In this document: positions 1 through 64,000 of the stretch, piece by piece | Numbering within the stretch: position 1 is the stretch's first letter | Layout: every line of letters starts with the position of its first letter | DNA from: an uncultured Desulfuromonas sp. | GTDB taxonomy: Bacteria > Desulfobacterota > Desulfuromonadia > Desulfuromonadales > Desulfuromonadaceae | Assembly: GCF_963678835.1 (NCBI RefSeq) | Contig: NZ_OY787469.1 | Coordinates: forward strand, 868,001 to 932,000 | Direction: 5' to 3' | Length of the DNA stretch: 64,000 nucleotides | The notes under the pieces: generated by a model | Seen by the model: the letters and a program-made list of their open reading frames with translations, nothing else | The model's database searches: none | What the model was told of the DNA's origin: nothing | Position numbers and translations under genes: made by a program

Positions 1-59
1 TCATCACTTGGGCGCGCTGCACCTTTTCTCAAATACTGATAGTCAATTGAATATTTCAT
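1..59 (-). CDS. N-terminal fragment of an unknown gene running off the left edge
   Basis: The minus strand carries an ATG at 59 with a strong Shine-Dalgarno (AGGAGG-type, complement of 66-71) seven bases upstream. The readable start is MKYSIDYQYLRKGAARPSD, 19 residues, open to the window edge. No signal peptide or recognisable motif is seen in this short stretch, so no function is given. The good ribosome site and open frame argue that it is a real gene. Confidence 0.6.
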   Translation of the reverse strand, partial: MKYSIDYQYLRKGAARPSD

Positions 60-636
60 AAAAATTCCTCCGTAAATTTTAGATGCTAACAGTGTATTAG
101 GCAGAAATCTTTCTGCCTATCACCATATTGACTGATTCTGCCTAGTGCTCTGACAACACTAAATCTTCGGGTCTGGCTTCGCCTCGCACCATTCCCACTG
201 CGTTGCAAAATCTTGAAGTGGAGTGGCCACTTCGGCGATTTCGCGCCTTGTGTGAATGGCACGATGCTATGCCATACACTCGAATTTTTAGCATTGACAG
301 AGCACTGATATGGCTGACAGTTGTCAAGAAGAATATTCTTTGCCTGCCCAACTGATTCAGCGGTTTTATTCTGTTTATGTTCCATGGCACTTGCAGGGGC
401 GGAACCGTTGTTGCGACGGCTCATCAGACTGATATTCGCGGGTTGGATACCGCCAGACTTGTCTTCGTCGCGGAGCTGCCTCTGTCTAGTATCGTGAGTT
501 CGGCCAAAGGCCTTATCCAATAGTGCTCACGAGGATTCTCCTGACCGTGGTTGCGCCCCTTCAACTGCCATGGAATGTATGTTCTTGTGCGTTATGCTTT
601 CTCCTGCCTATTTTGGAGTGTTTTTTCTGACCTTTG
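60..636. other. Intergenic region with a hairpin; no supported gene
   Basis: About 580 bases between the partial gene and the IS110-type transposase. A perfect 9-bp hairpin (AGGCAGAAA, loop TC, TTTCTGCCT) lies at 99-118, in the leader side of the partial minus-strand gene. Open frames exist on the minus strand (86-520, 142-390), but their translations are of low complexity in character, lack a Shine-Dalgarno and match nothing I recognise. Part of the stretch probably belongs to the downstream end of the insertion sequence, whose exact edge I cannot place. Confidence 0.5.
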
Positions 637-1752
637 TTATACCACTTCCGGAATGTCAACCTCATGGGCGATGGCCCACATGAAGGCACAGAGTTCCCGG
701 GCGATGGCCGTTACAATCACCTGCTTGCATTTTCCCCGTTCCAGCATGTATTTGTAGCGGGCACAGAGCCGGAGTTGGGCTTTCCAGGAAATAGCGCAAA
801 TCTCTTGTGATAAACCTTCTTGGCGTTTATGTAACACCCGACTGATGCGGGCAGGAAGGCGGTAAGCCCAGGCTGCTTCCACAAGAACCCGGCGCACATG
901 GCCATTACCTGTCTTGGTGATGGCGCCTCGTTTCGTCTTCTCGCCACTGGAGTGTTCCGATGGAACCAGACCAAGATAGGACATCAGTTCAACGGGACTA
1001 TCAAAACGTGTCAGGTCGCCGATTTCCGCAACTGTGGTCGCAGCAACAATTAAAGAGACACCGCGTAGTGACTGATAGGCCTTGGTGACCTCAAACATAC
1101 GCCATTGCGGCAAAAGTTGCTGAATCTGATCCGTAAGGCGTTTCACCCGGCACGTGCTCTCAGTTAATGTGTCGACATATTCCTGAAGAGCGATTTGCTG
1201 AGCGGGATGGGGCATTTTAATCTCAGCGATCCACCGCATATGGGCCTGACTCCAAGGAGTTCGTCCGTTGTATCTGAACCCATGCCGAAGCAGGAAAGCC
1301 AGAATGCGCTGCTTGGCTTTTTTCTGCGTTATTTTGGCATCTTCTCTCGAGCGGGTGAGATCCCGCATCGCTTCATCTTCCGCCGCAGGGACAAAGACGC
1401 CGGACAGTTCACCGGCCCGATGCAGGCGGGCAAGCATCTGCGCATCCCGGCGGTCATTTTTTATCCGCTCGCCGCTTTTCCTTGGAATCTTTGAGGGGGC
1501 CACCACCTGGCAATCGAATCCCTGAGCTGTCAGGTGGCGGTAAATCTCATAGCCGCAAGGACCGGCTTCGTAGACAAAGTGCAGTTCAGCTCCTTTTGAA
1601 ATAAGTTTCCTAACCACCTTGTCCAGAGCAGACAAGTCACCGGCAATTTCACCGTATCGGCGAACTTCGCCAGTGCGACCGTCCTCGGCAATGGCTATCT
1701 CAATAGATTTTTTATGGACGTCCAATCCGATAAACATGCTAGAATTTTTCAA
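637..1752 (-). CDS. IS110-family transposase (DEDD/serine recombinase type)
   Basis: A 371-residue transposase that moves its own insertion sequence. The N-terminal half shows the RuvC-like DEDD domain of IS110 (GLDVHKK near residue 9, the acidic YEAGPCGY near 62, and KNDRRDAQMLARL near 98), and the C-terminal half carries the Transposase_20 domain (GLVPSEHSSGEKTKRG, near 265) with its candidate catalytic serine. The start is taken as TTG at 1752 because an AGGAGG (complement of 1759-1764) sits six bases upstream; the internal ATG five codons later lacks such a site. Length is usual for the family (about 330-400 aa), so the gene looks intact. IS110 elements lack clear inverted repeats, so the element ends are not defined here. 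The family is known to use a structured non-coding bridge RNA; see the hairpin upstream. Confidence 0.93.
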   Translation of the reverse strand: MKNSSMFIGLDVHKKSIEIAIAEDGRTGEVRRYGEIAGDLSALDKVVRKLISKGAELHFVYEAGPCGYEIYRHLTAQGFDCQVVAPSKIPRKSGERIKNDRRDAQMLARLHRAGELSGVFVPAAEDEAMRDLTRSREDAKITQKKAKQRILAFLLRHGFRYNGRTPWSQAHMRWIAEIKMPHPAQQIALQEYVDTLTESTCRVKRLTDQIQQLLPQWRMFEVTKAYQSLRGVSLIVAATTVAEIGDLTRFDSPVELMSYLGLVPSEHSSGEKTKRGAITKTGNGHVRRVLVEAAWAYRLPARISRVLHKRQEGLSQEICAISWKAQLRLCARYKYMLERGKCKQVIVTAIARELCAFMWAIAHEVDIPEVV

Positions 1753-1829
1753 GACCTGCCTCCTTGGTTTTGGCTCTGTGTTGGGGTTATTAAATTTTCA
1801 ACATAACCCACGTTTGCAAGGGGCAGGTC
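1753..1829 (-). promoter_or_regulatory. Nested hairpin that covers the transposase ribosome-binding site (bridge-RNA or translation-control candidate)
   Basis: GACCTGCC plus TCCTT at 1753-1765 pairs with AAGG plus GGCAGGTC at 1818-1829, and inside it TGGGGTTAT (1782-1790) pairs with ATAACCCA (1803-1810). The outer stem contains the Shine-Dalgarno of the IS110 transposase (complement of 1759-1764), so in RNA the ribosome site would be double-stranded. Pairing is read directly; a role in limiting transposase translation or as part of the IS110 bridge RNA is inference. Confidence 0.55.
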
Positions 1830-2137
1830 CTTTTTTGTTTCTAACTGTCAGCCATTATGTCTAGTAAATGGTTTCATTCAAGTGGTTTAAGAGCGTTTCT
1901 ATCTTTTTTAGTTGTTATTCTCGCTGGTTACAGTTTCTCTGTGGCATGTGCCTCGCCCTGCAGCTATTACGAAATGCAGAAAACTATGGAAGGATATCTG
2001 CTCTTTTGAGATCGCTTAGCCATGCTAGGCAGATTTCGATTTTGTCCCTGATATCACTTCAAATTAGCCAAGGTAAAGATAGTCGATGTTCGTGGCTTAA
2101 TCTATTTTTTTAATTTTGACTTGTGGCTATTTGCAAT
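1830..2137. other. Intergenic, nothing recognised
   Basis: About 300 bases, rather AT-rich, probably containing the upstream end of the IS110-type element and the old target sequence. A plus-strand open frame (1868-2113) has no ribosome-binding site and an improbable composition; I see no RNA gene or promoter that I can support. Confidence 0.4.
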
Positions 2138-2178
2138 AAAAAAGTCCAACGCATTAAAAATGATGCGCTGGACTTTTC
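2138..2178 (-). terminator. Rho-independent terminator (possibly bidirectional) after the polyferredoxin gene
   Basis: AAAAGTCCAACGCAT at 2140-2154 pairs almost perfectly with ATGCGCTGGACTTTT at 2163-2177 (one G-T pair). Read on the minus strand the stem is followed by TTTTTTATT. It lies 25 bases after the stop codon of the minus-strand gene. Confidence 0.85.
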
Positions 2179-2201
2179 AGATCATGGTGGAGCCCTGAGA
2201 G

Positions 2202-3203
2202 TCAAAACCCCAAGGTCGATAACCTCGGTATCCATTGGGCGTAATCGGCATAGGTCAGCACCGAGTGCCAGTGGCCTGTCGCCATGCCTAGGCCAACCCC
2301 TGCGACATAAATCCCCATAGCGACTACTGGGAACACCCATTTCGGCGTATCAGCGACCTTCGGTGGTCCCATGTGCAGGGAGTGGTGCGGGCAGGATTCG
2401 ACACAGCTCAGGCAGCCGGTACATTCTGGGCTGTGGATGGTCTTCTTGCTATCGACAGGTAGCAGTGATGGGCAGGCTTTGGCGCATTTGCCGCAGGCGG
2501 TGCAGGTGTCGATGCGGCGGCGGATTTTGAACAGGCTGAGCATGCTGACCAGACCGAGCAGGGCACCGTAGGGGCACAGGTAGCGGCACCAAGCGTTTTT
2601 GAAGAGCAGGGAAAAACCGATCAGCACAATGATCACGGCAATGGTGTCAAAGCTGGGGTCGGTGAAGAAGTGGAGCATTTTGACGTCGCTCATGGCCCAG
2701 TAGGGGGAGCCGAGAAAGCCTCCCAAGGCGCTTGCCGGCATGTCGAGCAGGATCAGTTTGGCAAAAAAAAGCAGCAACAGGTATTTGAGGCTGCGCAGCA
2801 GCAGGTCGAGCCAGCGCCACAGATGGAAGTTTTCACCGAAGACATTTTTGCCGAGCTTCCAAGTGAGTTCAGACAGGGTGCCGACTGGGCACAGCCAGGA
2901 ACAAAATGATTTTTTGGCCAGCAGGCTCATGGCAATGAAGGTAACAAACAGCACCACGGCGGCAGGATGCACCGGGTGGATGGTGCCGGTCATGGCCCAG
3001 AACTTGGTGCTGGCCAATGCGCCGATGGGCAGGAAGCCTTCAACGCCGGGAGGGCGGTTGACGAGTGCGCCGTGTCCGCCACTGGTGAAGTGATAGACAA
3101 AACGGCCGAATTGAATACCGATAAACAGAATCCAGGCGAAGAAAACCCATTGAACCGTTAAGCGCCAGAAGCGCACGGTCGTTAGTTGGGGCGCAAGCTG
3201 CAT
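2202..3203 (-). CDS. Membrane polyferredoxin, NapH/CcoG-like 4Fe-4S binding protein
   Basis: A 333-residue inner-membrane electron-transfer protein. About six hydrophobic segments (residues 15-35, 80-100, 130-150, 185-205 and a C-terminal one near 295) surround two CxxxCP elements (FCSWLCPVG near 104, WCRYLCPYG near 210), the hallmark of the NapH/MauN/CcoG group. Two ferredoxin-type clusters follow: CTACGKCAKACP (about 237-248) and CTGCLSCVESCP (about 264-275). The start ATG at 3203 has GGAG seven bases upstream. It stands alone between a terminator and the sixA hairpin, with no napDAGB or cytochrome oxidase genes beside it. It likely passes electrons from the quinone pool or a periplasmic partner, but the partner cannot be told from the window. 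Confidence 0.85.
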   Translation of the reverse strand: MQLAPQLTTVRFWRLTVQWVFFAWILFIGIQFGRFVYHFTSGGHGALVNRPPGVEGFLPIGALASTKFWAMTGTIHPVHPAAVVLFVTFIAMSLLAKKSFCSWLCPVGTLSELTWKLGKNVFGENFHLWRWLDLLLRSLKYLLLLFFAKLILLDMPASALGGFLGSPYWAMSDVKMLHFFTDPSFDTIAVIIVLIGFSLLFKNAWCRYLCPYGALLGLVSMLSLFKIRRRIDTCTACGKCAKACPSLLPVDSKKTIHSPECTGCLSCVESCPHHSLHMGPPKVADTPKWVFPVVAMGIYVAGVGLGMATGHWHSVLTYADYAQWIPRLSTLGF

Positions 3204-3303
3204 GATGTGTCTCCACAGATGTGAGTATGCTGATGATGCGGGTTATCCTAGCACCGGCGGCACGTAGAAAAAACCGCTATTCGCACAGTGAAGACAGGCT
3301 ATG

Positions 3304-3333
3304 GGCGTTCTCATTCTTCTGATTGAGAACGCC
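3304..3333. terminator. Hairpin after the ppk1-CYTH-sixA operon
   Basis: GGCGTTCTCA (3304-3313) and TGAGAACGCC (3324-3333) form a perfect 10-bp stem just beyond the sixA stop codon. There is no U-run on the minus strand, so it may be a weak terminator or an RNA 3'-end stabiliser. Confidence 0.5.
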
Positions 3334-3340
3334 TCTTGGC

Positions 3341-3847
3341 TCAGCGAAGCTTTTTGGGGGTGATCTTAGCCTGGGTGGTGCCGCATCCGGTGGTGACATC
3401 CTGCCAGGTGCGGCAGGGCAGTTCGATGATATACACGGCGCAGGTTGGCAGGGTTTCGATCATCTCGCCGGTCAGGGCATTGACGAGGTCAAGCAGGCCG
3501 GGATTGTGGCCGACCAGGGCGAGATGGTCAATGCGGTCATCAAGGTTGTTGATAATCCCCAACAACTCGGATGCTTCAGCCAGATAGAGTTTTTTCTTTT
3601 TCTCAAGACTGCTGAGGCTGAGTTTTGCGGTACTGGCGATGATTTTGGTGGTCATCAGAGCGCGTAACGCATTGCTCGACCACATGGTGTCGGGCCGCCA
3701 TTTCTGATCTTTAAGCCATTTACCGATGTGAGCAGCATCTTTTTCGCCGCGGCGGGTGAGGGGACGTTGTTTGTCGTCAAGTTCGCCGTCGTCCCAGCAG
3801 GACTTGGCGTGGCGGATCAGGGTGAGTTTTTTTGTGGTGTTGGACAT
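3341..3847 (-). CDS. sixA: Phosphohistidine phosphatase SixA
   Basis: A 168-residue histidine-phosphatase superfamily protein. The RHAKS signature (His 13 from the chosen start, LTLIRHAKSCWDD) is the SixA form of the RHG motif, and LVGHNPGL near residue 105 supplies the second catalytic histidine. SixA enzymes remove phosphate from phosphohistidine proteins. The ATG at 3847 is preferred over an in-frame TTG at 3862 because it has GGGAG eight bases upstream and overlaps the TGA of the CYTH gene by one base, implying translational coupling. It is the last gene of the ppk1-CYTH-sixA operon. Its position beside a kinase that works through phosphohistidine suggests, but does not prove, that polyphosphate metabolism provides its substrate. 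Confidence 0.88.
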   Translation of the reverse strand: MSNTTKKLTLIRHAKSCWDDGELDDKQRPLTRRGEKDAAHIGKWLKDQKWRPDTMWSSNALRALMTTKIIASTAKLSLSSLEKKKKLYLAEASELLGIINNLDDRIDHLALVGHNPGLLDLVNALTGEMIETLPTCAVYIIELPCRTWQDVTTGCGTTQAKITPKKLR

Positions 3848-4323
3848 CAGTGTTTCTCCCAACTTGAATAGGGGGTGACACTCAGGCTGGCGTTAAAGTA
3901 GCGCGGGTCGTCTGTGACTTCGACTCCGATCCAGTCAGGACGGGAAAAGGTTTGTGTTTCAGAGTCGAGTTCGATCTCGGCGACAATCAGTCCCTGGTTT
4001 TCACCGAGGAACTCATCGATTTCCCAGGTCAGGCCATCAATGTGGATCAGGTAGCGCCACTTTTCGATGAGCGGGCGCTGGCACAGGTTTGCGAGCATGT
4101 CCCGGCCGTCTTCCACGGGAATGGCATATTCAAATTCACTGCGGGTCGCGCCGACGGTTGCACCTTTGACGGTGAGCCAGGCGTTGTTATCGGCAACGCG
4201 TACCCGCACAGACCGGCCGGGCAGGGTGGACAGGTAGCCTTGACTGAAGCGACTGCGCGAGGTGGCCTGTTCGCGCCAGTCATCACCAACAACGAGAAAT
4301 TTGCGTTCGATTTCGACAGCCAC
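3847..4323 (-). CDS. CYTH domain protein (triphosphate tunnel metalloenzyme)
   Basis: A 158-residue single CYTH domain. The diagnostic EIERKFLV lies at residues 4-11, followed by alternating charged strands of the tunnel fold (RVRVADNNAWLTVKG, EFEYAIP, EIDEFLGENQGLIVAEIELDSE). Enzymes of this fold hydrolyse tripolyphosphate, thiamine triphosphate or make cAMP; class IV cyclases and inorganic triphosphatases look alike, so the substrate is open. The start is GTG at 4323, with AGGAGG four bases upstream; frames extending beyond it have no start codon. It lies 16 bases after ppk1 and overlaps sixA, so a polyphosphate or tripolyphosphate role is the simplest reading. Short for the family because it lacks the C-terminal CHAD domain that is often fused. 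Confidence 0.85.
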   Translation of the reverse strand: MAVEIERKFLVVGDDWREQATSRSRFSQGYLSTLPGRSVRVRVADNNAWLTVKGATVGATRSEFEYAIPVEDGRDMLANLCQRPLIEKWRYLIHIDGLTWEIDEFLGENQGLIVAEIELDSETQTFSRPDWIGVEVTDDPRYFNASLSVTPYSSWEKH

Positions 4324-4339
4324 GTGTCCTCCTAGTGTC

Positions 4340-6418
4340 CTATGAATCAACCGGATGGATGGTGTTTTGCAAGTGGTCGATTAGTGCTATCTGTGAGCGA
4401 ATGATTGGTTGTTTTTTGGTCCGTTTGCGGAACTGGTTTTTCATTTTGGCATCCCACACCCGGGCCTTGCAGTTGTCTTTCCATTGCAATTCAAAACAGT
4501 CGCGCAATTGTTGCCGCAGTTGGGGGTCGTAGATGGGGGCCGCAACTTCGACACGCCGGTCAAAGTTACGCGGTAACCAGTCGCCTGAAGAGATAAAATA
4601 CTTCGGATTGTCCTCGTTGCAAAAAATAAAAAACCGCGAATGCTCTAAAAACCGGTCAACAATGCTGATGGCCTCAATATTTTCACTGTATTTTTCAATA
4701 CCCGGCATCAGCGAAAACATGCTGCGGGCGATGATGCGGATTTTGACGCCGGCATTGCTGGCCTTGTAAAGCAGCTTGGCGATATCCTGATCGGACAGGT
4801 TGTTGATCTTGATGTCAATCCAGGCCGGTTTTCCCGCCTTGGCCTGGCGGATTTCCGTGTTGATCAGGCGGCGCAGTTTATTGCGGGTCTGAAACGGCGA
4901 CACCACCAGATGACGGAAGATGGGGATGCGGTATTTGTTGGTGAAAAACTCAAACACCTTGTGTACTTCGCCAGTGAGGTGAGGATTGGAGGTCATCAGC
5001 ATGTGATCGGTGTAGAGCTTGGCTGTGCCTTCGTGAAAGTTGCCGGTGCCGATGCAGGCGTAGCGTACTTTTTCATTGCCCTCGTGACGAGTGATCAGGC
5101 ACAACTTGGCGTGCACTTTGAGGCCGGGCAGGCCGTGAACGACCTGCACGCCGTCTTCACGCAGCAGGCTCGACCACGACAAATTGGCCTCTTCGTCAAA
5201 GCGCGCCTGAAGTTCAACAACGACAAAGACTTTTTTGCCGTTTTGTGCCGCGTTGACCAGAGCATTGACGATCTGGCTGTTCTTGGCCAAACGGTAGACC
5301 GTCATGCGGATGGTGGTGACCCGCGGGTCAATGGCCGCCTCACGCAGCAGGTCGATCATGTGGCTGAAGTCGTGATACGGGAAGTAAAGCAGTACTTCCC
5401 GTTGTTTGATCTGATCCATCATGGAGGCGTTGGGTTCAATCCACGGATGGCTCTGCGGCTCAAAATTCCCCGGATAATACGCGTGTGGACGGTCCAGCTT
5501 GGGAAAGCCGATAAAGTCTTTAAAGTTGTGATAGCGGCCACCGGGAATGCAGGTGTCGCTATTGGTGATATCGAGATTTTTACGTAGTTGTTCAAGGCAG
5601 GCTTCGGGCATGTTGCGGTCGTAGAGAAAACGCACCGGAATGCCCGACTTGCGCCGGGTCAGGCCGTCCTGAATTTTTTGCGGAAAAGTCTTGAACAGCT
5701 CATCGTCAACATCCAACTCGGAATCGCGGGTCATTTTAACGGTGTAGGCGTTAAAACTGTCATAGTCGAAGTAGCAGAAAATGTCGACAAGACCCAGACG
5801 GATAATATCGTCAAGCAAAATGATCTCCACTGTGCCATTGGTCGCCGGCAGTTTCAGAAACCGGGATACCTTGTCTGCCGGTACCTGAATCAACGCATAA
5901 TCGGTGTTATTTTTTGTGCTGTTGTGCAGGGTGATGGCCAGATAGATCAGGTGGTCTTTGACGAACGGTTCGGTTTTGCGTTTGAGCATCAGCGGCACGA
6001 GAAATGGTCGAACTTTGTCGTGAAAGTACTCCATGACAAACGCTTTTTGTTCGTCGCTAAGCTCGCTTTCATCGCGGATAAATATATGCTCGGCAGCCAG
6101 CAACTCAAGCAATTCCTCGTAGAGCGTTTCAAACCTGTTGGTTTGTTTGAGAACCATGGTCTGGATTTCGTCGAGGATTTTTTTCGGGTCCTGACCGATC
6201 AGGGTAATGGCTTTTTTACGGATTTTCAGCAGCCGGTGCAGAGTGGCCACGCGCACACGGAAAAATTCATCGAGATTGGAGGAGAAGATGCCGAGGAACT
6301 TGAGCCGCTCCAGTAATGGAACCTGAGGGTCTCCCGCTTCCTGCAACACCCGGGCGTTGAAGAGTAACCAGCTAATTTCTTTACTGATAAATGGTTGATT
6401 TGTCACCGATGTCCCCAT
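4340..6418 (-). CDS. ppk1: Polyphosphate kinase 1
   Basis: A 692-residue PPK1, the usual length, which reversibly makes polyphosphate from ATP. The N-terminal and head domains start with SWLLFNARVLQEA and FLGIFSSNLDEFFRVR. Both conserved histidines of the phospholipase-D-like core are present: LKVHAKLCLI (the autophosphorylated histidine in this family) and FLEHSRFFIF, with the SSGDWLPRNFDRRVE signature after it. The annotated ATG at 6418 lacks a clear ribosome site; a GTG five codons in (6406) with GGGG before it is an alternative. It leads the operon with CYTH and sixA genes. No adjacent ppx is seen. Confidence 0.95.
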   Translation of the reverse strand: MGTSVTNQPFISKEISWLLFNARVLQEAGDPQVPLLERLKFLGIFSSNLDEFFRVRVATLHRLLKIRKKAITLIGQDPKKILDEIQTMVLKQTNRFETLYEELLELLAAEHIFIRDESELSDEQKAFVMEYFHDKVRPFLVPLMLKRKTEPFVKDHLIYLAITLHNSTKNNTDYALIQVPADKVSRFLKLPATNGTVEIILLDDIIRLGLVDIFCYFDYDSFNAYTVKMTRDSELDVDDELFKTFPQKIQDGLTRRKSGIPVRFLYDRNMPEACLEQLRKNLDITNSDTCIPGGRYHNFKDFIGFPKLDRPHAYYPGNFEPQSHPWIEPNASMMDQIKQREVLLYFPYHDFSHMIDLLREAAIDPRVTTIRMTVYRLAKNSQIVNALVNAAQNGKKVFVVVELQARFDEEANLSWSSLLREDGVQVVHGLPGLKVHAKLCLITRHEGNEKVRYACIGTGNFHEGTAKLYTDHMLMTSNPHLTGEVHKVFEFFTNKYRIPIFRHLVVSPFQTRNKLRRLINTEIRQAKAGKPAWIDIKINNLSDQDIAKLLYKASNAGVKIRIIARSMFSLMPGIEKYSENIEAISIVDRFLEHSRFFIFCNEDNPKYFISSGDWLPRNFDRRVEVAAPIYDPQLRQQLRDCFELQWKDNCKARVWDAKMKNQFRKRTKKQPIIRSQIALIDHLQNTIHPVDS

Positions 6419-6758
6419 GTCATTGTAAGTATTTCATGTGATGATTCATGCCCTCATCATGAGAGCGACTCATCGTATTGCAGTGATGTTAGGAAACAGT
6501 GAGTAATGCGCGTCTAAAAATTAATTCCCACACACGATCAGGCGGTGCCGCTGCCTTTCGTCTGCTGTCTATTAACCAGTGTAGCCGACAAACCAGGACT
6601 TCGCAGCCGGTGGAGACGGATTTAGCCAAAGAGGTCGCCCGGCGTTCGGCAGAACAGGGAGGTTTTTAAGGTGGGCAGGATGGAGGACTGGCAGCCTGCC
6701 GTGGACCAACGCACCCTGCGTACCGGGTTGAAACAGAAATCCGTTTTTTGTGGTGTTG
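6419..6758. other. Intergenic, nothing recognised
   Basis: About 340 bases between the promoter side of ppk1 and the 3' end of the minus-strand hydrolase gene. It should contain the ppk1 promoter. No open frame with a ribosome-binding site, no strong terminator and no repeat was seen. Confidence 0.4.
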
Positions 6759-7253
6759 CTACTGCGCTGGGGCAGCGTCCAGATACAGCAGCCGACATTT
6801 CAATTCAAACACCTGCTTGAGCATCAGCACAATGCTGGCATTCAATCGATGACCATCATCCACCTCAATCAGCGGAGCACCGAAACGGCGCGAACTGGCG
6901 ATGGGTACCACATCGTCCTGGCGGCCGTGGATTATTATTGTTGGTGGTAATCCTTCGGCGCTCAGCCCGTCAGCGTGCTCGGTATGCAATGCCGGGGCGC
7001 ACAGCACCAAGGCGGCAACCCGCGGTTCTACCTGCTGCAGCAGCAGGGCCATGAGACCACCGGCGCTGGAACCGACAACGAGGAACGGTCCGGGCTGATC
7101 ACGCAAGGTGTCGCGGATGATGGTCAGGCGCTGCTGGGGATCAAACACCCCTTCGCAGTCCGGCGAAATGACCTCGCCAAACATCGCCTTAAGGGCCTGA
7201 TACTTACTGCCGTGCGGCCCGGTTTCCAGACCATGTAAAAAAACAAGTTGCAT
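6759..7253 (-). CDS. YqiA-like alpha/beta hydrolase (small esterase)
   Basis: A 164-residue alpha/beta hydrolase lacking a lid domain. FLHGLETGPHGSKYQAL at the N-terminus is the oxyanion region, VVGSSAGGLMALLL near residue 59 is the nucleophile elbow (Ser in GSSAGG), IIHGRQDDVVP near 110 holds the acid Asp, and VDDGHRL near 131 the catalytic His. This order and length match YqiA-type esterases. The substrate is unknown. It is transcribed away from the marR-yceI-wrbA operon, with which it shares a 95-base intergenic region containing the MarR operator, so it may be co-regulated. Confidence 0.8.
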   Translation of the reverse strand: MQLVFLHGLETGPHGSKYQALKAMFGEVISPDCEGVFDPQQRLTIIRDTLRDQPGPFLVVGSSAGGLMALLLQQVEPRVAALVLCAPALHTEHADGLSAEGLPPTIIIHGRQDDVVPIASSRRFGAPLIEVDDGHRLNASIVLMLKQVFELKCRLLYLDAAPAQ

Positions 7254-7290
7254 GATTTTGCCTCCTTGAGAGGAAAGTGGCCGTCGTAAC

Positions 7291-7331
7291 TTGACAGGCG
7301 ACTGTTGTATGATAGTTTAATATTAAACTAT
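7291..7331 (+). promoter_or_regulatory. MarR-type operator overlapping a promoter
   Basis: ATAGTTTAATATTAAACTAT at 7312-7331 is a perfect 20-bp palindrome ending 17 bases before the marR start codon. A TTGACA at 7291-7296 is a consensus -35 element, and the -10 region expected 16-18 bases later falls inside the palindrome. The regulator encoded immediately downstream would therefore be expected to block its own transcription. Palindrome and -35 are seen; the binding protein is inferred. Confidence 0.8.
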
Positions 7332-7348
7332 TAAACATGGAGTTAATT

Positions 7349-7816
7349 ATGCCGACGGCCTATCACGGGACAGAACAGGAACAGCGGGCTCTGAACACAC
7401 TTATAAAAATGTTGCGAGCGGCGGAATCTGTGTCTACCTTTTTACAGAGCGGTCGGGTCAGTGCCGGATTGTCGATCAGCCAGTTTGGCGTGTTGGAGAC
7501 GTTGTATCATCTTGGTCCCATGTGCCAGAAAGATCTTGGCCAAAAAATCCTTAAAAGCAGCGGTAATATTACCACAGTGATCGACAATCTGGAAAAGCGA
7601 CAGCTCGTTGAGCGACGGCGACTGGAAACGGATCGCCGCTATTTCCAAGTGCATTTGACCGAAAAAGGACGCACCTTGATCGCCCAAGTGTTCCCCGAGC
7701 ATGTGGAGCGTATTGTCGAACGGTTCAGCGTCTTGTCGGCGGATGAGCAGGAGCAGTTGGCCATGCTGTGTAAAAAGTTTGGGATGGCCTCGACAGAAAA
7801 AGACCCCGAACCGTAA
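7349..7816 (+). CDS. MarR-family transcriptional regulator
   Basis: A 155-residue winged-helix regulator. The recognition region reads LSISQFGVLETLYHLGPMCQKDLGQKILKSSGNITTVIDNLEKRQLVERR, with the wing DRRYFQVHLTEKGR, typical of MarR proteins that sense phenolic compounds, quinones or oxidants. ATG at 7349 is preferred to the ATG at 7337 because GGAGTT lies just upstream and fits spacing. The gene starts 17 bases after a perfect palindrome and is followed after 10 bases by yceI and then wrbA, so it looks like an autoregulated repressor of a quinone/redox-stress operon (inference from neighbours). No cysteine sensor pair typical of OhrR is obvious; the single Cys lie in MCQKDL and LCKKFG. Confidence 0.9.
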   Translation: MPTAYHGTEQEQRALNTLIKMLRAAESVSTFLQSGRVSAGLSISQFGVLETLYHLGPMCQKDLGQKILKSSGNITTVIDNLEKRQLVERRRLETDRRYFQVHLTEKGRTLIAQVFPEHVERIVERFSVLSADEQEQLAMLCKKFGMASTEKDPEP

Positions 7817-7826
7817 GGAGTTCGTT

Positions 7827-8411
7827 ATGAAAAAGCCCCTCTTATTTCTCCTGATCATGCTGACGGTGTCGATTGCCAATGGCGCTGCCAGTGAGTGGCG
7901 CATCGACCCGGACCACTCCAATGCCCAGTTCCGTATCCGTCATCTGATGATCAGTGACGTAGCCGGCATGTTTCCCACCATCACAGGCAAGCTGACCCTC
8001 AATGACGATAACGTCAGCGACTCTTCAATTGAGGTGACTGTTGCGGTTGCGTCACTCGATACCGGCGTGGCCAAGCGCGATGCGCATCTGCTCGGTCGTG
8101 ATTTTTTCGACGCGGCCACATATCCGGCCATGACCTTTGTTTCAACCAAAATTGGCACAACCGATCAGGGCCTGACCCTTTATGGCATTCTAACCATTCG
8201 TGGTCACAGCCAGCCGACCGTCTTTACCGTAACCGATCTGACGAAACCGCTGAAAGACCCGTGGGGGATGACACGCATGGGCGCGTCGGCAACCACCACC
8301 ATCAATCGCCGCGATTTCGGCATGGTGTGGAATGAGACCCTCGACAACGGTAATGCCATGATCGGCAATGAGGTTGCGTTACAGATTGATATGGAACTGA
8401 CTCGTCAATAA
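7827..8411 (+). CDS. YceI family periplasmic lipid/isoprenoid-binding protein
   Basis: A 194-residue exported protein: [22 protein letters not shown] is a signal peptide, and the mature protein begins [20 protein letters not shown], the YceI signature for an eight-stranded lipocalin-like barrel that binds long isoprenoids such as quinones. The start ATG at 7827 has AAGGAG seven bases upstream. It lies between marR and wrbA in one operon; a polyisoprenoid-binding protein together with a quinone reductase and a MarR regulator supports a role in handling quinone stress at the envelope. Confidence 0.9.
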
Positions 8412-8454
8412 CGTGTACCCTTTGAACTCTTTCCTCGCACAAAGGAGATTTATC

Positions 8455-9072
8455 ATGGCAACCAAAATCAAAATCATTTTTTACAGTACCTATGGGCATG
8501 TGTATGAAATGGCCAAAGCCGTGGCTGAAGGCGCCGCGTCTGTCGACGGAACAGAGGTCGCCATCTATCGCGTGGCGGAACTGATGGATGAGGCAACACT
8601 GGAACGCATCGGTGCCGGTGAGGCGCAAGCCGCTTTGGCCGATATTCCCATTGCCACCCCGGATGTGCTGGAAGATTCAGACGCCATCATCTTTGGTACC
8701 CCGACCCGGTTTGGCAATATGGCCGCTCAGATGCGCAACTTTCTCGATCAGACCGGTGGTCTGTGGGCCAAAGGTGGTCTGGTCGGCAAGGTGGGCAGTG
8801 TGTTTGCCTCCACCGGCACCCAGCATGGCGGCCAGGAAACCACCATCACCAGTTTCCATACCACGCTGTTTCATCATGGCATGGTGGTGGTTGGAGTGCC
8901 GTACACCGAACCGGCCCTGACCAACATGGATGAGATCACCGGCGGCACGCCTTATGGCGCCACCACCCTGGCCGGTTCAGACGGTTCACGCCAGCTTTCG
9001 GAAAACGAACGGACCATTGCCCGCTTCCAGGGCAAGCATGTGGCTGAAATTGCCAAAAAACTGGCGCAATAA
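8455..9072 (+). CDS. wrbA: NAD(P)H:quinone oxidoreductase WrbA
   Basis: A 205-residue flavodoxin-like quinone reductase, cytoplasmic, reducing quinones by two electrons and so avoiding semiquinones. [19 protein letters not shown] at the N-terminus is the FMN phosphate loop; [25 protein letters not shown] (near 77-101) and [12 protein letters not shown] (near 119-130) are WrbA hallmarks. AAAGGAG lies seven bases before the ATG. Full length for the family. Last gene of the marR-yceI-wrbA operon, followed by a strong terminator. Confidence 0.94.
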
Positions 9073-9100
9073 CACAATAGAAAAATAAACGGAACGCACT

Positions 9101-9154
9101 GTGCCCACATCGTTATAACCTGATGGTTTGACGATTGTGGGCACGCGTGTTTTT
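9101..9154 (+). terminator. Rho-independent terminator after wrbA
   Basis: GTGCCCACATCGT (9101-9113) pairs with ACGATTGTGGGCAC (9131-9144, one bulged base); TTTTT follows shortly at 9150. It separates convergent wrbA and the DMT transporter gene. Confidence 0.8.
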
Positions 9155-9181
9155 AGCCGAGAGCGTGGGGTGAATTTCCGA

Positions 9182-10069
9182 TCAGGAGCGCGGTTCGCGT
9201 TGCAACAGGATCGTCGCCAGACTGCAGACGACGATTCCCGGCAGGACAATGGTGGGGATTTTGACCCCTTCGAACCACCACAGTAAAACGGCAATGGCAG
9301 CCGGGTTGAGATAGATATAGGCCATGACCCGACGTGGGCCGAGGACCACGGTACTGCGCTGGTAGAGATAGACGGTCATCAATGTGGAGGCTACGACCAG
9401 ATAGCTCATGGCGGCCAAGTGTTCGCCATGAATGTTGTGCCAGTCCAGAGGGTAGCCCAGAACCAGCAGGGCTGTGCCCATCCATAGGGCGCCGGTAAAC
9501 AGGATGCAGAACACCAGAACCGGCATTGGGTCGCTGCGCCGGTAAAGCAGTTTCATACTCAGAGAATAGCCGCAAATCAACAGTGAACCGCCGAGAAACA
9601 GCCAATCGCCCTGATTAAGACTGAACGCCAGCAGCCGATCCAATTGCCCCTCAAAAATCACCCAGCAGGCGGAAGCCGCGCCGAGGATATAGATGAGAAA
9701 GGTCTGGCCGCCAATGGGCTGACGGAGAAAGATCAGGCACAGCAGAGCGGTCATGAACGGCACCAGGGTGTAGAGGGTGCCGGTGTTGAGCGACGTGGTT
9801 GTTTTCAACGCTTCAAACAGGCAGGCAAAAAACATGGCATAAAAAAAGCTGATCACCATGGCCCGCGGCAGAATTGGCACAATTTTGCGCCGCCAGTCAC
9901 GCCGTGACAACACCAGCGGCAGCAGTAACACAAACGACGCCACAAAACGCATCAAGGTCAGGGAAAACGGGTTGATTACGCCAGCCAGCCGCGCTGAGGC
10001 CAGGAATGATCCGGCAATAAAAAAGGTCGCGAGCAAAACCATCAGGTGAGATTTAAGCAGATTATTCAT
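9182..10069 (-). CDS. DMT-superfamily (EamA) transporter
   Basis: A 295-residue integral membrane protein with ten hydrophobic segments arranged as two EamA repeats, the pattern of drug/metabolite exporters. Segments include HLMVLLATFFIAGSFL at the N-terminus, FVLLLPLVLS, ILGAASACWVIF and a C-terminal half beginning DWLFLGGSLLICGYSLSM. It exports an unidentified small metabolite or drug across the inner membrane. The C-terminus ends with short basic QREPRS. It is monocistronic, convergent to wrbA and separated from the upstream GGDEF/EAL gene by a palindromic repeat that can act as terminator. Confidence 0.85.
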   Translation of the reverse strand: MNNLLKSHLMVLLATFFIAGSFLASARLAGVINPFSLTLMRFVASFVLLLPLVLSRRDWRRKIVPILPRAMVISFFYAMFFACLFEALKTTTSLNTGTLYTLVPFMTALLCLIFLRQPIGGQTFLIYILGAASACWVIFEGQLDRLLAFSLNQGDWLFLGGSLLICGYSLSMKLLYRRSDPMPVLVFCILFTGALWMGTALLVLGYPLDWHNIHGEHLAAMSYLVVASTLMTVYLYQRSTVVLGPRRVMAYIYLNPAAIAVLLWWFEGVKIPTIVLPGIVVCSLATILLQREPRS

Positions 10070-10150
10070 GACTGGTCAGGATTCCAGGTTGGTGTTGAAG
10101 AGGTTTGCTGAGCATGCCACGTCAGCACGGGTTTGTCGAATAGACTTTAG

Positions 10151-10193
10151 CAGGGTGTTGAAAAGACCCCGGATGGGACTTTTCAACACCCTG
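10151..10193. repeat. Palindromic intergenic repeat, copy A (likely terminator)
   Basis: CAGGGTGTTGAAAAG (10151-10165) and CTTTTCAACACCCTG (10179-10193) are perfect inverted repeats of 15 bp. The ends CAGG-TGTTGAAAA and TTTTCAACA-CCTG recur at 41453-41598, 54267-54323 and 63730-63880, so this is the shortest member of a dispersed family. It lies just after the GGDEF/EAL gene. Confidence 0.8.
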
Positions 10194-10212
10194 TTAGACA
10201 GCCGGACTGAAC

Positions 10213-12546
10213 TCAGGAAGCGGCAATGCTACTCAGCGGGCAGGTTTGATCCTGCAAATTGGTTTTCAGGCGGACGATCTCGTCGGCATTAACCGGCATG
10301 CTGTAGAGAAACCCCTGAATCTCATCACAGTTCTGCTCTTTAAGAAAGGCCATTTGGCCGAGGGTTTCCACTCCTTCGGCGATCACGGTCAGGTGCAGTG
10401 ATTTGCCCATTTCGATAATGGACGATGTGATGGTGGCGTAACGCTCGCTCTGCTCGATATCTTTGATAAACGAGCGATCAATTTTCAGAGAGTGGACCGG
10501 GAACCGTTTGAGATAAGCCAGCGACGAATAGCCGGTGCCAAAGTCATCAATGGCCAGATGAATCCCGAGTTTGCGCAGCTTGTTCAGGGTGGCAATGGCC
10601 GCTGTCGGGCTTTGCATCAACACCGATTCGGTGATCTCAATCTCCAGCCATTGTGGGTCAAGGCCGGTTTCATTGAGCAGATCCGTAAGCACGGTGATGA
10701 AATCGCTGCTTTGCAACTGATGGCCGGACACATTGACCGCGACCCGGATCGGCGGCAACCCCTGCTTCTGCCAGGCATGAACCTGCAGGCAGGCCTGGCG
10801 CAGAACCCACAGCGTCAACTCGCCGATCATGCCCGATTCTTCGGCCATGGGGATAAAGTCACTTGGTGAGACCTGTCCCAGAGTGGGGTGGCTCCAGCGT
10901 AGCAAAACTTCCACGGAGTGAAATTCTCCCTCGGCCAGATTAACTTTGGGCTGGTAAGAGAGTTGCAGTTCATCACGTACCAGCGCGTTGTGCAGACCGT
11001 TGATCATTTCCAAGCGGTTTTTAATGTCTTCATCCATCTCCGGGGTATAAAACTGGTACTTGTTGCCACCGTGAGCGCGCACATAATAGCGGGCGCTATT
11101 GGCCTTTTTGAGCAGGGATTCAACACTCAGGGCGTCGCCGGGATAAATGCTGAGACCGACGCTGGAGGTGACAAACATTTCCTGATCACCAATGGTCATC
11201 GGCTGGCTGAGTTTCTTGCGCAGTTTCGTCATCACCTGCTCAATGGACTGGATGTCGTCGATATTGGTGAAAGCGACAGCAAACTGATTGCCGGAAAGTC
11301 GGCCGACCAGGTCGGTTTCTCGCACGCCCTGACTCAAGCGGACGCTGAATTCGCGCAGCAGGCTGTCGCCGACTTCGCTAGTCAGAGTTTCATTGATCAC
11401 CTTGAGGTGATCGATGGAGATCAAGGCCACAGCCATCTGTTGTTGCAGGCGCTTGGTCAAGCGCATGGCGTTGGTCGCTTGTTCTGAAAATTCCTGACGG
11501 TTGGTCAGGCCGGTCAGTTGATCAAAGTTGGACAAGTTGTAGAGGCGCTTTTCATTTTCGAGTTGAGTCGAAAGGTCGCGGCAGACCACCCAGTGCAGGA
11601 TGGTGCCGCCATCGGCCGCAGTGCTGATGCGGCAATCAACGGGTAGCTCATGTCCTGCTGCACTGCGCAGACGAAATGACGTTGGTTCAAACGGGGTGCC
11701 TACGGTGAGCAGGCAGGTTTTACTGTTCCAGCGCGGCAGCTCGGACTCGTCAAGGATCTGATCGACGTGCAAAGCTGGGCCGGAAATATCAACACCTAGG
11801 CGCTGACGGGCCGCCTCGTTGAGATAGTGGATACGGTTGTCGGCGTCAAAGGCGAAGATCAGATCCTGGGCACTCTCCATAAAACGCTGCAGTTGGTTTT
11901 CGCGTGACAGGGTCTCCTGCGATTCATTGGTCAGAGCGGAATTAAACGAGCTGCCGATCAGTGTGGCGGAACCGCCGAGAAAGCAAGCCCACAACCACAA
12001 CAAAACGCGACCAATCGTATGCTGGGGCCCGATGTTGTCAAGCAGATGCAGATTGAATTGCGGGACATTGCCATAGTTGCCGGCACACAGGATCGCTGCA
12101 AACAGAGCTGCGCCCAGGCTGCTGATGATCACCACCTCGCGTGGGCGTCGTAACAAAAAGGTGGCCTCAAGGGCAATAACGACATACAGCGGCCACAGCC
12201 AACTGTGTTCAGCCCCGCTGAAAAAGATCAGAGTGCTGACCAGTACGGTATCGGCGGTTAGTTGGCCACGATCGATCCAGAGTGGATGACGGTTTGTCCG
12301 GCTCAGGAGATGCAGTCCGCAATTGTAGAGCGTGAGAACAATGAGACCCAGGCCTAGAACCGCGACATAGGTCGCATTGAGGTCGGCACCAAACGGAATG
12401 GCTGCAATCGCCAAAGCGCTGCCCACCGCGGCAAAAATTAACAGCAACCAGCGGATGTTGATGATGACCTCGGCCCGTTTTCGGCGCTCCATATCCGTGT
12501 GGTCACCGTTTTTAAAGGGATTGTCGTCAAGTGGCAGCAGTGGCAT
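10213..12546 (-). CDS. Membrane MASE-like/PAS/degenerate GGDEF/EAL protein, probable c-di-GMP phosphodiesterase
   Basis: A 777-residue signalling protein. Residues 28-205 hold about six membrane helices; a PAS domain follows (about 222-335, LQRFMESAQDLIFAFDADNRIHYLNEAARQRLG). The GGDEF domain (about 345-505) is degenerate: the signature reads LSGNQF, so cyclase activity is not expected. The EAL domain (about 520-765) keeps EVL in the EAL position, the QPKV, DDFGTGYSSLAYL and FVKID-like LKIDRSFIKDI motifs and the late EGVET, so it is likely an active phosphodiesterase with the GGDEF part acting as a GTP sensor. The start at 12546 has only a weak ribosome site; an internal ATG at 12492 is possible. 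Monocistronic. Confidence 0.88.
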   Translation of the reverse strand: MPLLPLDDNPFKNGDHTDMERRKRAEVIINIRWLLLIFAAVGSALAIAAIPFGADLNATYVAVLGLGLIVLTLYNCGLHLLSRTNRHPLWIDRGQLTADTVLVSTLIFFSGAEHSWLWPLYVVIALEATFLLRRPREVVIISSLGAALFAAILCAGNYGNVPQFNLHLLDNIGPQHTIGRVLLWLWACFLGGSATLIGSSFNSALTNESQETLSRENQLQRFMESAQDLIFAFDADNRIHYLNEAARQRLGVDISGPALHVDQILDESELPRWNSKTCLLTVGTPFEPTSFRLRSAAGHELPVDCRISTAADGGTILHWVVCRDLSTQLENEKRLYNLSNFDQLTGLTNRQEFSEQATNAMRLTKRLQQQMAVALISIDHLKVINETLTSEVGDSLLREFSVRLSQGVRETDLVGRLSGNQFAVAFTNIDDIQSIEQVMTKLRKKLSQPMTIGDQEMFVTSSVGLSIYPGDALSVESLLKKANSARYYVRAHGGNKYQFYTPEMDEDIKNRLEMINGLHNALVRDELQLSYQPKVNLAEGEFHSVEVLLRWSHPTLGQVSPSDFIPMAEESGMIGELTLWVLRQACLQVHAWQKQGLPPIRVAVNVSGHQLQSSDFITVLTDLLNETGLDPQWLEIEITESVLMQSPTAAIATLNKLRKLGIHLAIDDFGTGYSSLAYLKRFPVHSLKIDRSFIKDIEQSERYATITSSIIEMGKSLHLTVIAEGVETLGQMAFLKEQNCDEIQGFLYSMPVNADEIVRLKTNLQDQTCPLSSIAAS

Positions 12547-12731
12547 AGTTGAGCCTGATAATTGCTTTTAGATATGACTATCATTGTGAACAAGACACAA
12601 ATTAAAGAGTTTTACTATACGTCTGGGGCAGGTCTGGTGTCAAAAAAAATACAATTTTCCGACAATCGTTGATTTTCCACTCAGGCATGTTTATCTGTGT
12701 AAACAGGAGGCCGTAACGACAGGAGTGAACA

Positions 12732-13166
12732 ATGTCACAATCGATTCATTTAATTTGCGCCGCGTGTGGTGCGATCAACCGGATTCCAAGCGAGCGCGTT
12801 GCGGCACAGCCGCAATGTGGCCGTTGCCATAAACCGTTGTTTTCAGCTGCGCCGCTGACACTGGGAGAACGCAGTTTTCAGCGCTACCTGGAAAAGGATG
12901 ATCTGCCGTTGTTGGTGGATTTCTGGGCACCGTGGTGCGGGCCGTGCAAAGCCATGGCTCCGCAATTTGCCAGTGCCGCCGGTCAGCTTGAACCCGCGTT
13001 ACGCCTGGCCAAAGTCAATACCGAGGCGGAGCAGGCTCTGGCTGCCCGCTATCAGATCCGTTCGATTCCGACTCTGGTGCTGTTCAAACAGGGTAAAGAG
13101 GTGAACCGCCACAGTGGCGCCATGACTGCGGCCCAGATCACTCAGTGGGTAAAACCGCACCTGTAA
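12732..13166 (+). CDS. trxC: Thioredoxin 2 (TrxC)
   Basis: A 144-residue thioredoxin 2. The N-terminal zinc ribbon has two CxxC pairs (CAACG near 9-13, CGRCH near 29-33), and the thioredoxin domain carries the active site FWAPWCGPCKAMAP near residue 70 and the cis-proline IPTLVLF. It reduces protein disulfides in the cytoplasm, especially under oxidative stress. AGGAG lies seven bases before the ATG. It stands between a divergent GGDEF/EAL gene and a crotonase gene 147 bases downstream; the spacing leaves operon membership open. Confidence 0.94.
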   Translation: MSQSIHLICAACGAINRIPSERVAAQPQCGRCHKPLFSAAPLTLGERSFQRYLEKDDLPLLVDFWAPWCGPCKAMAPQFASAAGQLEPALRLAKVNTEAEQALAARYQIRSIPTLVLFKQGKEVNRHSGAMTAAQITQWVKPHL

Positions 13167-13313
13167 TGGCCGTTTATGTCGCAGCCGGTCAATGGTGGAA
13201 CCTTGATCGGCGGACCCGAACCGTTAGCACGTTATTTTTAGCCAAGCTGTGCGCCTGTATGTGCCACGGCCCGACACCGGGACGGACTCCCGGAGTGAGG
13301 AAACCGACCCGCT

Positions 13314-14096
13314 ATGACAACATCAAATTTGCTGGTGGAATGCCGTGATCAGGTTGCCCATATTACCATTAATCGCCCCGATGCCATGAATGCCCTCAAT
13401 CCAGCCACGGCTGACGAACTGAAGCGCACCATCAAAGAGCTGGAAAACTCAGTGGAAGCCAAAGCCGTTGTCATTACCGGGCAGGGACCGAAAGCGTTTT
13501 GCGCCGGAGGTGATGTGGCATTAATGCGCACCCTGGGACCGATTGAAGCGCGTAAAGTCGCTCTGGGCGTGGCGGAATTGTTTCATACCATTGAAAGCTC
13601 GCCATTGGTCGTGATTGCTGCCGTTAACGGCTACGCCCTGGGCGGTGGTTGTGAACTGGCCATGGCCTGCGACCTGCGGCTGGCCGCTGAAAAGGCCCAG
13701 TTGGGACAACCGGAAATCAACCTGGGGATTTTGCCCGGTTGGGGTGGTACTCAGCGCTTGCCGCGCCTGATTGGTGTCAGTCGGGCGAAAAAACTGATAT
13801 TTACCGGTGAGCGGATCACGGCACAGCAGGCCATGGAATTTGGCTTGGTAGATGAGGTGCTGCCCGGTGATGAATTGCTCGAAGCGGCCCATGCTCTGGC
13901 GGTGACCATCGCTGGCAAACCGCAGTCAGCCATCCGCATGATCAAACAGTCGATTTATCACGGGATGCAGATGGACCTGGACAGGGCCATTCAGTACGAA
14001 GCTGAATTGTTTGGCATGTGTTTCGCCACCAAAGACAAGCAGGAGGGGATGGACGCCTTTTTCGAAAAACGGCCGCCGAAGTGGCAGGATTGCTGA
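13314..14096 (+). CDS. Enoyl-CoA hydratase/isomerase (crotonase family)
   Basis: A 260-residue crotonase. INRPDAMNALNP is the N-terminal signature, KAFCAGGDVALM the oxyanion-hole region, and NGYALGGGCELAMACDLRLAAEKAQLGQPEINLGILPGWGGTQRL contains both catalytic glutamates expected for a hydratase (in CELA and QPEI). The usual reaction is syn-hydration of a 2-enoyl-CoA, for example crotonyl-CoA in butyrate or fatty-acid degradation. No other beta-oxidation gene is nearby, so its pathway cannot be assigned. The ATG has GAGG rather far upstream (about 13 bases). Confidence 0.9.
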   Translation: MTTSNLLVECRDQVAHITINRPDAMNALNPATADELKRTIKELENSVEAKAVVITGQGPKAFCAGGDVALMRTLGPIEARKVALGVAELFHTIESSPLVVIAAVNGYALGGGCELAMACDLRLAAEKAQLGQPEINLGILPGWGGTQRLPRLIGVSRAKKLIFTGERITAQQAMEFGLVDEVLPGDELLEAAHALAVTIAGKPQSAIRMIKQSIYHGMQMDLDRAIQYEAELFGMCFATKDKQEGMDAFFEKRPPKWQDC

Positions 14097-14211
14097 GATA
14101 TTTTTACACAAAGCGTGTGGTGACGGTGTGCGGTGTGATCTGAATCACGAGTGCTGGAGAGTGTTGTTTTATAATTGCAAGGATGAATTTATCTTCGTTG
14201 TTTGTTCGTTA

Positions 14212-14227
14212 TACGGATAATTCCGTA
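14212..14227. promoter_or_regulatory. Palindromic site upstream of the encapsulated ferritin gene
   Basis: TACGGATAATTCCGTA is an inverted repeat (TACGGA, spacer TAAT, TCCGTA) ending 53 bases before the ferritin start. The 13-mer TTATACGGATAAT overlapping its left arm (14209-14221) recurs in inverted orientation at 25984-25996 upstream of the small exported protein and selenocytochrome genes. An iron- or redox-responsive operator is possible, but no regulator can be named. Confidence 0.45.
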
Positions 14228-14280
14228 GGACGGATCGTAGTTATTTGCCCTGTTAACGACAATCCCCAAGGAGGAAGCAA

Positions 14281-14652
14281 ATGCCTGAATTTGGACATCC
14301 TTTCAGTGTTTTAAAGCAGGATCGCATGCTGACTCACGCTGAGTTGGTGCGTGCTATCCGTTTTATGGTGGCTGCCGAATACGAAGCCATTCAACTCTAC
14401 CAGCAGTTGGCGGAGTCCACCGACAATGTGCTGGCCCAGCAGGTTCTTATCGACGTTGCCGATGAGGAAAAAGTGCATGCCGGAGAGTTTCTCCGCCTGC
14501 TCAAGGAGCTGGACCCCGATGAAGAGCGTTTTTATCAGGAAGGCGCGCAGGAAGTTGAGGAGGAATTCCTTAACGGCGCTGCTGCGGAACAAGCGTCGCC
14601 ACAGGCCGCGACTACCGGTCAGGGGCTGGGCATCGGCAGTTTGAAAAAGTGA
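14281..14652 (+). CDS. Encapsulated ferritin-like protein (EncFtn), encapsulin cargo
   Basis: A 123-residue cargo ferroxidase. A short two-helix ferritin-like domain (residues 15-95) carries AAEYEAIQLY (Glu near 36) and DVADEEKVHAGEF (Glu near 66, His near 69), the metal ligands of the EncFtn family, which form a ring-shaped decamer oxidising ferrous iron. After a flexible acidic/Ala-rich linker, the C-terminus ends GLGIGSLKK, the conserved encapsulin-targeting peptide. AAGGAGG lies six bases before the ATG. The encapsulin shell gene follows after 63 bases, so the pair forms an iron-storage compartment. Confidence 0.95.
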   Translation: MPEFGHPFSVLKQDRMLTHAELVRAIRFMVAAEYEAIQLYQQLAESTDNVLAQQVLIDVADEEKVHAGEFLRLLKELDPDEERFYQEGAQEVEEEFLNGAAAEQASPQAATTGQGLGIGSLKK

Positions 14653-14715
14653 TCATTAACTCGGTCCGTTCTCATGCCATTGAGAACGCGCCCTAACGCG
14701 ACAGGAGAAAGAATC

Positions 14716-15516
14716 ATGGATTTACTACGTCGAGAACTCGCTCCCATCAGTCCGCAAGGGTGGAGTGAAATTGATACCATGGCCCGAGAAACCCTGGTGG
14801 CCAACCTTTCCGGGCGCAAATTTATTGATATGGACGGCCCTCACGGCATAGGCCATGCCTGTGTCACCTTAGGGCGCCTGGCTGTGAGCAAAGACAGCAA
14901 CGACGGCAATGTCGGCTATGGCCTCCATCAGGTGCAACCGTTGATGGAAGCGCGGGTTAACTTCAGTCTTGAAACTTGGGAGCTGGATAATATTGAGCGG
15001 GGTGCCAAGGATATTCAGCTCGATGCCCTGGTGCAGGCGTGTCGCGATATTGCCCTGTTTGAAGAAAGAGCCATCTACCAGGGATTTGAACCGGCGGCCA
15101 TTGCCGGTCTGCACGATACCGTCAAAGGGGAAGAGATTGACCTGTCTCTGGATATGGATGTGATTGTCGATGCGGTGTCCGAAGGGCAAACCCGTATGCT
15201 TAAAGAGGGGGTGGAAGGTGGGGCCAACCTGGTCGTTTCGCCGACTATCTGGAAGTTCCTTGCCCGCAGCACTCCCGGCGGAACCCTGCGCTCCATTATC
15301 GAAACACAGATCGGTGGTCAGGTGATCTATTCTGAACTGGTCAAGGATGCTCTGCTGGCTGCCAGCCGTGGCGGTGATGTCGAGCTGACCGTTGGTCAGG
15401 ATCTTTCGGTCGGCTATCACAGCCATACCGCCAGTGAAATTCATCTGTTTATTACCGAGTCATTTACCTTCCGGGTGGTGGCTCCCGAAGCCCTTGTCGG
15501 TTTTACCCTGGCCTGA
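14716..15516 (+). CDS. Encapsulin shell protein (family 1)
   Basis: A 266-residue HK97-fold protein that self-assembles into an icosahedral nanocompartment. The start MDLLRRELAPISPQGWSEID is typical of the linocin M18/encapsulin family, as is the C-terminal SFTFRVVAPEALVGFTLA. The HK97 E-loop and P-domain regions (about 50-75 and 100-130) are of usual length. ATG at 14716 has AGGAG nine bases before it. Cotranscribed with the ferritin cargo just upstream; a strong terminator follows, so modD is probably a separate unit or fed by read-through. Confidence 0.95.
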   Translation: MDLLRRELAPISPQGWSEIDTMARETLVANLSGRKFIDMDGPHGIGHACVTLGRLAVSKDSNDGNVGYGLHQVQPLMEARVNFSLETWELDNIERGAKDIQLDALVQACRDIALFEERAIYQGFEPAAIAGLHDTVKGEEIDLSLDMDVIVDAVSEGQTRMLKEGVEGGANLVVSPTIWKFLARSTPGGTLRSIIETQIGGQVIYSELVKDALLAASRGGDVELTVGQDLSVGYHSHTASEIHLFITESFTFRVVAPEALVGFTLA

Positions 15517-15538
15517 TTGGCCTTAACAACCCAACCAT

Positions 15539-15570
15539 ACGCCCTGCAGGTTTACTGCGGGGCGTTTTTT
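15539..15570 (+). terminator. Rho-independent terminator after encapsulin
   Basis: ACGCCCTGCAG and CTGCGGGGCGT pair around the loop GTTTA, followed by TTTTTT (15565-15570). It lies between the encapsulin stop and the ribosome-binding site of the ModD-like gene. Confidence 0.88.
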
Positions 15571-15584
15571 CTGAGGAGGACGCG

Positions 15585-16421
15585 GTGTTTATCAACCAGA
15601 CCATGGTGGATCAATGGATTGAAGAGGATGTTCCGGGACTCGACCTGACGTCGCATTTACTGGAGATGGCGGACATTGATGCACGGATGTGCTTTGCCAC
15701 GCGCCATGAGACAACTGTGGCTGGTGTGACGGAAGCGGCCAGCGTGTTTCGCCGGCTCGGGGCCGAGGTTAAGTTGCATGCGCAAAGCGGGCAATTGCTG
15801 GTGGCGGGCGAAATCATCATGGAGGTGTTCGGCCACGCTGAAGCTCTGCACGCCGGGTGGCGGGTGGCGCTCAATCTGCTCGAATATGCCGGAGGCATTG
15901 CCACGCGCACCGCCGGTCTGGTGGCCAAAGCACAAAAAGAAGGTGTGGCGCGAATTTGTGGTACGCGTAAGGCGTTTCCCGGTGCACGACGGCTTTCACA
16001 ACAGGCGTTGATCGCCGGTGGCGGAATTCCTCATCGATTGGGGTTGGGGGAGAGCGTACTGATTTTTGCCCACCACTACGACCTGATCGGCTTTGAACGT
16101 TTCGTCGACCGCTTACCGGCCCTTAAAGCAGCTGCCCCGGAAAAGAAAATCGGCGTGGAAGTGACCACTCTGCAACAGGCACGTCAGGTGGCGGCCCGTG
16201 GTGCCGACAGTGTGCAGTTGGATAAATGCAGTGTCGAAGAGCTCAATGAAATGGTGACAGTGTTGAAACGCGATTTTCCCGACCTGCTGGTGATTGCCGC
16301 CGGAGGCATTAATGGCGACAATGTTGCCGCCTATGCCGCAACCGGAGTTGATCTGCTGGTCACCAGCTGGATGTATTTTGGCAAGCCGGCAGATATCAGT
16401 GCACAAATGACGCGTTGTTGA
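15585..16421 (+). CDS. modD: ModD-like quinolinate phosphoribosyltransferase homologue
   Basis: A 278-residue protein of the nicotinate-nucleotide pyrophosphorylase fold. Recognisable elements are the N-terminal WIEEDVPGLDLTSHLL, GGIATRTAGLV, the basic RICGTRKAFPGARRLSQQAL loop, GVEVTTLQQARQVAARGADSVQLDK and IAAGGINGDNVAAYAATGVDLLVTS. The basic loop and the ED-x-DLT start resemble ModD, found with molybdate transport genes, rather than NadC. No molybdate transporter is in the window, so NadC-like activity cannot be excluded. GTG start at 15585 with GAGGA eight bases upstream. Placed directly after the encapsulin terminator. Confidence 0.75.
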   Translation: MFINQTMVDQWIEEDVPGLDLTSHLLEMADIDARMCFATRHETTVAGVTEAASVFRRLGAEVKLHAQSGQLLVAGEIIMEVFGHAEALHAGWRVALNLLEYAGGIATRTAGLVAKAQKEGVARICGTRKAFPGARRLSQQALIAGGGIPHRLGLGESVLIFAHHYDLIGFERFVDRLPALKAAAPEKKIGVEVTTLQQARQVAARGADSVQLDKCSVEELNEMVTVLKRDFPDLLVIAAGGINGDNVAAYAATGVDLLVTSWMYFGKPADISAQMTRC

Positions 16422-16495
16422 GGTGACAATCAACCGCTGCTATACTCAATCCGATCAGAAACACGTTGTTGCCTCTATGGATAAAGAGAGAATTT

Positions 16496-16744
16496 ATGTC
16501 AGAAATGAATAATGATGCCGGAATGCCCATTGCCCTGACTCTGGAACCCGGTATCTACTACCGTTGTACCTGTGGAAGATCCGAGAACTTGCCGTTTTGC
16601 GATGGCCACCATCAGGGTGGAAAGAGTGTGCCGTTGCTGTTTGAAGTGCTGGAAAAGAAAAAGGTCTATCTGTGCAGTTGCGGCAAAAGTGACAAACAGC
16701 CGTTGTGTGACGGCCACTGTGGAACGGACCCTTCTTTGCTGTAA
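16496..16744 (+). CDS. Double CDGSH iron-sulfur protein
   Basis: An 82-residue small protein with two CDGSH-type 2Fe-2S motifs. The first (YRCTCGRSENLPFCDGHH, residues 21-38) has the three Cys and one His ligands. The second (YLCSCGKSDKQPLCDGHC, 59-76) has a Cys where the ligand His normally stands, with His one position earlier. Such proteins are cytoplasmic redox or cluster-transfer proteins sensitive to pH. ATG at 16496 follows GAGAG. A short inverted repeat overlaps and follows its stop codon. Confidence 0.88.
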   Translation: MSEMNNDAGMPIALTLEPGIYYRCTCGRSENLPFCDGHHQGGKSVPLLFEVLEKKKVYLCSCGKSDKQPLCDGHCGTDPSLL

Positions 16745-16760
16745 CAGAAGGCTCTGTTAC
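16741..16760 (+). terminator. Hairpin at the end of the CDGSH gene
   Basis: GTAACAGA and TCTGTTAC flank AGGC and form a perfect 8-bp stem spanning the stop codon. No U-run follows; it may limit 3' decay or terminate weakly. Confidence 0.5.
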
Positions 16761-16785
16761 ACGTTGAGCTATTTGCTCACGTGAC

Positions 16786-18745
16786 GTTCGGCGTTGCACC
16801 TAAATAACACACGATGGCAGGGTGGGCATCGCCCCGCCCGTTTGATCGGGGCCACGCAAGAAATAGAAAGAGGCGCAAAATCGTTATCACGGTTTTACGC
16901 CAAAGCTGACGAAGAGCAGGATTCGCCGACCTAAAGGGCGGCGAGCCGAATCTGTGACGCATAACGGAAACAGACTCAGTGTCGGTTGCCGGGACGAAAC
17001 CCGGCGGTCTTGACTTTGCCCTTCAGTGGTTCGTCATTCGGAACTGATCGCGCTGGCAAACTTCATCCGTTCGCAATGTTGGTGCCCACGTGACGCGGGC
17101 TTCCGCGCCCGCCCGTCGGGGTACTTTTGCGTCGACAAAAGTACCGCAAAATCGACTCCCAAGGGGTTGTCATCAATCAGCTTTCACGGAGTTGTTGCGG
17201 ATCTTTTTCACGTCAGCGGCGTTATCGGTCGTCGCCATAGAACGACTATAGCTCCTTCCTCTGCCTTGCTGACGCAAAAAATCTCACGCAACACCTCTCG
17301 TTCATCTGATCAATAACAACCCCATTGCGCCCTTACGGGTTCCCTCTCTGTGTTCACTAACACCGCGATGTCGGCAAAACTCGCTGACGCTCAAACAGGT
17401 TGCCGACGACCATCACGGTGACCGTTCTCTTCGTTCGGCGCTGCTGAACGGGAGGGCTTGGCTGCTCAATAACACACGACTGCAGGGCGGGCACCGTCCC
17501 GCCCGTTTGATTGGTGCCACACCAGAGATAGACCACGACTTAAGATTGTTATCAACGCTTTACGCCACAGGAGATGAGTCGCAGGATTCGTCGACCTAAA
17601 GGGCGGCGAGCCGGATCTGCAAAGCATCACGGAAACAGACCCATTGTCGGTTGATCTGAGGTTCAGGAGGTGTTCAAGCTGGTTTTTGCATCCTTTTGAG
17701 CGGCCAGTCAAAAGGATGTCGGCTGCCGGGACGAAACCCGGCGACCTTGACTTTGATCTTGATCTTCAGTGGTTCGTCATCCGAAACTGACCGCTCTGGC
17801 GAACTTCATCCGTTCGCGATGTTGGTACCCACGTGACGCGGGCTTCCGCGCCCGTCAGGGCACTTTTGCGTCGACAAAAGGGGAGCAAAATCGACTCCCA
17901 AGGGGCTGTCATCAATCAGCCTTCACGGTGTTGTTGCGGATCTTTTTCACGTCAGCGGCGTTATCGGTCGTCGCCATAGACCAACTATAGCTCCTTCCTC
18001 TGCCTTGCTGACGCAAAAAATCTCACGCAACACCTCTCGTTCATCTGATTCATAACAACCCCAATGCCCCCTACGGGTTCCCTCTCTGCGTTCACTAACA
18101 CCGCGATGTCGGCAAAACTCGCCCAGTCGGCATCAGTCCTCAAACCGGTTGCCGACGACCATCACGGTGACCGTTCTCTTCGTTCGGCGCTGCTGAACGG
18201 GAGGGCTTGGCTGCTCAATAACAGACATACGCAAGGGTGGGCACTGCCCACCCGCTATAAGCGGTGCCACGGTAAAAATAGAGAGATGCTGGCGATTATT
18301 ATCAACGTTTTACGCCAAAGATGATGATTTGCACGATTCGCCGACCTAAAGGGCGGCGAGCCGGATCTGCAAAGCATCACGGAAACAGACCCATTGTCGG
18401 TTGATCTGAGGTTCAGGAGGTGTTCAAGCTGGTTTTTGCATCCTTTTGAGCGGCTAGTCAAAAGGATGTCGGCTGCCGGGACGAAACCCGGCGGTCTTGA
18501 CTTTGACTTTGACCTTGACCTTCAGTGGTTCGTCATCCGAAACGAATCGCACCGGCGAACTTCATCCGTTCGCGAAGGTGATCCGCATGTGACGCGAGCT
18601 TTCGCGCCCACCCTGCGGATTCCCTCTCTCCATTCTCTTACCCCACGATGTCGGCAAAAACTCAGCCTGTCTGCAACAGTCTCCAAACAGTTTGCCGACA
18701 ATCATCGCGGTGACGTTCATTGTGTTCGGCGCTGCTGAACGGATG
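16786..18745. repeat. Tandem ~750-bp repeat array 1 (about 2.6 units)
   Basis: Anchor sequences recur at about 750-bp steps: GCTGCTGAACGGGAGGGCTT near 17440 and 18189 and degenerate near 18730; GTGACGCGGGCTTCCGCGCC near 17092, 17834 and degenerate near 18590. Each unit contains a GGCGGGCAC...CCGCCC hairpin, the GCCGACCTAAAGGGCGGCGA block, GTCGGCTGCCGGGACGAAAC, and the near-palindrome TACTTTTGCGTCGACAAAAG. The third unit is shortened by about 200 bases. The same family, in the same orientation, makes array 2 at 27945-30097. Open frames inside are not conserved between copies and I treat the region as non-coding. Confidence 0.85.
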
Positions 18746-19087
18746 CACTGGGGTGCTGAATTGAACCTGTGACTGTTCACAAAACAGACCAATGGTGGAT
18801 CGCTGAAAAGCCATCAGGCCGTAGGCATGTTCCACCGGGGCAAACAGGGCGTAATGATCAGAGCGGAAACGCAGAGTGTCGACATTGGCTCCGTCTGAAT
18901 CCATCAGGGGCAGATATCCCGGAACCGCATCATCCGGCCGAATCAGCACTCCGGCAATAACGCCATGGGTTTCCATGTCGCGTAGATTGCGTTCGAGCAG
19001 GGAAAAGATTCTTGGGGTGCAGGCAGAGCAGCAGGGCCAGGGGGGACAAAACGGGGCTACGCCAATCGGTGTCAATGCAAAGAGCAT
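18662..19087 (-). CDS. Truncated thioredoxin-like or unknown protein at the end of the N-ATPase operon; tail from repeat DNA
   Basis: A 141-codon frame that starts 24 bases after atpG, in the same direction, with AAGGAG about 12 bases before the ATG. The first ~114 residues look like real protein: PWPCCSACTPRIFSLLERNL carries a CxxC followed by Pro as in thioredoxin-fold proteins, then GVIAGVLIRPDDAVPGYLPL. The remaining ~27 residues (after STPVHPFSSA) are encoded by the repeat array and are unlikely to be original. I read it as the 5' part of a redoxin-like gene cut by the repeat. The family assignment is weak. Confidence 0.5.
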   Translation of the reverse strand: MLFALTPIGVAPFCPPWPCCSACTPRIFSLLERNLRDMETHGVIAGVLIRPDDAVPGYLPLMDSDGANVDTLRFRSDHYALFAPVEHAYGLMAFQRSTIGLFCEQSQVQFSTPVHPFSSAEHNERHRDDCRQTVWRLLQTG

Positions 19088-19111
19088 AGCCCTGAGGTCT
19101 CCTTGGTGGTG

Positions 19112-19990
19112 TCAACGACCTTCATGGTTGAGCTGTTCAAAGCCAAAGGTCACATCGAACAGCTCGGTGTCAATGGTGTCCTGGCGGCGACGGTGATAGG
19201 TGCGTTGCAGGCTTTCGAGCTGGTCCTGAATGTTCTTTTCCGCCCGTTGCATGGCCGTCAAACGGCAGATGTTTTCACTGGCCAGAGATTCGGCACAGGC
19301 CTGAAAAAACGAGATGAATAGATACTCCTTGAGCAGGGCGATGAAGGTATCGTCAAGGCGGCCGCAGATCTCGGGCAGTGCCGAAGAGGGCCAGTCTAGG
19401 CGGCTGAGTTGCTCCTGCCACGCGAGGTCGAGCGGCAGGATGGTCCGCATGCGCGGGACATAGGTGGTGCCGAGATGGGGCGCATTGTAAAAGACCTGCA
19501 TGCCATGACGTTGCGGTGTCAGGCTAAGATCGGCATTGTCGAGCTGCAGATCAATGCCCAATTCTGTGATTGAATCAACGCTGGTCGGTATGCGATACAC
19601 CTGATCGGCGGCATGGTTGTGCGTCTCAAGCTGACCGGCAATCCGTTCGCCGATGGCAATCAGACGCCGGGGCTTGCTTCTGGGAAGTTTTTTCAGGGCA
19701 AAGGCCACCAGACTTTCATTGAACTGACCGACCAGCCCTTGATCTGAGCCGAAGATCAGCACCAAGGTCAGTGGCGGGTCTTGTTGGTTGTTTTTGAAGT
19801 TCGCCGGCAGTGCGCGCAGACAAGCACTCAGACCCAGATCAACCGTGTGGCCGTAATGGCGTAACGATTCTACAGCTTCTTCGTATTGACTGATGCTGGA
19901 AGCGGCCAGCGCCTTCATGGTGCGCACCACACCGGCGAGGTCGGTGGCACTGTTGATTTTGCGTTGCAGGCCGAGCAGGGTGTCGCTCAT
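19112..19990 (-). CDS. atpG: N-ATPase gamma subunit
   Basis: A 292-residue homologue of the F1 central stalk. The N-terminal coiled coil ([35 protein letters not shown]) and the C-terminal coiled coil ([37 protein letters not shown]) are both present, the two parts that form the rotor axle in the alpha-beta hexamer. Last canonical gene of the atpDCQRBEFAG order; its ATG overlaps the atpA stop by four bases. Diverged from housekeeping gamma subunits, as is usual in N-ATPases. Confidence 0.9.
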
Positions 19991-21507
19991 GGTCCGTTCT
20001 CCGTCAGTGCCCGGCGCGCCAGAGCCGTGATCTCGTCCATAACCGCGGTGTCAAAGGTTGCTTCCCCTGTCAGTTGTTGCTGTTGCTTCTCATCGAGCCC
20101 CTTCATGGCATCGCGCACGGTTTGTTCGGCTGTCGCCATGCTCTCCTCATCAATCGGATCAAACAGGCCACTGTTGAGAGCCTGCAGCACGCCCAGCTGT
20201 TCGATCACCGAAACCGGGCTGTATTGCTGCTGTTTCAGGCAGGCGCGAATGCGTCGGCCATGGTTGATGGTGGCCTGAGTCGATTCATCGAGCCGGGTGC
20301 CGAAGCGGGCAAAGGTTTCCAGTTCTTCAAACTGGGCATAAGCGAGTTTCAGGTTACCGGCAATCCTGCGGTACGCTTCGAGTTGGGCTTTGCCGCCCAC
20401 CCGCGACACCGATTTGCCGACATCGATGGCCGGCAGCGCGCCGAGTTCAAACAGGGTGGGCGATAGATACAGTTGTCCGTCGGTGATGGAGATCAGGTTG
20501 GTGGGGATATACGCCGACATGTTCTGCGCTTCGGTTTCGATAATCGGCAGGGCGGTGAGTGAACCGCCGCCGTGGTCCGGGTGCAGGTGGGTGGCGCGTT
20601 CAAGCAGTCGCGAGTGGATATAGAAGATGTCGCCGGGAAATGCCTCGCGGCCGGGCGGGCGGCGCAGCAATAGTGACAGTTCGCGGTAGGCGCGGGCGTG
20701 GTGGGTCAGGTCGTCATAAACAATCAGCACATCATCGCCCTGGCGCATAAACTCTTCAGCAATGGTGGTGGCGGCATAGGGGGCGATGTATGACAGGCCC
20801 GGAGGATCGTTGCCCTCGGCCACCATGACCACGGTGTAGTCCATGGCGCCGCGTCGTTCCAGCTCGGCGATAACCCGTGCCACGGCAGCGGAGCGCTGGC
20901 CGATGGCGCAGTAGACGCAGCGGACGTTTTTCCCCTTCTGGTTGAGGATGGTGTCGATGGCGATGGCGGTTTTGCCGGTTTGGCGGTCGCCGAGGATCAG
21001 CTCACGCTGGCCGCGACCGATGGGTACCAGGGCATCAACCACCTTGATGCCGGTATGCAACGGCGTGGTGACCGGAGCCCGTTCCATAATGGCCGGAGCC
21101 GGACGTTCAATGGGCAGGCGGTGCTGATTGTTGACCGGCCCCTGTTGGTCGAGGGGCGCACCCAGTGGGTTGATCACCCGGCCGATCAGCGTCTCGCCCA
21201 CGGGGACATCCATGACCCGCCCCGAGCGGCGTGCTTCATCGCCGGTGTGCAGATATTGATAATCACCGAGCAGCACCACGCCGACTTCGTCGGCATCGAC
21301 ATTGAAGGCAATTCCTTCAATACCATGGGGAAACTCAACCCGTTCCTCGGCACCGACACCGGGCAAGCCGTTGATTTTGGCAATGCCGGTGGAAACCGTG
21401 GTGACGCGGCCCGATTCACGGATGGCCACGTGATCCGGTAACGCATCCACGCCCTGTTTGAGGTGGGTGCAGGCCGAATCGATCCATTGCTGAAAAAGAT
21501 CACTCAT
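19987..21507 (-). CDS. atpA: N-ATPase alpha subunit
   Basis: A 506-residue F1-type alpha subunit. Walker A is [13 protein letters not shown] (near residue 160), with the alpha-type [38 protein letters not shown] before it and the [33 protein letters not shown] segment after it. The start ATG at 21507 follows GGAGCAGGACC and overlaps the end of atpF by eight bases. In the complex it forms the noncatalytic nucleotide sites. Confidence 0.95.
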
Positions 21508-22291
21508 GGTCCTGCTCCGTGTTGTCGTCACAAGGCTGTGACGAGGCATGGGTCTGGCGCAAGTGATCCGACAGATCGGCCAATTGACTGGCCAGCGTCC
21601 AACTGACTTTATGGCCGTCAGTCAGCAGTTCGGCACCGCACAGCAAGTCGGCCTGGGTTTCAAACACCAGGTTTTCACAACCGATGGCCTGGTGCAGTTG
21701 TTCAGAGATCCACTGTTGCTCCTGATCCTCGAGTGGTGCGCTGGTGACCAGACGAGGTGGTTTTGATGCGCTGGCCAGCGCCGTTGTCAGTTCCTGCTTT
21801 TCTGTGTCGTCGAGGTGGTGGAGTTTGTCCATGAACACCCGCAGACTCTGTTGTTCCAGAGAGCGGTCAGCAAGCTGTTCGAGCATGTGCTGCAACGATG
21901 ACAGCAGTTCATTTTCAATGCGTTGGCGGATGCGCAGGCTTTCCGCTTCCTGTTCGGAGCATAACTGGTCATGCCAGACCTGCCGCTTGTTGTCGACGTC
22001 GCGGCGCACTTGTTCACTGAGGTGTTGCTTCAGAGTTGCCGCTTCGGTGCGGATATCATCCAGTGCCTGCTGACGATTTTGTTCCAGCTCTTCGCGCTGC
22101 GCGATGAGTTGTTTTTGCAGCTCTTGGGCCTGTTGCTCACGCTGTTCGGCTTCCTGCTGTTTGTCACGCAACCGTTGCTCACGTTTGTCGATGGCGTCCA
22201 GCAGCGGTTTGTAGAGAAAACGCTTGAGCAGCCAGATCAGGATCAGGAAATTGATCAGCTGGGCAATGATGGTAAAGGTATCCAATAGCAT
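21500..22291 (-). CDS. atpF: N-ATPase b subunit with extended C-terminus (b/delta role)
   Basis: A 263-residue peripheral-stalk protein, much longer than an ordinary b subunit (about 155-170). One N-terminal membrane helix ([26 protein letters not shown]) is followed by a long charged coiled coil (residues 35-150) and a C-terminal region from about 160 that could take the place of delta: no atpH gene is present in this operon. This enlarged b and missing delta are characteristic of N-ATPase operons. Sits 22 nt after atpE. Confidence 0.92.
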
Positions 22292-22295
22292 GGCG

Positions 22296-22574
22296 TTACC
22301 CTCCTGCCGCCTCCAGGAAATGGTTCCAGAACGGATTGGCGAACAGCACGATCATCGATACGACAAAACAGTAAATAGCCGTTGATTCAACCATGGCCAA
22401 ACCGACAAACAGGGTGCGGGTAATGGTCGAAGCGGAATCGGGCTGCTGGGCCAGGGACGTCAAGGCCGAGGCCACAGCGCGACCTTCGCCAAGTGCCGAG
22501 CCGATGGAGCCGATGGCGATGGTGATACCGGCGGTGAAAATGGAGATCATAGCGATCCAGGTTTGCGCTTCCAT
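22296..22574 (-). CDS. atpE: N-ATPase c subunit (rotor ring)
   Basis: A 92-residue two-helix proteolipid. Helix 1 (IAMISIFTAGITIAIGSIGSALGEG) and helix 2 (TLFVGLAMVESTAIYCFVVSMIVLFAN) flank the polar loop LAQQPDS. The ion site has Glu63 with Ser64, Thr65 and Tyr68 (ESTAIY), the sodium-type ligand set, and an additional Glu30 in helix 1 where sodium c subunits have Gln. Two carboxylates per hairpin is a feature of N-ATPase rotors; whether the ion here is Na+ or H+ cannot be decided by eye. The ATG at 22574 has AGGAGG four bases upstream. Confidence 0.94.
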   Translation of the reverse strand: MEAQTWIAMISIFTAGITIAIGSIGSALGEGRAVASALTSLAQQPDSASTITRTLFVGLAMVESTAIYCFVVSMIVLFANPFWNHFLEAAGG

Positions 22575-22595
22575 AACTCCTCCTGAAAGAAACAC

Positions 22596-23267
22596 CTATT
22601 GAGGATGAATTCGGATGGCCGCAGCAATATAAACGATGGCCAAAACCGAGAAAATGTACGCTTGAACCATGCCGGTGAGCAGACCGAGCAGATTCATTAA
22701 TAACGGAAAAATCAACGGTGCGATCATCAGTAAAATCGCACCGATCATGGCGCCGCTCATCATGTTGCCGAACAGGCGCACCGCCAGAGCCAGAGTGCGC
22801 GACAGTTCACCGATGAGGTTAAACGGCAACATGATCCATACCGGCTTGAGGTACGAGGCGAGATAGTCCCTGACACCCTGGGAGCGAATGCCGTAATAAG
22901 GCACAGCGACAAAAACGATCACCGCCAGAGCCGTGGTGGTGGACAGCGAGCCGGTCGGCGCCTGATAGCCGGGAATGATCACCAGCAGGTTAGACAGGGC
23001 GATAAAGATGAACAGGGTCCCGATCAGCGGCAGATAGTGGCGGGCCGGTTTCAGCCCGGCGTCCTTGAGCAGGTCGACCATGGCAATGATAATCATCTCC
23101 AGTAATGCCTGCAGCCGGGTGTGATGGTCTTGTTGGGCCAGACGCCGTGTCAGCAGCCAGCTTCCCCCGACCAGTACCACCATCAGCACCCAGGTGGTGA
23201 CAATGGTCAGGTTGAGGTTTGCCCAGCCATGACTCCAGAAAATGACGGCATCGGAGCTTAATTGCAT
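22596..23267 (-). CDS. atpB: N-ATPase a subunit
   Basis: A 223-residue membrane subunit that forms the ion channel. Five to six hydrophobic helices are visible; the conserved arginine lies in GELSRTLALAVRLFGNMMSG (near residue 155), next to the c-ring. HYLPLIGTLFIFIALSNLLVIIPG is the typical helix 2-3 region. The ATG at 23267 has AGGAGG seven bases upstream and overlaps atpR by ten bases. Confidence 0.94.
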   Translation of the reverse strand: MQLSSDAVIFWSHGWANLNLTIVTTWVLMVVLVGGSWLLTRRLAQQDHHTRLQALLEMIIIAMVDLLKDAGLKPARHYLPLIGTLFIFIALSNLLVIIPGYQAPTGSLSTTTALAVIVFVAVPYYGIRSQGVRDYLASYLKPVWIMLPFNLIGELSRTLALAVRLFGNMMSGAMIGAILLMIAPLIFPLLMNLLGLLTGMVQAYIFSVLAIVYIAAAIRIHPQ

Positions 23268-23557
23268 GGTGTCCTCCTGCCTGTGTCGGGTTGGTTGACA
23301 GTGCGTGATACCACCGGCCGCGCCACGATAAACCCGGCAGTGCAGAGTAACAACCGCCACCATTGATCAGCGCTGACCCAGTAAAAGCCCACCAGGGTGA
23401 TAGCCACCCGAATCAGCATGCTGCCGATAAACCACAGTGCCGGATGCGGCGAAGTGACGGCCCGCTTCACGGTCCACCACAACCCGGCAAAGAAGATCAG
23501 TCCGAGGATAAAGCCGACACTGACGGCTAATGCGCCACCCAACCAGTCACTGGTCAT
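23258..23557 (-). CDS. atpR: N-ATPase subunit AtpR
   Basis: A 99-residue membrane protein specific to N-ATPases, with three hydrophobic segments (LGGALAVSVGFILGLIFFAGLWW, ALWFIGSMLIRVAITLVGFYWV, WWRLLLCTAGFIVARPVVS) carrying buried arginines that have been suggested to contact the c-ring carboxylates. Two ATGs are adjacent; the second (23557) has the better distance to AGGAGG. Overlaps both atpQ and atpB, consistent with tight coupling. Confidence 0.88.
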   Translation of the reverse strand: MTSDWLGGALAVSVGFILGLIFFAGLWWTVKRAVTSPHPALWFIGSMLIRVAITLVGFYWVSADQWWRLLLCTAGFIVARPVVSRTVNQPDTGRRTPCN

Positions 23558-23877
23558 CATTCTCCTCCTCTTGCGTCTCCGGCTGATGGTGAATCTGCTG
23601 CTCTTCGTGGGAGACCCAGCGCCAGGCCGCCAGACAGCCAAGGCCGATGCCGATGGGCAGCAGCGTCAACGTCCACGATGGGCCGCCTTGCACATGGCGG
23701 TCCAGCCAGATGCCCACGGCAATGGCCACCAATGTCGGTATTGCCACGGACCAGCCGACAATGCCGAACAGGCTGAAGCCGCTCCACAGTGGTTGTTGAT
23801 TGCGGATCTGCTCCGTGCGCTTGCGCTGCGCTTTGCGATCAACGGTTTCGTGAAAGCGCTCCTGATGTGGCTTGCGA

Positions 23878-23885
<8 letters not shown>
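23547..23885 (-). CDS. atpQ: N-ATPase subunit AtpQ (AtpZ/AtpI family)
   Basis: A 112-residue protein: a charged N-terminus (SDRKPHQERFHETVDRKAQRKRTEQIRNQ) followed by two membrane helices (SLFGIVGWSVAIPTLVAIAVGIWLD and SWTLTLLPIGIGLGCLAAW), as in AtpZ/AtpI proteins linked to c-ring assembly or Mg2+ transport. ATG at 23885 overlaps atpC by eight bases. The acidic C-terminus (QEEENDDQ) is short. Confidence 0.88.
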
Positions 23886-26149
<2,264 letters not shown>

Positions 26150-26386
26150 ATGAAAAAAATGATCGTTCTGATGGCTACTGCAGCGTTTATCGGTGGCCTG
26201 TGTTCTGCGGCTTTTGCCAGCGTCGACGGCGAAGTTGTTAAAGTACGCGGCAGCAAAGTAACTGTAGAAGTTTCCAAATCTGACGCTAAAAAAATCTCCA
26301 AAGGCGACAAAGTTGAGATGGACATTGAAAAAGGTGCTGCTTCTTCCGCTCCTTCCGGCGGCAGCGATATGCTGACTGGCTGCTAA
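26150..26386 (+). CDS. Small exported protein of unknown function
   Basis: A 78-residue protein. Residues 1-23 form a signal peptide (MKKMIVLMATAAFIGGLCSA, cleavage likely after AFA), leaving a ~55-residue mature chain rich in Lys, Asp, Val and Ser (SVDGEVVKVRGSKVTVEVSKSDAKKISKGDKVEMDIEKG) that could form a small beta barrel (OB or SH3-like), and a flexible end SGGSDMLTGC with a C-terminal cysteine. AGAGGAGA lies six bases before the ATG. A terminator separates it from the selenocytochrome gene; the highly regular codon use suggests strong expression. I do not recognise the family. Confidence 0.75.
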   Translation: MKKMIVLMATAAFIGGLCSAAFASVDGEVVKVRGSKVTVEVSKSDAKKISKGDKVEMDIEKGAASSAPSGGSDMLTGC

Positions 26387-26412
26387 GCCTTTCGCAATCA
26401 TAGCTTGACCCC

Positions 26413-26444
26413 GAGACCCGCATCTTTCGATGCGGGTCTCTTTT
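26413..26444 (+). terminator. Rho-independent terminator
   Basis: GAGACCCGCATC and GATGCGGGTCTC form a perfect 12-bp stem with loop TTTC, followed by TTTT. It lies 27 bases after the small exported protein and just before the cytochrome gene. Confidence 0.9.
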
Positions 26445-26467
26445 AATCACATCTATAGGATATTACA

Positions 26468-27829
26468 ATGAATCAATCTAAAAACATCAGCATTTCTTTG
26501 CTGATCGTGCTGCTCAGCGCCACCTGCGTCTTCGCCATTGGCGCCGGCGTTGGTCGTGACGGCACCATCGCAGCCACCAAAGGCAAAGCCAAAACCCTGG
26601 CAGAGCTGATCGATATGTACGACTCGACCGCCTGCATTGATTGCCACGAAGAGATTCACGACGACTGGGCGGCATCTCCCCACGCCCGTCCCATGTACGG
26701 CACCGGCCGCACCGCTGCCACCATGATCACCGCCATGAAAAACGGTTTCATGTCCTGGGCGTACTCCGGCGTTAACGGTCCGGAAGACGTTAAGGTTGAG
26801 CACCTGATGGGCTGCGCCAAGTGTCACCTGCCGCAATTGGCTGACGCCGAAGACAGCGTTGCCGTTGAGCTGGTTCACACCCTGTACGATTGGTACGATG
26901 CCGCCAAAGCCGGTAAAACAGAAGAGCGCGCCAAGTACGAGGAAACTCTGCTGGCCCTCAACATCAACTGCCTGATCTGCCACAACCGCATGGCCATCAC
27001 CCACAAGTGGACCGACGGTTATCCGCAAAGCGATACCGTGTATGGTTTCAACGAAGGAGAGCACGAAGACGAGCACTTCACCAAGATGAAAGTCAGCCCG
27101 ATCATGAACGAGTCGATCTTCTGTGGTCAGTGCCACGGTCTCGGCCCCAACTTCGAGCTGGAAAACCCCACCCAGTGCGCCACCCTGTACGGCAGCTACC
27201 TGTGGTCTTACACCGCTGAAGGTGGCCACGAGCGTTGTCAGGAATGTCACATGGAGAAATCCGGCCTGGGTCACAAGATCCTGAGCTACAGCGATCCCAC
27301 CATGCAGGAAATGGCTGTTGACTTCGACGTCGAAGCCTTTGCCACCCGCTGGCGTGATGGCAGCAAACTCACTCCGAAAACCGTCCTGAAAGTGAAAATG
27401 ACCAACCGTGCCGGCCACGCCATCCCTGATGGCTGACCGACCCCTAACCGACTGGTTCTGTCGGTACGTGCAACAACAGAAGAAGAAGGGGAAATTTTCA
27501 CCAAAGACATCATCTACATGCCGACGCCTCAGCAGTTCGGTCGCAGCGACATCATGGGTCGTGGACCTTACGAGAAGAGCGGCATCATCGAAGACACCTG
27601 CCTGCCTCCAGGAAAAGAAGTTGAAGAGCGCTTTGACATCTTCTTCCCCACGGATGACGTGAAAAATGCTGCCGGCAAAATGGTACGAGAAACTCTCGAG
27701 CGCGAGATGGACGTCACCGTTGAGCTGTGGTACCTGCCTTTCGGCAACAAGCGGACTTCTGCTCAATTGTGGAAAGAGTGGGAAAAGACCATCACGATCA
27801 AGTCAGACGGTCTTGGTAGCCCGCGCTAA
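26468..27829 (+). CDS. Probable selenocysteine-containing five-heme c-type cytochrome (UGA at codon 323)
   Basis: A 453-residue exported cytochrome if the UGA at 27434-27436 is read as selenocysteine. Residues 1-23 are a signal peptide. Five CxxCH heme sites: CIDCH 56-60, CAKCH 116-120, CLICH 168-172, CGQCH 219-223, CQECH 257-261. A heme-free C-terminal domain follows, in which NRAGHAIPDG-U-PTPNRLVLSVR runs straight through the UGA; the frame then stays open for 130 codons to TAA at 27827 with the same codon use (LVLSV, DIIYMPTPQQFGRSD, EREMDVTVELWYLPFG). A 6-bp hairpin sits 10 bases after the UGA (separate entry). GHxxPxG segments occur in C-terminal domains of other multiheme cytochromes. 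The alternative is a pseudogene with a nonsense mutation, or a 322-residue truncated product. A periplasmic or outer-surface redox role is likely; the substrate is unknown. Confidence 0.82.
27437..27465 (+). promoter_or_regulatory. SECIS-like hairpin after the in-frame UGA
   Basis: Ten bases after the UGA, ACCGAC (27447-27452) and GTCGGT (27460-27465) form a perfect stem with loop TGGTTCT (27453-27459). Bacterial SECIS elements lie directly 3' of the UGA with a short stem about 11 bases away and a loop containing GGU, as here. A SelB-binding role is inferred. Confidence 0.7.
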
Positions 27830-27852
27830 AAGGCGCTAAAGCAACACCATTG

Positions 27853-27889
27853 AAAAGCCCCTGCAGAGATTTCTGCGGGGGCTTTTTTG
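27853..27889 (+). terminator. Rho-independent terminator after the cytochrome
   Basis: AAAAGCCCCTGCAGA pairs with TCTGCGGGGGCTTTT (one G-T or mismatch) and TTTTTT follows. It is 25 bases after the TAA at 27827-27829, supporting the view that transcription continues through the UGA to the distal stop. Confidence 0.88.
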
Positions 27890-27944
27890 TTTATGGCTCA
27901 CGTTGATGGGGAGAGGAAGAGACGGTGACCCTCTGTGGTTACGT

Positions 27945-30097
27945 TTTTTTGCACGAATTGCTCCGGCGACCATCATCCGTTCGCGATGATGGTACCCACG
28001 TGACGCGGGCTTCCGCGCCCGCACGTCGGGCCACATTTTGCGTCGACAAAAGTGGCGCAAAATCGACTCCCGTCATTGCACCCTATCGGGTTCCCTCACT
28101 CCATTCTCTTACATCGCGATGTCGGCAAAACTCGCTGACGCTCAGACAGGTTGCCGACAACCATCGCGCTGACGTTCATTGCGTTCGGTGCTGCTGAACG
28201 GGAGGGCTTGGCAGCTCAATAACACACGACTGCAGGGCGGGCACCGTCCCGCCCGTTTAATTGGTGCCACAGAAGGAATAAAAATAGACGTAAGCCTGTT
28301 ACCAACGTTTTACGCCAGAGCTGATGAATTGCATGATTCGTCGACCTAAAGGGCGGCGAGCCGGATCCGTGATGCACGTCGGAAACAGACACAGTGTCGG
28401 TTGATCTGAGGGTCAGGAGGTGTTCAAGCCGGTTTTTGCATACTTTTGAACGGCAAGTCAAAAGGATGTCGCCTGCCGGGGCGAGTCCCGGCGACTTTGA
28501 TCTTGGTTTTTCGTGGTTCGCATTTTGGAACCATTTGCGCTGGCAGAGAGCAACCGTTCGCATAGTTGGTACGCACGTGACGCGGGCTTCCGCGCCCGTC
28601 CGTCGGGGTACTTTTGCGCCGACAAAAGTACCGCAAAATCGACTCCCAAGGGGTTGTCATCAATCAGCCTTCACGGAGTTGTTGCGGATCTTTTTCACGT
28701 CAGCGGCGTTATCGGTCGTCGCCATAGAACGACTATAGCTCCTCCCTCTGCCTTGCTGACGCAAAAAATCTCACGCAACACCTCTCGTTCATCTGATTCA
28801 TAACAACCCCATTGCACCCTGCGGGTTCCCTCACTCCATTCTCTTACACCGCGATGTCGGCAAAACTCGCCCAGTCGGCATCAGTCCTCAAACAGGTTGC
28901 CGACAACCATCGCGCTGACGTTCATTGCGTTCGGTGCTGCTGAACGGGAGGGCTTGGCAGCTAAATTACACTCTGCCGCAAGGGTGGGCACCGTCCCACC
29001 CGTTTGAGCGGGGCCACGGAAGAAATAGAGTGAGACGTAAAAGGTTATCAACGTTTACGCTAAAGATGATGATTTGCAGGATTCGCCGACCTAAAGGGCG
29101 GCGAGCCGAATCTGTGACGCATAACGGAAACAGACCCATTGTCGGTTGATCTGAGGGTCAGGAGGTGTTCAAGCCGGTTTTTGCATCCTTTTGAGCGGCC
29201 AGTCAAAAGGATGTCGGCTGCCGGGACGAAACCCGGCGACCTTGATTTTGATCTTGGTCTTCAGTGGTTCGTAATACGAAACGAATCGCACCGGCAAACT
29301 TCATCCGTTATCATAGTTGGTGCCCACATGACGCGGGCTTCCGCGCCCGCCCGTCGGGGTACTTTTGCGTCGACAAAAGTACCGCAAAATCGACTCCCAA
29401 GGGGTTGTCATCAATCAGCCTTCACGGAGTTGTTGCGGATCTTTTTCACGTCAGCGGCGTTATCGGTCGTCGCCATAGAACGACTATAGCTCCTCCCTCT
29501 GCCTTGCTGACGCAAAAAATCTCACGCAACACCTCTCGTTCATCTGATCAATAACAACCCCAATGCGCCCTTACGGGTTCCCTCTCTACATTCACTTACA
29601 CCGCGATGTCGGCAAAACTCGCCCAGTCGGCATCAGCCCTCAAACAGGTTGCCGACAACCATCGCGCTGACGTTCATTGCGTTCGGTGCTGCTGAACGGG
29701 AGGGCTTGGCTGCTCAATTACACGCGACTGCAGGGCGGGCACCGTCCCGCCCGTTTGATCGGGGCCACGGAAAGAATAGAGCAAGGCGTAAGCCTGTTAT
29801 CAACGTTTTACGCCATAGGCGATGAGTTGCACGATTCGTCGTCCTAAAGGGCGACGAGCCGAATCCGTGACGCATGACGGAAACAGACGCATTGTCGGTT
29901 AATCTGAGGGTCAGGAGGTGTTCAAGCTGGTTTTTGCATACTTTTGAGCGGCCAGTCAAAAGGATGTCGGCTGCCGGGACGAAACCCGGCGACCTTGATT
30001 TTGACCTTACTCTTCAGTGGTTCGTCATTTGAAACGAATCGCACCAGCAAACACCACCCGTTCGCAATGGTGGTGCGCACATGACGCGGGCTTTTTT
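27945..30097. repeat. Tandem ~750-bp repeat array 2 (about 2.9 units)
   Basis: Same repeat family and orientation as at 16786-18745. GCTGCTGAACGGGAGGGCTT recurs near 28190, 28936 and 29690 (steps of about 746 and 753); GTGACGCGGGCTTCCGCGCC near 28001, 28578, 29329, and a cut copy near 30080 where the array ends. The first unit lacks about 170 bases. The well-conserved block GTTATCGGTCGTCGCCATAG (near 28708 and 29459) also occurs in array 1. I see no conserved reading frame; the long open frames arise from the high GC content of the repeats. Confidence 0.85.
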
Positions 30098-30210
30098 GTT
30101 TGTGGTTCTCTTTGAATTCGACCTGAAACAGTGAAGCCATTAGCGGCAGATTGCATCCATGAAACAATGTGTTTGTTTGATAAATGCAGGGTCTTGTGAG
30201 CTTCACATGC

Positions 30211-30951
30211 TTAAAGAAGCCGTACAAAAATATCCTTGCCTTCTTCGTGCGACAAATGCAGGTGAAGGCCGTCCTGACTGTTGATCACCAGTTGAGACTC
30301 AGGAGCAAGACACAGATCCTGAACACTGCGCACCGATTCCAGAATCAGCTGACTGCCGGGTTGGATGGAAGCCTTGATCAGGCGTTGCTGAGCCTTGTGC
30401 CCGCCGAGCAGCCGTACGACATGGAATCGTTTATGGGCCGAAGCCAGGGAAAACTGAATGTACGTCTGGCCGCATTCGCCCCAGATCCGAGCTGCGTCAC
30501 CTTCGCTCAGTGTGACACAATGGTTGTCTTCCAGGCGAACGCGGTATTCCATGGGCGGCAATTTGCGGATCAGAGTGATGGGTTCCTCTTCTTTGAGTCC
30601 CAACGTTTCGAGGATCTGCGCCAGGCTGCGACCACCGGTGGTGCCTTCGATGTGACCGGACTGGCCGACCTCCATATCCATCAACGGCAGACGGCGGCCG
30701 TCATCGAGATGAATAATGGTTTTCAGCCCCATGCCGCCGCTGAGAATGGCCTGCCCCGATGCACTCTCTACGCGGATGGTGCGCAGGGTCAGGGTTTCAT
30801 CCAAACGCGTTAGACGGCTGTTGGCGGATAAGCCGATTTTTTCCAATTGCAAGGCAAGCCGTCGGTCGTGGATGGCGTGGAGAATTAACGGCTGATCCAC
30901 AGGCGCGTCGCACAGTGGGATGGGGGTGTCAGTGGGGGTATGCGCGGTCAT
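30211..30951 (-). CDS. Protein with probable tandem FeoA/SH3-like domains
   Basis: A 246-residue soluble protein that appears to hold three FeoA-like (SH3-fold) modules: residues about 15-90 (LHAIHDRRLALQLEKIGLSANSRLTRLDE), 93-170 (MDMEVGQSGHIEGTTGGRSLAQILETLGLKEEEPITLIRKL) and 170-246 (VRLLGGHKAQQRLIKASIQPGSQLILES). FeoA modules normally bind the cytoplasmic part of FeoB. Its ATG overlaps the stop of the P1B-ATPase gene by four bases, so it is the last gene of that operon. A role as cytoplasmic partner of the ATPase in ferrous iron transport is inferred from this link. Confidence 0.72.
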   Translation of the reverse strand: MTAHTPTDTPIPLCDAPVDQPLILHAIHDRRLALQLEKIGLSANSRLTRLDETLTLRTIRVESASGQAILSGGMGLKTIIHLDDGRRLPLMDMEVGQSGHIEGTTGGRSLAQILETLGLKEEEPITLIRKLPPMEYRVRLEDNHCVTLSEGDAARIWGECGQTYIQFSLASAHKRFHVVRLLGGHKAQQRLIKASIQPGSQLILESVRSVQDLCLAPESQLVINSQDGLHLHLSHEEGKDIFVRLL

Positions 30952-33056
30952 GAGCGGTCTCCCGATACGGGGTTTACCGGAGTAGAGGCGTGGAACGTCA
31001 GACTGCGTGACGCACTCCAGCCGAGAATAGAAACGGTGAGCAGATTATGCAACAGTGCTGCCGTCACCGGAGCAATCCGCCCGCTCAAGGCGCCGAGCAG
31101 GAACAGGCTGTTGCCGCCGACCGCCGCATAAAACCCTTCACTCAGGGTGTGCTTGGCCCGATCCGCGATCTCCAGAGCATGAAGCAGCGTATTCAGATCA
31201 TCCTGAATGAGAATCACCTGGGCGGCATCCCGTGCCAGGTCGGCACCACTGGGCATGCTGATACCGACATCCGCCGTTACCAGAGCGGGCGCGTCGTTCA
31301 CGCCATCGCCGACAAAGGCCACATTGCGCCCCTGCTGTTGTAACTGCTTAATCAGCGTGGCTTTATCCTGAGGCTTGAGTTGCCAGTGGATCGCATCAAT
31401 CTGCGGCAGTTGACGGTGCAGCGCCTTGGCCGTCTGTTCGTGATCCCCCGTGAGAACGACCAACCGGCGTTGGCTGTCTTTCAGTGCATTGAGCACCTGT
31501 GACGCTTCCTTGCGCAGCGTGTCACGCAAGGCGATCACCCCTTCCAGACATTGACCTCGGGCGATATAGAGGAGGCTTTTCCCCTCACCGTGCAAGCGTT
31601 CTTCATGGACAGATGCGCTCCGGCACTCAATCCCTTCATCGTCATGGATAAAGTGGCGACTGCCGACCAGCACCTGTTGACCGTCGACATAAGCGGATAC
31701 GCCGTGGGCGACGATAAAGTCAACGCGACTGATGGGCAACAGATCGATCCCTTGCGCCGCCGCGTGACCGACCACGGCCTCGGCAATAGGATGAGCATAG
31801 TGCTCTTCGGCGCTGGCGGCCAAAGCGAGCAGTTGTCGCGGCGACAAATCCGTCAACGGCACCACATCGGTGACCTGAAGACGCCCTTCGGTCAGGGTGC
31901 CGGTTTTGTCGAACACCAGAGTATCGACCGCTGCCAGGCGATCCAGCGTGGCCGCGCCTTTGATCAGCGCGCCCTGATGGGCGGCCGCGTACATGGCCGT
32001 ACGCACGGTGATCGGCGTGGCCAGCTTGATGGCGCACGAGTAATCGACGGTCAATGCGGCGGCGGTTCGACGGATATCGCGGGTCAGCAGAAAAATAACC
32101 CCGGCCAACCCCAAGGTGATGGGCACCAGCCGTTCCGCCAATTGCTCGCTGTGGCGCTGGGTTTCCGACGACGAGCGCAGCGACTGCTGCAAAAACAGGT
32201 TAATGCGCGCCAGTCCGGTTTCACTGCCCACGGCATCGACACGAATGGCCAGGCGACCTTCTTCGACCACGGCACCGGAAAGAATGGCGTCACCGGCTTT
32301 TTTATGTACGGGAACGGATTCACCGGTAATGGAACTCTGATTGACCGAGGCTTCGCCGTGCACCACCCGGCCATCGATGGGGATCATTTCGCCGCTGCCG
32401 CACAGGATGGTTTGCCCCGGCTCAACCCGGTCGAGGGGCAGTTCGATCTCGACGCCGTCCTGTTCGACCCAGACCCGGTCCACCTGGGGCCGCAACAGGG
32501 TGCGCAGCAGACCGGAGGTTTTATCTTGGGAAAAGTATTCGAAATACTCGCCGAGGCGTAGCAAAAAGACAATCATGTTGGCGGTGAAATAATCGCGGCG
32601 CGCCAGACTGATGGCTACGGCTCCGGCGTCCAGCACATCGATTTTGATGCCCCGATCCAACAGGGTATCAATCCCTTTAAGCAGGGTGGGCAAAGCGATC
32701 ATCAGGCTGATGCCGCCCTGAATGGACGGCGGCACCCCGCGCAGGAATACGGCCAGAACACCCAATCCGACCACGGTCAGCGGGTTGACCGATTCCTGAT
32801 CAGACTGAGGGACGGTAAAGACGGTTTGCGGCAGCGGATCGAGCAGCGCCCGCACCCGTTGCTCCAGCGTGGCGTCGCCTTCATGCCAGACCGTCACGCT
32901 GGCCGCAATGCTGTTGATCCGCACCCGGCGCACCCCCGGCACGTTCTCCAGCAATGCCTGCAAATAGAGCGGATCGAGACGGCGATGGCGAAGTGCTGGA
33001 CATCGCAGCCGCAGTCGCTCACGACTGCGATGGAGTACAGTGAGCGCAGCGGTCAC
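30948..33056 (-). CDS. P1B-type metal ATPase with SCA motif (FezB-like)
   Basis: A 702-residue heavy-metal ATPase. The Arg-rich N-terminus (LHRSRERLRLRCPALRHRR) is followed by an HMA-like fold without CxxC (VPGVRRVRINSIAASVTVWHEG). Membrane, actuator (ITGESVP, near 250), phosphorylation (FDKTGTLTEG, Asp near 382), nucleotide-binding (HP in EEHYAHPIAEA, near 417) and hinge (GDGVNDAPAL) motifs are intact. The transmembrane metal motif reads DYSCAIKLATP (near 336) in place of CPC, with no proline between; this and the missing metal-binding Cys fit the branch to which ferrosome ATPases (P1B-6) belong, so Fe2+ transport is likely but inferred. The GTG at 33056 is chosen since GGAG precedes it and it overlaps the TGA of the previous gene (GTGA); a longer GTG start at 33113 is possible. 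Confidence 0.85.
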   Translation of the reverse strand: MTAALTVLHRSRERLRLRCPALRHRRLDPLYLQALLENVPGVRRVRINSIAASVTVWHEGDATLEQRVRALLDPLPQTVFTVPQSDQESVNPLTVVGLGVLAVFLRGVPPSIQGGISLMIALPTLLKGIDTLLDRGIKIDVLDAGAVAISLARRDYFTANMIVFLLRLGEYFEYFSQDKTSGLLRTLLRPQVDRVWVEQDGVEIELPLDRVEPGQTILCGSGEMIPIDGRVVHGEASVNQSSITGESVPVHKKAGDAILSGAVVEEGRLAIRVDAVGSETGLARINLFLQQSLRSSSETQRHSEQLAERLVPITLGLAGVIFLLTRDIRRTAAALTVDYSCAIKLATPITVRTAMYAAAHQGALIKGAATLDRLAAVDTLVFDKTGTLTEGRLQVTDVVPLTDLSPRQLLALAASAEEHYAHPIAEAVVGHAAAQGIDLLPISRVDFIVAHGVSAYVDGQQVLVGSRHFIHDDEGIECRSASVHEERLHGEGKSLLYIARGQCLEGVIALRDTLRKEASQVLNALKDSQRRLVVLTGDHEQTAKALHRQLPQIDAIHWQLKPQDKATLIKQLQQQGRNVAFVGDGVNDAPALVTADVGISMPSGADLARDAAQVILIQDDLNTLLHALEIADRAKHTLSEGFYAAVGGNSLFLLGALSGRIAPVTAALLHNLLTVSILGWSASRSLTFHASTPVNPVSGDRS

Positions 33057-33262
33057 GTCGTCTTCTCCACGCTGGTCGCGCGACGGGGGGAAGGATACAG
33101 GTTGTAATGCCACACGGAAAAACCTATCAGGGCCAGGCCCTGCCAGGTGTGCGCCACCATCCGTTTACGCCGCGGGCCGGGCGAGGCCGCGCTGTACACC
33201 AGCGCGGCCAGCGACACGGTCATGCCTGTTTTGGCAATGCGCTGTAATTGCTTTGAGGTCAT
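33053..33262 (-). CDS. Small membrane protein in the P1B-ATPase operon
   Basis: A 69-residue protein with two hydrophobic stretches (TGMTVSLAALVYSAA and HTWQGLALIGFSVWHYNLY) separated by the basic segment SPGPRRKRMVA. It resembles the small basic two-helix proteins encoded next to metal ATPases, but I cannot name the family. AGGAG lies seven bases before ATG at 33262; its stop overlaps the ATPase start. Confidence 0.72.
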   Translation of the reverse strand: MTSKQLQRIAKTGMTVSLAALVYSAASPGPRRKRMVAHTWQGLALIGFSVWHYNLYPSPRRATSVEKTT

Positions 33263-33281
33263 CGACAGGCTCCTATCTGCC

Positions 33282-33650
33282 CTATTTATCCGTGCGCTCT
33301 TTCATTTCAGCCTGCATGTCTTCAAATTTTTCTTTCAACTCCTCCACTCCGGCCTGCGCCGCATTGAAAACGGTAGTTGCTCCTTTGATCAGGCTTTTTT
33401 GCACGCGATCATTGCTCAGCAACAGAGCCAGACCGACACCGATCAGGGCACCTTTGACAAACTGGTTATCGCCGGAAGCGGGCGGCACGGACGTCTGGGT
33501 GGGCGTGCCAAACGGCAGTGAACCGTTTAGCGGAGAGGCGGGCGAAAAGCCGTACGCCGTGGCCCCGGGTTCCGGGTGTGAACCGGAGCATCCGCAGGAT
33601 TCCTGAGTCGGCATGGTGGGCATCTGGGGCATGGTGGGCGTGGTATGCAT
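33282..33650 (-). CDS. Small protein with one membrane helix and coiled-coil tail (YtxH-like)
   Basis: A 122-residue protein. The N-terminus is Met/Pro/Thr-rich (HTTPTMPQMPTMPTQ) with a Cys-Gly-Cys (SCGCSG), possibly metal binding. A Gly-rich helix (KGALIGVGLALLLSNDRVQKSLIKGA, about 70-95) is followed by an amphipathic helix (VEELKEKFEDMQAEMKERTDK). The helix and following DRVQ/SLIKG pattern repeats in the protein at 34093-34572 (KGLLIGGGLTFLFSNESVRHTV), so the two are related. ATG at 33650 has AGGAGG upstream. Part of the ferrosome-like operon; membrane-shaping or lumen-associated roles are speculation. Confidence 0.75.
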   Translation of the reverse strand: MHTTPTMPQMPTMPTQESCGCSGSHPEPGATAYGFSPASPLNGSLPFGTPTQTSVPPASGDNQFVKGALIGVGLALLLSNDRVQKSLIKGATTVFNAAQAGVEELKEKFEDMQAEMKERTDK

Positions 33651-33664
33651 GAAAGACCTCCTGA

Positions 33665-34012
33665 TCAATCGTTATCGGTTGTTTTTTTACGGCCCAACGT
33701 ATTGATGGCATAGCCGACGCCGGTGGCCGTGGCCAACAGTACGGTCCAGTTGGTCAGACGGCTGCCGCCAAGGCTTTGGACCGCAGCCGTGGCCACGGCC
33801 GCAGCAATACCGGCACCGGCGCCTTTGGCCAGACTGTCGGCCGTGGCTTCGCCGAGAGTCATCTCTTTATCGCGAACTTTGTGCAGGTTCATGCCCATGG
33901 CTGCGGTGGAACCGACAACGGTGCCGAAAATTCCGGTATTGAGCACGGCGGTCGGCTGCAGGGTCGAGGTACGGTAGATCTGAGTAGTGGTGTGTGTTGG
34001 GGTCGTGGACAT
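33665..34012 (-). CDS. MamC-like Gly/Ala-rich two-helix membrane protein
   Basis: A 115-residue protein with two hydrophobic helices (TGIFGTVVGSTAAMGMNL, residues 27-44, and GAGIAAAVATAAVQSLGG with a following VLLATATGVGYAINTLG) linked by a charged stretch KVRDKEMTLGEATADSLAKG. The order G-x-x-G helix, KxxRxKEMT/ITxxEA linker, AGxA-rich helix recalls the magnetosome protein MamC, judged by eye only. It sits between the two P1B-ATPase genes and would fit the membrane-organelle proteins of ferrosome-like clusters. AAGGAG precedes the ATG. Confidence 0.75.
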   Translation of the reverse strand: MSTTPTHTTTQIYRTSTLQPTAVLNTGIFGTVVGSTAAMGMNLHKVRDKEMTLGEATADSLAKGAGAGIAAAVATAAVQSLGGSRLTNWTVLLATATGVGYAINTLGRKKTTDND

Positions 34013-34092
34013 ATAACCATCTCCTTTATGGGTGTTTCAAGAGTTTCAATAAGACAATCGGGCTGACATGGATGCTGCGTTATAACGACAGA

Positions 34093-34572
34093 TCACTCCT
34101 CGTCCTTGCCGCGTTTAAACAGATCGGTCACGGTGTGGCGGACGCTTTCGTTGCTGAATAGAAAGGTCAGTCCACCACCGATCAGCAACCCTTTCCAGAA
34201 GCTGTTGCTCTGAGTGTTGATAAAGGAGAGACCACCGGCAACATCCTGCATGTCGACATCACCACGGGCGAATTTTTCCGCCATGCGCATAAAATGCTCG
34301 GCCTGTTCCTGAGGCGTCTGATGATGGTCGCAGTGCTCGGAGCCGTGTTCTTTTTCCGGCTCTTGAACCGGCGGTTTGCCGCCACTGGCCATGTGTTGCC
34401 ACATCAACTGCTGATCCGCGGCCATTTGCTGCAACATGGTCTGCTGGGCTTGAAGATGTTGCCACATCTGAGTCAGATGTTGTTCGGTTGAGGGCTGTTC
34501 CTGGGGGCCGTTCGGCTGCTCCGGCGTCTGGTGGATGCCAGCCTGTTCAGCGCAAACTGATTCGGGGCTCAT
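34093..34572 (-). CDS. Gln/His-rich protein with a C-terminal membrane helix
   Basis: A 159-residue protein. Residues 1-75 are Gln/Met/His-rich and probably coiled (TEQHLTQMWQHLQAQQTMLQQMAADQQLMWQHMA), followed by an acidic/His segment HGSEHCDHHQ that could bind metal, then a C-terminal helix KGLLIGGGLTFLFSNESVRHTVTDLFKRGKDEE that matches the protein at 33282-33650. AAGGAG lies eight bases before the ATG. Belongs to the same operon as the two P1B-ATPases. Function unknown. Confidence 0.78.
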   Translation of the reverse strand: MSPESVCAEQAGIHQTPEQPNGPQEQPSTEQHLTQMWQHLQAQQTMLQQMAADQQLMWQHMASGGKPPVQEPEKEHGSEHCDHHQTPQEQAEHFMRMAEKFARGDVDMQDVAGGLSFINTQSNSFWKGLLIGGGLTFLFSNESVRHTVTDLFKRGKDEE

Positions 34573-34585
34573 GGTGTTGCTCCTT

Positions 34586-34918
34586 TCATGATGGGGTGTG
34601 ATGCCATAAATTCAACAGTTCCTCGCGCATGGTCGGTCGTTGCGGTTCGGGCAGAGTGATCAACCGTTCCCACAGCTTTGGATCAATGATCGTTGGATCG
34701 TATTCGATGACCACGGAACCGTTTTTACTATTGAGGCGATGGTAACGAATGCCGGGCAAGTCCGTCGTGATATTGTCCAGGTCGAGATCAGCCAGGGCTT
34801 TTTTGGCGGCCAGCGCCATTTTGATGCGAATCCGTCCCGGAATGTGATGGGCAATACGCGCGTAATCGGCAATACGGAACAGGGCGTTAATCAGGGTTTG
34901 TTTGTCATGGTCAGTCAT
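34586..34918 (-). CDS. HMA-like small protein without CxxC (FezC-like candidate)
   Basis: A 110-residue soluble protein with one HMA-like fold: HHIPGRIRIKMALAAKKALADLDLDNITTDLPGIRYHRLNSKNGSVVIEYDPTIIDPKLWERLI. The beta-alpha-beta pattern and the GRIRIK / NGSVVIEYD strands match heavy-metal-associated domains, but the metal-binding CxxC is absent and a basic IPGRIRIK takes the place. Basic versions occur also at the N-termini of both neighbouring ATPases (HTPHRLRVRIKG in the second). Start ATG at 34918 overlaps the end of the second ATPase gene by eight bases. Confidence 0.78.
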   Translation of the reverse strand: MTDHDKQTLINALFRIADYARIAHHIPGRIRIKMALAAKKALADLDLDNITTDLPGIRYHRLNSKNGSVVIEYDPTIIDPKLWERLITLPEPQRPTMREELLNLWHHTPS

Positions 34919-37133
34919 GCGTACTCTCTGTGTCTGTGATGTCGGCGACGGGAGTCGGCAATCCTTGTGCCTGCCAGTGCAACAGAGCACTGGAGTTAAA
35001 CAGGATGCCGAGGGTGTGAACAATATGCAGACCACCGGCCATCAGCGGCGACAGCAGTCCGGCCGCCCCCAGCACCACGCCGCCGATGTTGGTCCACATG
35101 GCCAGCTGATGGTTCTGCTCAATGGTGCGCAGGGTTTTGCGGCTCAGTTGGCGCAAACGCACCAGGTTTTCCAGGTCGCTGTCGGCCAGGGCGATGTCCG
35201 CGGCCTCAATGGCCACTTCGGCACCGCCCGCGCCCATGGCCACGCCGATCTTGGCATCGGCCAGGGCCAGGGCATCATTGACGCCGTCGCCAACCATGAC
35301 CACCTTGCGGTTCTGTGCCTCAAGCTGGTGGAGAAAGGCCGCTTTCTCTTCCGGCAACAGGTCGGCCCGCCAATCGCGAAAATGGAACGACTCACCGAGA
35401 GAGCGTGCCATGCGCTGCGTGTCCCCGGTCACCAGATACATGTCGTGAACACCGTCGGCGCGTAGCCAGTCGAGCACAGCCGGGGTTTTGGGACGCACCC
35501 GGTTGGCCACGGTCAGCAAAGCTTGTGCCTTGCCTTCGCGGGCCAGATAAATCAGGGTGTGACCAAGCTCCAGTTGTTGGGTGGCGGCCCCTTTAAAATA
35601 GCGGATGTCGATGGCGTGCTCGGCCATCCATTTGTCATTGCCGACCAGCACGCTGCGATCGTCGATTTGCGCTTTGACGCCTCGACCAATGGTGAATTCG
35701 CAGCTGGCATGTCGGGGAATCTCCAAGCCGCGTTGTTGCGCCTCATGGGTGATGGCGCGGGCCATGGGGTGCGGCGTGTGCATTTCAGCCGCCGCTGCCA
35801 ACGCGAGCAAGGTGTCAGGGTTCTGGCGTGAGCTACGTGGGAAGATCTCCATCACCTGGGGTGTTTCCACGGTCAGGGTGCCGGTTTTGTCGAAGCAAAA
35901 GCAGTCGGCTTCACCGAACTGTTCCAGATAGTAGCCACCCTTGATGAGGATATGGTTGCGGGCGGCATTGGCCAGCGCTGCCGACACCGCGGTGGAGGCG
36001 GCCAGCACCGTCGCGCACGGACAGGCCAACACCAGCAGCACGGTAAAGGCACGGATGGGGCTGAGGGTGATGAGGAAGGTGCCGGTCACGGCAATGGCAC
36101 CGAGGCGCATCAGCCGGTCGGCCAGCATGTCGGCACGTTTTTCCGCCGGAGCCTGGTTGGCCAGAGCGTTTTCGACCATGGTCAGGATACGGCACAGGTA
36201 GGTTTCTTCACCGAGGCGTTCTGCGCGGATGAACAAGGTGCCCTGGCGAATGATGGTACCGGCGAATACCGCATCGTCTGCGCTGTGCGCTGCCATCTCC
36301 GAACGGCCGTTGACGGACGATTCATCGACCAGGGCACTGCCGCGGATGACGGTGCCGTCCACGGCAATCTTTTCCCCGGTATGACAGACGACCGTATCGC
36401 CCTGTTTGACCTCATCGACGGCAATTTCCACTTCAATGCCGTCAACAAGGATAAACGTGTTTTTCTCCGTCAGTTCGAGAATATCGCGGATAGCGCGATG
36501 AGAGCGGCGGGCCACATAATCTTCGAGCAACATGCCGATGCGCAGAATCCAGATCACTTCCAGCGCGGTCAGTGCCTGACCGAGGGCAATAGCCAGAAAA
36601 CAAGTCGCGGACAAAAACGGAAACAGGCTCTTATGGCGACCACGACGCATTTCGGCCCAGGCTTCGCGAAACAACGGGATTGCCGCGACCAGAGCCACCC
36701 CGGACGTCAGGCTCAAGGCTTTTTCAGACACCGGTTTGCGCAAAAGGGTCTGGCGGATAAACACCCACACGACGTAGCCGGTCAGCAATGTCACGCCTAT
36801 CAGTTGGCGCGTCAGGGACGGGGCCGGTTTTTCCGCCGGATGGCAGCGGGCGCAAACCAGATCGCATTCGCAACCGGGCTGATTGGGCAACGGCGTTGCC
36901 GGAGGCTTGGCCGCATAGTTTTTAAAAAGGGCTAACAACTCGCGCCTCAGAGCCTTATCCGGCGCATGGGTCAACACCAGACACCCGGAACGAAGTTTGG
37001 TCTGATGAGCAACGGGCAAAGACGATTGTTGCAGCAAAAGATCCAGCTCTTTGCCGAGCAAACGATTGTTACGCAATCCTTTAATACGGACACGCAGCCG
37101 GTGCGGTGTATGGTGACGAACGCTGATCTGCAT
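34911..37133 (-). CDS. P1B-type metal ATPase with CPC motif
   Basis: A 740-residue heavy-metal ATPase, first gene of the ferrosome-like operon. An HMA-like N-terminus without CxxC (HHTPHRLRVRIKGLRNNRLLG) is followed by a Cys cluster CECDLVCARCHP (about 88-99), then six to eight membrane helices. TM4 holds LACPCATVLAAS (near 372), phosphorylation site FDKTGTLTVETP (Asp near 414), and hinge GDGVNDALALADAKIGVAMGAGGAEVA. The TGES actuator motif reads NGRSE (SSVNGRSEMAA), a notable departure that may slow dephosphorylation. CPC suggests a soft or transition metal; specificity is open. A CRP/FNR-like site lies about 95 bases upstream. Confidence 0.88.
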   Translation of the reverse strand: MQISVRHHTPHRLRVRIKGLRNNRLLGKELDLLLQQSSLPVAHQTKLRSGCLVLTHAPDKALRRELLALFKNYAAKPPATPLPNQPGCECDLVCARCHPAEKPAPSLTRQLIGVTLLTGYVVWVFIRQTLLRKPVSEKALSLTSGVALVAAIPLFREAWAEMRRGRHKSLFPFLSATCFLAIALGQALTALEVIWILRIGMLLEDYVARRSHRAIRDILELTEKNTFILVDGIEVEIAVDEVKQGDTVVCHTGEKIAVDGTVIRGSALVDESSVNGRSEMAAHSADDAVFAGTIIRQGTLFIRAERLGEETYLCRILTMVENALANQAPAEKRADMLADRLMRLGAIAVTGTFLITLSPIRAFTVLLVLACPCATVLAASTAVSAALANAARNHILIKGGYYLEQFGEADCFCFDKTGTLTVETPQVMEIFPRSSRQNPDTLLALAAAAEMHTPHPMARAITHEAQQRGLEIPRHASCEFTIGRGVKAQIDDRSVLVGNDKWMAEHAIDIRYFKGAATQQLELGHTLIYLAREGKAQALLTVANRVRPKTPAVLDWLRADGVHDMYLVTGDTQRMARSLGESFHFRDWRADLLPEEKAAFLHQLEAQNRKVVMVGDGVNDALALADAKIGVAMGAGGAEVAIEAADIALADSDLENLVRLRQLSRKTLRTIEQNHQLAMWTNIGGVVLGAAGLLSPLMAGGLHIVHTLGILFNSSALLHWQAQGLPTPVADITDTESTHD

Positions 37134-37226
37134 AAGCTTAACCCGTCATCGGGGGGTGACAATGGAAGTTGCCACGCTGTGGAAAGAATGTACTGATGTA
37201 CAGTAAAAGATGATGTGCGATCTGTC

Positions 37227-37242
37227 TGTGATTTTGATCACG
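37227..37242. promoter_or_regulatory. CRP/FNR-type site upstream of the ferrosome-like operon
   Basis: TGTGATTTTGATCACG fits TGTGA-N6-TCACR and is preceded by GTC. Near-identical sites stand before feoA (41341-41356) and the TonB receptor gene (49415-49430). Confidence 0.7.
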
Positions 37243-37290
37243 TTTTGCGTGTGCCCAGTATTGGTTGGTTCTGCGTTTTATCGTGCTTCT

Positions 37291-37329
37291 AAAAAACAAA
37301 AAGCCGCTGCCCGACCACCGGACAGCGAC
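37291..37329 (-). terminator. Rho-independent terminator after the feoAB operon
   Basis: GCCGCTGCCC (37303-37312) pairs with GGACAGCGAC (37320-37329) with G-U pairs; on the minus strand it is followed by TTTTTGTTTTTT. It lies 34 bases after the DUF4198 gene. Confidence 0.82.
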
Positions 37330-37362
37330 TTGATGCTGGCTTACGACTGTGTAACATGCTGC

Positions 37363-38181
37363 TTATTTCATATCCGTCACCTGAACCCAGATCACGGCAT
37401 CCTGACTGAGCTCTTTGCCCTGATACTCTTTGTCGCTGCCGACACCGAGAGCGCAGAATCCCCACCAGCCTGCCTTGGGCAGCCCGAAGGTAAACTTGCC
37501 GTTCGCATCGGCTTTGATGCCGATGGTGACAAAACTGTCATGGGGAGCTTCAACATAGGCCTTGCCCATGGCGTTTTTCTCTAGATCGACTTCGTGGTTG
37601 AGGTATTCCACTTCGATCTCGGCAAAGGGCACTGGCTTGCCATTGCTTTTGACAATACCGCTGAAGGTAGAACCGGTCCAAATGGAGTAGGGTTTTGTCA
37701 ATGGAACGATCTCTGCTTTCAGGCCGAGATCCGCGTCCCAATCTGTCGGCGCGCCAGCCACATTAACGATCATCTTGGTGATTTGTTGAATGTAGATCCC
37801 TTCGCCGCCTTCATAGTAAGGAGCCGGTTGCAAGACAAAAACGTGATCGCCCATGCGCCGGGCCTTGTACTGTGACTGATAGGCCGCACCACTGTTGTGA
37901 TGGCCCTGCCAGCTGATCGGTTTTAAGGTGGGGAGCAGATCATTCTTCTTGCCCTTATTGATGACACAAAAGGCTTCAACAGGCTTTGTTTTGCCATCCT
38001 CCTGCAGCCCCATGTCCATGGTGTGTTCATCGGCAAATGGATGGGTGAACACTTCACGCAGTTCAATCGTTGTACTGCCGTCCAGAGCGGATTGCGGTGT
38101 GTAGAGCATCTGGAAGTGGGCCAGGGCCGGAGTGGCGGCCACGATCATGGCCGTGACGCTGAGCAGTAATACCTTTTTCAT
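37363..38181 (-). CDS. DUF4198 periplasmic protein, probable metal binding (mature N-terminal His)
   Basis: A 272-residue exported protein. Signal peptide MKKVLLLSVTAMIVAATPALA with cleavage after ALA gives a mature chain that begins HFQMLYTPQ. The DUF4198 pattern follows: HPFADEHTMDMG, then a second beta domain (TGSTFSGIVKSNGKPVPFAEIEVEYLN) and KAGWWGF near the end. Related proteins (NikK/NikM type) carry metals in the periplasm, and a free N-terminal His is suited to a histidine-brace site; iron is suggested by its place as last gene of feoA-feoB-small-DUF4198. A paralogue lies at 46561-47364. Confidence 0.82.
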   Translation of the reverse strand: MKKVLLLSVTAMIVAATPALAHFQMLYTPQSALDGSTTIELREVFTHPFADEHTMDMGLQEDGKTKPVEAFCVINKGKKNDLLPTLKPISWQGHHNSGAAYQSQYKARRMGDHVFVLQPAPYYEGGEGIYIQQITKMIVNVAGAPTDWDADLGLKAEIVPLTKPYSIWTGSTFSGIVKSNGKPVPFAEIEVEYLNHEVDLEKNAMGKAYVEAPHDSFVTIGIKADANGKFTFGLPKAGWWGFCALGVGSDKEYQGKELSQDAVIWVQVTDMK

Positions 38182-38235
38182 GATGATCCTTCCTTGGTTG
38201 AAGAGTGGGGAACGCGCTGTCTGTTTAAGAGCCGT

Positions 38236-38547
38236 TTATTCGACAATATCCTTACCGGAAACCGAGACGCTGTGACCTTCGCCCGCGTGAAAAATCACGG
38301 TGTAGTCACCTTGCGGCTTCTTGAAATTCACTTCGCTGTATTCGTTCATTTTTGTTTTGAGCAGAACCTTGCCGTGCTGTTCAATACGCACTTCAACGCC
38401 GCTGGCACTGCTGCCGTCACTGAAACCGCCTTCGCAGGTGATGGTGCCGTCGCCTTCATCAAAGCAGGACATCAGAGCGGTGTGTGCCATCACAGAAGTG
38501 GTGCTGAGAAACAACAGTAACAGTGTTAAAAGAATATGTTTTTTCAT
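38236..38547 (-). CDS. Small exported protein with mature N-terminal HTALM
   Basis: A 103-residue protein. Signal peptide MKKHILLTLLLLFLSTTSVMA, then HTALMSCFDEGDGTITCEGGFSDGSSASGVEVRIEQHGK. Two cysteines (SC, TC) could form a disulfide; the rest resembles a small beta sandwich (transthyretin or CarboxypepD-like) ending VIFHAGEGHSVSVSG with another His. Its paralogue at 46085-46453 keeps HTALM-C, FSDGSSAS and the GxGH segment. Located between feoB and the DUF4198 gene. Family not recognised; periplasmic metal binding is inferred. Confidence 0.78.
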   Translation of the reverse strand: MKKHILLTLLLLFLSTTSVMAHTALMSCFDEGDGTITCEGGFSDGSSASGVEVRIEQHGKVLLKTKMNEYSEVNFKKPQGDYTVIFHAGEGHSVSVSGKDIVE

Positions 38548-38584
38548 GGTAATGACCTTTCTTTTGATAGGTGAATGGGTGAAT

Positions 38585-41011
38585 TTAATCTCCGACCTCC
38601 CAGGCCGGTTGTTTGGAACGGATAAATGCCAGCAGCACGGCGACTGTCACCACGCTGAGATAGAAGTAGTGCATCATGTCGAGACCACTCCAGCCGAAGG
38701 TTTGAGCCAGAGTAAAGAAGCTTCCGGACAACAGCAGGCCGAGGGTGATGGGAAAGAAGATGGCAAAGAGCATCCAGCGGTATGAGTTGGATTGCAGCTT
38801 AACCACCACCATCGTGGCAATGCACGGCGGTGTCAGGATCATGAAGATCAGCATGGCCACGGCATGGATGGGCGTATAAGCACCATCTTTGGAGATCGAG
38901 GTTTCGGCGCGCTCCTGCTTGCCCTTTTCGTAAATGGACCCGAGCGTCGCCACGGCACTTTCGCGGGCGGCAAACGAACTGAGGAAGGCGACATTGACCC
39001 GCCAGTCAAAACCGCAGAATTGGCTCACCGGTTCCAACGCACGACCAAACATGCCGAGAAACGAATGGGTGATTTTCTCGTTTTTGATCTCCATCTGCAG
39101 TTTCTGGGCAACCTTCGATAGCTTGCGCACAGCCCGGTTAATGGTTTTTTCATCGGCGCCTTTGCCGCGAACGATGGGGAATAACTGCGGATTGGCGGCA
39201 AGGTAATCCGCATCCAGAGCCGCAACAGCTTCTTTGCTGCTGGTCAGCATCCGTTTGGACTTGTAGCCGTTATACAGGTTGATCAGAGTAATGACCTCGG
39301 CTCGCTCATCGACCAGCGCGTAAAGACTCGTCTTTTTGGCCTTGTGATCAAACGTCTGCAGGGCTTGATCCGCTTCGGCGCGCATCTTGGTCATGGTGTC
39401 ATCCGGCACGCCCGGATACTGCAGCAACGCAAACAGCACCACGGCCACGGCCAGAACAATGGTCACAACTTTTTTGATGTACAGCCACACCCGCTGGCAG
39501 GCACGCAGCAGCACGCCTTTGATGGTCGGCAGATGGTAGGGCGGCAGTTCCATGATGAACGGTGCGGTTTCACGGTTGGCCAACACCGTTGCCGTCAGCA
39601 GACGGGCGACAATCAGAGCGATGAACAGGGTGACGGTGGAGATGTAAAACATCATCCGTGTCATGTTGTCGGCAAAAAAAGCACCGAGGAGCAGGGTGTA
39701 AAATGGCACCTTGGCCAGGCAGTTCATGTACGGCACGGTGAGAATTGTTGCCAACCGTGCCCGTTCATCGGCAATGCCTTTGGTGGCCATGACACCGGGA
39801 ACCGCACAGCCGCCGACAAGGGCGCCGCCAAGTACCAGAGGCAGGGTGGATTGACCATGCAGACCGTAACGCTTGAACACCCGGTCGAGAATAAACGCCA
39901 TGCGCGGCATGTAGCCGACATCTTCGAGGATGGCGATCAAGGCAAACAGAATGAAGAAAATCGGCAGATAATTGAGCAGGGCAATGGTGCTGTTGATCAT
40001 CCATACGCTCAGGTCGGTGAATAACGGCACGTCGACGATCATCGGTGGGGGCAAAAAGCCGACAATAAAATTTTTAATTGAGGCCAGCAGCGGCCAAGTG
40101 TAATTGGTCAGTTTATAGCCGGCAACGATGGACAGTTGATAGATCAGATAAATGATCAGACCGAGGAAGGGAAATGCCAGCCATTTATTGAGAATAATCC
40201 GGTCGAGCTTATCGGTAAGGTTCCGTTTGCTGTCAGGCGTTTCGCGCACGCAACGGTGATAAACAATGTCGGCATTCTGATAACGCATAGCGGCAAAGGT
40301 CTGGTCCACATCCAGGTCACAGCGCTCATGGATTTCATCCGTCAGAGATTGGATATTTTGCGTGGTCAGGCCAACTTTTTCCAGCACCACATCATCGCCC
40401 TCCAGGGCTTTGATGGCCAGCCAGCGACGGGCAATGGTCGATTCGACGGTGATCTTTTCTTCCAATTGGGCGATGTAGGGTTCGAAGCGGTCATAGTCAA
40501 TGCGAAACGGACGCGTTACCGTCTGCTGACTGGCCCGTTCAATGGCACTGAGGATGTCATTTTTACCTTTTTGCCGGCTGCCAACCGCTTTAACCACCTG
40601 GATATTAAGCAGTTGAGACAGCAGATCGATGTTGATCGCGATGTGGCGTCGCTCGGCTATATCCATCATATTCAGCACCATCACCACCGGTTTACCCAGT
40701 TCAAGAAGCTGAAAAGTCAGATAGAGGTTACGGCGCAGATTCGCCGCATCCACCACATTGACAATGACGTCGGTTTCCTCATTGAGCAGAAAGGATTTGG
40801 CGACCCGCTCCTCCAGCGAGAACATGCTGAACGAATAGGTACCGGGCAGATCGACAATCTCATAGCTGTGACCTTCGAATTTGACTGTCGCTGATTTTTT
40901 GTCAACCGTGACGCCGGGATAATTGGCGACATGCTGGTTGACGCCGCTGAGCATGTTGAAGATGGTTGATTTTCCGCAATTGGGCTGTCCGGCCAGGGCA
41001 ACATTGATCAT
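38585..41011 (-). CDS. feoB: Ferrous iron transporter FeoB
   Basis: An 808-residue inner-membrane Fe2+ transporter. The N-terminal G domain has GQPNCGKSTIFN (G1), ANYPGVTVDKK (switch I), DLPGTYSFSMFS (G3) and LNMMD (G4). Two Gate domains (LALILEDVGYMPRMAFILDRVF and the C-terminal RVNVAFLSSFAARESAVATLGSIY) and an inserted soluble helical region (about 535-640, DHKAKKTSLYALVDERAEVI) make it slightly long. The C-terminus lacks a FeoC-like Cys tail. The ATG overlaps the feoA stop (ATGA). Confidence 0.96.
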   Translation of the reverse strand: MINVALAGQPNCGKSTIFNMLSGVNQHVANYPGVTVDKKSATVKFEGHSYEIVDLPGTYSFSMFSLEERVAKSFLLNEETDVIVNVVDAANLRRNLYLTFQLLELGKPVVMVLNMMDIAERRHIAINIDLLSQLLNIQVVKAVGSRQKGKNDILSAIERASQQTVTRPFRIDYDRFEPYIAQLEEKITVESTIARRWLAIKALEGDDVVLEKVGLTTQNIQSLTDEIHERCDLDVDQTFAAMRYQNADIVYHRCVRETPDSKRNLTDKLDRIILNKWLAFPFLGLIIYLIYQLSIVAGYKLTNYTWPLLASIKNFIVGFLPPPMIVDVPLFTDLSVWMINSTIALLNYLPIFFILFALIAILEDVGYMPRMAFILDRVFKRYGLHGQSTLPLVLGGALVGGCAVPGVMATKGIADERARLATILTVPYMNCLAKVPFYTLLLGAFFADNMTRMMFYISTVTLFIALIVARLLTATVLANRETAPFIMELPPYHLPTIKGVLLRACQRVWLYIKKVVTIVLAVAVVLFALLQYPGVPDDTMTKMRAEADQALQTFDHKAKKTSLYALVDERAEVITLINLYNGYKSKRMLTSSKEAVAALDADYLAANPQLFPIVRGKGADEKTINRAVRKLSKVAQKLQMEIKNEKITHSFLGMFGRALEPVSQFCGFDWRVNVAFLSSFAARESAVATLGSIYEKGKQERAETSISKDGAYTPIHAVAMLIFMILTPPCIATMVVVKLQSNSYRWMLFAIFFPITLGLLLSGSFFTLAQTFGWSGLDMMHYFYLSVVTVAVLLAFIRSKQPAWEVGD

Positions 41012-41262
41012 AATTGTTCCACCTGAATCATTTGCGCCTCACTGCGGCGCAGCGAAAGAAAATAGTTTTGAATTCCAATTTCAATAGGGTCGCGTAAAGG
41101 AGCGTTGCGAATCATCATGATTTCAGCACCGGGAATAAAGCCCATGTTGAGCAGTTTCTGCTTTAGCGCACCACGTGCCGAGCAGGCGCGAACAAGGGCT
41201 TTTTGCTGCTCCGAAAGTTGCGATAAGGGAATAGATTGTGATGGGGTGGCGATGTGGCTCAT
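41008..41262 (-). CDS. feoA: FeoA ferrous iron transport accessory protein
   Basis: An 84-residue SH3-like FeoA: IPLSQLSEQQKALVRACSARGALKQKLLNMGFIPGAEIMMIRNAPLRDPIEIGIQNYFLSLRRSEAQMIQVE, with the NMGFIPG and SLRRSEA signatures. It binds the FeoB G domain region and is needed for uptake. ATG at 41262 is preceded by GGAGG. A CRP/FNR-like site lies 79 bases upstream. Confidence 0.95.
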   Translation of the reverse strand: MSHIATPSQSIPLSQLSEQQKALVRACSARGALKQKLLNMGFIPGAEIMMIRNAPLRDPIEIGIQNYFLSLRRSEAQMIQVEQL

Positions 41263-41340
41263 TGTATAAATCCTCCGTGGGGGCCCGCGCAATATCGACG
41301 GGAAACAGGAAGGCATTGTACAGGCTCCCCAATAAAAGTC

Positions 41341-41356
41341 TGTGATTGAAGTCACG
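41341..41356. promoter_or_regulatory. CRP/FNR-type site upstream of feoAB
   Basis: TGTGATTGAAGTCACG fits TGTGA-N6-TCACR and again follows GTC, as in the two sister sites. FeoAB control by an oxygen- or redox-sensing CRP/FNR protein is known in other bacteria; here it is inferred. Confidence 0.72.
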
Positions 41357-41452
41357 AAAGTGGGGTGTAGAATTTCTGCTCCCTGACGATCAGGTTGTGT
41401 GAGCAGACCATAGTACGGAAGGTCCTTAACGTTTGAGCACTCCTCTTGATGT

Positions 41453-41598
41453 CAGGCTGCTGAAAAACAACCTGTAAAGCCAACGCACGAGCGATCAAAA
41501 GGAAAAGGACAGGTTTGTACGTGTTGAGAGCCAGGACAGCGCATTTTTGGCGTACTTTATTGAAAAAGATCTCCGGGAGGGATGTTTTCAACCTCCTG
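41453..41598. repeat. Palindromic intergenic repeat, copy B (long form)
   Basis: Begins CAGGCTGCTGAAAAACAACC and ends TTTTCAACCTCCTG. It matches copy D (63730-63880) along much of its length (GCGATCAAAA, GGACAG, GTTGAAAAAG, GGGAT), with the shorter copies A and C lacking the middle. It directly abuts the stop codon of the diguanylate cyclase gene. Confidence 0.8.
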
Positions 41599-42564
41599 CT
41601 AACGGTCGATTCGTGACACCCCGTCACCGCCACTTTTTTTGATCAGGTAGGCTTGTTCATCCGCTTTACGCAGCAGGGTCTGCAACATGTCATGGCAGCT
41701 TTCCGGTTGGCACTGGGTGGAGGCGATACCGATGGACAATGACGTCGACGCCACCTTGACTTTGCTGTACAGATGCCGGATGCGCCAGGCAATTTTTTCG
41801 GCCTGATCAATCGTGGTATTGGGTAGAAATACGGCAAATTCGTCGCCACCGAGGCGTAACGGAACATCCGGGTCCTGGCGGATTGCACGGATGATGCAAC
41901 GTGCCAGGTCCTGCAACAGCTGATCACCCACATGATGGCCGAGGCTGTCATTGACCTGCTTAAATCGATCACAATCGATATAGATCGCGCTGAACTCTGT
42001 TCCTTTGATACACAGCCCAGAGCCGCATCGACTATAAAGCTGATCCAGGAAATGGCGATTATAAACCCCGGTCAGGGCGTCGGTGAAGGCCTGCTCCTCC
42101 ATGGCCCGGTACTGTTGTTGAACGCTGTTGTAACGGCGTAAAGACTCTCTTTTTTGGCGAGCCAGACCTTGGCTCATCCAGGTCAGATTGCGCAACAAGA
42201 CAAGAAATTCGTCTTCCTCCTCTTTTTCATTGCTCAGGTCGAAATAGATCTGGTAGTTGCCTTTTTTCATCTCCTTGCAGAAGCGGTTAACCACTTCCAG
42301 ATCGCGATTGATCAGGAAATAAGCGACCCAGCGCGCCAGCGGAATCAGCAGGAAAATAACGGCCAAAGGGATGGCAAAGTAGAGGTTGTTGCCGGGGGCC
42401 AGGCCGCCGGTTTCAATCAACCAGGAAGTCAGCAGCATGGGCAGCAAGATAGATACGACAATAAAAATGGCCACACGGCCGGTAATTCCAAGCGGCCAAG
42501 TGTGGAAGCAGCGTTTGTTTTTGGCCGGTTGTTCAAAACGTTCAAAGCTCACAATCCCCTCCAT
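41599..42564 (-). CDS. Membrane diguanylate cyclase (GGDEF)
   Basis: A 321-residue protein. Two hydrophobic segments (VAIFIVVSILLPMLLTSWLI near 31-50, NNLYFAIPLAVIFLLIPLARW near 58-78) are followed by a HAMP-like linker (LEVVNRFCKEMKKGNYQIYFDL) and an intact GGDEF domain (TDALTGVYNRHFLDQL, YIDCDRFKQVNDSLGHHVGD, RLGGDEFAVFLP), so it should make c-di-GMP. No clear RxxD inhibitory site. A GTG four codons in (42552) with GGAGGGG before it may be the true start. Ends immediately at the repeat of copy B. Confidence 0.9.
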   Translation of the reverse strand: MEGIVSFERFEQPAKNKRCFHTWPLGITGRVAIFIVVSILLPMLLTSWLIETGGLAPGNNLYFAIPLAVIFLLIPLARWVAYFLINRDLEVVNRFCKEMKKGNYQIYFDLSNEKEEEDEFLVLLRNLTWMSQGLARQKRESLRRYNSVQQQYRAMEEQAFTDALTGVYNRHFLDQLYSRCGSGLCIKGTEFSAIYIDCDRFKQVNDSLGHHVGDQLLQDLARCIIRAIRQDPDVPLRLGGDEFAVFLPNTTIDQAEKIAWRIRHLYSKVKVASTSLSIGIASTQCQPESCHDMLQTLLRKADEQAYLIKKSGGDGVSRIDR

Positions 42565-42728
42565 AGTAAAACCAGAAACTGTGAAGCGATTGGAGGCAGA
42601 TCGTACATGGCATGAGCTGCCTGAGCTTTGGAAAAAAGCCGCCGAACCTATGAGAGCGAGACAGGCTTTTTCAAAACCTCATTCAACCAAAGCATATGTA
42701 CGTCCTTAACCACCATTGCCACACTGAT

Positions 42729-43994
42729 TCAGGTAAAAAGCACATCAAGTGCCGCCTTGAAAGGCTCACCCGCATTAAATAGGCGCTGACGACATTCACA
42801 TTCAACCCCCCAGATACTGCGGGCCTCTGAGATGCTCTCGTTGATGATTTTCTCGAGGCATTGGCAACGTTGAGGATCAAGCTGATTGTAAATGATGTAA
42901 TCTGCGCCCTTTTTTAAAAACAGCAGGACGGGATTCTCCGGTGGCATGTTTGCCTGGACGATTTCACTGATACGATCTTGCAGTTGTTCGCCGATGGTGC
43001 AAAGAACATTGTCGGTCTCCAGATAGCCTTTTTGGCGGTTAAGCGTTTTCAGGTTGCGGAAGCACAGGGCGAACAACACATAGGGGGTGGCATTGAGGGG
43101 GGATTGGTAGTCATTTTCAAATGAGAACAGATAACGGTAGCTGTAAAATTGGCTCAGCGGCTCACGGAAATAACAGGAGTGGCGAAAATCTTCAAGTTGG
43201 GCCAATGATTCCGTATAGCTGTTCCCCTCTATGGTCAACGGGTTCCACCGTTCGGTCACGGCCGTCAGGGCTTTGACGATGCTTTTATCCAATTTGCCGT
43301 TTTGGACATCCAACAGAAGAATCTCCAGCGCATTCTCATGGCTGCGGTTACTTTTATACGGGCGTCGTGCAATCAACGCTTCATAGACATCTGCAACGGC
43401 AATGATCCGGGCGTAAAAGGAGATAGAATCCGCTTCGCGTCCCTGCGGATAACCGCTGCCGTCCAGCCGTTCATGATGCTGCAGCACCATGTCGATCAAC
43501 CGTGTGTCTATGCCTTTGTTTTTGAACAGATCGGCGCCGATAAGGGCATGGCTGTTCATGATATGGCGATCGTGAATCGAAAAACGGCCCGGCTTGAGCA
43601 AAACGTCATCGGGAATGGAGAGTTTGCCGATGTCATGGATCAGGCCACCGTGCTCCAGGGCCAGAACCTCATCTTTTCTGAGTTGCAACTGGATGCCGAT
43701 GCGCCGTGACAGCTCTGCGACGCGTAAAGAGTGCAAATAGGTATAGTAATCCCGATGCGCGAGCAGACTAAGAAGAACATCGAGAAAACCATCAAAAACA
43801 TAGTGTATTTTCTGGTCTTTAAGGTCGATTTTAAAACCATTATGAAATTGATGGGTCACGATGCAATCCAATGAACAGTTTGGGAATAACAAGGGCGGTG
43901 CGTCTCGTCGTCGAGAGGTGCCGCAAAAAAGATAAAGGGCTTCGCAGCATGCCGGAATAGCGCATAGAGCCGTCACTTCATGGAAATGAGGCAT
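42729..43994 (-). CDS. HD-GYP domain phosphodiesterase
   Basis: A 421-residue cytoplasmic protein. The HD-GYP domain (about 80-235) is complete: LHSLRVAELSRRIG, HGGLIHDIGKLSIPDDVLLKPG, HHERLDGSGYPQGRE and ADVYEALIARRPYK. It should hydrolyse c-di-GMP. The N-terminal ~70 residues (Cys-rich, CAIPACCEALYLFCG) and C-terminal ~170 residues show no clear domain; the latter (YRYLFSFENDYQS...VLFALCFRNLKTLNRQKGYLETDNVLCTIGEQL) looks like a GGDEF relative that lost its signature. ATG at 43994 with GGAG eight bases upstream is preferred over ATG at 44018. Confidence 0.87.
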   Translation of the reverse strand: MPHFHEVTALCAIPACCEALYLFCGTSRRRDAPPLLFPNCSLDCIVTHQFHNGFKIDLKDQKIHYVFDGFLDVLLSLLAHRDYYTYLHSLRVAELSRRIGIQLQLRKDEVLALEHGGLIHDIGKLSIPDDVLLKPGRFSIHDRHIMNSHALIGADLFKNKGIDTRLIDMVLQHHERLDGSGYPQGREADSISFYARIIAVADVYEALIARRPYKSNRSHENALEILLLDVQNGKLDKSIVKALTAVTERWNPLTIEGNSYTESLAQLEDFRHSCYFREPLSQFYSYRYLFSFENDYQSPLNATPYVLFALCFRNLKTLNRQKGYLETDNVLCTIGEQLQDRISEIVQANMPPENPVLLFLKKGADYIIYNQLDPQRCQCLEKIINESISEARSIWGVECECRQRLFNAGEPFKAALDVLFT

Positions 43995-44056
43995 TCTCTG
44001 CAACTCCGATCGAATCATCTCGCAGCTAATGAATTTTACTTTTAATGTAAATAAGA

Positions 44057-44350
44057 TTAGCTGGAGTGGTTGGCTAATGATGTGACCGGAGACACAACTG
44101 GAACTTTTTTTTCAGGGATGACGTGAGTCCTCAAGACACTGGCGCAAGAACGCTGGGTAGAGCTGCGACACTCTGGAGGCAACGTCTTCATCCCGTCGAT
44201 CAATTTCGTGGCAATGGCTCCTTGGCAGATAAAGCGGTCGATCAGGACGGCATTATCAAGGCTGTCCACGGCGTGCCGGGCGTCGGCAATGGCACGGGCG
44301 ATTTTACGGGGGGTACCGGTTGTGCTGGAATCGGCAACAAGAATTTTCAT
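44057..44350 (-). pseudogene. Flavodoxin-like gene with internal deletion
   Basis: A 97-codon frame. The N-terminus MKILVADSSTTGTPRKIARAIADA is the FMN phosphate loop of flavodoxins, and residues 28-55 (SLDNAVLIDRFICQGAIATKLIDGMKTLPPE) match the C-terminal part seen in BilS-type flavodoxin family proteins (FxCQGKIxPKLIE pattern). The ~80 residues normally between, including the central strands and the flavin ring site, are missing, so I read it as a deletion remnant. It follows the PepSY gene in the same direction. A still functional short protein cannot be excluded. Confidence 0.6.
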
Positions 44351-44539
44351 TGTGTTTCTTTTTGGTGTTTAAAAGAGAGGGGATGCGGCCCATGGATTTT
44401 TCAACCACGCACATCGACAAAGCGCTGTTCTTGCGTTTGTTCACTTAAAAAATCCGTCTTCGATTCGGTCGTCCACCCATGGGTGCCGTATCTTTTTTCA
44501 GCAACAAAATGTATGAGTGTCAGCAGTCTGAATGACATT

Positions 44540-46081
44540 CTATTTTTTTGTGGTGGATGTGCGTGACCACCAATCATAAACGCCGCTGGTAAGGACGAGG
44601 CACAAAAGTCCGCCGCCGAGGGGAATGAGCGCCGTGTACCAGATGCCCAGCCATTGGCGCAGAATGCGGCCGTTGTGGAGTTCAAAAAGAATATGGCGCA
44701 ACGGCACGGACAGCTCGCCCAGTGCTACTGGGAAATGGATCGGTTGCGGGGTGTCGTCCGTGTCGGGAAGTCGGCAGGGGCGCGGACCGTCGCGGTAATC
44801 AACAAAGGCGACTGGACGGCGCTCGTGCGTGATCAGCGCTGTAACAAGAGGTCGACGGCTTGCCGGGGTGATCAGCGCGCTGGCGCAGCGTTGTTTTTCG
44901 TCCCACAGGTAGAGACCGGCGAAGGAGCCGATGATCCAACGTCCATCTTGCAGTGAATACAGCACGTTGACCCCCATGGCGCTGATCGGAGCCGCAACGC
45001 TTTGGCGGCGCAGGGGCGTGTGCAGGTCTGCCGGGCCGCCGAACAGACCGTCGCGGGTGGCGATGAGAATTTCACTGTGATCCGCGCTGAGGGCGACGCG
45101 ATCAATGCGTGGTCGGCGAGAGTCGTCAGGGTGAAAGATCATGGAGGAACGCGCAATCCGACAATCCTTGATCAGAGCGGAAAAGGGTGGCCGGATCACA
45201 ACGCCGCTAAGGGTGATGAGCAGCAGAAACAGGACACTGCGTATCCCCAGTTGTAGATGGTTACGCCACCAGAACGGCAGCTTGATTCCGGGCACAGGCG
45301 GCAGAAATCGCCGCGAGGTGGGACACAGCCACAGCCCGGACAGGCATAGAAAGACGAGAATAGTCGCCGCTGCATCGACAAATAGACGACCGGGCAGCCC
45401 GAGCACGGCGCCGCTGTGCAGGGCCAACAGCCAGCGGATGAGGGGTACGGTTGACGGCAGATCGGCTTGCGCATAGAGCAAAGGGTGGGGGCGAAACTCA
45501 AAGTGGGTGCCCATCGGGCTAATCAGGCACTGCTGTTCGGTGAAGAGCAACAGGTCGTTGTCGCGCCGGATCAGGGCGACGATGGCCGCGTCGTCCTGCG
45601 GTAGCGCCACGTTTTTCCACACGCCGGAAAAGTCGTAGTGAAATAAACCATTGCGGGTTCCGGCGAGCAGATGCGTTCGGCCCTGATGACGGTAATGGAG
45701 CAGACACAGGGTATCTCGGTCGTCGGCATCTTGCGGGTAGCCCTCCATCAGCGGAATAAAATGCTCTGCGCGGTCCGGACTGTACCAGACGCCGGCGCGG
45801 CCACCGACGATCAAGCTGTCGCCATCGCTCACCGTGTCGCGAACCGCCATGCGTGCGCCGTTACGCAAGGTATGGCTGTCCGGTAGCAGGGCGACGGGCA
45901 GTGCCAGCCCCCGGATCAGCTCAGGATGGTTGAGCAGAATGCCGGTCAACGCCATCAGCAGAAAATAAGCGGCGAAGATCAAACCGAGATAGGTATGAGT
46001 CCTTTGCGAAAATTTTATAAAAGGGAGCCTTTTGCAAGAGCCTCGAGGGCTTCCTGAAAATCGAAACGGTCGGCGCATCAT
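44540..46081 (-). CDS. PepSY-associated membrane protein in the TonB receptor operon
   Basis: A 513-residue inner-membrane protein of the PepSY_TM type found with siderophore or heme receptors, where it may reduce the ligand. Helices: YLGLIFAAYFLLMALTGILLN (about 32-52), LFVDAAATILVFLCLSGLWL (about 230), LGIRSVLFLLLITLSGVVI (about 270) and a C-terminal WYTALIPLGGGLLCLVLTSGVYDWW. The periplasmic parts are large, with repeated AGTRNGLF / ATRDGLFGG / GSFAGLYLW strands resembling beta-propeller blades. The first ~20 residues (SGSPRGSCKRLPF) are encoded by a GAGGCTCTTGCAAAAGGCTC palindrome that also occurs at 49688, so the original start may have been replaced by repeat DNA. Starts four bases after the previous stop. 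Confidence 0.78.
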   Translation of the reverse strand: MMRRPFRFSGSPRGSCKRLPFIKFSQRTHTYLGLIFAAYFLLMALTGILLNHPELIRGLALPVALLPDSHTLRNGARMAVRDTVSDGDSLIVGGRAGVWYSPDRAEHFIPLMEGYPQDADDRDTLCLLHYRHQGRTHLLAGTRNGLFHYDFSGVWKNVALPQDDAAIVALIRRDNDLLLFTEQQCLISPMGTHFEFRPHPLLYAQADLPSTVPLIRWLLALHSGAVLGLPGRLFVDAAATILVFLCLSGLWLCPTSRRFLPPVPGIKLPFWWRNHLQLGIRSVLFLLLITLSGVVIRPPFSALIKDCRIARSSMIFHPDDSRRPRIDRVALSADHSEILIATRDGLFGGPADLHTPLRRQSVAAPISAMGVNVLYSLQDGRWIIGSFAGLYLWDEKQRCASALITPASRRPLVTALITHERRPVAFVDYRDGPRPCRLPDTDDTPQPIHFPVALGELSVPLRHILFELHNGRILRQWLGIWYTALIPLGGGLLCLVLTSGVYDWWSRTSTTKK

Positions 46082-46084
46082 GGA

Positions 46085-46453
46085 TTAATTGATGGTGGCG
46101 CTTTTCTCGATAATCCGATGACCCGGGCCGCCGTCAAAAATGACGCGAAACGCTTGGTCGGGACGTGTGAAGGTAAATTCGCCGTAATCGTCCATTTTGC
46201 CTTCAAGCAAAAGTTCGTCGTTGTCGTTCACCACGCGTACCGGGATGGCGGACGCCGATGAGCCGTCGGAAAATTCACCGTAACAGCTGATGGTGTTGTT
46301 TTCTTCATTGGCATAGCAGGCCATCAGGGCGGTATGGGCGTGGGCCGTGCCGGCCCAGAACACCAGCAAGATCGTAATGAGGATCGGGCGGGACAGGGCG
46401 TAACGACTGTGGCGTTCGGCACGCAGTGGCGTTAAGGGAAGAAGAGGCATCAT
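46085..46453 (-). CDS. Small exported protein with mature N-terminal HTALM (paralogue)
   Basis: A 122-residue protein; start ATG at 46453 with AAAGG upstream. A long signal sequence (basic part RAERHSRYALSR, then ILITILLVFWAGTAHA) is cleaved after AHA to give HTALMACYANEENNTISCYGEFSDGSSAS. It is clearly paralogous to 38236-38547: same HTALM, two cysteines, FSDGSSAS, and a C-terminal VIFDGGPGH. In the receptor operon it lies between DUF4198 and PepSY genes. Function unknown; periplasmic metal binding is inferred. Confidence 0.8.
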   Translation of the reverse strand: MMPLLPLTPLRAERHSRYALSRPILITILLVFWAGTAHAHTALMACYANEENNTISCYGEFSDGSSASAIPVRVVNDNDELLLEGKMDDYGEFTFTRPDQAFRVIFDGGPGHRIIEKSATIN

Positions 46454-46560
46454 AATCAAAACCTTTGTTTGCGCCGTGGCGTTGATTCGGCGGGTTGTAA
46501 GAAATTCCCCTCTCTTTCCGATGGGAAAGAGAGGGAGATCGGTCACCGTTTTCGCAACGC

Positions 46561-47364
46561 TCAGCGCAGGGAAAAGGACAGCGAGGCCGTGTATTTCAAT
46601 TCCAGGCACTGGCCCTGATGGTCGCTGTCGGCCGGTTTACGTAGCGTCGCCAGAACAATCCACTGGCTGGGCTGCAGCAACCGCAGCTCAGCAATGCCCC
46701 GGCTGTTAGTCTTGGTGCTGAAGGCGTATTCATCCTTACTGGAGAAGCCGAGATACGTGGCGGATAGCGGACAAAACGGGGCCGGTTTGCCGTTGAACAA
46801 CACCTGCAGCCGCAAGGTGTCTCCGGCTTTTTTCAGGTAGGGATTTTCCAGCGGGACGATTTCAATGCGGTGGCCGACTGGAGTGGCGTAGGCTTGTTCA
46901 TTCGAACTCTCTACGTCGATGAGTGCTTTGGTGTAGTTTTCGTAGTAGAGGCTGAGAACAACATTGCTCAGACCTTGCATGCCGGCCATTTTGTGGTGCA
47001 TGCGACCGTCGCCGTCCGAAAACATGGTGTAGAAACCGGTTTGGGTCGCCGCGCTGACAATGTAGCCTCCCGCCTTTTTAAACACCACAGGCGTCGCGAG
47101 AAAACCGTTTTCTTCCGCATCAAGGTCGTGCTGGCTGCCGTCGGGAAAGGTCAGACGAAATTCGCGCAGTTTTTCCTTGTCGAGAAAATCCTGCACCGGA
47201 AAGCGGTGGCCGAAGCCGAAATAGATTTTGCTGTGCGCGCCGGCCCTCCCGGATAGGGTCGGGGCGAAATCGGTGGCATTGAGCCACAGATTGTGAGCCG
47301 ATAGCGGAGCGGACAGCCCCAGGCAGAGCAACATGGTCAAGGTAATGACGTGGATTTTTTTCAT
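46561..47364 (-). CDS. DUF4198 periplasmic protein (mature N-terminal His, paralogue)
   Basis: A 267-residue exported protein. Signal peptide MKKIHVITLTMLLCLGLSA plus PLSA, mature start HNLWLNATDFAPTLSG. DUF4198 signatures: FGFGHRFPVQDFL, an extended second domain with LEIVPLENPYLKKAGDTLRLQVLFNGKPAPF, and GIAELRLLQPSQWIVLATLRK. A second His patch is GRMHHKMAGMQG. The ATG overlaps the receptor gene stop (ATGA). Together with the receptor and PepSY protein it likely handles the imported metal in the periplasm. Confidence 0.83.
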   Translation of the reverse strand: MKKIHVITLTMLLCLGLSAPLSAHNLWLNATDFAPTLSGRAGAHSKIYFGFGHRFPVQDFLDKEKLREFRLTFPDGSQHDLDAEENGFLATPVVFKKAGGYIVSAATQTGFYTMFSDGDGRMHHKMAGMQGLSNVVLSLYYENYTKALIDVESSNEQAYATPVGHRIEIVPLENPYLKKAGDTLRLQVLFNGKPAPFCPLSATYLGFSSKDEYAFSTKTNSRGIAELRLLQPSQWIVLATLRKPADSDHQGQCLELKYTASLSFSLR

Positions 47365-49307
47365 GGTGACAAGGTTCCTTTCAAGGTGGCGTAAACATAA
47401 CGGCCCCGTTCACTGTAGGGGATGTATTCCGATTTATCTGCAAGCCGCACATCGCCGAGGTTTTCTACCCCCAGTTGCAGGCTGAGAAACGAGGTGAGTT
47501 CTTTCGTGATTGAAAAGGCCAACAGCGAGTAGCCGGTTACCCGCTCCATGTTGCCGTCGTCGTCTTCATAGTGCTGTTCGCCGGTGTATTGATACCGCAG
47601 CACGCTGCTCAGACCGAATCGCTCCAGATGATGGCGCAACCTGACGTTGACAAGATGCTCGGGACGACCGGCCAGGGGAATGTCGTTTTCCGCATCCTCC
47701 GCATCGAGGTAGTTGTAGCTGGTCACCAGCTCCAGATTGTGGGGCAGGCGAAGCTCAAGTTCGGTTTCCACCCCCTGAATACGGGCCTTATCGACATTGT
47801 CCGGAGTGAAGGTCATGCGACTGGTCATCGGATCGTAACTGACCAGGTCGTAGCCGATGAGATCGTCGATTTCGTTATAGAAATAAAAGGCGCGGGCGGT
47901 CACGGTGGAGCCGAAATATTCTACGCCCACCTCGTAACTGTCGGATGTTTCGGGCTTGACGTCCGGGTTGCCGATAAAGCTGTGTGGGCCGCTACTGGCG
48001 TTGTAGCCCGGCGATGTCTGCTTGGCGGTCGGTGCGTTGAACGCATGACCGTAGCCCGCTTTGAGGTTGATTCTGTCGGTCACTTTCACCAGAGCGTAAA
48101 GGCGTGGCGAGACCTCGGAGCCGAAGTATTCGTGATGGTCGTAACGCAGGCCCGGCGTGAGCAGCAGACGGTCGTTGAACAGGGTTATCTCATCCTGAGC
48201 GAATGCCGACTTGTAGGTGACGGACTCCTCGCCGCCGATATCGTCGAGGGAATCGGCTTCGATGGATTCCTCGCGCCACTCACCGCCCAAGGTAAACAGG
48301 TTAAAGCCGAGTTGCATGGACGTCTGGGCATTCACCACATCGTTGGTCGCTTTATCCGGTGTTTTGCTTTTCACGCCAGTGGCGGCGGCCTCTTTGATAC
48401 TCACCTTGTCGATCTGTGAGCGGTAGAGATCAATTTTTGATTCCAGGGGGCCGGTGGTGCCGCTCCAGCTGATCCCGGCGGTGTATTTGTCCAGTTCATT
48501 GGTATAGTCGATTTTGGCGTTGCGGCTGGTGCTGACGTAGTCGCGTTCCTCGTTAACAATACTGGCGAACAGCTCGATGCGATGATTTTTAGTCGGTGTG
48601 AGGTAAATTTGGGGGCTGAAACTGTAGATTTCACGCCCCTCGATTTCAGAAATGGCCGGGTTGTCCTCATCAGGAATCGCCCGTTCGTGGATATAGCCCG
48701 CAGACACGGAGGCGGCGACACGACCGGGAATCACCGCGCCGTTAATTGCCACGCCGCTGTTGATGGTTTCACCGCCGTCGCCCTCGGGAACACCGCCGCC
48801 CAGCTTGACCTGGCCGCTCCAGGTGTCCGTCGGGACCTTGGTGATGATGTTGATGACGCCACCCAATGCTTCCGATCCGTACAAGGACGACAACGGGCCG
48901 CGTACCACCTCGATTCGTTCGATCTCTTCCAGGGGAACCCAGCTGTTTTCAAAGTTGGAGTGCCCTATCACTGCGTCGCTGGCGGCAATGCGGCGGCCAT
49001 CGATGAGAATCAGGGTATGGCGACTGTCGGCGCCACGGATGGAGAGGGTTTTGCGTCCGCCGACACCGGTTCCGATGAGCGAGATGCCGGGCGTCTCAGC
49101 GATAATGTCGACCAGATCGCGCGCGGGCGCCTCCTCGATCATCTGCCGGTCAATCACCGTGACTGCGCCGGGGGCGTTTTCCAGTTCGGTTTGCGTGCGT
49201 GTTGCGGTGACGATCATGGTGTCCTCTTCGTCGGCAATGCTCTGCGTAGCACATAGGGTTGTCGCGGCGAAAAGCATCATGGCTGTCTTCATGAGATGAC
49301 GTCTCAT
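47361..49307 (-). CDS. TonB-dependent outer-membrane receptor
   Basis: A 648-residue beta-barrel receptor. A signal peptide (MRRHLMKTAMMLFAATTLCATQSIA) is followed by a TonB-box-like EEDTMIVTATRTQ, the plug domain (GAVTVIDRQMIEEAPARDLVDIIAETPGISLIG, RGADSRHTLILIDGRR, VEVVRGPLSSLYGSEALGGVINIITK) and a 22-strand barrel ending with LRLADKSEYIPYSERGRYVYATLKGTLSP. It resembles cobalamin/iron-complex receptors of the BtuB/CirA group; the ligand is unknown. ATG at 49307 with GGAAGGAAG upstream. First gene of receptor-DUF4198-HTALM-PepSY. A CRP/FNR-type site lies about 108 bases upstream. Confidence 0.93.
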   Translation of the reverse strand: MRRHLMKTAMMLFAATTLCATQSIADEEDTMIVTATRTQTELENAPGAVTVIDRQMIEEAPARDLVDIIAETPGISLIGTGVGGRKTLSIRGADSRHTLILIDGRRIAASDAVIGHSNFENSWVPLEEIERIEVVRGPLSSLYGSEALGGVINIITKVPTDTWSGQVKLGGGVPEGDGGETINSGVAINGAVIPGRVAASVSAGYIHERAIPDEDNPAISEIEGREIYSFSPQIYLTPTKNHRIELFASIVNEERDYVSTSRNAKIDYTNELDKYTAGISWSGTTGPLESKIDLYRSQIDKVSIKEAAATGVKSKTPDKATNDVVNAQTSMQLGFNLFTLGGEWREESIEADSLDDIGGEESVTYKSAFAQDEITLFNDRLLLTPGLRYDHHEYFGSEVSPRLYALVKVTDRINLKAGYGHAFNAPTAKQTSPGYNASSGPHSFIGNPDVKPETSDSYEVGVEYFGSTVTARAFYFYNEIDDLIGYDLVSYDPMTSRMTFTPDNVDKARIQGVETELELRLPHNLELVTSYNYLDAEDAENDIPLAGRPEHLVNVRLRHHLERFGLSSVLRYQYTGEQHYEDDDGNMERVTGYSLLAFSITKELTSFLSLQLGVENLGDVRLADKSEYIPYSERGRYVYATLKGTLSP

Positions 49308-49414
49308 TATCTGCTTCCTTCCAGTTGAAAAAAGAGTTTGTGTGGCTCGCATTTATGGCAGACGGGGACCGCTGAGAATGGAGGCGACTATAGCGGAAGG
49401 GATATTTTGGTGTC

Positions 49415-49430
49415 TGTGATGGCGGTCACA
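49415..49430. promoter_or_regulatory. CRP/FNR-type site upstream of the TonB receptor operon
   Basis: TGTGATGGCGGTCACA is a perfect TGTGA-N6-TCACA site, also preceded by GTC. It is the best match of the three sister sites in this window. Confidence 0.75.
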
Positions 49431-49771
49431 AAATGAAAATGATATGCTTTTTCAATTGGAAGAGGGGAGGATACGTTTTGAAAACATGCGAGCTTCATCA
49501 TCTTACACAAGGCTCGGATTGGAACCGCAGCCGAGCACTCATGCGAGTCTTTCACGAGGCTTTTGCAAAAAGCCATCTCTGGCCTTTTGCAAATATGCTC
49601 TTGAAAAGGGGCATTTCCAAAAACTCACAAATTGCCGGTCATAGAGATGAAACCGGCGAACCGACTATTTTTGTCGTCTAACCATGGGGCTCTACGAGCC
49701 TTTTTGCAAGAGGCTCTCACAACAGGCACAGGCCGAAAAAACAGCCTGTGAGGCGAGGAGAAAGAGCCAGA
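49431..49771. other. Intergenic region with several palindromes, no gene
   Basis: About 340 bases. Hairpins: GGCTTTTGCAAAAAGCC near 49558, GAGCCTTTTTGCAAGAGGCTC near 49688 and CACAGGC/GCCTGTG near 49730-49750. The second is the same palindrome as in the start of the PepSY gene (about 46030). The last may end the RND operon transcript. No open frame here has a ribosome-binding site. Confidence 0.5.
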
Positions 49772-52700
49772 TTAGTCCACCGGGTGCGTCTCTTTCCAAT
49801 GGGCGCGAATATCCTCGACCACCATATACAACACCGGCACTAGGATCAGGGCGATCAGGGTGGCAAACAAAATCCCGAACCCCAGCGAGATCGCCATGGG
49901 AATCAGGAAGCGTGCCTGACGTGATGTCTCAAAAATCATCGGTGCCAGGCCGAAGAACGTGGTCAGCGTCGTGAGCATAATCGGTCGGAAGCGCTGCATT
50001 CCGGCAGCGAGCACGGCATCATGCGCACTTTCTCCACCGTGGTGGCGACGGTTGGCAAAATCGATCAAGACCAGCGAATCGTTGACCACCACGCCGGACA
50101 GCGCGACAACACCGAGCAGACTCATGATACTGAGACTGTAGCCCATGGCAAGATGGCCAAGGGTAGCACCGACCATGCCGAACGGAATGCTGACCATGAT
50201 AATGGCGGGTTGGATATAACTGCGGAACGGAATGGCCAGCAGCAGATAGATCAACAACAGCGCCAGCAGCAGACCGGACACCAGCCCCTGAAAGCTCTCC
50301 TCCATGTCGGCCTGACGACCCTCGTACGACAGGCTCAGCCCGGCATAGCGATTGAGCAGGTTGGGGATGGTCTCCTCTTCCAGAGCGGCAATGACCTGAC
50401 CGGCCTGGGGGCGTGGCGTGACATCGGCGGTGACAGTGACAATGCGTCGACCGCTGCGACGGTCAATGGTGATGTAAGCGCGACCGCGTTTGATCTCGAC
50501 AGCATCGAGTAGCGGAATTTCAATGCCCTCACTGTTGCGTAGGATCATCTGCTCCAAATTGTATTCAGAGATGCGCTCTTTTTTAGGCAAGCGCACGACA
50601 ATGGTGATCTCGTTGCGCCCGCGTTGCTGTTTGAGGACATCCGCGCCGTCATAGGCGTTGCGCACTTGCCGGGCCACCTCAGAAGCGGTGAGGCCGAGAC
50701 TGCGCGCCGCCGGTTTCAGGGTGAAATCGAGTTGCTGTTTGCCTGGGGCAAAACCGTCGTCAATATCTTTGACCTGGCTGTAGCTTTCCAATGCCGCGGC
50801 CAGCTCCTCGCTGGCGTTTTCAAGCACCGACAGGTCACGATGGCTCAGTTCCATGGTTAGCGCGGCTCCGGAGCCGGGACCGCCTGAATCGGAGGAGAAG
50901 CTGATCGATTCGACGCCGACAAATTCACCGCTGCGCTGACGCCACAGCTTGGTGAATTGATCCGTCGACATGGGACGGATTTCAGCATCGGTGAGATAGA
51001 CGCGGATGCGTGCCTGGTGGCTGCCGCTGCGGCCAAGCTGGCTGAACGTGCCGACGGCCAGTTGGTCCCCGCCGTTTTCAGCAATGATTTCATCCGCCGC
51101 AGACATGATCTGGCGGGCGATCTGTTCCGTGCGCTCTATGGGCGCACCGTAGGGCAGGGTGACGGACGCCTGGGCATAATCCGACTCGATTTTCGGAAAC
51201 ATGCTCATGCCCATCCGGCCGCTCTTGACATAAGCAATGGTGACCAGCAGCACAGCCACGGCAATGGCGATAGTGATATAGCGGGTGTGCAGCACCTTGT
51301 CGAGGAACGGGCCGTAGTATTTCTCAATCATTCGGGTGAAAAAGGCGCTGAAACGCTGCTGTCGCTCATGCAGCCAAGCCATCGGACCTTTGCGCTTGTG
51401 GCGATCATTAAGGTGGCCAAGGTGGGCCGGCAGCACAAACAGCGACTCGACCAGAGAGATGGCAAAGACGCTGATAACCACCACCGGGATGGTCATCATG
51501 ATCTTGCCCATGGTGCCGGGAATAAAGTACAGCGGCATGAACGCCACAATGTTGGTCAACACGCTGAAGGTGACCGGCACGGCCACTTCACGCACCCCGG
51601 CGATCGCCGCCTGGACAAAGGGCAAGCCCTGCTGGCGGAATTTATAGATGTTTTCACCGACGACAATGGCGTCATCAACCACGATACCGAGCGCGATAAT
51701 AAACGCAAACATCGACACCATATTGATGCTGACTCCGGTCATGGCCATCATCAGAAAGGCGCCGAGAAACGAAATCGGAATGCCCATGGTGACCCAGAAG
51801 GCCAATCGCGCTTCGAGGAAAATACTCAGCAGCACCAGCACCAGCGCCAGACCGAGAAACGCGTTGCGCGATAACAAATCCGCCCGTTGTTTAAAGACCT
51901 CAGAACGGTCCTTGACCGCTGCCAGCTTAATGCCGGGCGGCAGGTGCTCGTCAAATGCCTCCATCTGGGCAAATACGGCATTGGCAACGTCGATAGGGGT
52001 CTGTTCTCCAATGCGGTAGATCTCGATCATCAGGGCGGGTTTGCCGTTGTACTCCGCGCGATAATCGGTGTCTTCAAAGCCGTCCTTGATGGTGGCCATC
52101 TCGCCGAGCCGGACAATGCTGCCGTCGTTATTGCTGACCACCGGCAAGCTGGCAAATTGCTGCGCCGTATCGCGTCGCTCCTTCATGCGGACCAGCACTT
52201 CGCCAGCGTCGGTTTTGATGCCGCCGCCGGGAAGATCGATGGAACCGGCGGCGAGGCGGCTGGCCACTTCACCGGTGGTCAGGCCGTAGCGACGCAGGGT
52301 TTGCTGGGGGATCTCAATGGAGATCTCCAGATCAGGCACGTCCTCCAGCTCCACCTGGGTGATGTTTTTATCCTGCAACAGGAAGTCGCGCAACTGTTCG
52401 GCCACATTGCGCAGAACGATTTCGCTCTGGTCGCCGTATACGACGATTGATACCACGTCGCGTTTGCGGCTTAAAATCTCCACTTCCGGCTCTTCGGCGT
52501 CGTCGGGAAAGGTACTGATGCGATCCACTTCACTTTCGATGTCGCTGGCCAGTTTTTGCAGATCGGCACCGAGCAGCAGCTCGACGGTGACGACACCAAC
52601 ACCTTCCCTGGCGCTGGAGGTGACCTCATCCACACCGTCGAGGCCCTGTACCGCCTCTTCAATGGCGAGGATGATCCCCTGTTCCACCTCTTCGGGGCTG

Positions 52701-52894
52701 GCACCAGGGTAAGGCACGGTCACTGTGACGATATCGGTGTCAAACTCGGGAAACACCTCCTGCTTGATCTGGGTGGCAATGAGCAGGCCACCGATCATCA
52801 GGATCAACATCAGCAGGTTGGACGCCACCGAATTGCCCGCCATCCAGGCAATGGCCCCCCGTTCTTCACCGGGGCTACGAAACTGGTCGTTCAT
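49772..52894 (-). CDS. RND efflux pump inner-membrane transporter (HAE1/AcrB-like)
   Basis: A 1,040-residue RND transporter with 12 predicted helices in two halves and two large periplasmic loops. Recognisable features: N-terminal SVASNLLMLILMIGGLL, proton-relay helix VVDDAIVVGENIYKF (near 405-420), FIPGTMGKIMMTIPVVV, and the second-half SLLGVVALSGVVVNDSLVLIDFANRR. The sequence of TM4 (GIVVDDAIVVGE) keeps both Asp of the proton path. The proteins exports drugs or metabolites together with the adaptor and the OMF encoded upstream. Overlaps the MFP gene by four bases. Confidence 0.93.
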   Translation of the reverse strand: MNDQFRSPGEERGAIAWMAGNSVASNLLMLILMIGGLLIATQIKQEVFPEFDTDIVTVTVPYPGASPEEVEQGIILAIEEAVQGLDGVDEVTSSAREGVGVVTVELLLGADLQKLASDIESEVDRISTFPDDAEEPEVEILSRKRDVVSIVVYGDQSEIVLRNVAEQLRDFLLQDKNITQVELEDVPDLEISIEIPQQTLRRYGLTTGEVASRLAAGSIDLPGGGIKTDAGEVLVRMKERRDTAQQFASLPVVSNNDGSIVRLGEMATIKDGFEDTDYRAEYNGKPALMIEIYRIGEQTPIDVANAVFAQMEAFDEHLPPGIKLAAVKDRSEVFKQRADLLSRNAFLGLALVLVLLSIFLEARLAFWVTMGIPISFLGAFLMMAMTGVSINMVSMFAFIIALGIVVDDAIVVGENIYKFRQQGLPFVQAAIAGVREVAVPVTFSVLTNIVAFMPLYFIPGTMGKIMMTIPVVVISVFAISLVESLFVLPAHLGHLNDRHKRKGPMAWLHERQQRFSAFFTRMIEKYYGPFLDKVLHTRYITIAIAVAVLLVTIAYVKSGRMGMSMFPKIESDYAQASVTLPYGAPIERTEQIARQIMSAADEIIAENGGDQLAVGTFSQLGRSGSHQARIRVYLTDAEIRPMSTDQFTKLWRQRSGEFVGVESISFSSDSGGPGSGAALTMELSHRDLSVLENASEELAAALESYSQVKDIDDGFAPGKQQLDFTLKPAARSLGLTASEVARQVRNAYDGADVLKQQRGRNEITIVVRLPKKERISEYNLEQMILRNSEGIEIPLLDAVEIKRGRAYITIDRRSGRRIVTVTADVTPRPQAGQVIAALEEETIPNLLNRYAGLSLSYEGRQADMEESFQGLVSGLLLALLLIYLLLAIPFRSYIQPAIIMVSIPFGMVGATLGHLAMGYSLSIMSLLGVVALSGVVVNDSLVLIDFANRRHHGGESAHDAVLAAGMQRFRPIMLTTLTTFFGLAPMIFETSRQARFLIPMAISLGFGILFATLIALILVPVLYMVVEDIRAHWKETHPVD

Positions 52895-54126
52895 CGGCCG
52901 GCCTCGTCACCGCTGGTTTGGGCCTTCGGCCGATCAAGGCGCAACGACAGACCCTCGACCGGAGCAGCCAGATCGCTGGTAACAATCAGTTCGCCGGCAG
53001 AAACGCCGGAGGTCAGATAAAAGTATTCCTTATCGCGCCAGGCGATTTCAACCGGGCGAATATGCAGTTTTTTGTCTTTGGCCAGCCACAGATGGCGGTT
53101 ATCGTGGATTATCTGGCGTGGCACCTTGGTGGCTTCAGCGAGGGTACGGCCAAGAATGGTCACCTCAACATAATCGCCAAGTAGCAACGGGGTGCGTTGG
53201 GCGACCGGATGGCCCAGATCAAGCGGGTCACTAATGCGTACCAGCAGCCGTGCCATTCGGCCCTGGGTTTCCAAATCGGCGAGCAGCCGCAGAATGGTTC
53301 CTGTGCGGTTGCCGGCAGCCGTGCTGATTTTCACGTGAGAGCCTTGTGTCGCGTTGTAGTCGGGGATCTCAATCCATGCCAGAGCCTGCATCGGCACGGA
53401 CAGTTCCACCCAGAATTCGTCGGTGGCGACCAGAGTGGCAACCGTGGATTGGCTGCTGAGCTGGCTGCCGAGATCAACAGCTTTATCAATCACCAGAGCA
53501 TCAAACGGCGTGGTGATGATGGTGCGTTGCAGATCAATGCGCGCTTTATCAACGCCGGCTTCGGCGGCGCGCACCTTGGCCTCAGCTTTTTTCAGGTGGG
53601 GCTCACGCAGGGCCAGTGCAGGAGGGAGGTTCGTCTGCCCACTGTGCTCCTGCTCGAACAGTTGCCATTCGCGGCGGGCCACTTCCTGCAGCCCCTCTTC
53701 AATGGATAAGGCATAGCGAGCATCGGCCAGGGCCGCTTGCTGTTCGGCCAGGGCAACCTCGTAGTCGACCGGGTCGAGGGCCAGCAATTCCTGCCCTTTG
53801 GCGAGCCGTTTGCCGAGATCGAAATTGTCATTGAGGCGAATCACTTGTCCGGAGACTTGCGCCTGAAGGTCGACCTTCCGCGAAGCGACTACCTGTCCGG
53901 CGGCGGTAATGGTCACCTGATGTGCCTGTGGTTTGGCAGGCATTACGGAAACCAGTACCGGTTTTTTGACTTTGGCCTTCTTTGCAGCTTTGGGCGCGGT
54001 TTTAATCAGATAGCTGGCCGCAAAAAAGCTCGCTGCCAGAATGACAACGATAATCAGAACGCGCAACCATACCCGCTTGCGCGGCGTGGGTGTGGAAGCA
54101 GCATGGTGATCCGGCATGTTGTCCAT
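52891..54126 (-). CDS. RND efflux periplasmic adaptor (MFP)
   Basis: A 411-residue adaptor. One N-terminal membrane anchor (VWLRVLIIVVILAASFFAASYLI, about 20-42), a Lys/Ala-rich linker, a biotinyl-lipoyl half (VVASRKVDLQAQVSGQVIRL), an alpha-hairpin (about 120-200, VALAEQQAALADARYALSIEEGLQEVARREWQLFEQE), the second lipoyl half (TTPFDALVIDKAVDLGSQL) and beta-barrel region. It links the RND pump to the outer-membrane channel. Start ATG at 54126, AAAGGA eight bases upstream. Confidence 0.92.
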   Translation of the reverse strand: MDNMPDHHAASTPTPRKRVWLRVLIIVVILAASFFAASYLIKTAPKAAKKAKVKKPVLVSVMPAKPQAHQVTITAAGQVVASRKVDLQAQVSGQVIRLNDNFDLGKRLAKGQELLALDPVDYEVALAEQQAALADARYALSIEEGLQEVARREWQLFEQEHSGQTNLPPALALREPHLKKAEAKVRAAEAGVDKARIDLQRTIITTPFDALVIDKAVDLGSQLSSQSTVATLVATDEFWVELSVPMQALAWIEIPDYNATQGSHVKISTAAGNRTGTILRLLADLETQGRMARLLVRISDPLDLGHPVAQRTPLLLGDYVEVTILGRTLAEATKVPRQIIHDNRHLWLAKDKKLHIRPVEIAWRDKEYFYLTSGVSAGELIVTSDLAAPVEGLSLRLDRPKAQTSGDEAGR

Positions 54127-54266
54127 AAAATCGGTCCTTTTATGATTGAGTTTTTGTAAAAAAAGGGTCCTCGCTTTTTTACAAATCGTTTTAAACGTAT
54201 CATGTTCAATAGCGTACAAAATTGTCGAGTTGCGAACGAATCCGACCTTTCTGTTCGCCTGTTTAT

Positions 54267-54323
54267 CAGGTTGTTGAAAAAACAGACTGTGGAGCCCATG
54301 GACGGGACTTTTTCAACAGCCTG
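54267..54323. repeat. Palindromic intergenic repeat, copy C
   Basis: CAGGTTGTTGAAAAA at one end and TTTTTCAACAGCCTG at the other, with the middle GTGGAGCCCATGGACGGGAC shared with copy D (GTGGAGCCTATGGACAGG). It separates the OMF gene from the adaptor and pump genes and could attenuate transcription between them. Confidence 0.82.
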
Positions 54324-54504
54324 CTACTCCTTGAGCGCACCCAATTTTGTCATCGGAGTGGCCACCTGCAGGAGCAAATTTATGCCCGAATTGTTCTGGT
54401 CATTGATCCTTTTCATGATGGATTCGCGGCTGAAGCCGCTCCTACAATATACAAATTCAATTATGCTGAAGTACTACAGGCTCCAAAAGCCTTTTTCTGC
54501 GGCT

Positions 54505-55908
54505 CTATTGCAACCGGTATTGACTGTTTGTGGTTGTGCCGCCGAGTGCCCGATGCAGGGCAACGCGGGCCAGTAGTTTGTCGCGTTGTTTCTGCACCCG
54601 TTCGCGTTGCAGGGTATCTACGGACAATTTGACGATCAGGTAGGAGAGATAGTCGTCATCGCCGTTCAGATAGCGAATATAGGCATTGTCCAGCGACTGG
54701 CGGCGGCGTTCAATCTGTTGATCGACGGCAGCGAGCTGTTCGCTGATTTTGCGCTCATCAAGCAGGGCGCTCTCCACTTCGTTGACCGCGGTGATCACCG
54801 TCTCTTCGTAGGCCGCGAGCAACTCGTCGGCTTCGGCGCGAGCGCGGGTTACTTTGGCACGGCGCGATCCGGCATCGAAAATAGGTCCGGTGACACTGGC
54901 GGCAAGGTTGGCCAGCCAGTTGTCAAACAAATCGGCGAACCGGGTGCTGCTGTAACCGGCATCGGCGCTGAGCCTCATCGCCGGCAGGCGGTCGGCGCGG
55001 GCGGCGGCAACCAGCCAGTCACCTTTGTTAAGGCGCAGTCCTGCGGCACGCACATCAGGCCGATAAGCCAGAAGGTCGGCAGGAACGCCCACAGGAGGTA
55101 AGGGCGTCAGCGCCGGGAGTTGTTGCTGGTTTACCTGGATATCAGCGCCGGGAGCCAATCCGCTGAGCAGACACAAATCGTAACGATATTGGCTTAGATT
55201 CTGTTCCAGTTCCAGGCGGCTTTGCTCAAACTGGTGAAGTTCCTGTTGGCGTTCCACCAGGTCGCTGCGGGTTGCCTGGCCTTCGAGGTAGCGCAGTTGG
55301 GTCAGTTCAACGATGTTGGTTGCTGTTTTGATCTGACGTTCAATAATGGTGTATTGCTGTTGCAGGGCCACGCTGTTGAGCCAGTTGACGGCAATCTCAC
55401 TGCTCAGGGTGATGCGGGCGGTGCGCCAATCCTCTTCTGTGGCCTGCTGCTCACGACGCTGGGCGGCTGTTTGCGAACGGATACGTCCCCACAGGTCGAT
55501 TTCGTAGCTGCCGACCAGCCCCAGGGCGAAGCTTTCCGTACGGGTGCGCTGATCGCCTTTATACTGGTGTTGATGGCTGGCATTGCCGTTATAGTCGAGG
55601 CTTGGCCACAGATCGCTGCCGGTGATGATGGAGGTGGCGCGCGCCTGTTCAACGCGCGACCACGCCTGGCGCAGGGTGAAATTGCCGCTGAACGCGGTGG
55701 TCATCAGCTGATCCAGTTCATCGCCGCCGAGCTGTTGCCACCAGGGAATTTCTTGATGTGGCGCTGTCGGCGGATAAAGAGTATATGTGGTCGGCAGAGA
55801 CTTGGGCTGTGGTTCACGTTGTTGCGGCGCGAACGGACTACAGCTGCTCAGCATGGTGCAGGCGAGCAAAGCCAAAGCGATCAGTAGGGATGTTGAACAC
55901 GTTCTCAT
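54505..55908 (-). CDS. Outer-membrane efflux lipoprotein (OMF, NodT/OprM-like)
   Basis: A 467-residue TolC-type channel. A lipoprotein signal (TSLLIALALLACTMLSSC) has its lipobox at LSSC (Cys 23). The mature protein shows two OEP repeats, each with long helices (about 80-250 and 280-450; ANIVELTQLRYLEGQATRSDLVERQQELHQFEQSRLELEQNL, EADELLAAYEETVITAVNEVESALL). It spans the outer membrane and completes the tripartite pump. ATG at 55908 with GAGGA six bases upstream. First gene of the efflux group; a CpxR-type box lies 116 bases upstream. Confidence 0.9.
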   Translation of the reverse strand: MRTCSTSLLIALALLACTMLSSCSPFAPQQREPQPKSLPTTYTLYPPTAPHQEIPWWQQLGGDELDQLMTTAFSGNFTLRQAWSRVEQARATSIITGSDLWPSLDYNGNASHQHQYKGDQRTRTESFALGLVGSYEIDLWGRIRSQTAAQRREQQATEEDWRTARITLSSEIAVNWLNSVALQQQYTIIERQIKTATNIVELTQLRYLEGQATRSDLVERQQELHQFEQSRLELEQNLSQYRYDLCLLSGLAPGADIQVNQQQLPALTPLPPVGVPADLLAYRPDVRAAGLRLNKGDWLVAAARADRLPAMRLSADAGYSSTRFADLFDNWLANLAASVTGPIFDAGSRRAKVTRARAEADELLAAYEETVITAVNEVESALLDERKISEQLAAVDQQIERRRQSLDNAYIRYLNGDDDYLSYLIVKLSVDTLQRERVQKQRDKLLARVALHRALGGTTTNSQYRLQ

Positions 55909-56023
55909 CAATGAGTCCTCAAAGTAGAAGTTAAACCGGGCCAGCATATCATTTTTCATGTTCAGAGAGTATTAAAGAGCCACATGTTGCCAGGGATTGC
56001 TGTAAAATTTTGTTATTGGTTAT

Positions 56024-56038
56024 TTTACATTTCTTTAC
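56024..56038 (-). promoter_or_regulatory. CpxR-type box between the efflux genes and cpxRA
   Basis: On the minus strand the sequence is GTAAAGAAATGTAAA, i.e. GTAAA-N5-GTAAA, the known CpxR consensus spacing. It lies in the divergent region, 116 bases before the OMF gene and 60 before the response regulator gene, so it could control both. Confidence 0.75.
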
Positions 56039-56098
56039 GTCGTCTTGAAACGGCGTGTTTTACACTGATTAAACAACTTTCGTACGACAGGAACGGGC

Positions 56099-56785
56099 AT
56101 GGAAAAAATTCTGATCATCGATGACGATAGTGAGCTGTGTGAATTGCTCACAGATTACCTGACGACCGAAGGGTTGCAGGTGAGTTGTGTCCATAATGGC
56201 AGCGATGGTGCTCGCCAGGCTGTGGAGCATTACGACCTGGTGATTCTTGATGTCATGCTACCGGGGATGAACGGCTTTGATGTGCTGCGGCAGGTGCGTC
56301 AAAGTAGCGAAGTGCCGGTGGTGATGCTCACCGCTCGGGGGGAAGATATTGATCGGATTGTCGGGTTGGAACTGGGGGCGGATGATTACCTGCCAAAACC
56401 TTTTAACCCGAGGGAGCTGGTGGCGCGAATTCGCGCTATTCAGCGTCGTACCGACAATCGCAATCAGATGGACGCCCCGTTGCGGGTCGGTGATCTGTCG
56501 CTCGATCCGGGGGGACGACAGGTGCGCTGTCATGACACCGAGATCGTGTTAACCTCTGTCGAGTTTTCTCTGTTGCACATGCTGTTGAGTCATGCCGGCC
56601 AGGTGGTCAGTCGCGAGGATATGGTCAGCCAAGTACTTGGTCGTCATCTGTCGCCTTATGATCGCAGTATCGATGTTCATATCAGCAGTGTGCGCAAAAA
56701 ACTCGGCCAGACTCCGTCCGGTCGCGAGCGGATCAAGACGATTCGCGGTGTCGGATATCAATATGTCGCCACCGGTTGCGATTAA
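56099..56785 (+). CDS. cpxR: CpxR/OmpR-family response regulator
   Basis: A 228-residue regulator. Receiver domain (5-115) with acidic pocket IDDD, phosphorylation Asp in YDLVILDVMLPG (near 51), Thr in MLTARG (near 79) and Lys in LPKPFNPREL (near 101). Winged-helix domain (about 130-225) with TSVEFSLLHMLLSHAGQVVSREDM and SIDVHISSVRKKLG, GVGYQYV. These resemble E. coli CpxR. Divergent from the efflux genes, 11 bases before its kinase. Confidence 0.88.
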   Translation: MEKILIIDDDSELCELLTDYLTTEGLQVSCVHNGSDGARQAVEHYDLVILDVMLPGMNGFDVLRQVRQSSEVPVVMLTARGEDIDRIVGLELGADDYLPKPFNPRELVARIRAIQRRTDNRNQMDAPLRVGDLSLDPGGRQVRCHDTEIVLTSVEFSLLHMLLSHAGQVVSREDMVSQVLGRHLSPYDRSIDVHISSVRKKLGQTPSGRERIKTIRGVGYQYVATGCD

Positions 56786-56796
56786 AAGGTTCCCCC

Positions 56797-58155
56797 ATGG
56801 ATCGTTTGTACATGCGTATCTTCCTCAGCTTCTGGCTGACCGTGACGTTAGCCGGGGCGATCATGGCCGTGCTTGCTTATGTCAACCATCCCCCGGAACG
56901 GGCGTTTCCTGATCACAATTTTGCTGACCGCGCGGTTGCCTCCTATGCGCAGGATGCGCGTGTCGCTTTGCAACAAGGTGGTGTCGAAGGCTGGAGGCGT
57001 TACGTCCAGAGCCATCGCGATCGCAGTGCCCAGTTGTTTATTTTTGGTGAAGATGGCCAGCCTTTGTTGCCCCGACGCATGAAGCGAGACCTCGCTCCTC
57101 TGGCTCGTCAGGTTTTTGCCGAAAAAAAATTGATCATCACCCATCGTGGCAGAAATGTCTATTTTGCCCAGCCTTTTGTCGACCATCTTCAGCGTCCCGC
57201 CGTGTTTCTCGTTAAGTTGCGCCTGCCGACACCGCCTCCCAGGCGGGGCTATTTCCGTCCTGTTCCCTTGCTGTTTCTCGGCGTGTTTTTACTGGTGGGC
57301 GGGCTGGTGTGCTGGTGGCTGGCGCGCTCGCTGACTTCGCCGATTCAGACTCTGCGTAATGCTGCCCAGCAGTTTGCCACCGGTAATTTGTCAGTGCGGG
57401 TGGGCGACGCCATTTCCGGGCGCAGTGAGATTAAGGAGCTGGCCAATGATTTTGACGCCATGGCCGCACGCATTGAGCAGCAGGTTGAATCTCAGCAACG
57501 GTTGCAGCGTGATATCTCCCACGAACTGCGTTCGCCGCTGGCGCGGCTTAATGTTGCCCTCGAATTAGCCCGACAGCGTTCCGGTCACGAAGCCGAGCCC
57601 GCCTTGAACCGCATAGAACGTGAAGCGGAGCTGCTGAACGAGATGATCGGTCAGTTGTTGAGCCTCAATCAACTGGAGACCGCAGTGCTGTCGCTTGATG
57701 AATCGATTGACCTGTCCAGCCTGATTTCGGAGCTGGTGGCCGACGCCAATTTTGAGGCCCACAGTCGTCAGGTGCGGGTCGAGGTTGACGCCTTTGACGC
57801 AGTGGTGGTCAAAGGCTCGGAACAACTGCTCGCCGGTGCCATTGAAAATATTTTGCGCAATGCCGTGCGCTATACCGCTGAAGACACGGTGGTGCAGGTG
57901 GCAGTCTCTCCGGCGGAAAACCAGCGGGTGACCCTTATCGTTCGCGATCATGGTCCTGGTGTGCCTGAGGCGTCGGTGGAAAAAATCTTTCAGCCTTTTT
58001 ACCGGGTAGATGATGCGCGTGAGCGTCGTTCAGGTGGAACAGGCATCGGTCTGGCCATTGCCGATCGGGCCATTCGCCGCCATGGCGGCACCATTACTGC
58101 GCATAATGCCGCTGGCGGTGGTTTGGAAGTGGTGATCAGTTTGCCGCTGGTTTGA
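56797..58155 (+). CDS. cpxA: CpxA-like sensor histidine kinase
   Basis: A 452-residue membrane kinase. Two helices (FLSFWLTVTLAGAIMAVLAYV near 8-28, PLLFLGVFLLVGGLVCWWLAR near 155-175) border a periplasmic sensor of ~125 residues (HPPERAFPDHNFADRAV). HAMP, then HisKA with RDISHELRSPLARLNVALELARQ (His near 235), and HATPase with NILRNAVRYT, DHGPGVPE, GTGIGLAIADRAI. ATG at 56797 chosen over TTG at 56776. No periplasmic inhibitor gene (cpxP) is seen. Confidence 0.88.
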   Translation: MDRLYMRIFLSFWLTVTLAGAIMAVLAYVNHPPERAFPDHNFADRAVASYAQDARVALQQGGVEGWRRYVQSHRDRSAQLFIFGEDGQPLLPRRMKRDLAPLARQVFAEKKLIITHRGRNVYFAQPFVDHLQRPAVFLVKLRLPTPPPRRGYFRPVPLLFLGVFLLVGGLVCWWLARSLTSPIQTLRNAAQQFATGNLSVRVGDAISGRSEIKELANDFDAMAARIEQQVESQQRLQRDISHELRSPLARLNVALELARQRSGHEAEPALNRIEREAELLNEMIGQLLSLNQLETAVLSLDESIDLSSLISELVADANFEAHSRQVRVEVDAFDAVVVKGSEQLLAGAIENILRNAVRYTAEDTVVQVAVSPAENQRVTLIVRDHGPGVPEASVEKIFQPFYRVDDARERRSGGTGIGLAIADRAIRRHGGTITAHNAAGGGLEVVISLPLV

Positions 58156-58232
58156 ATCAACCATTTACTCAGCTCTTCATCGGGATAAACTGCCGCTTGC
58201 CAAGGCAACAAAAATCAGCTATCACATCGGGC

Positions 58233-58311
58233 ATGAAACCTTCCCCACAAGCATTGATTGATCTCTACGAAACTCGTATGCCCTACGGAAAATACGCCGG
58301 AGTCCGCCTAG
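58233..58311 (+). pseudogene. 5' part of a DUF3820 gene split by an IS1380-family element
   Basis: ATG at 58233 opens 26 codons, MKPSPQALIDLYETRMPYGK then YAGVRL, the DUF3820 start (MPFGKYAG motif). The frame meets the IS at the target CTAG (58308-58311). Joined to 60012-60157 it makes a full 74-residue DUF3820 protein with no other defect, so the insertion is recent. Confidence 0.9.
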
Positions 58312-60007
58312 CCCGAATTTCTCACCAATAAATAGAATAAGGCTGTATTTCGTGGCATAAATGTAGTGAGACCAATCACTTACATAGCGCGAAAGGAACA
58401 GCCTTATGAAAACAGAGTGTAACACAGAGCAACTTGAGTTTCATAGCTTTGGTCGGCGTGAAATTATTGGTCAATTCGATGGCATCAAGATCAGTTCCGA
58501 TGGCGGTGGCATCCTTCTTCGAGAGGTCGAAAAACGCACCGGCATATTGCGTCGTTTGAGTCAATGCTTCACGGACTATCGCAATCCAGAGATGATTACC
58601 CACAGCCTCGAATCCTTGATTAGCCAGCGCATCATGGCGCTGGCATTAGGCTACGAAGACCTCAACGACCATGATGTTTTGCGCCATGATGCCTTGCTCA
58701 GTGTTTTAAGTGGTAAGTCCAATGGAAAAATGGGAGCCGGGAAAAGCACTCTCAACCGTCTTGAACTGACACCTGCGACGGGCTCAAGTTCATCGCGCTA
58801 CAAGAAGATTGTCGCCAATAGTGACGCTATGGACGAGCTTTTGATTGATTTCTTTCAGAAGTCATTCAGTGAAGTTCCAGAAGAGATCGTCTTGGATGTA
58901 GACGCTACAGATGATCTAATCCACGGTACTCAGCAGGGGCGTTTTTATCATGGCTATTATCGAAGCTACTGCTATTTGCCGCTGTATATTTTTTGTGGGG
59001 AACAGCTGTTGTGCGCCCGCTTGCGTACGGCGGATCAGGATGGTGCCGCCGGAACAAAAGAAGAACTGGAACGCATTGTCCGACGCATTCGCCAATCATG
59101 GCCGGATGTTCGCATCGTTGTGCGTGGAGACAGTGGTTTTTGTCGCGACGAGATTATGACTTGGTGCGAGCACGAAGAAAACCGCGTGGACTATGTCTTG
59201 GGATTGGCGAAAAACTCTCGCTTGAAGACACTGCTAGAAGAGGAGATGGAACAGGCGAAACAAGAGCATGAGCAGACAGAAAAAGCCGCACGGGTATTCA
59301 AAGACTTTCACTACCAGACCCGCAATAGCTGGAGCCGGTCCAGGCGCGTTGTGGGCAAAGCGGAATATTTGTCCAAGGGAGAAAATCCCCGCTTTGTCGT
59401 AACGACACTGAGCGAGGAAAAAGCGGATGCCCGCAGCTTGTATGAAGACATTTACTGCGCCCGCGGCGACATGGAAAATCGGATCAAGGAACAACAACTG
59501 GCCCTGTTTGCCGACCGGACGTCCTGTCATGAAATGCGTGCCAACCAATTGCGCCTGTATTTTTCCAGCTTTGCCTATGTTCTGTTACAAACTCTGCGGC
59601 GCATCGGATTAAAAGAAACGGAATTGGCCAAAGCACAGAGCGAAACAATCCGTCTGAAATTACTGAAGATTGGCACCCGGATCAAAATCAGCGTGCGCAA
59701 GATCTGGCTGTCATTTTCAGAAAGCTATCCCTATGCGGACTTGCTGCGCCAAGTTTTGGGGAATCTTCAAAAAATACCGATACGCTGTTAAGGCCAAGGG
59801 GAATAGTCAGACAAAATCAAGAGGAGAAAAAAACGAAACCTGGGAGAGGTGCGCCTTTTTTCATAAACATATTGCTCAACGCCGACCCATTTGAGTCATT
59901 GATGGAGACTGCATTCCACAGGAAGAGCCAATTTGACTATTGGACAGAACAATAGGCGTGATTTTCGCGAAAATCACGCCTCAAAAAACAGTGGTGAGAA
60001 ATTCGGG
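58312..60007 (+). mobile_element. IS1380-family insertion sequence, complete, 1,696 bp
   Basis: Perfect terminal inverted repeats CCCGAATTTCTCACCA (58312-58327) and TGGTGAGAAATTCGGG (59992-60007), flanked by the 4-bp target duplication CTAG (58308-58311 and 60008-60011). It holds one intact transposase gene and interrupts a DUF3820 gene. A hairpin with CGTGATTTTCGCGAAAATCACG lies at 59957-59978, just inside the right end. Confidence 0.95.
58406..59791 (+). CDS. IS1380-family transposase
   Basis: A 461-residue DDE transposase, full length. Features: SSDGGGILLREVEKRTG at the N-terminus, VLDVDATDDLIHGTQQGRFYHGYY (first Asp near 172), IVVRGDSGFCRDEIM (second Asp near 243), VVTTLS, and the Glu-containing YCARGDMENRIKEQQLALFADRTSCHEM (near 355). 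The start ATG is preceded by GAAAGGAACAGCC. Both ends of its element are intact, so it is probably active. Confidence 0.95.
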   Translation: MKTECNTEQLEFHSFGRREIIGQFDGIKISSDGGGILLREVEKRTGILRRLSQCFTDYRNPEMITHSLESLISQRIMALALGYEDLNDHDVLRHDALLSVLSGKSNGKMGAGKSTLNRLELTPATGSSSSRYKKIVANSDAMDELLIDFFQKSFSEVPEEIVLDVDATDDLIHGTQQGRFYHGYYRSYCYLPLYIFCGEQLLCARLRTADQDGAAGTKEELERIVRRIRQSWPDVRIVVRGDSGFCRDEIMTWCEHEENRVDYVLGLAKNSRLKTLLEEEMEQAKQEHEQTEKAARVFKDFHYQTRNSWSRSRRVVGKAEYLSKGENPRFVVTTLSEEKADARSLYEDIYCARGDMENRIKEQQLALFADRTSCHEMRANQLRLYFSSFAYVLLQTLRRIGLKETELAKAQSETIRLKLLKIGTRIKISVRKIWLSFSESYPYADLLRQVLGNLQKIPIRC

Positions 60008-60157
60008 CTAGTCGACCTGCCAGAACCCTATGTGGTGTGGATGGCCGGTGAAGGCTTCCCCGCCGGACGGCTGGGACGACAACTGGCTGAAGTGTACGAG
60101 ATCAAGATCAATGGCCTTGAATACCTGTTTAATCCCTTCTGTGACAATACCCTCTAA
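60008..60157 (+). pseudogene. 3' part of the split DUF3820 gene
   Basis: After the second CTAG the frame continues VDLPEPYVVWMAGEGFPAGRLGRQLAEVYEIKINGLEYLFNPF to TAA at 60155-60157. These are the DUF3820 signatures LPEPYxxWxAxxGFPxGxLG and EIKxNGLE. DUF3820 proteins are small and of unknown function (annotated as putative quorum-sensing-regulated virulence factors). Confidence 0.9.
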
Positions 60158-60380
60158 ATCTTGCCATTGACTTGATAATAGCGTTCTACCATGGTTTTGG
60201 TGAGGGCTACTGCTCCAAGTGTGAATCCATTTGTTCCTGTTGGTCGAGCGTGTAGCTAAAGACTCTATTGTGCAGAGAATTCTTTACTTTGCAGGCTGAT
60301 TCAGATAAAAACTAATCATTAGTTATGTCTTAACTTTTTAGGTTTTCGACATGCTCCGCATGAACATCGCATCTGGTAAG
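60158..60380. other. Intergenic, nothing recognised
   Basis: About 220 bases between the broken DUF3820 gene and the first repeat of the cassette-like region. Base composition turns AT-rich here, marking the border of the accessory region. No gene or clear signal is seen. Confidence 0.4.
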
Positions 60381-60515
60381 GATAAGTGGACCGCTTCGCG
60401 CTCCACTTATCAATGGCGTTCGAGGCGACTACGGTTCTCGGCCCGCAAAATATAAACCTATTTTCCGGGCCTGCGAGCCTTGCGGCTCAACAGCCCAGCC
60501 CCGTTATAATGCAAA
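60381..60515. repeat. Dispersed ~135-bp repeat, copy 1
   Basis: Begins with a palindrome GATAAGTGGA ... TCCACTTATC (60381-60411), followed by CAATGGCGTTCGAGGCGAC, TTCTCGGCCCG, AAAATATAAACC, TTTTCCGGGCC and GCGAGCCTTGCGGCTCAACA. A second copy with about 85 percent identity by eye is at 63107-63237. Both lie right before a small gene (membrane protein and L,D-transpeptidase). Confidence 0.8.
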
Positions 60516-60521
60516 GCAAAA

Positions 60522-60806
60522 ATGATGACTAAATATAGGGTGTTTAGAATTGTATTTTGTTTATTTTTGACTGTTTGCATATTCCAAGCAGTGTTTTATC
60601 CATTTCTTCTAGCACCAAATACTGAAATAGCGTGGTGGCAATTTGGAGTCTTGGCTGGCATCGGATACATATCTAATTTACCTGTATTTTTACTTGGAGA
60701 ATCTATTGCCAGAGAATACAGGAGTATTTTTTTTGTGATTGGTTCCATGTCATGGATTGGCCTAATCTATTACTTGATGGGCTTGTTCGTTAAGAAGCCT
60801 GAGTGA
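60522..60806 (+). CDS. Small three-helix membrane protein, cassette-like
   Basis: A 94-residue protein with hydrophobic segments at about 7-30 (RIVFCLFLTVCIFQAVFYPFLL), 37-60 (WWQFGVLAGIGYISNLPVFLL) and 68-90 (IFFVIGSMSWIGLIYYLMGLFV). Low GC compared to the genes left of 60 kb. Two ATGs lie in tandem at the start. It is followed directly by an attC-like structure, so it looks like an integron gene cassette. Function unknown. Confidence 0.65.
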   Translation: MMTKYRVFRIVFCLFLTVCIFQAVFYPFLLAPNTEIAWWQFGVLAGIGYISNLPVFLLGESIAREYRSIFFVIGSMSWIGLIYYLMGLFVKKPE

Positions 60807-60809
60807 AAT

Positions 60810-60874
60810 TATAACCAGTGCGTCAATGCGGATCGCCAGCCTGCGGCTGTCGCCCGGTTACGCTAACCGTTATG
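60810..60874 (+). repeat. attC-like recombination site 1
   Basis: ATAAC near the left end and GTTAT near the right, with imperfectly paired arms (CAGTGCG/CGCTAACC region) and inner AGCC-TGC-GGCT hairpin, about 65 bases. This is the R''-to-R' layout of attC sites. It sits between two small genes of the same orientation. Confidence 0.55.
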
Positions 60875-60898
60875 TTTTACCGAAGAGCTGAAGGGGAA

Positions 60899-61138
60899 AT
60901 GGGGAATTATCTGTACCGCATAATAGCTCTATTTCTGACCCTTCTATGCCTCCCCTTTGGGCTTCTTTCTCTTTTTAATTGGTGGTCACAAGAAAATCAT
61001 GTTTTTGATTCTCAAGTAAAGCTTGGGATTGCCAGCACCGTTTGGGGGGTGATTATGCTCGGAAGTCTCTTTCGTGGCCAGCCGCCCAATGACAAAGTAT
61101 CTTTCAAGGTATTTAAAAGGGCGAAAAAGAAAACATAA
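60899..61138 (+). CDS. Small two-helix membrane protein, cassette-like
   Basis: A 79-residue protein: MGNYLYRIIALFLTLLCLPF then GLLSLFNWW (helix 1) and LGIASTVWGVIMLGSLF (helix 2), ending in a basic tail FKRAKKKT. AAGGGG precedes the ATG at 60899; an upstream ATG at 60872 would add nine residues. Its stop codon overlaps the next attC-like site, as usual for gene cassettes. Function unknown. Confidence 0.6.
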   Translation: MGNYLYRIIALFLTLLCLPFGLLSLFNWWSQENHVFDSQVKLGIASTVWGVIMLGSLFRGQPPNDKVSFKVFKRAKKKT

Positions 61139-61206
61139 CCAAGGGCTCCAGCGGATTTGCTACACGCTACGCGTTCCGCAAACGCGCTGAGCCCAAACCT
61201 TAGCAT
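61134..61206 (+). repeat. attC-like recombination site 2
   Basis: CATAACC at the left and CCTTAG at the right flank long imperfect arms: GGGCTCCAGCGGATTTGC versus GCAAACGCGCTGAGCCC, which pair with bulged bases (extra C, GAT against CG). Arm lengths, bulges and total size (73 bases) are those of a typical attC. Confidence 0.75.
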
Positions 61207-61208
61207 AA

Positions 61209-61568
61209 GTGCAACTTGCTAAATTGGATTCGATATTTCGAGAAATATGGGAGCATGACGGAAATCCGAAAGAGAAGGGTAAGGCTTATCTGAATTCTTT
61301 TCAAAAATGGACGTTCAGGTCGATATTTGGTTTATTTGGTGTAGCAATACTAATTGCTTTATCAACAAGGATAGAGGTTTTCGATTGGCAAAAATCAATT
61401 GCACTATTTCTCGTTTTGATAACTCAAATAGCCGGATTGTTATATCAGTTATCTTTTGTATTTGAGGCGTTATCTCATGAAGATTATGAATCATCTATCT
61501 ATATCACTAGCACTTACGATAAACATACTCTTTGCTGGAGTGTCAATTGCGAAAGAATATACAACTGA
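61209..61568 (+). CDS. Small membrane protein (SLATT-like layout), 3' end fused to next cassette
   Basis: A 119-codon frame from GTG 61209. KLDSIFREIWEHDGNPKEKGKAYLNSFQKWTF precedes two hydrophobic segments (IFGLFGVAILIALSTRI and SIALFLVLITQIAGLLYQLSFVF). Two central helices after a soluble start are reminiscent of SLATT effector proteins, a weak comparison only. The last ~30 residues overlap the Sel1 gene start and look unnatural, suggesting that the original 3' end was lost when two cassettes joined near GGCGTTAT (61466). Confidence 0.5.
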   Translation: MQLAKLDSIFREIWEHDGNPKEKGKAYLNSFQKWTFRSIFGLFGVAILIALSTRIEVFDWQKSIALFLVLITQIAGLLYQLSFVFEALSHEDYESSIYITSTYDKHTLCWSVNCERIYN

Positions 61569-62604
61569 ACAAATTGATGAACTTCACAATAAAGCAAAAC
61601 AAGGTGACCATACAGCACAAATAGATCTTGGTCTTTTATACTATTATGGTGATGGTGTAGTAGAAAACAAATAAACAGCAGCACAATGGTTTATTAAATC
61701 TGCAGAACAAGGTAATGCAGTTGCTCAACATTACGTTGGATGGGCTTTTGCTCATGGAGAAGGTCTTGATGTAAACAAAAAGAAAGCGCTATATTGGTAT
61801 CTGAAATCTGCAGAGAACGGACATATTGACTCACAAAACAACGTCGCTAATTTCTATTTGCGAGGAGATGGCGTCGAAATAAACTACCAAAAAGCAAAAT
61901 ACTGGTACTTAAAAGCTGCGGAACAAGGAAGCGATTACGCACAATATGAACTTGCTGTTATGTATATACTCGGAGAGGGTGTAGAGAAAAACAAACAAAA
62001 AGCAAAAGATCTATTAATCAAATCAGCCGCTCAAAAAAACAAGAGCGCTGAAAAGGCTCTAGTCGCTATCGGACTAGAGGATAATGCGGAAAAATTTTCC
62101 AAAAAACGCATGAGCGATGTTTATGCTATAGCAAGTCTACTTGAGGAATTCAAAAAAATTACCGGACATTATCCATTTTATACTCAGAACGAACCTGTCC
62201 AAGAAGGATACAAAAAAATTGGAACCCTTGTAACCATAGGCACTTCTACTGCCGAAGAACAATTATCTAAGGAACCAAATCCATTTCATATAAGTTCTAC
62301 CAAAGCCTATTCAAGTCATTTGAAAAGAGAATTAGAACAGAAATTGGAAAGAAAAATAGAACTACCTACTGATCCACAAGAAGTCCCTATCTACGCTCCG
62401 AACGCATATTATGTGTATTTTCCAGCTGAAGATGATGAATATCTAGTAATGGCTTTTTTATATAATCCTAATGCTTTTACATATGAACTGTTTAATGCTC
62501 ATGCCAACGTGTACGTTATTGCATCGTCGCCTGTTATAAGCGAATATAGGTTCTGGAATAGCGCTGGGATAAAACCGCGCATATTCAAATATATAAAGCA
62601 ATAA
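61477..62604 (+). pseudogene. Sel1-repeat exported protein interrupted by one TAA
   Basis: Frame from ATG 61477 (GAGG seven bases upstream): signal peptide MKIMNHLSISLALTINILFA, then Sel1-like repeats: GDHTAQIDLGLLYYYGDGVVENK, stop TAA at 61672-61674, then in the same frame TAAQWFIKSAEQGNAVAQHY, VNKKKALYWYLKSAENGHIDSQNNVANFYLRGDGVE, INYQKAKYWYLKAAEQGSDYAQYELAVMYILGEGVE, KNKQKAKDLLIKSA. A single A-to-T change (AAA or similar to TAA) in the expected Lys/Asn position of a repeat explains the break. The ~160-residue C-terminal part (FYAP-like IYAPNAYYVYFPAEDDEYLVMAF) is not recognised. A sequencing error cannot be excluded. Confidence 0.8.
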
Positions 62605-62616
62605 TAAAAATATTTT

Positions 62617-62748
62617 AGCTAACAATCGCATCAAACGGACGGCAAGACCACGGCGGTCTATTGAAGTCTTGTGTTACGCACTAAAATCATAGGTAGCTTT
62701 AAGTTAGTAGCTACGCATCCTTGCCGCCTCTTATGCAAACGCTAGGTT
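62617..62748 (+). repeat. attC-like recombination site 3
   Basis: AGCTAACAATCGCATCAAAC at the left and GCAAACGCTAGG at the right, with arms GGACGGCAAG and CTTGCCGCCTC and a ~80-base variable centre. AACAATCGCATCAAA ... TTATGCAAACGCTAG is very close to classical attC (VCR-like) ends. Marks the end of the Sel1 cassette. Confidence 0.78.
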
Positions 62749-62764
62749 TCAGAAATAAATACGA

Positions 62765-62945
62765 AAAGTAATCCCCCGGCTTTGCCGGGGGACCCTAATA
62801 GTTTGACGGTTCCTGGATTATGCTCCACCCCGTCACCGGGTTTTGTGTTTTTGACTTTTGTGATTGCGTTAAAGCCCCTTTGAGGGGCTAGCAATCACTA
62901 AAGCCCCCGGTTTGACCGGGGAATATTTACTAATTTCCCCGGCCT
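62765..62945. repeat. Cluster of REP-like hairpins
   Basis: Three hairpins in 180 bases: CCCCCGGC-TTT-GCCGGGGG (62773-62791), a two-layer hairpin GTGATTGC [AAGCCCC-TTTGA-GGGGCT] GCAATCAC (62860-62898), and CCCCGG-TTTGA-CCGGGG (62905-62921). Between them, TAGTTTGACGGTTCCTGG. Such GCCGGGGG hairpins accompany RAYT (REP-associated tyrosine) transposases, but no such gene is present in the window. Confidence 0.55.
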
Positions 62946-63106
62946 CAAGATCGGATATCGCCTCCTTGGTGCAGAGGAATACACTTTGCTTTGGCCCAAA
63001 GAAAAGGGCGGTACGTTTTCGGTTTTATAACCATGGGGTAGAGGCGGATGCGAAATTGCTGGCTGCCATTTCTGTGGCGGTATTCCGCGTGCTCCTCACC
63101 CCAAAC
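62946..63106. other. Non-coding stretch before repeat copy 2
   Basis: About 160 bases with a run of short open frames on both strands but no ribosome-binding site or known motif. Nothing supported. Confidence 0.35.
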
Positions 63107-63237
63107 GATAAGTGGACCGCTCCGCGCTCCACCCATCAATGGCGTTCGAGCCGACTTCGGTTCTCGGACCGTAAAATATAAACTCATTTTCCGGGCCAGC
63201 GAGCCTTGCGGCTCAACAGTCCGGCCCCTTCGGTGCA
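63107..63237. repeat. Dispersed ~135-bp repeat, copy 2
   Basis: Starts GATAAGTGGACCGCTCCGCG and ends GGCTCAACAGTCCGGCCCC; same order of blocks as 60381-60515. Its palindromic start has three changes that break symmetry. It ends six bases before the L,D-transpeptidase start codon, so it may carry its promoter. Confidence 0.8.
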
Positions 63238-63242
63238 AACAA

Positions 63243-63728
63243 ATGAAATTTGTAGCTGCCCTATTCATCCTTTTACTTGCGAGTTCAAGCTTTGCTTCTG
63301 AAAAAGCAATTGACTACGTACTCGTGAAAAAAGTTGAACGGACGATGCAATTACTTTCAGGAGGAAAAGTAATTAAAGAATATGACATTGCCCTCGGGGC
63401 TAATCCCGTTGGCCACAAACAACAAGAAGGTGACGAAAGAACACCCGAAGGTAAATACACTCTGGACTATAAAAAGGAAAACAGTTCATTTTTTAGAGCA
63501 ATTCATATTTCTTATCCGAACGAAAAAGACAAAGAAAGAGCTAAGGCGGCAAATGTCGACCCCGGCGGTCTAATCATGATCCATGGCCAAAAAAACGGTT
63601 TTGGTTGGTTGGCTTGGGTAAGCCAGTGGTTCAACTGGACTAACGGGTGCATTGCTGTGACTAATTCGGAAATGGCAGAAATCTGGGCGCTGGTCAAGGT
63701 TGGAACACCCATCGAAATTCAACCATAA
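63243..63728 (+). CDS. L,D-transpeptidase (YkuD) family protein
   Basis: A 161-residue exported enzyme: signal peptide MKFVAALFILLLASSSFA, then YkuD fold YVLVKKVERTMQLLSGGKVIKEYDIALGANPVGHKQQEGDERTPEGKYTLDYK, the catalytic block IMIHGQKNG ... WTNGCIAVTNSEM (His near 113, Cys near 139) and C-terminal VGTPIEIQP. It would make 3-3 cross-links or attach proteins to peptidoglycan. No clear Shine-Dalgarno before the ATG at 63243. AT-rich compared with housekeeping genes; lies at the end of the cassette-like region. Confidence 0.9.
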   Translation: MKFVAALFILLLASSSFASEKAIDYVLVKKVERTMQLLSGGKVIKEYDIALGANPVGHKQQEGDERTPEGKYTLDYKKENSSFFRAIHISYPNEKDKERAKAANVDPGGLIMIHGQKNGFGWLAWVSQWFNWTNGCIAVTNSEMAEIWALVKVGTPIEIQP

Positions 63729-63729
63729 C

Positions 63730-63880
63730 AGGCTGTTGAAAAACAGCCTGTGGAGCCTATGGACAGGCGATCAAAATCAAGGACAGCTTTTCAAGTATCT
63801 GGTTTTGTAAGCAAGGCAGAAATCGAATTTTCGGCTTATGCCGTTGAAAAGGCCCTGGATGGGACTTTTTCAACATCCTG
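63730..63880. repeat. Palindromic intergenic repeat, copy D (long form)
   Basis: CAGGCTGTTGAAAAACAGCC at the left and GGGACTTTTTCAACATCCTG at the right; the middle contains GCGATCAAAA and CCGTTGAAAAGG as in copy B. Starts two bases after the L,D-transpeptidase stop and abuts the stop of the minus-strand gene on the right. Confidence 0.82.
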
Positions 63881-64000
63881 CTAGCGGTAGGTGCTTTTAT
63901 CGTTTGAGCCATCAATGCGGCGGGTTTCTACAGTGCCGTAGTTTTCCAGACAGAACAGTTGGTCGATTGTTGACGATTCACTTATGTGTAAAATGAAGAA
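63881..64000 (-). CDS. C-terminal fragment of an unknown gene running off the right edge
   Basis: The minus strand is open from the edge for 39 codons to TAG at 63883-63881, ending QLFCLENYGTVETRRIDG followed by SNDKSTYR. Coding character looks normal. I do not recognise the family. As with the diguanylate cyclase gene at 41599, its stop codon is immediately next to a long palindromic repeat. Confidence 0.5.
   Translation of the reverse strand, partial: FFILHISESSTIDQLFCLENYGTVETRRIDGSNDKSTYR

Follow-up and report, generated by a model that had tools for sequence, protein, structure and literature searches.

The extKL gene in the window, by which we mean the whole 64,000-nucleotide stretch of DNA that was analysed, very probably encodes a cytochrome in which a UGA codon is decoded as selenocysteine (Sec323) through a downstream hairpin; the protein is likely exported, and the selenocysteine would stand beside a heme and act on an oxyanion, for instance selenite, by binding or reducing it. 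This reading is supported by the family membership of the gene, by the UGA or rare Cys codons of its relatives, by the sel genes of the genome and by the frozen codons of the hairpin. The selenocysteine cytochrome is very likely real and its family is already known. Beyond the cited literature, the analysis adds Cys counterparts, two hairpin designs and a second, probably homogenised copy of the gene.

The continuous frame at 26468-27829 on the plus strand is split by a single UGA at 27434-27436, codon 323, as the original prediction had claimed. The 322 codons before the UGA with five CxxCH motifs (starting at residues 56, 116, 168, 219 and 257) and the 130 codons beyond it, closed by a TAA stop at 27827-27829, were likewise confirmed. 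The terminator expected after the distal stop corresponds to a terminator-like hairpin at 27852-27887; the consensus scan of the plus strand gave no terminator-like hairpin between the UGA and that stop, and another one precedes the gene at 26413-26440. The 6-bp stem with the loop TGGTTCT that had been placed 10 bases 3' of the UGA lies at 27447-27465. The parts of the locus are the following.

26150..26386, plus strand: extJ, a 78-residue small protein upstream of extKL (open reading frame; aligned with its C2 counterpart within the duplicated block)
26413..26440, plus strand: terminator-like hairpin between extJ and extKL, 12 pairs (consensus scan)
26468..27829, plus strand: extKL, pentaheme c-type cytochrome of 453 residues with a predicted Sec at 323 (sequence, NF040886, PDB relatives)
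26633..26647, plus strand: heme-binding motif 1, CIDCH, residues 56-60 (sequence; C56, C59 and H60 invariant in alignment A1)
26813..26827, plus strand: heme-binding motif 2, CAKCH, residues 116-120 (sequence, alignment)
26969..26983, plus strand: heme-binding motif 3, CLICH, residues 168-172 (sequence, alignment)
27122..27136, plus strand: heme-binding motif 4, CGQCH, residues 219-223 (sequence, alignment)
27236..27250, plus strand: heme-binding motif 5, CQECH, residues 257-261 (sequence, alignment)
27317..27796, plus strand: C-terminal beta domain, strands from residues 284 to 443, with Sec323 in the loop 314-327 (predicted model)
27416..27418, plus strand: codon of His317, a putative distal heme ligand (invariant in 45/45 aligned relatives)
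27434..27436, plus strand: UGA codon 323, predicted selenocysteine (sequence, relatives, PDB alignment)
27447..27465, plus strand: predicted SECIS hairpin of type A, stem 27447-27452 with 27460-27465, loop 27453-27459
27852..27887, plus strand: terminator-like hairpin 3' of the distal stop, 16 pairs (consensus scan)

Since the hairpin at 26413-26440 is a strong one, extJ and extKL may be partly uncoupled. In the predicted structure model, residues 2-27 form a helix, a putative signal peptide, and export of the protein is likely. On the minus strand the gene has ATP synthase genes upstream (19112-25705; alpha/beta and c subunits by Pfam), whose order we take to suggest an N-type ATPase cluster, and a FeoA-domain protein with two P-type ATPases downstream (30211-37133).

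By sequence, the gene is a member of the already known ExtKL/MccSep family of pentaheme cytochromes, which has a solved relative. The segment 26468-27829 scored 603 bits against the NCBIfam model NF040886, "multiheme c-type cytochrome (seleno)protein ExtKL", with a curated cut-off of 250, and the five CxxCH motifs of the family are present. PDB chains of another organism named "Multiheme cytochrome c selenoprotein (MccSep)" (9wt8/9wta/9wtb and 9wt9/9wtc) align over residues 12-448 with 636 bits. Codon 323 faces X in one MccSep sequence and Ala in the other, a U325A mutant. The 9wt entries were absent among the 50 matches listed by Foldseek (PDB copy to 8 April 2026), and a literature search for MccSep gave just one paper, an unrelated one from neuroscience, while a broader search listed no paper on the protein. 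The penta-heme cytochrome c552 of Thermochromatium tepidum (5ze8) is 21% identical and has Ala at the Sec position of a weak sequence alignment.

According to the available sections of PMC1914089, the family was proposed in 2007 from Geobacter sulfurreducens, G. metallireducens and others including Desulfuromonas acetoxidans; neither a SECIS nor a non-selenocysteine homologue was found at that time, and the protein is called a rare selenoprotein lacking non-Sec homologues. Excerpts of later articles name ExtKL among the selenoproteins (a 2026 review, PMC13188914), count GSU2937 among the cytochrome families common to six Geobacter genomes (PMC2825233) and describe an ExtKL homologue as highly expressed in Seep-SRB2 (PMC10553843). 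Term searches of PMC2398784 and PMC5029168 found cytochrome nowhere mentioned. A single family has been proposed for ExtKL, GSU2801 and the pentaheme cytochromes sPHC and lPHC of cable bacteria (excerpts of PMC11976967). The models given there predict one or more pentacoordinated hemes in sPHC, the group to which ExtKL belongs; the words selenoprotein and selenocysteine occur 0 times in that account. The ExtKL of G. sulfurreducens (GSU2937-GSU2936) shares with the window's gene the five c-type hemes, one in-frame UGA and an extJ just upstream. It differs in that the window copy has no adjoining extI-like gene, whereas a second copy on another contig has one, and no extM-S genes were named in the stretches examined around either extKL locus. 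We take PMC1914089 to be Fujita et al. 2007, PMC5877670 to be Jahan et al. 2018 and PMC6148476 to be Jimenez Otero et al. 2018.

For the function, selenite or metal reduction, we rely on analogy with the Geobacter literature. In excerpts of PMC5877670, loss of ExtI in G. sulfurreducens impaired the reduction of selenite and tellurite, not that of Fe(III) citrate, and ExtKL was preliminarily linked to selenite reduction; metal-reduction phenotypes of extHIJKL are given in excerpts of PMC6148476. The same two sources place ExtKL differently, in outer and cytoplasmic membrane fractions (work cited by PMC5877670) in contrast to the periplasm (PMC6148476). Outside the CxxCH motifs, the histidines H72, H269 and H317 were invariant in 45/45 aligned relatives. 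H317 precedes Sec323 by six residues, and both were found in a predicted loop between the strands 300-313 and 328-337 of a model built without hemes. H317 may be a distal heme ligand near Sec323. If Sec323 faces the heme side of the loop, an oxyanion could be bound or reduced there with electrons from the heme chain, and we infer a heme-proximal or substrate-reducing role of the residue.

We give appreciable, though minority, weight to the proposal that ExtKL is mainly a component of an electron conduit for metal oxides and not an oxyanion reductase. It agrees with the description of extHIJKL as a putative conduit and with the greater abundance of ExtKL with Fe(III) than with fumarate (available text of PMC5877670). 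However, the window copy has no adjoining gene for an extI-like porin, the reported ExtI phenotype spares Fe(III) citrate, and plain electron carriage would not obviously need a selenocysteine.

The identity of codon 323 was followed through the relatives. In the order, 30 of 136 genomes gave an NF040886 match above the cut-off; in the class the figure was 63 of 277, and in a draw from the phylum 40 of 395. The three sets share members, and only part of the matches was retrieved as sequence. The collection of 163 sequences (the window and 162 loci, several of which are one place represented twice) contained 152 open frames that matched the profile made for this analysis, and 138 rows reach the Sec column. 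After identical and cut-off 108-nt contexts had been dropped, 114 distinct contexts were left, with UGA at codon 323 in 108, UGU (Cys) in 4, Ile in 1 and Val in 1. The UGA recurred in relatives down to 31% identity. UGU was found in L131, in the second tandem gene of L132, in L134 and in L135, which has a TAA elsewhere in its frame; ATC stands in the first gene of L132 and GTT in L121. Two loci thus hold tandem extKL-like genes without Sec, Ile followed by Cys in L132 (G302:C12) and Val followed by a cut-off copy in L121/L133 (G472:C132). Each genome that has a Cys form (G547, G302, G590 and G554) contains a UGA form as well. In a quick tree, the three Cys rows included fell in three separate places, all on long branches that leave their placement unsure; L135 was too short to be included.

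A division into two genes, extK and extL, with the UGA as a true stop and the 130 codons as a second protein, is highly improbable. G. sulfurreducens is annotated in this way (GSU2937 and GSU2936), and the excerpts of PMC1914089, where a SECIS was not found, leave a "highly conserved operon" as an alternative. We rejected this division on the uninterrupted non-Sec relatives, which have Cys, Ile or Val at the codon of one full-length frame, on the conserved and synonymously frozen codons on both sides of the UGA and on the solved relative, which is one chain across the site. Insertion of another amino acid, or plain read-through, has the same very small chance; the Cys counterparts, the complete set of Sec genes and the PDB chain, by its name and its X residue, led us to reject it. 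A sequencing error or pseudogene, to which the frame breaks of a few relatives (TAG in G047, TAA in G554:C11) might point, has next to no chance and is refuted by the recurrence of the same UGA in both copies of the genome and in 108 distinct contexts.

Decoding of the UGA as selenocysteine requires a matching gene set, and selA, selB, selD and a tRNA-Sec, for which the original prediction had asked, were all found in the genome. Their scores, each above its cut-off, were 611 bits for selA, 365 for selB, 369 for selD and 71 for the tRNA-Sec. The genes selD, selB and selA adjoin one another at C1:1497890-1502190, and ARAGORN reported SeC(tca) at L055:2297-2392. The tRNA-Sec model gave a second match above the cut-off, with 47.9 bits, which ARAGORN calls tRNA-Trp. 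The selD gene itself carries one in-frame UGA (L020, G000:C1:1497890-1498807). Downstream of this UGA, 25 bases on, a 6-bp stem with a 7-nt loop, AGGUGCU, could form, to which a longer 8-bp form is an alternative; drawn with this loop, the element resembles the extKL loop UGGUUCU. The reading as a probable selenocysteine cytochrome was thus supported. None of the three outcomes named as speaking against it was seen, namely a genome without sel genes, homologues without Cys or Sec at position 323 and homologues that end naturally at residue 322, of which no full-length one occurred among the loci examined.

The window's hairpin, termed type A, has the 6-bp stem ACCGAC/GUCGGU and the loop UGGUUCU, 10 bases after the UGA. 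Codons 327-332 inside it (AAC CGA CTG GTT CTG TCG) showed zero synonymous variation in 46/46 type-A relatives. The mean relative codon entropy was 0.149 over codons 324-333 and 0.718 over 122 other conserved columns, and none of 100,000 random ten-column sets was equally low. The eight lowest-entropy windows of 72 begin at codons 321-328. The exact 19-nt hairpin was present in 52 of the 108 Sec contexts, and its invariance leaves no covariation. By itself, the hairpin is weaker evidence, because the window, taken on both strands, offers a similar geometry (a 6-bp Watson-Crick stem starting 8-14 nt downstream, with a GGU-containing loop of 4-10 nt) at 205 of 127,880 positions. The 45 nt after the UGA folded no better than shuffles (z -0.33), and their minimum-energy fold (-9.3 kcal/mol) is not this hairpin but a nearly equal alternative. 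Taken by itself, the 19-nt hairpin folds well, with -8.1 kcal/mol and a z of -3.05, for a stretch chosen post hoc. Rfam at the gathering threshold had no match within the 64-kb window.

The available part of PMC13188914 limits bSECIS elements to a loop of 3-9 nt, a stem of 4-16 bp, a G in the first two loop positions, 16-37 nt from the UGA to the loop and a minimum free energy of at most -7.5 kcal/mol. With 7 nt, 6 bp and the G of UGGUUCU, the loop and stem lie inside these bounds, and the distance from the UGA to the loop, 16 nt, is still inside at the lower limit. The energy of the 19-nt hairpin is also low enough, though the 45-nt stretch prefers its other fold. The proposed check against bacterial SECIS elements thus placed the hairpin inside the four bSECIS limits quoted there, with the spacing at the lower edge. 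SelB would read the type-A hairpin, a predicted SECIS.

The remaining 56 Sec contexts mostly have a second design, type B, in a shifted register, where bases 15-21 after the UGA pair with bases 30-36. This structure, named by the analyst, was paired in 84.9% of 385 cells in 55 sequences, and slid versions in 21.8 to 65.7%; the set is 55 of the 56 rows, as L138 was dropped for a frame disturbed after the UGA. Four pairs were changed on both sides, a number reached by 4 of 500 shuffles, and the covariation score was reached by none of 500. As a control, the type-A structure imposed on the type-B sequences paired 39.7% and did not exceed shuffles. RNAalifold gave no consensus structure for the 108 mixed Sec contexts or for the 55 type-B sequences, and the support for the type-B hairpin therefore comes from counts for a named structure. 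Only two conserved degenerate columns lie in the tested stretch of the type-B set, hence a synonymous freeze is not claimed for it.

With six of seven pairs as the type-B threshold, 14 of the 108 Sec contexts, all among the 56 non-A ones, reached neither hairpin threshold; of the 7 type-B pairs, twelve of these contexts form 3 to 5, L111 forms 2 and L138, with its disturbed frame, 3. Four contexts qualified for A and B alike, and the letters of the type-A loop occur in four type-B loops. Among the six contexts without Sec, one still reached threshold A and another threshold B, so that loss of the hairpin together with Sec is only a tendency.

In the quick tree, all 49 type-A rows belong to the window's class, presumably Desulfuromonadia. 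The 54 type-B rows include three marked from the window's class, which sit in a separate deep clade, and one from Nitrospirota. The tree requires three label changes for A, and its starred branches force one. The simplest reading would be that B is older and A its replacement. We lean towards a swap of the SECIS in an ancestor of the ExtKL genes of the window's class, with Sec and the protein retained. The older hairpin (stem 15-21 with 30-36) would have given way to a new one nearer to the UGA (stem 11-16 with 24-29), and bases 17-20 (UGGU) would have moved from the stem to the loop.

The second extKL, on contig C2, encodes a 99% identical protein and has one TGA. Compared with the extI-extJ-extKL part of the family's neighbourhood extH-extI-extJ-extKL, the gene order there is extI-like, extJ, extKL, and the window has extJ and extKL. 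The C2 extJ (77 aa) matched NF040942, "selenite/tellurite reduction operon protein ExtJ", with 71.7 bits (cut-off 52.5). In the extI-like protein, Pfam found DUF3373 and a sub-threshold Porin_5, and NCBIfam gave no family name. The duplicated extJ-extKL block spans 26123-27895 of the window and lies around 457135-458493 on G000:C2 (L053). Several near-copies of about 550-700 bases each stand downstream of the window copy (about 27950-30100); G027 and the DNA downstream of the C2 copy have comparable ones. At 27800-30400, TRF gave no arrays for periods up to 500, which leaves near-copies of this length unreported.

Four genomes of the genus (G000, G027, G034 and G035) hold both copies whole. 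The coding sequences of the two copies were 99.3, 99.1, 94.9 and 97.3% identical within the four genomes, and same-place counterparts between genomes 83.7 to 95.8% over all such pairs; in 4/4 genomes the own-genome pair was closer than either copy was to its positional counterpart. The flanks followed the place, with 72.6 to 93.7% identity within a place and 39.2 to 45.0% between places, and the tree of the coding sequences grouped the copies by genome in 4/4 (support 93/95 to 100/100). The extJ stretch was less clean: G027_B was 88.4% identical to G035_B and 83.3% to G027_A. In G031, two contigs end within extKL, as two near-identical copies would cause. Gene conversion probably keeps the two copies alike, the alternative being repeated fresh duplication into the same place. 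With the copies probably kept alike in this way, the window's extKL probably supplies more of the same protein and not a new function.

By sequence, both gaps of 2007, the SECIS and the non-Sec homologues, are narrowed by the frozen hairpin codons and the UGU counterparts. What SelB accepts can be studied on the two designs as on a natural experiment, as the UGA, the family and most of the protein are constant and the stem position and the loop differ. For the role of Sec in a multiheme cytochrome, the Cys, Ile and Val paralogues provide ready comparisons. If the proposed replacement of B by A is true, one recoding signal would have been swapped for another in nature while selection continued, within a family in which Cys also took the place of Sec several times.
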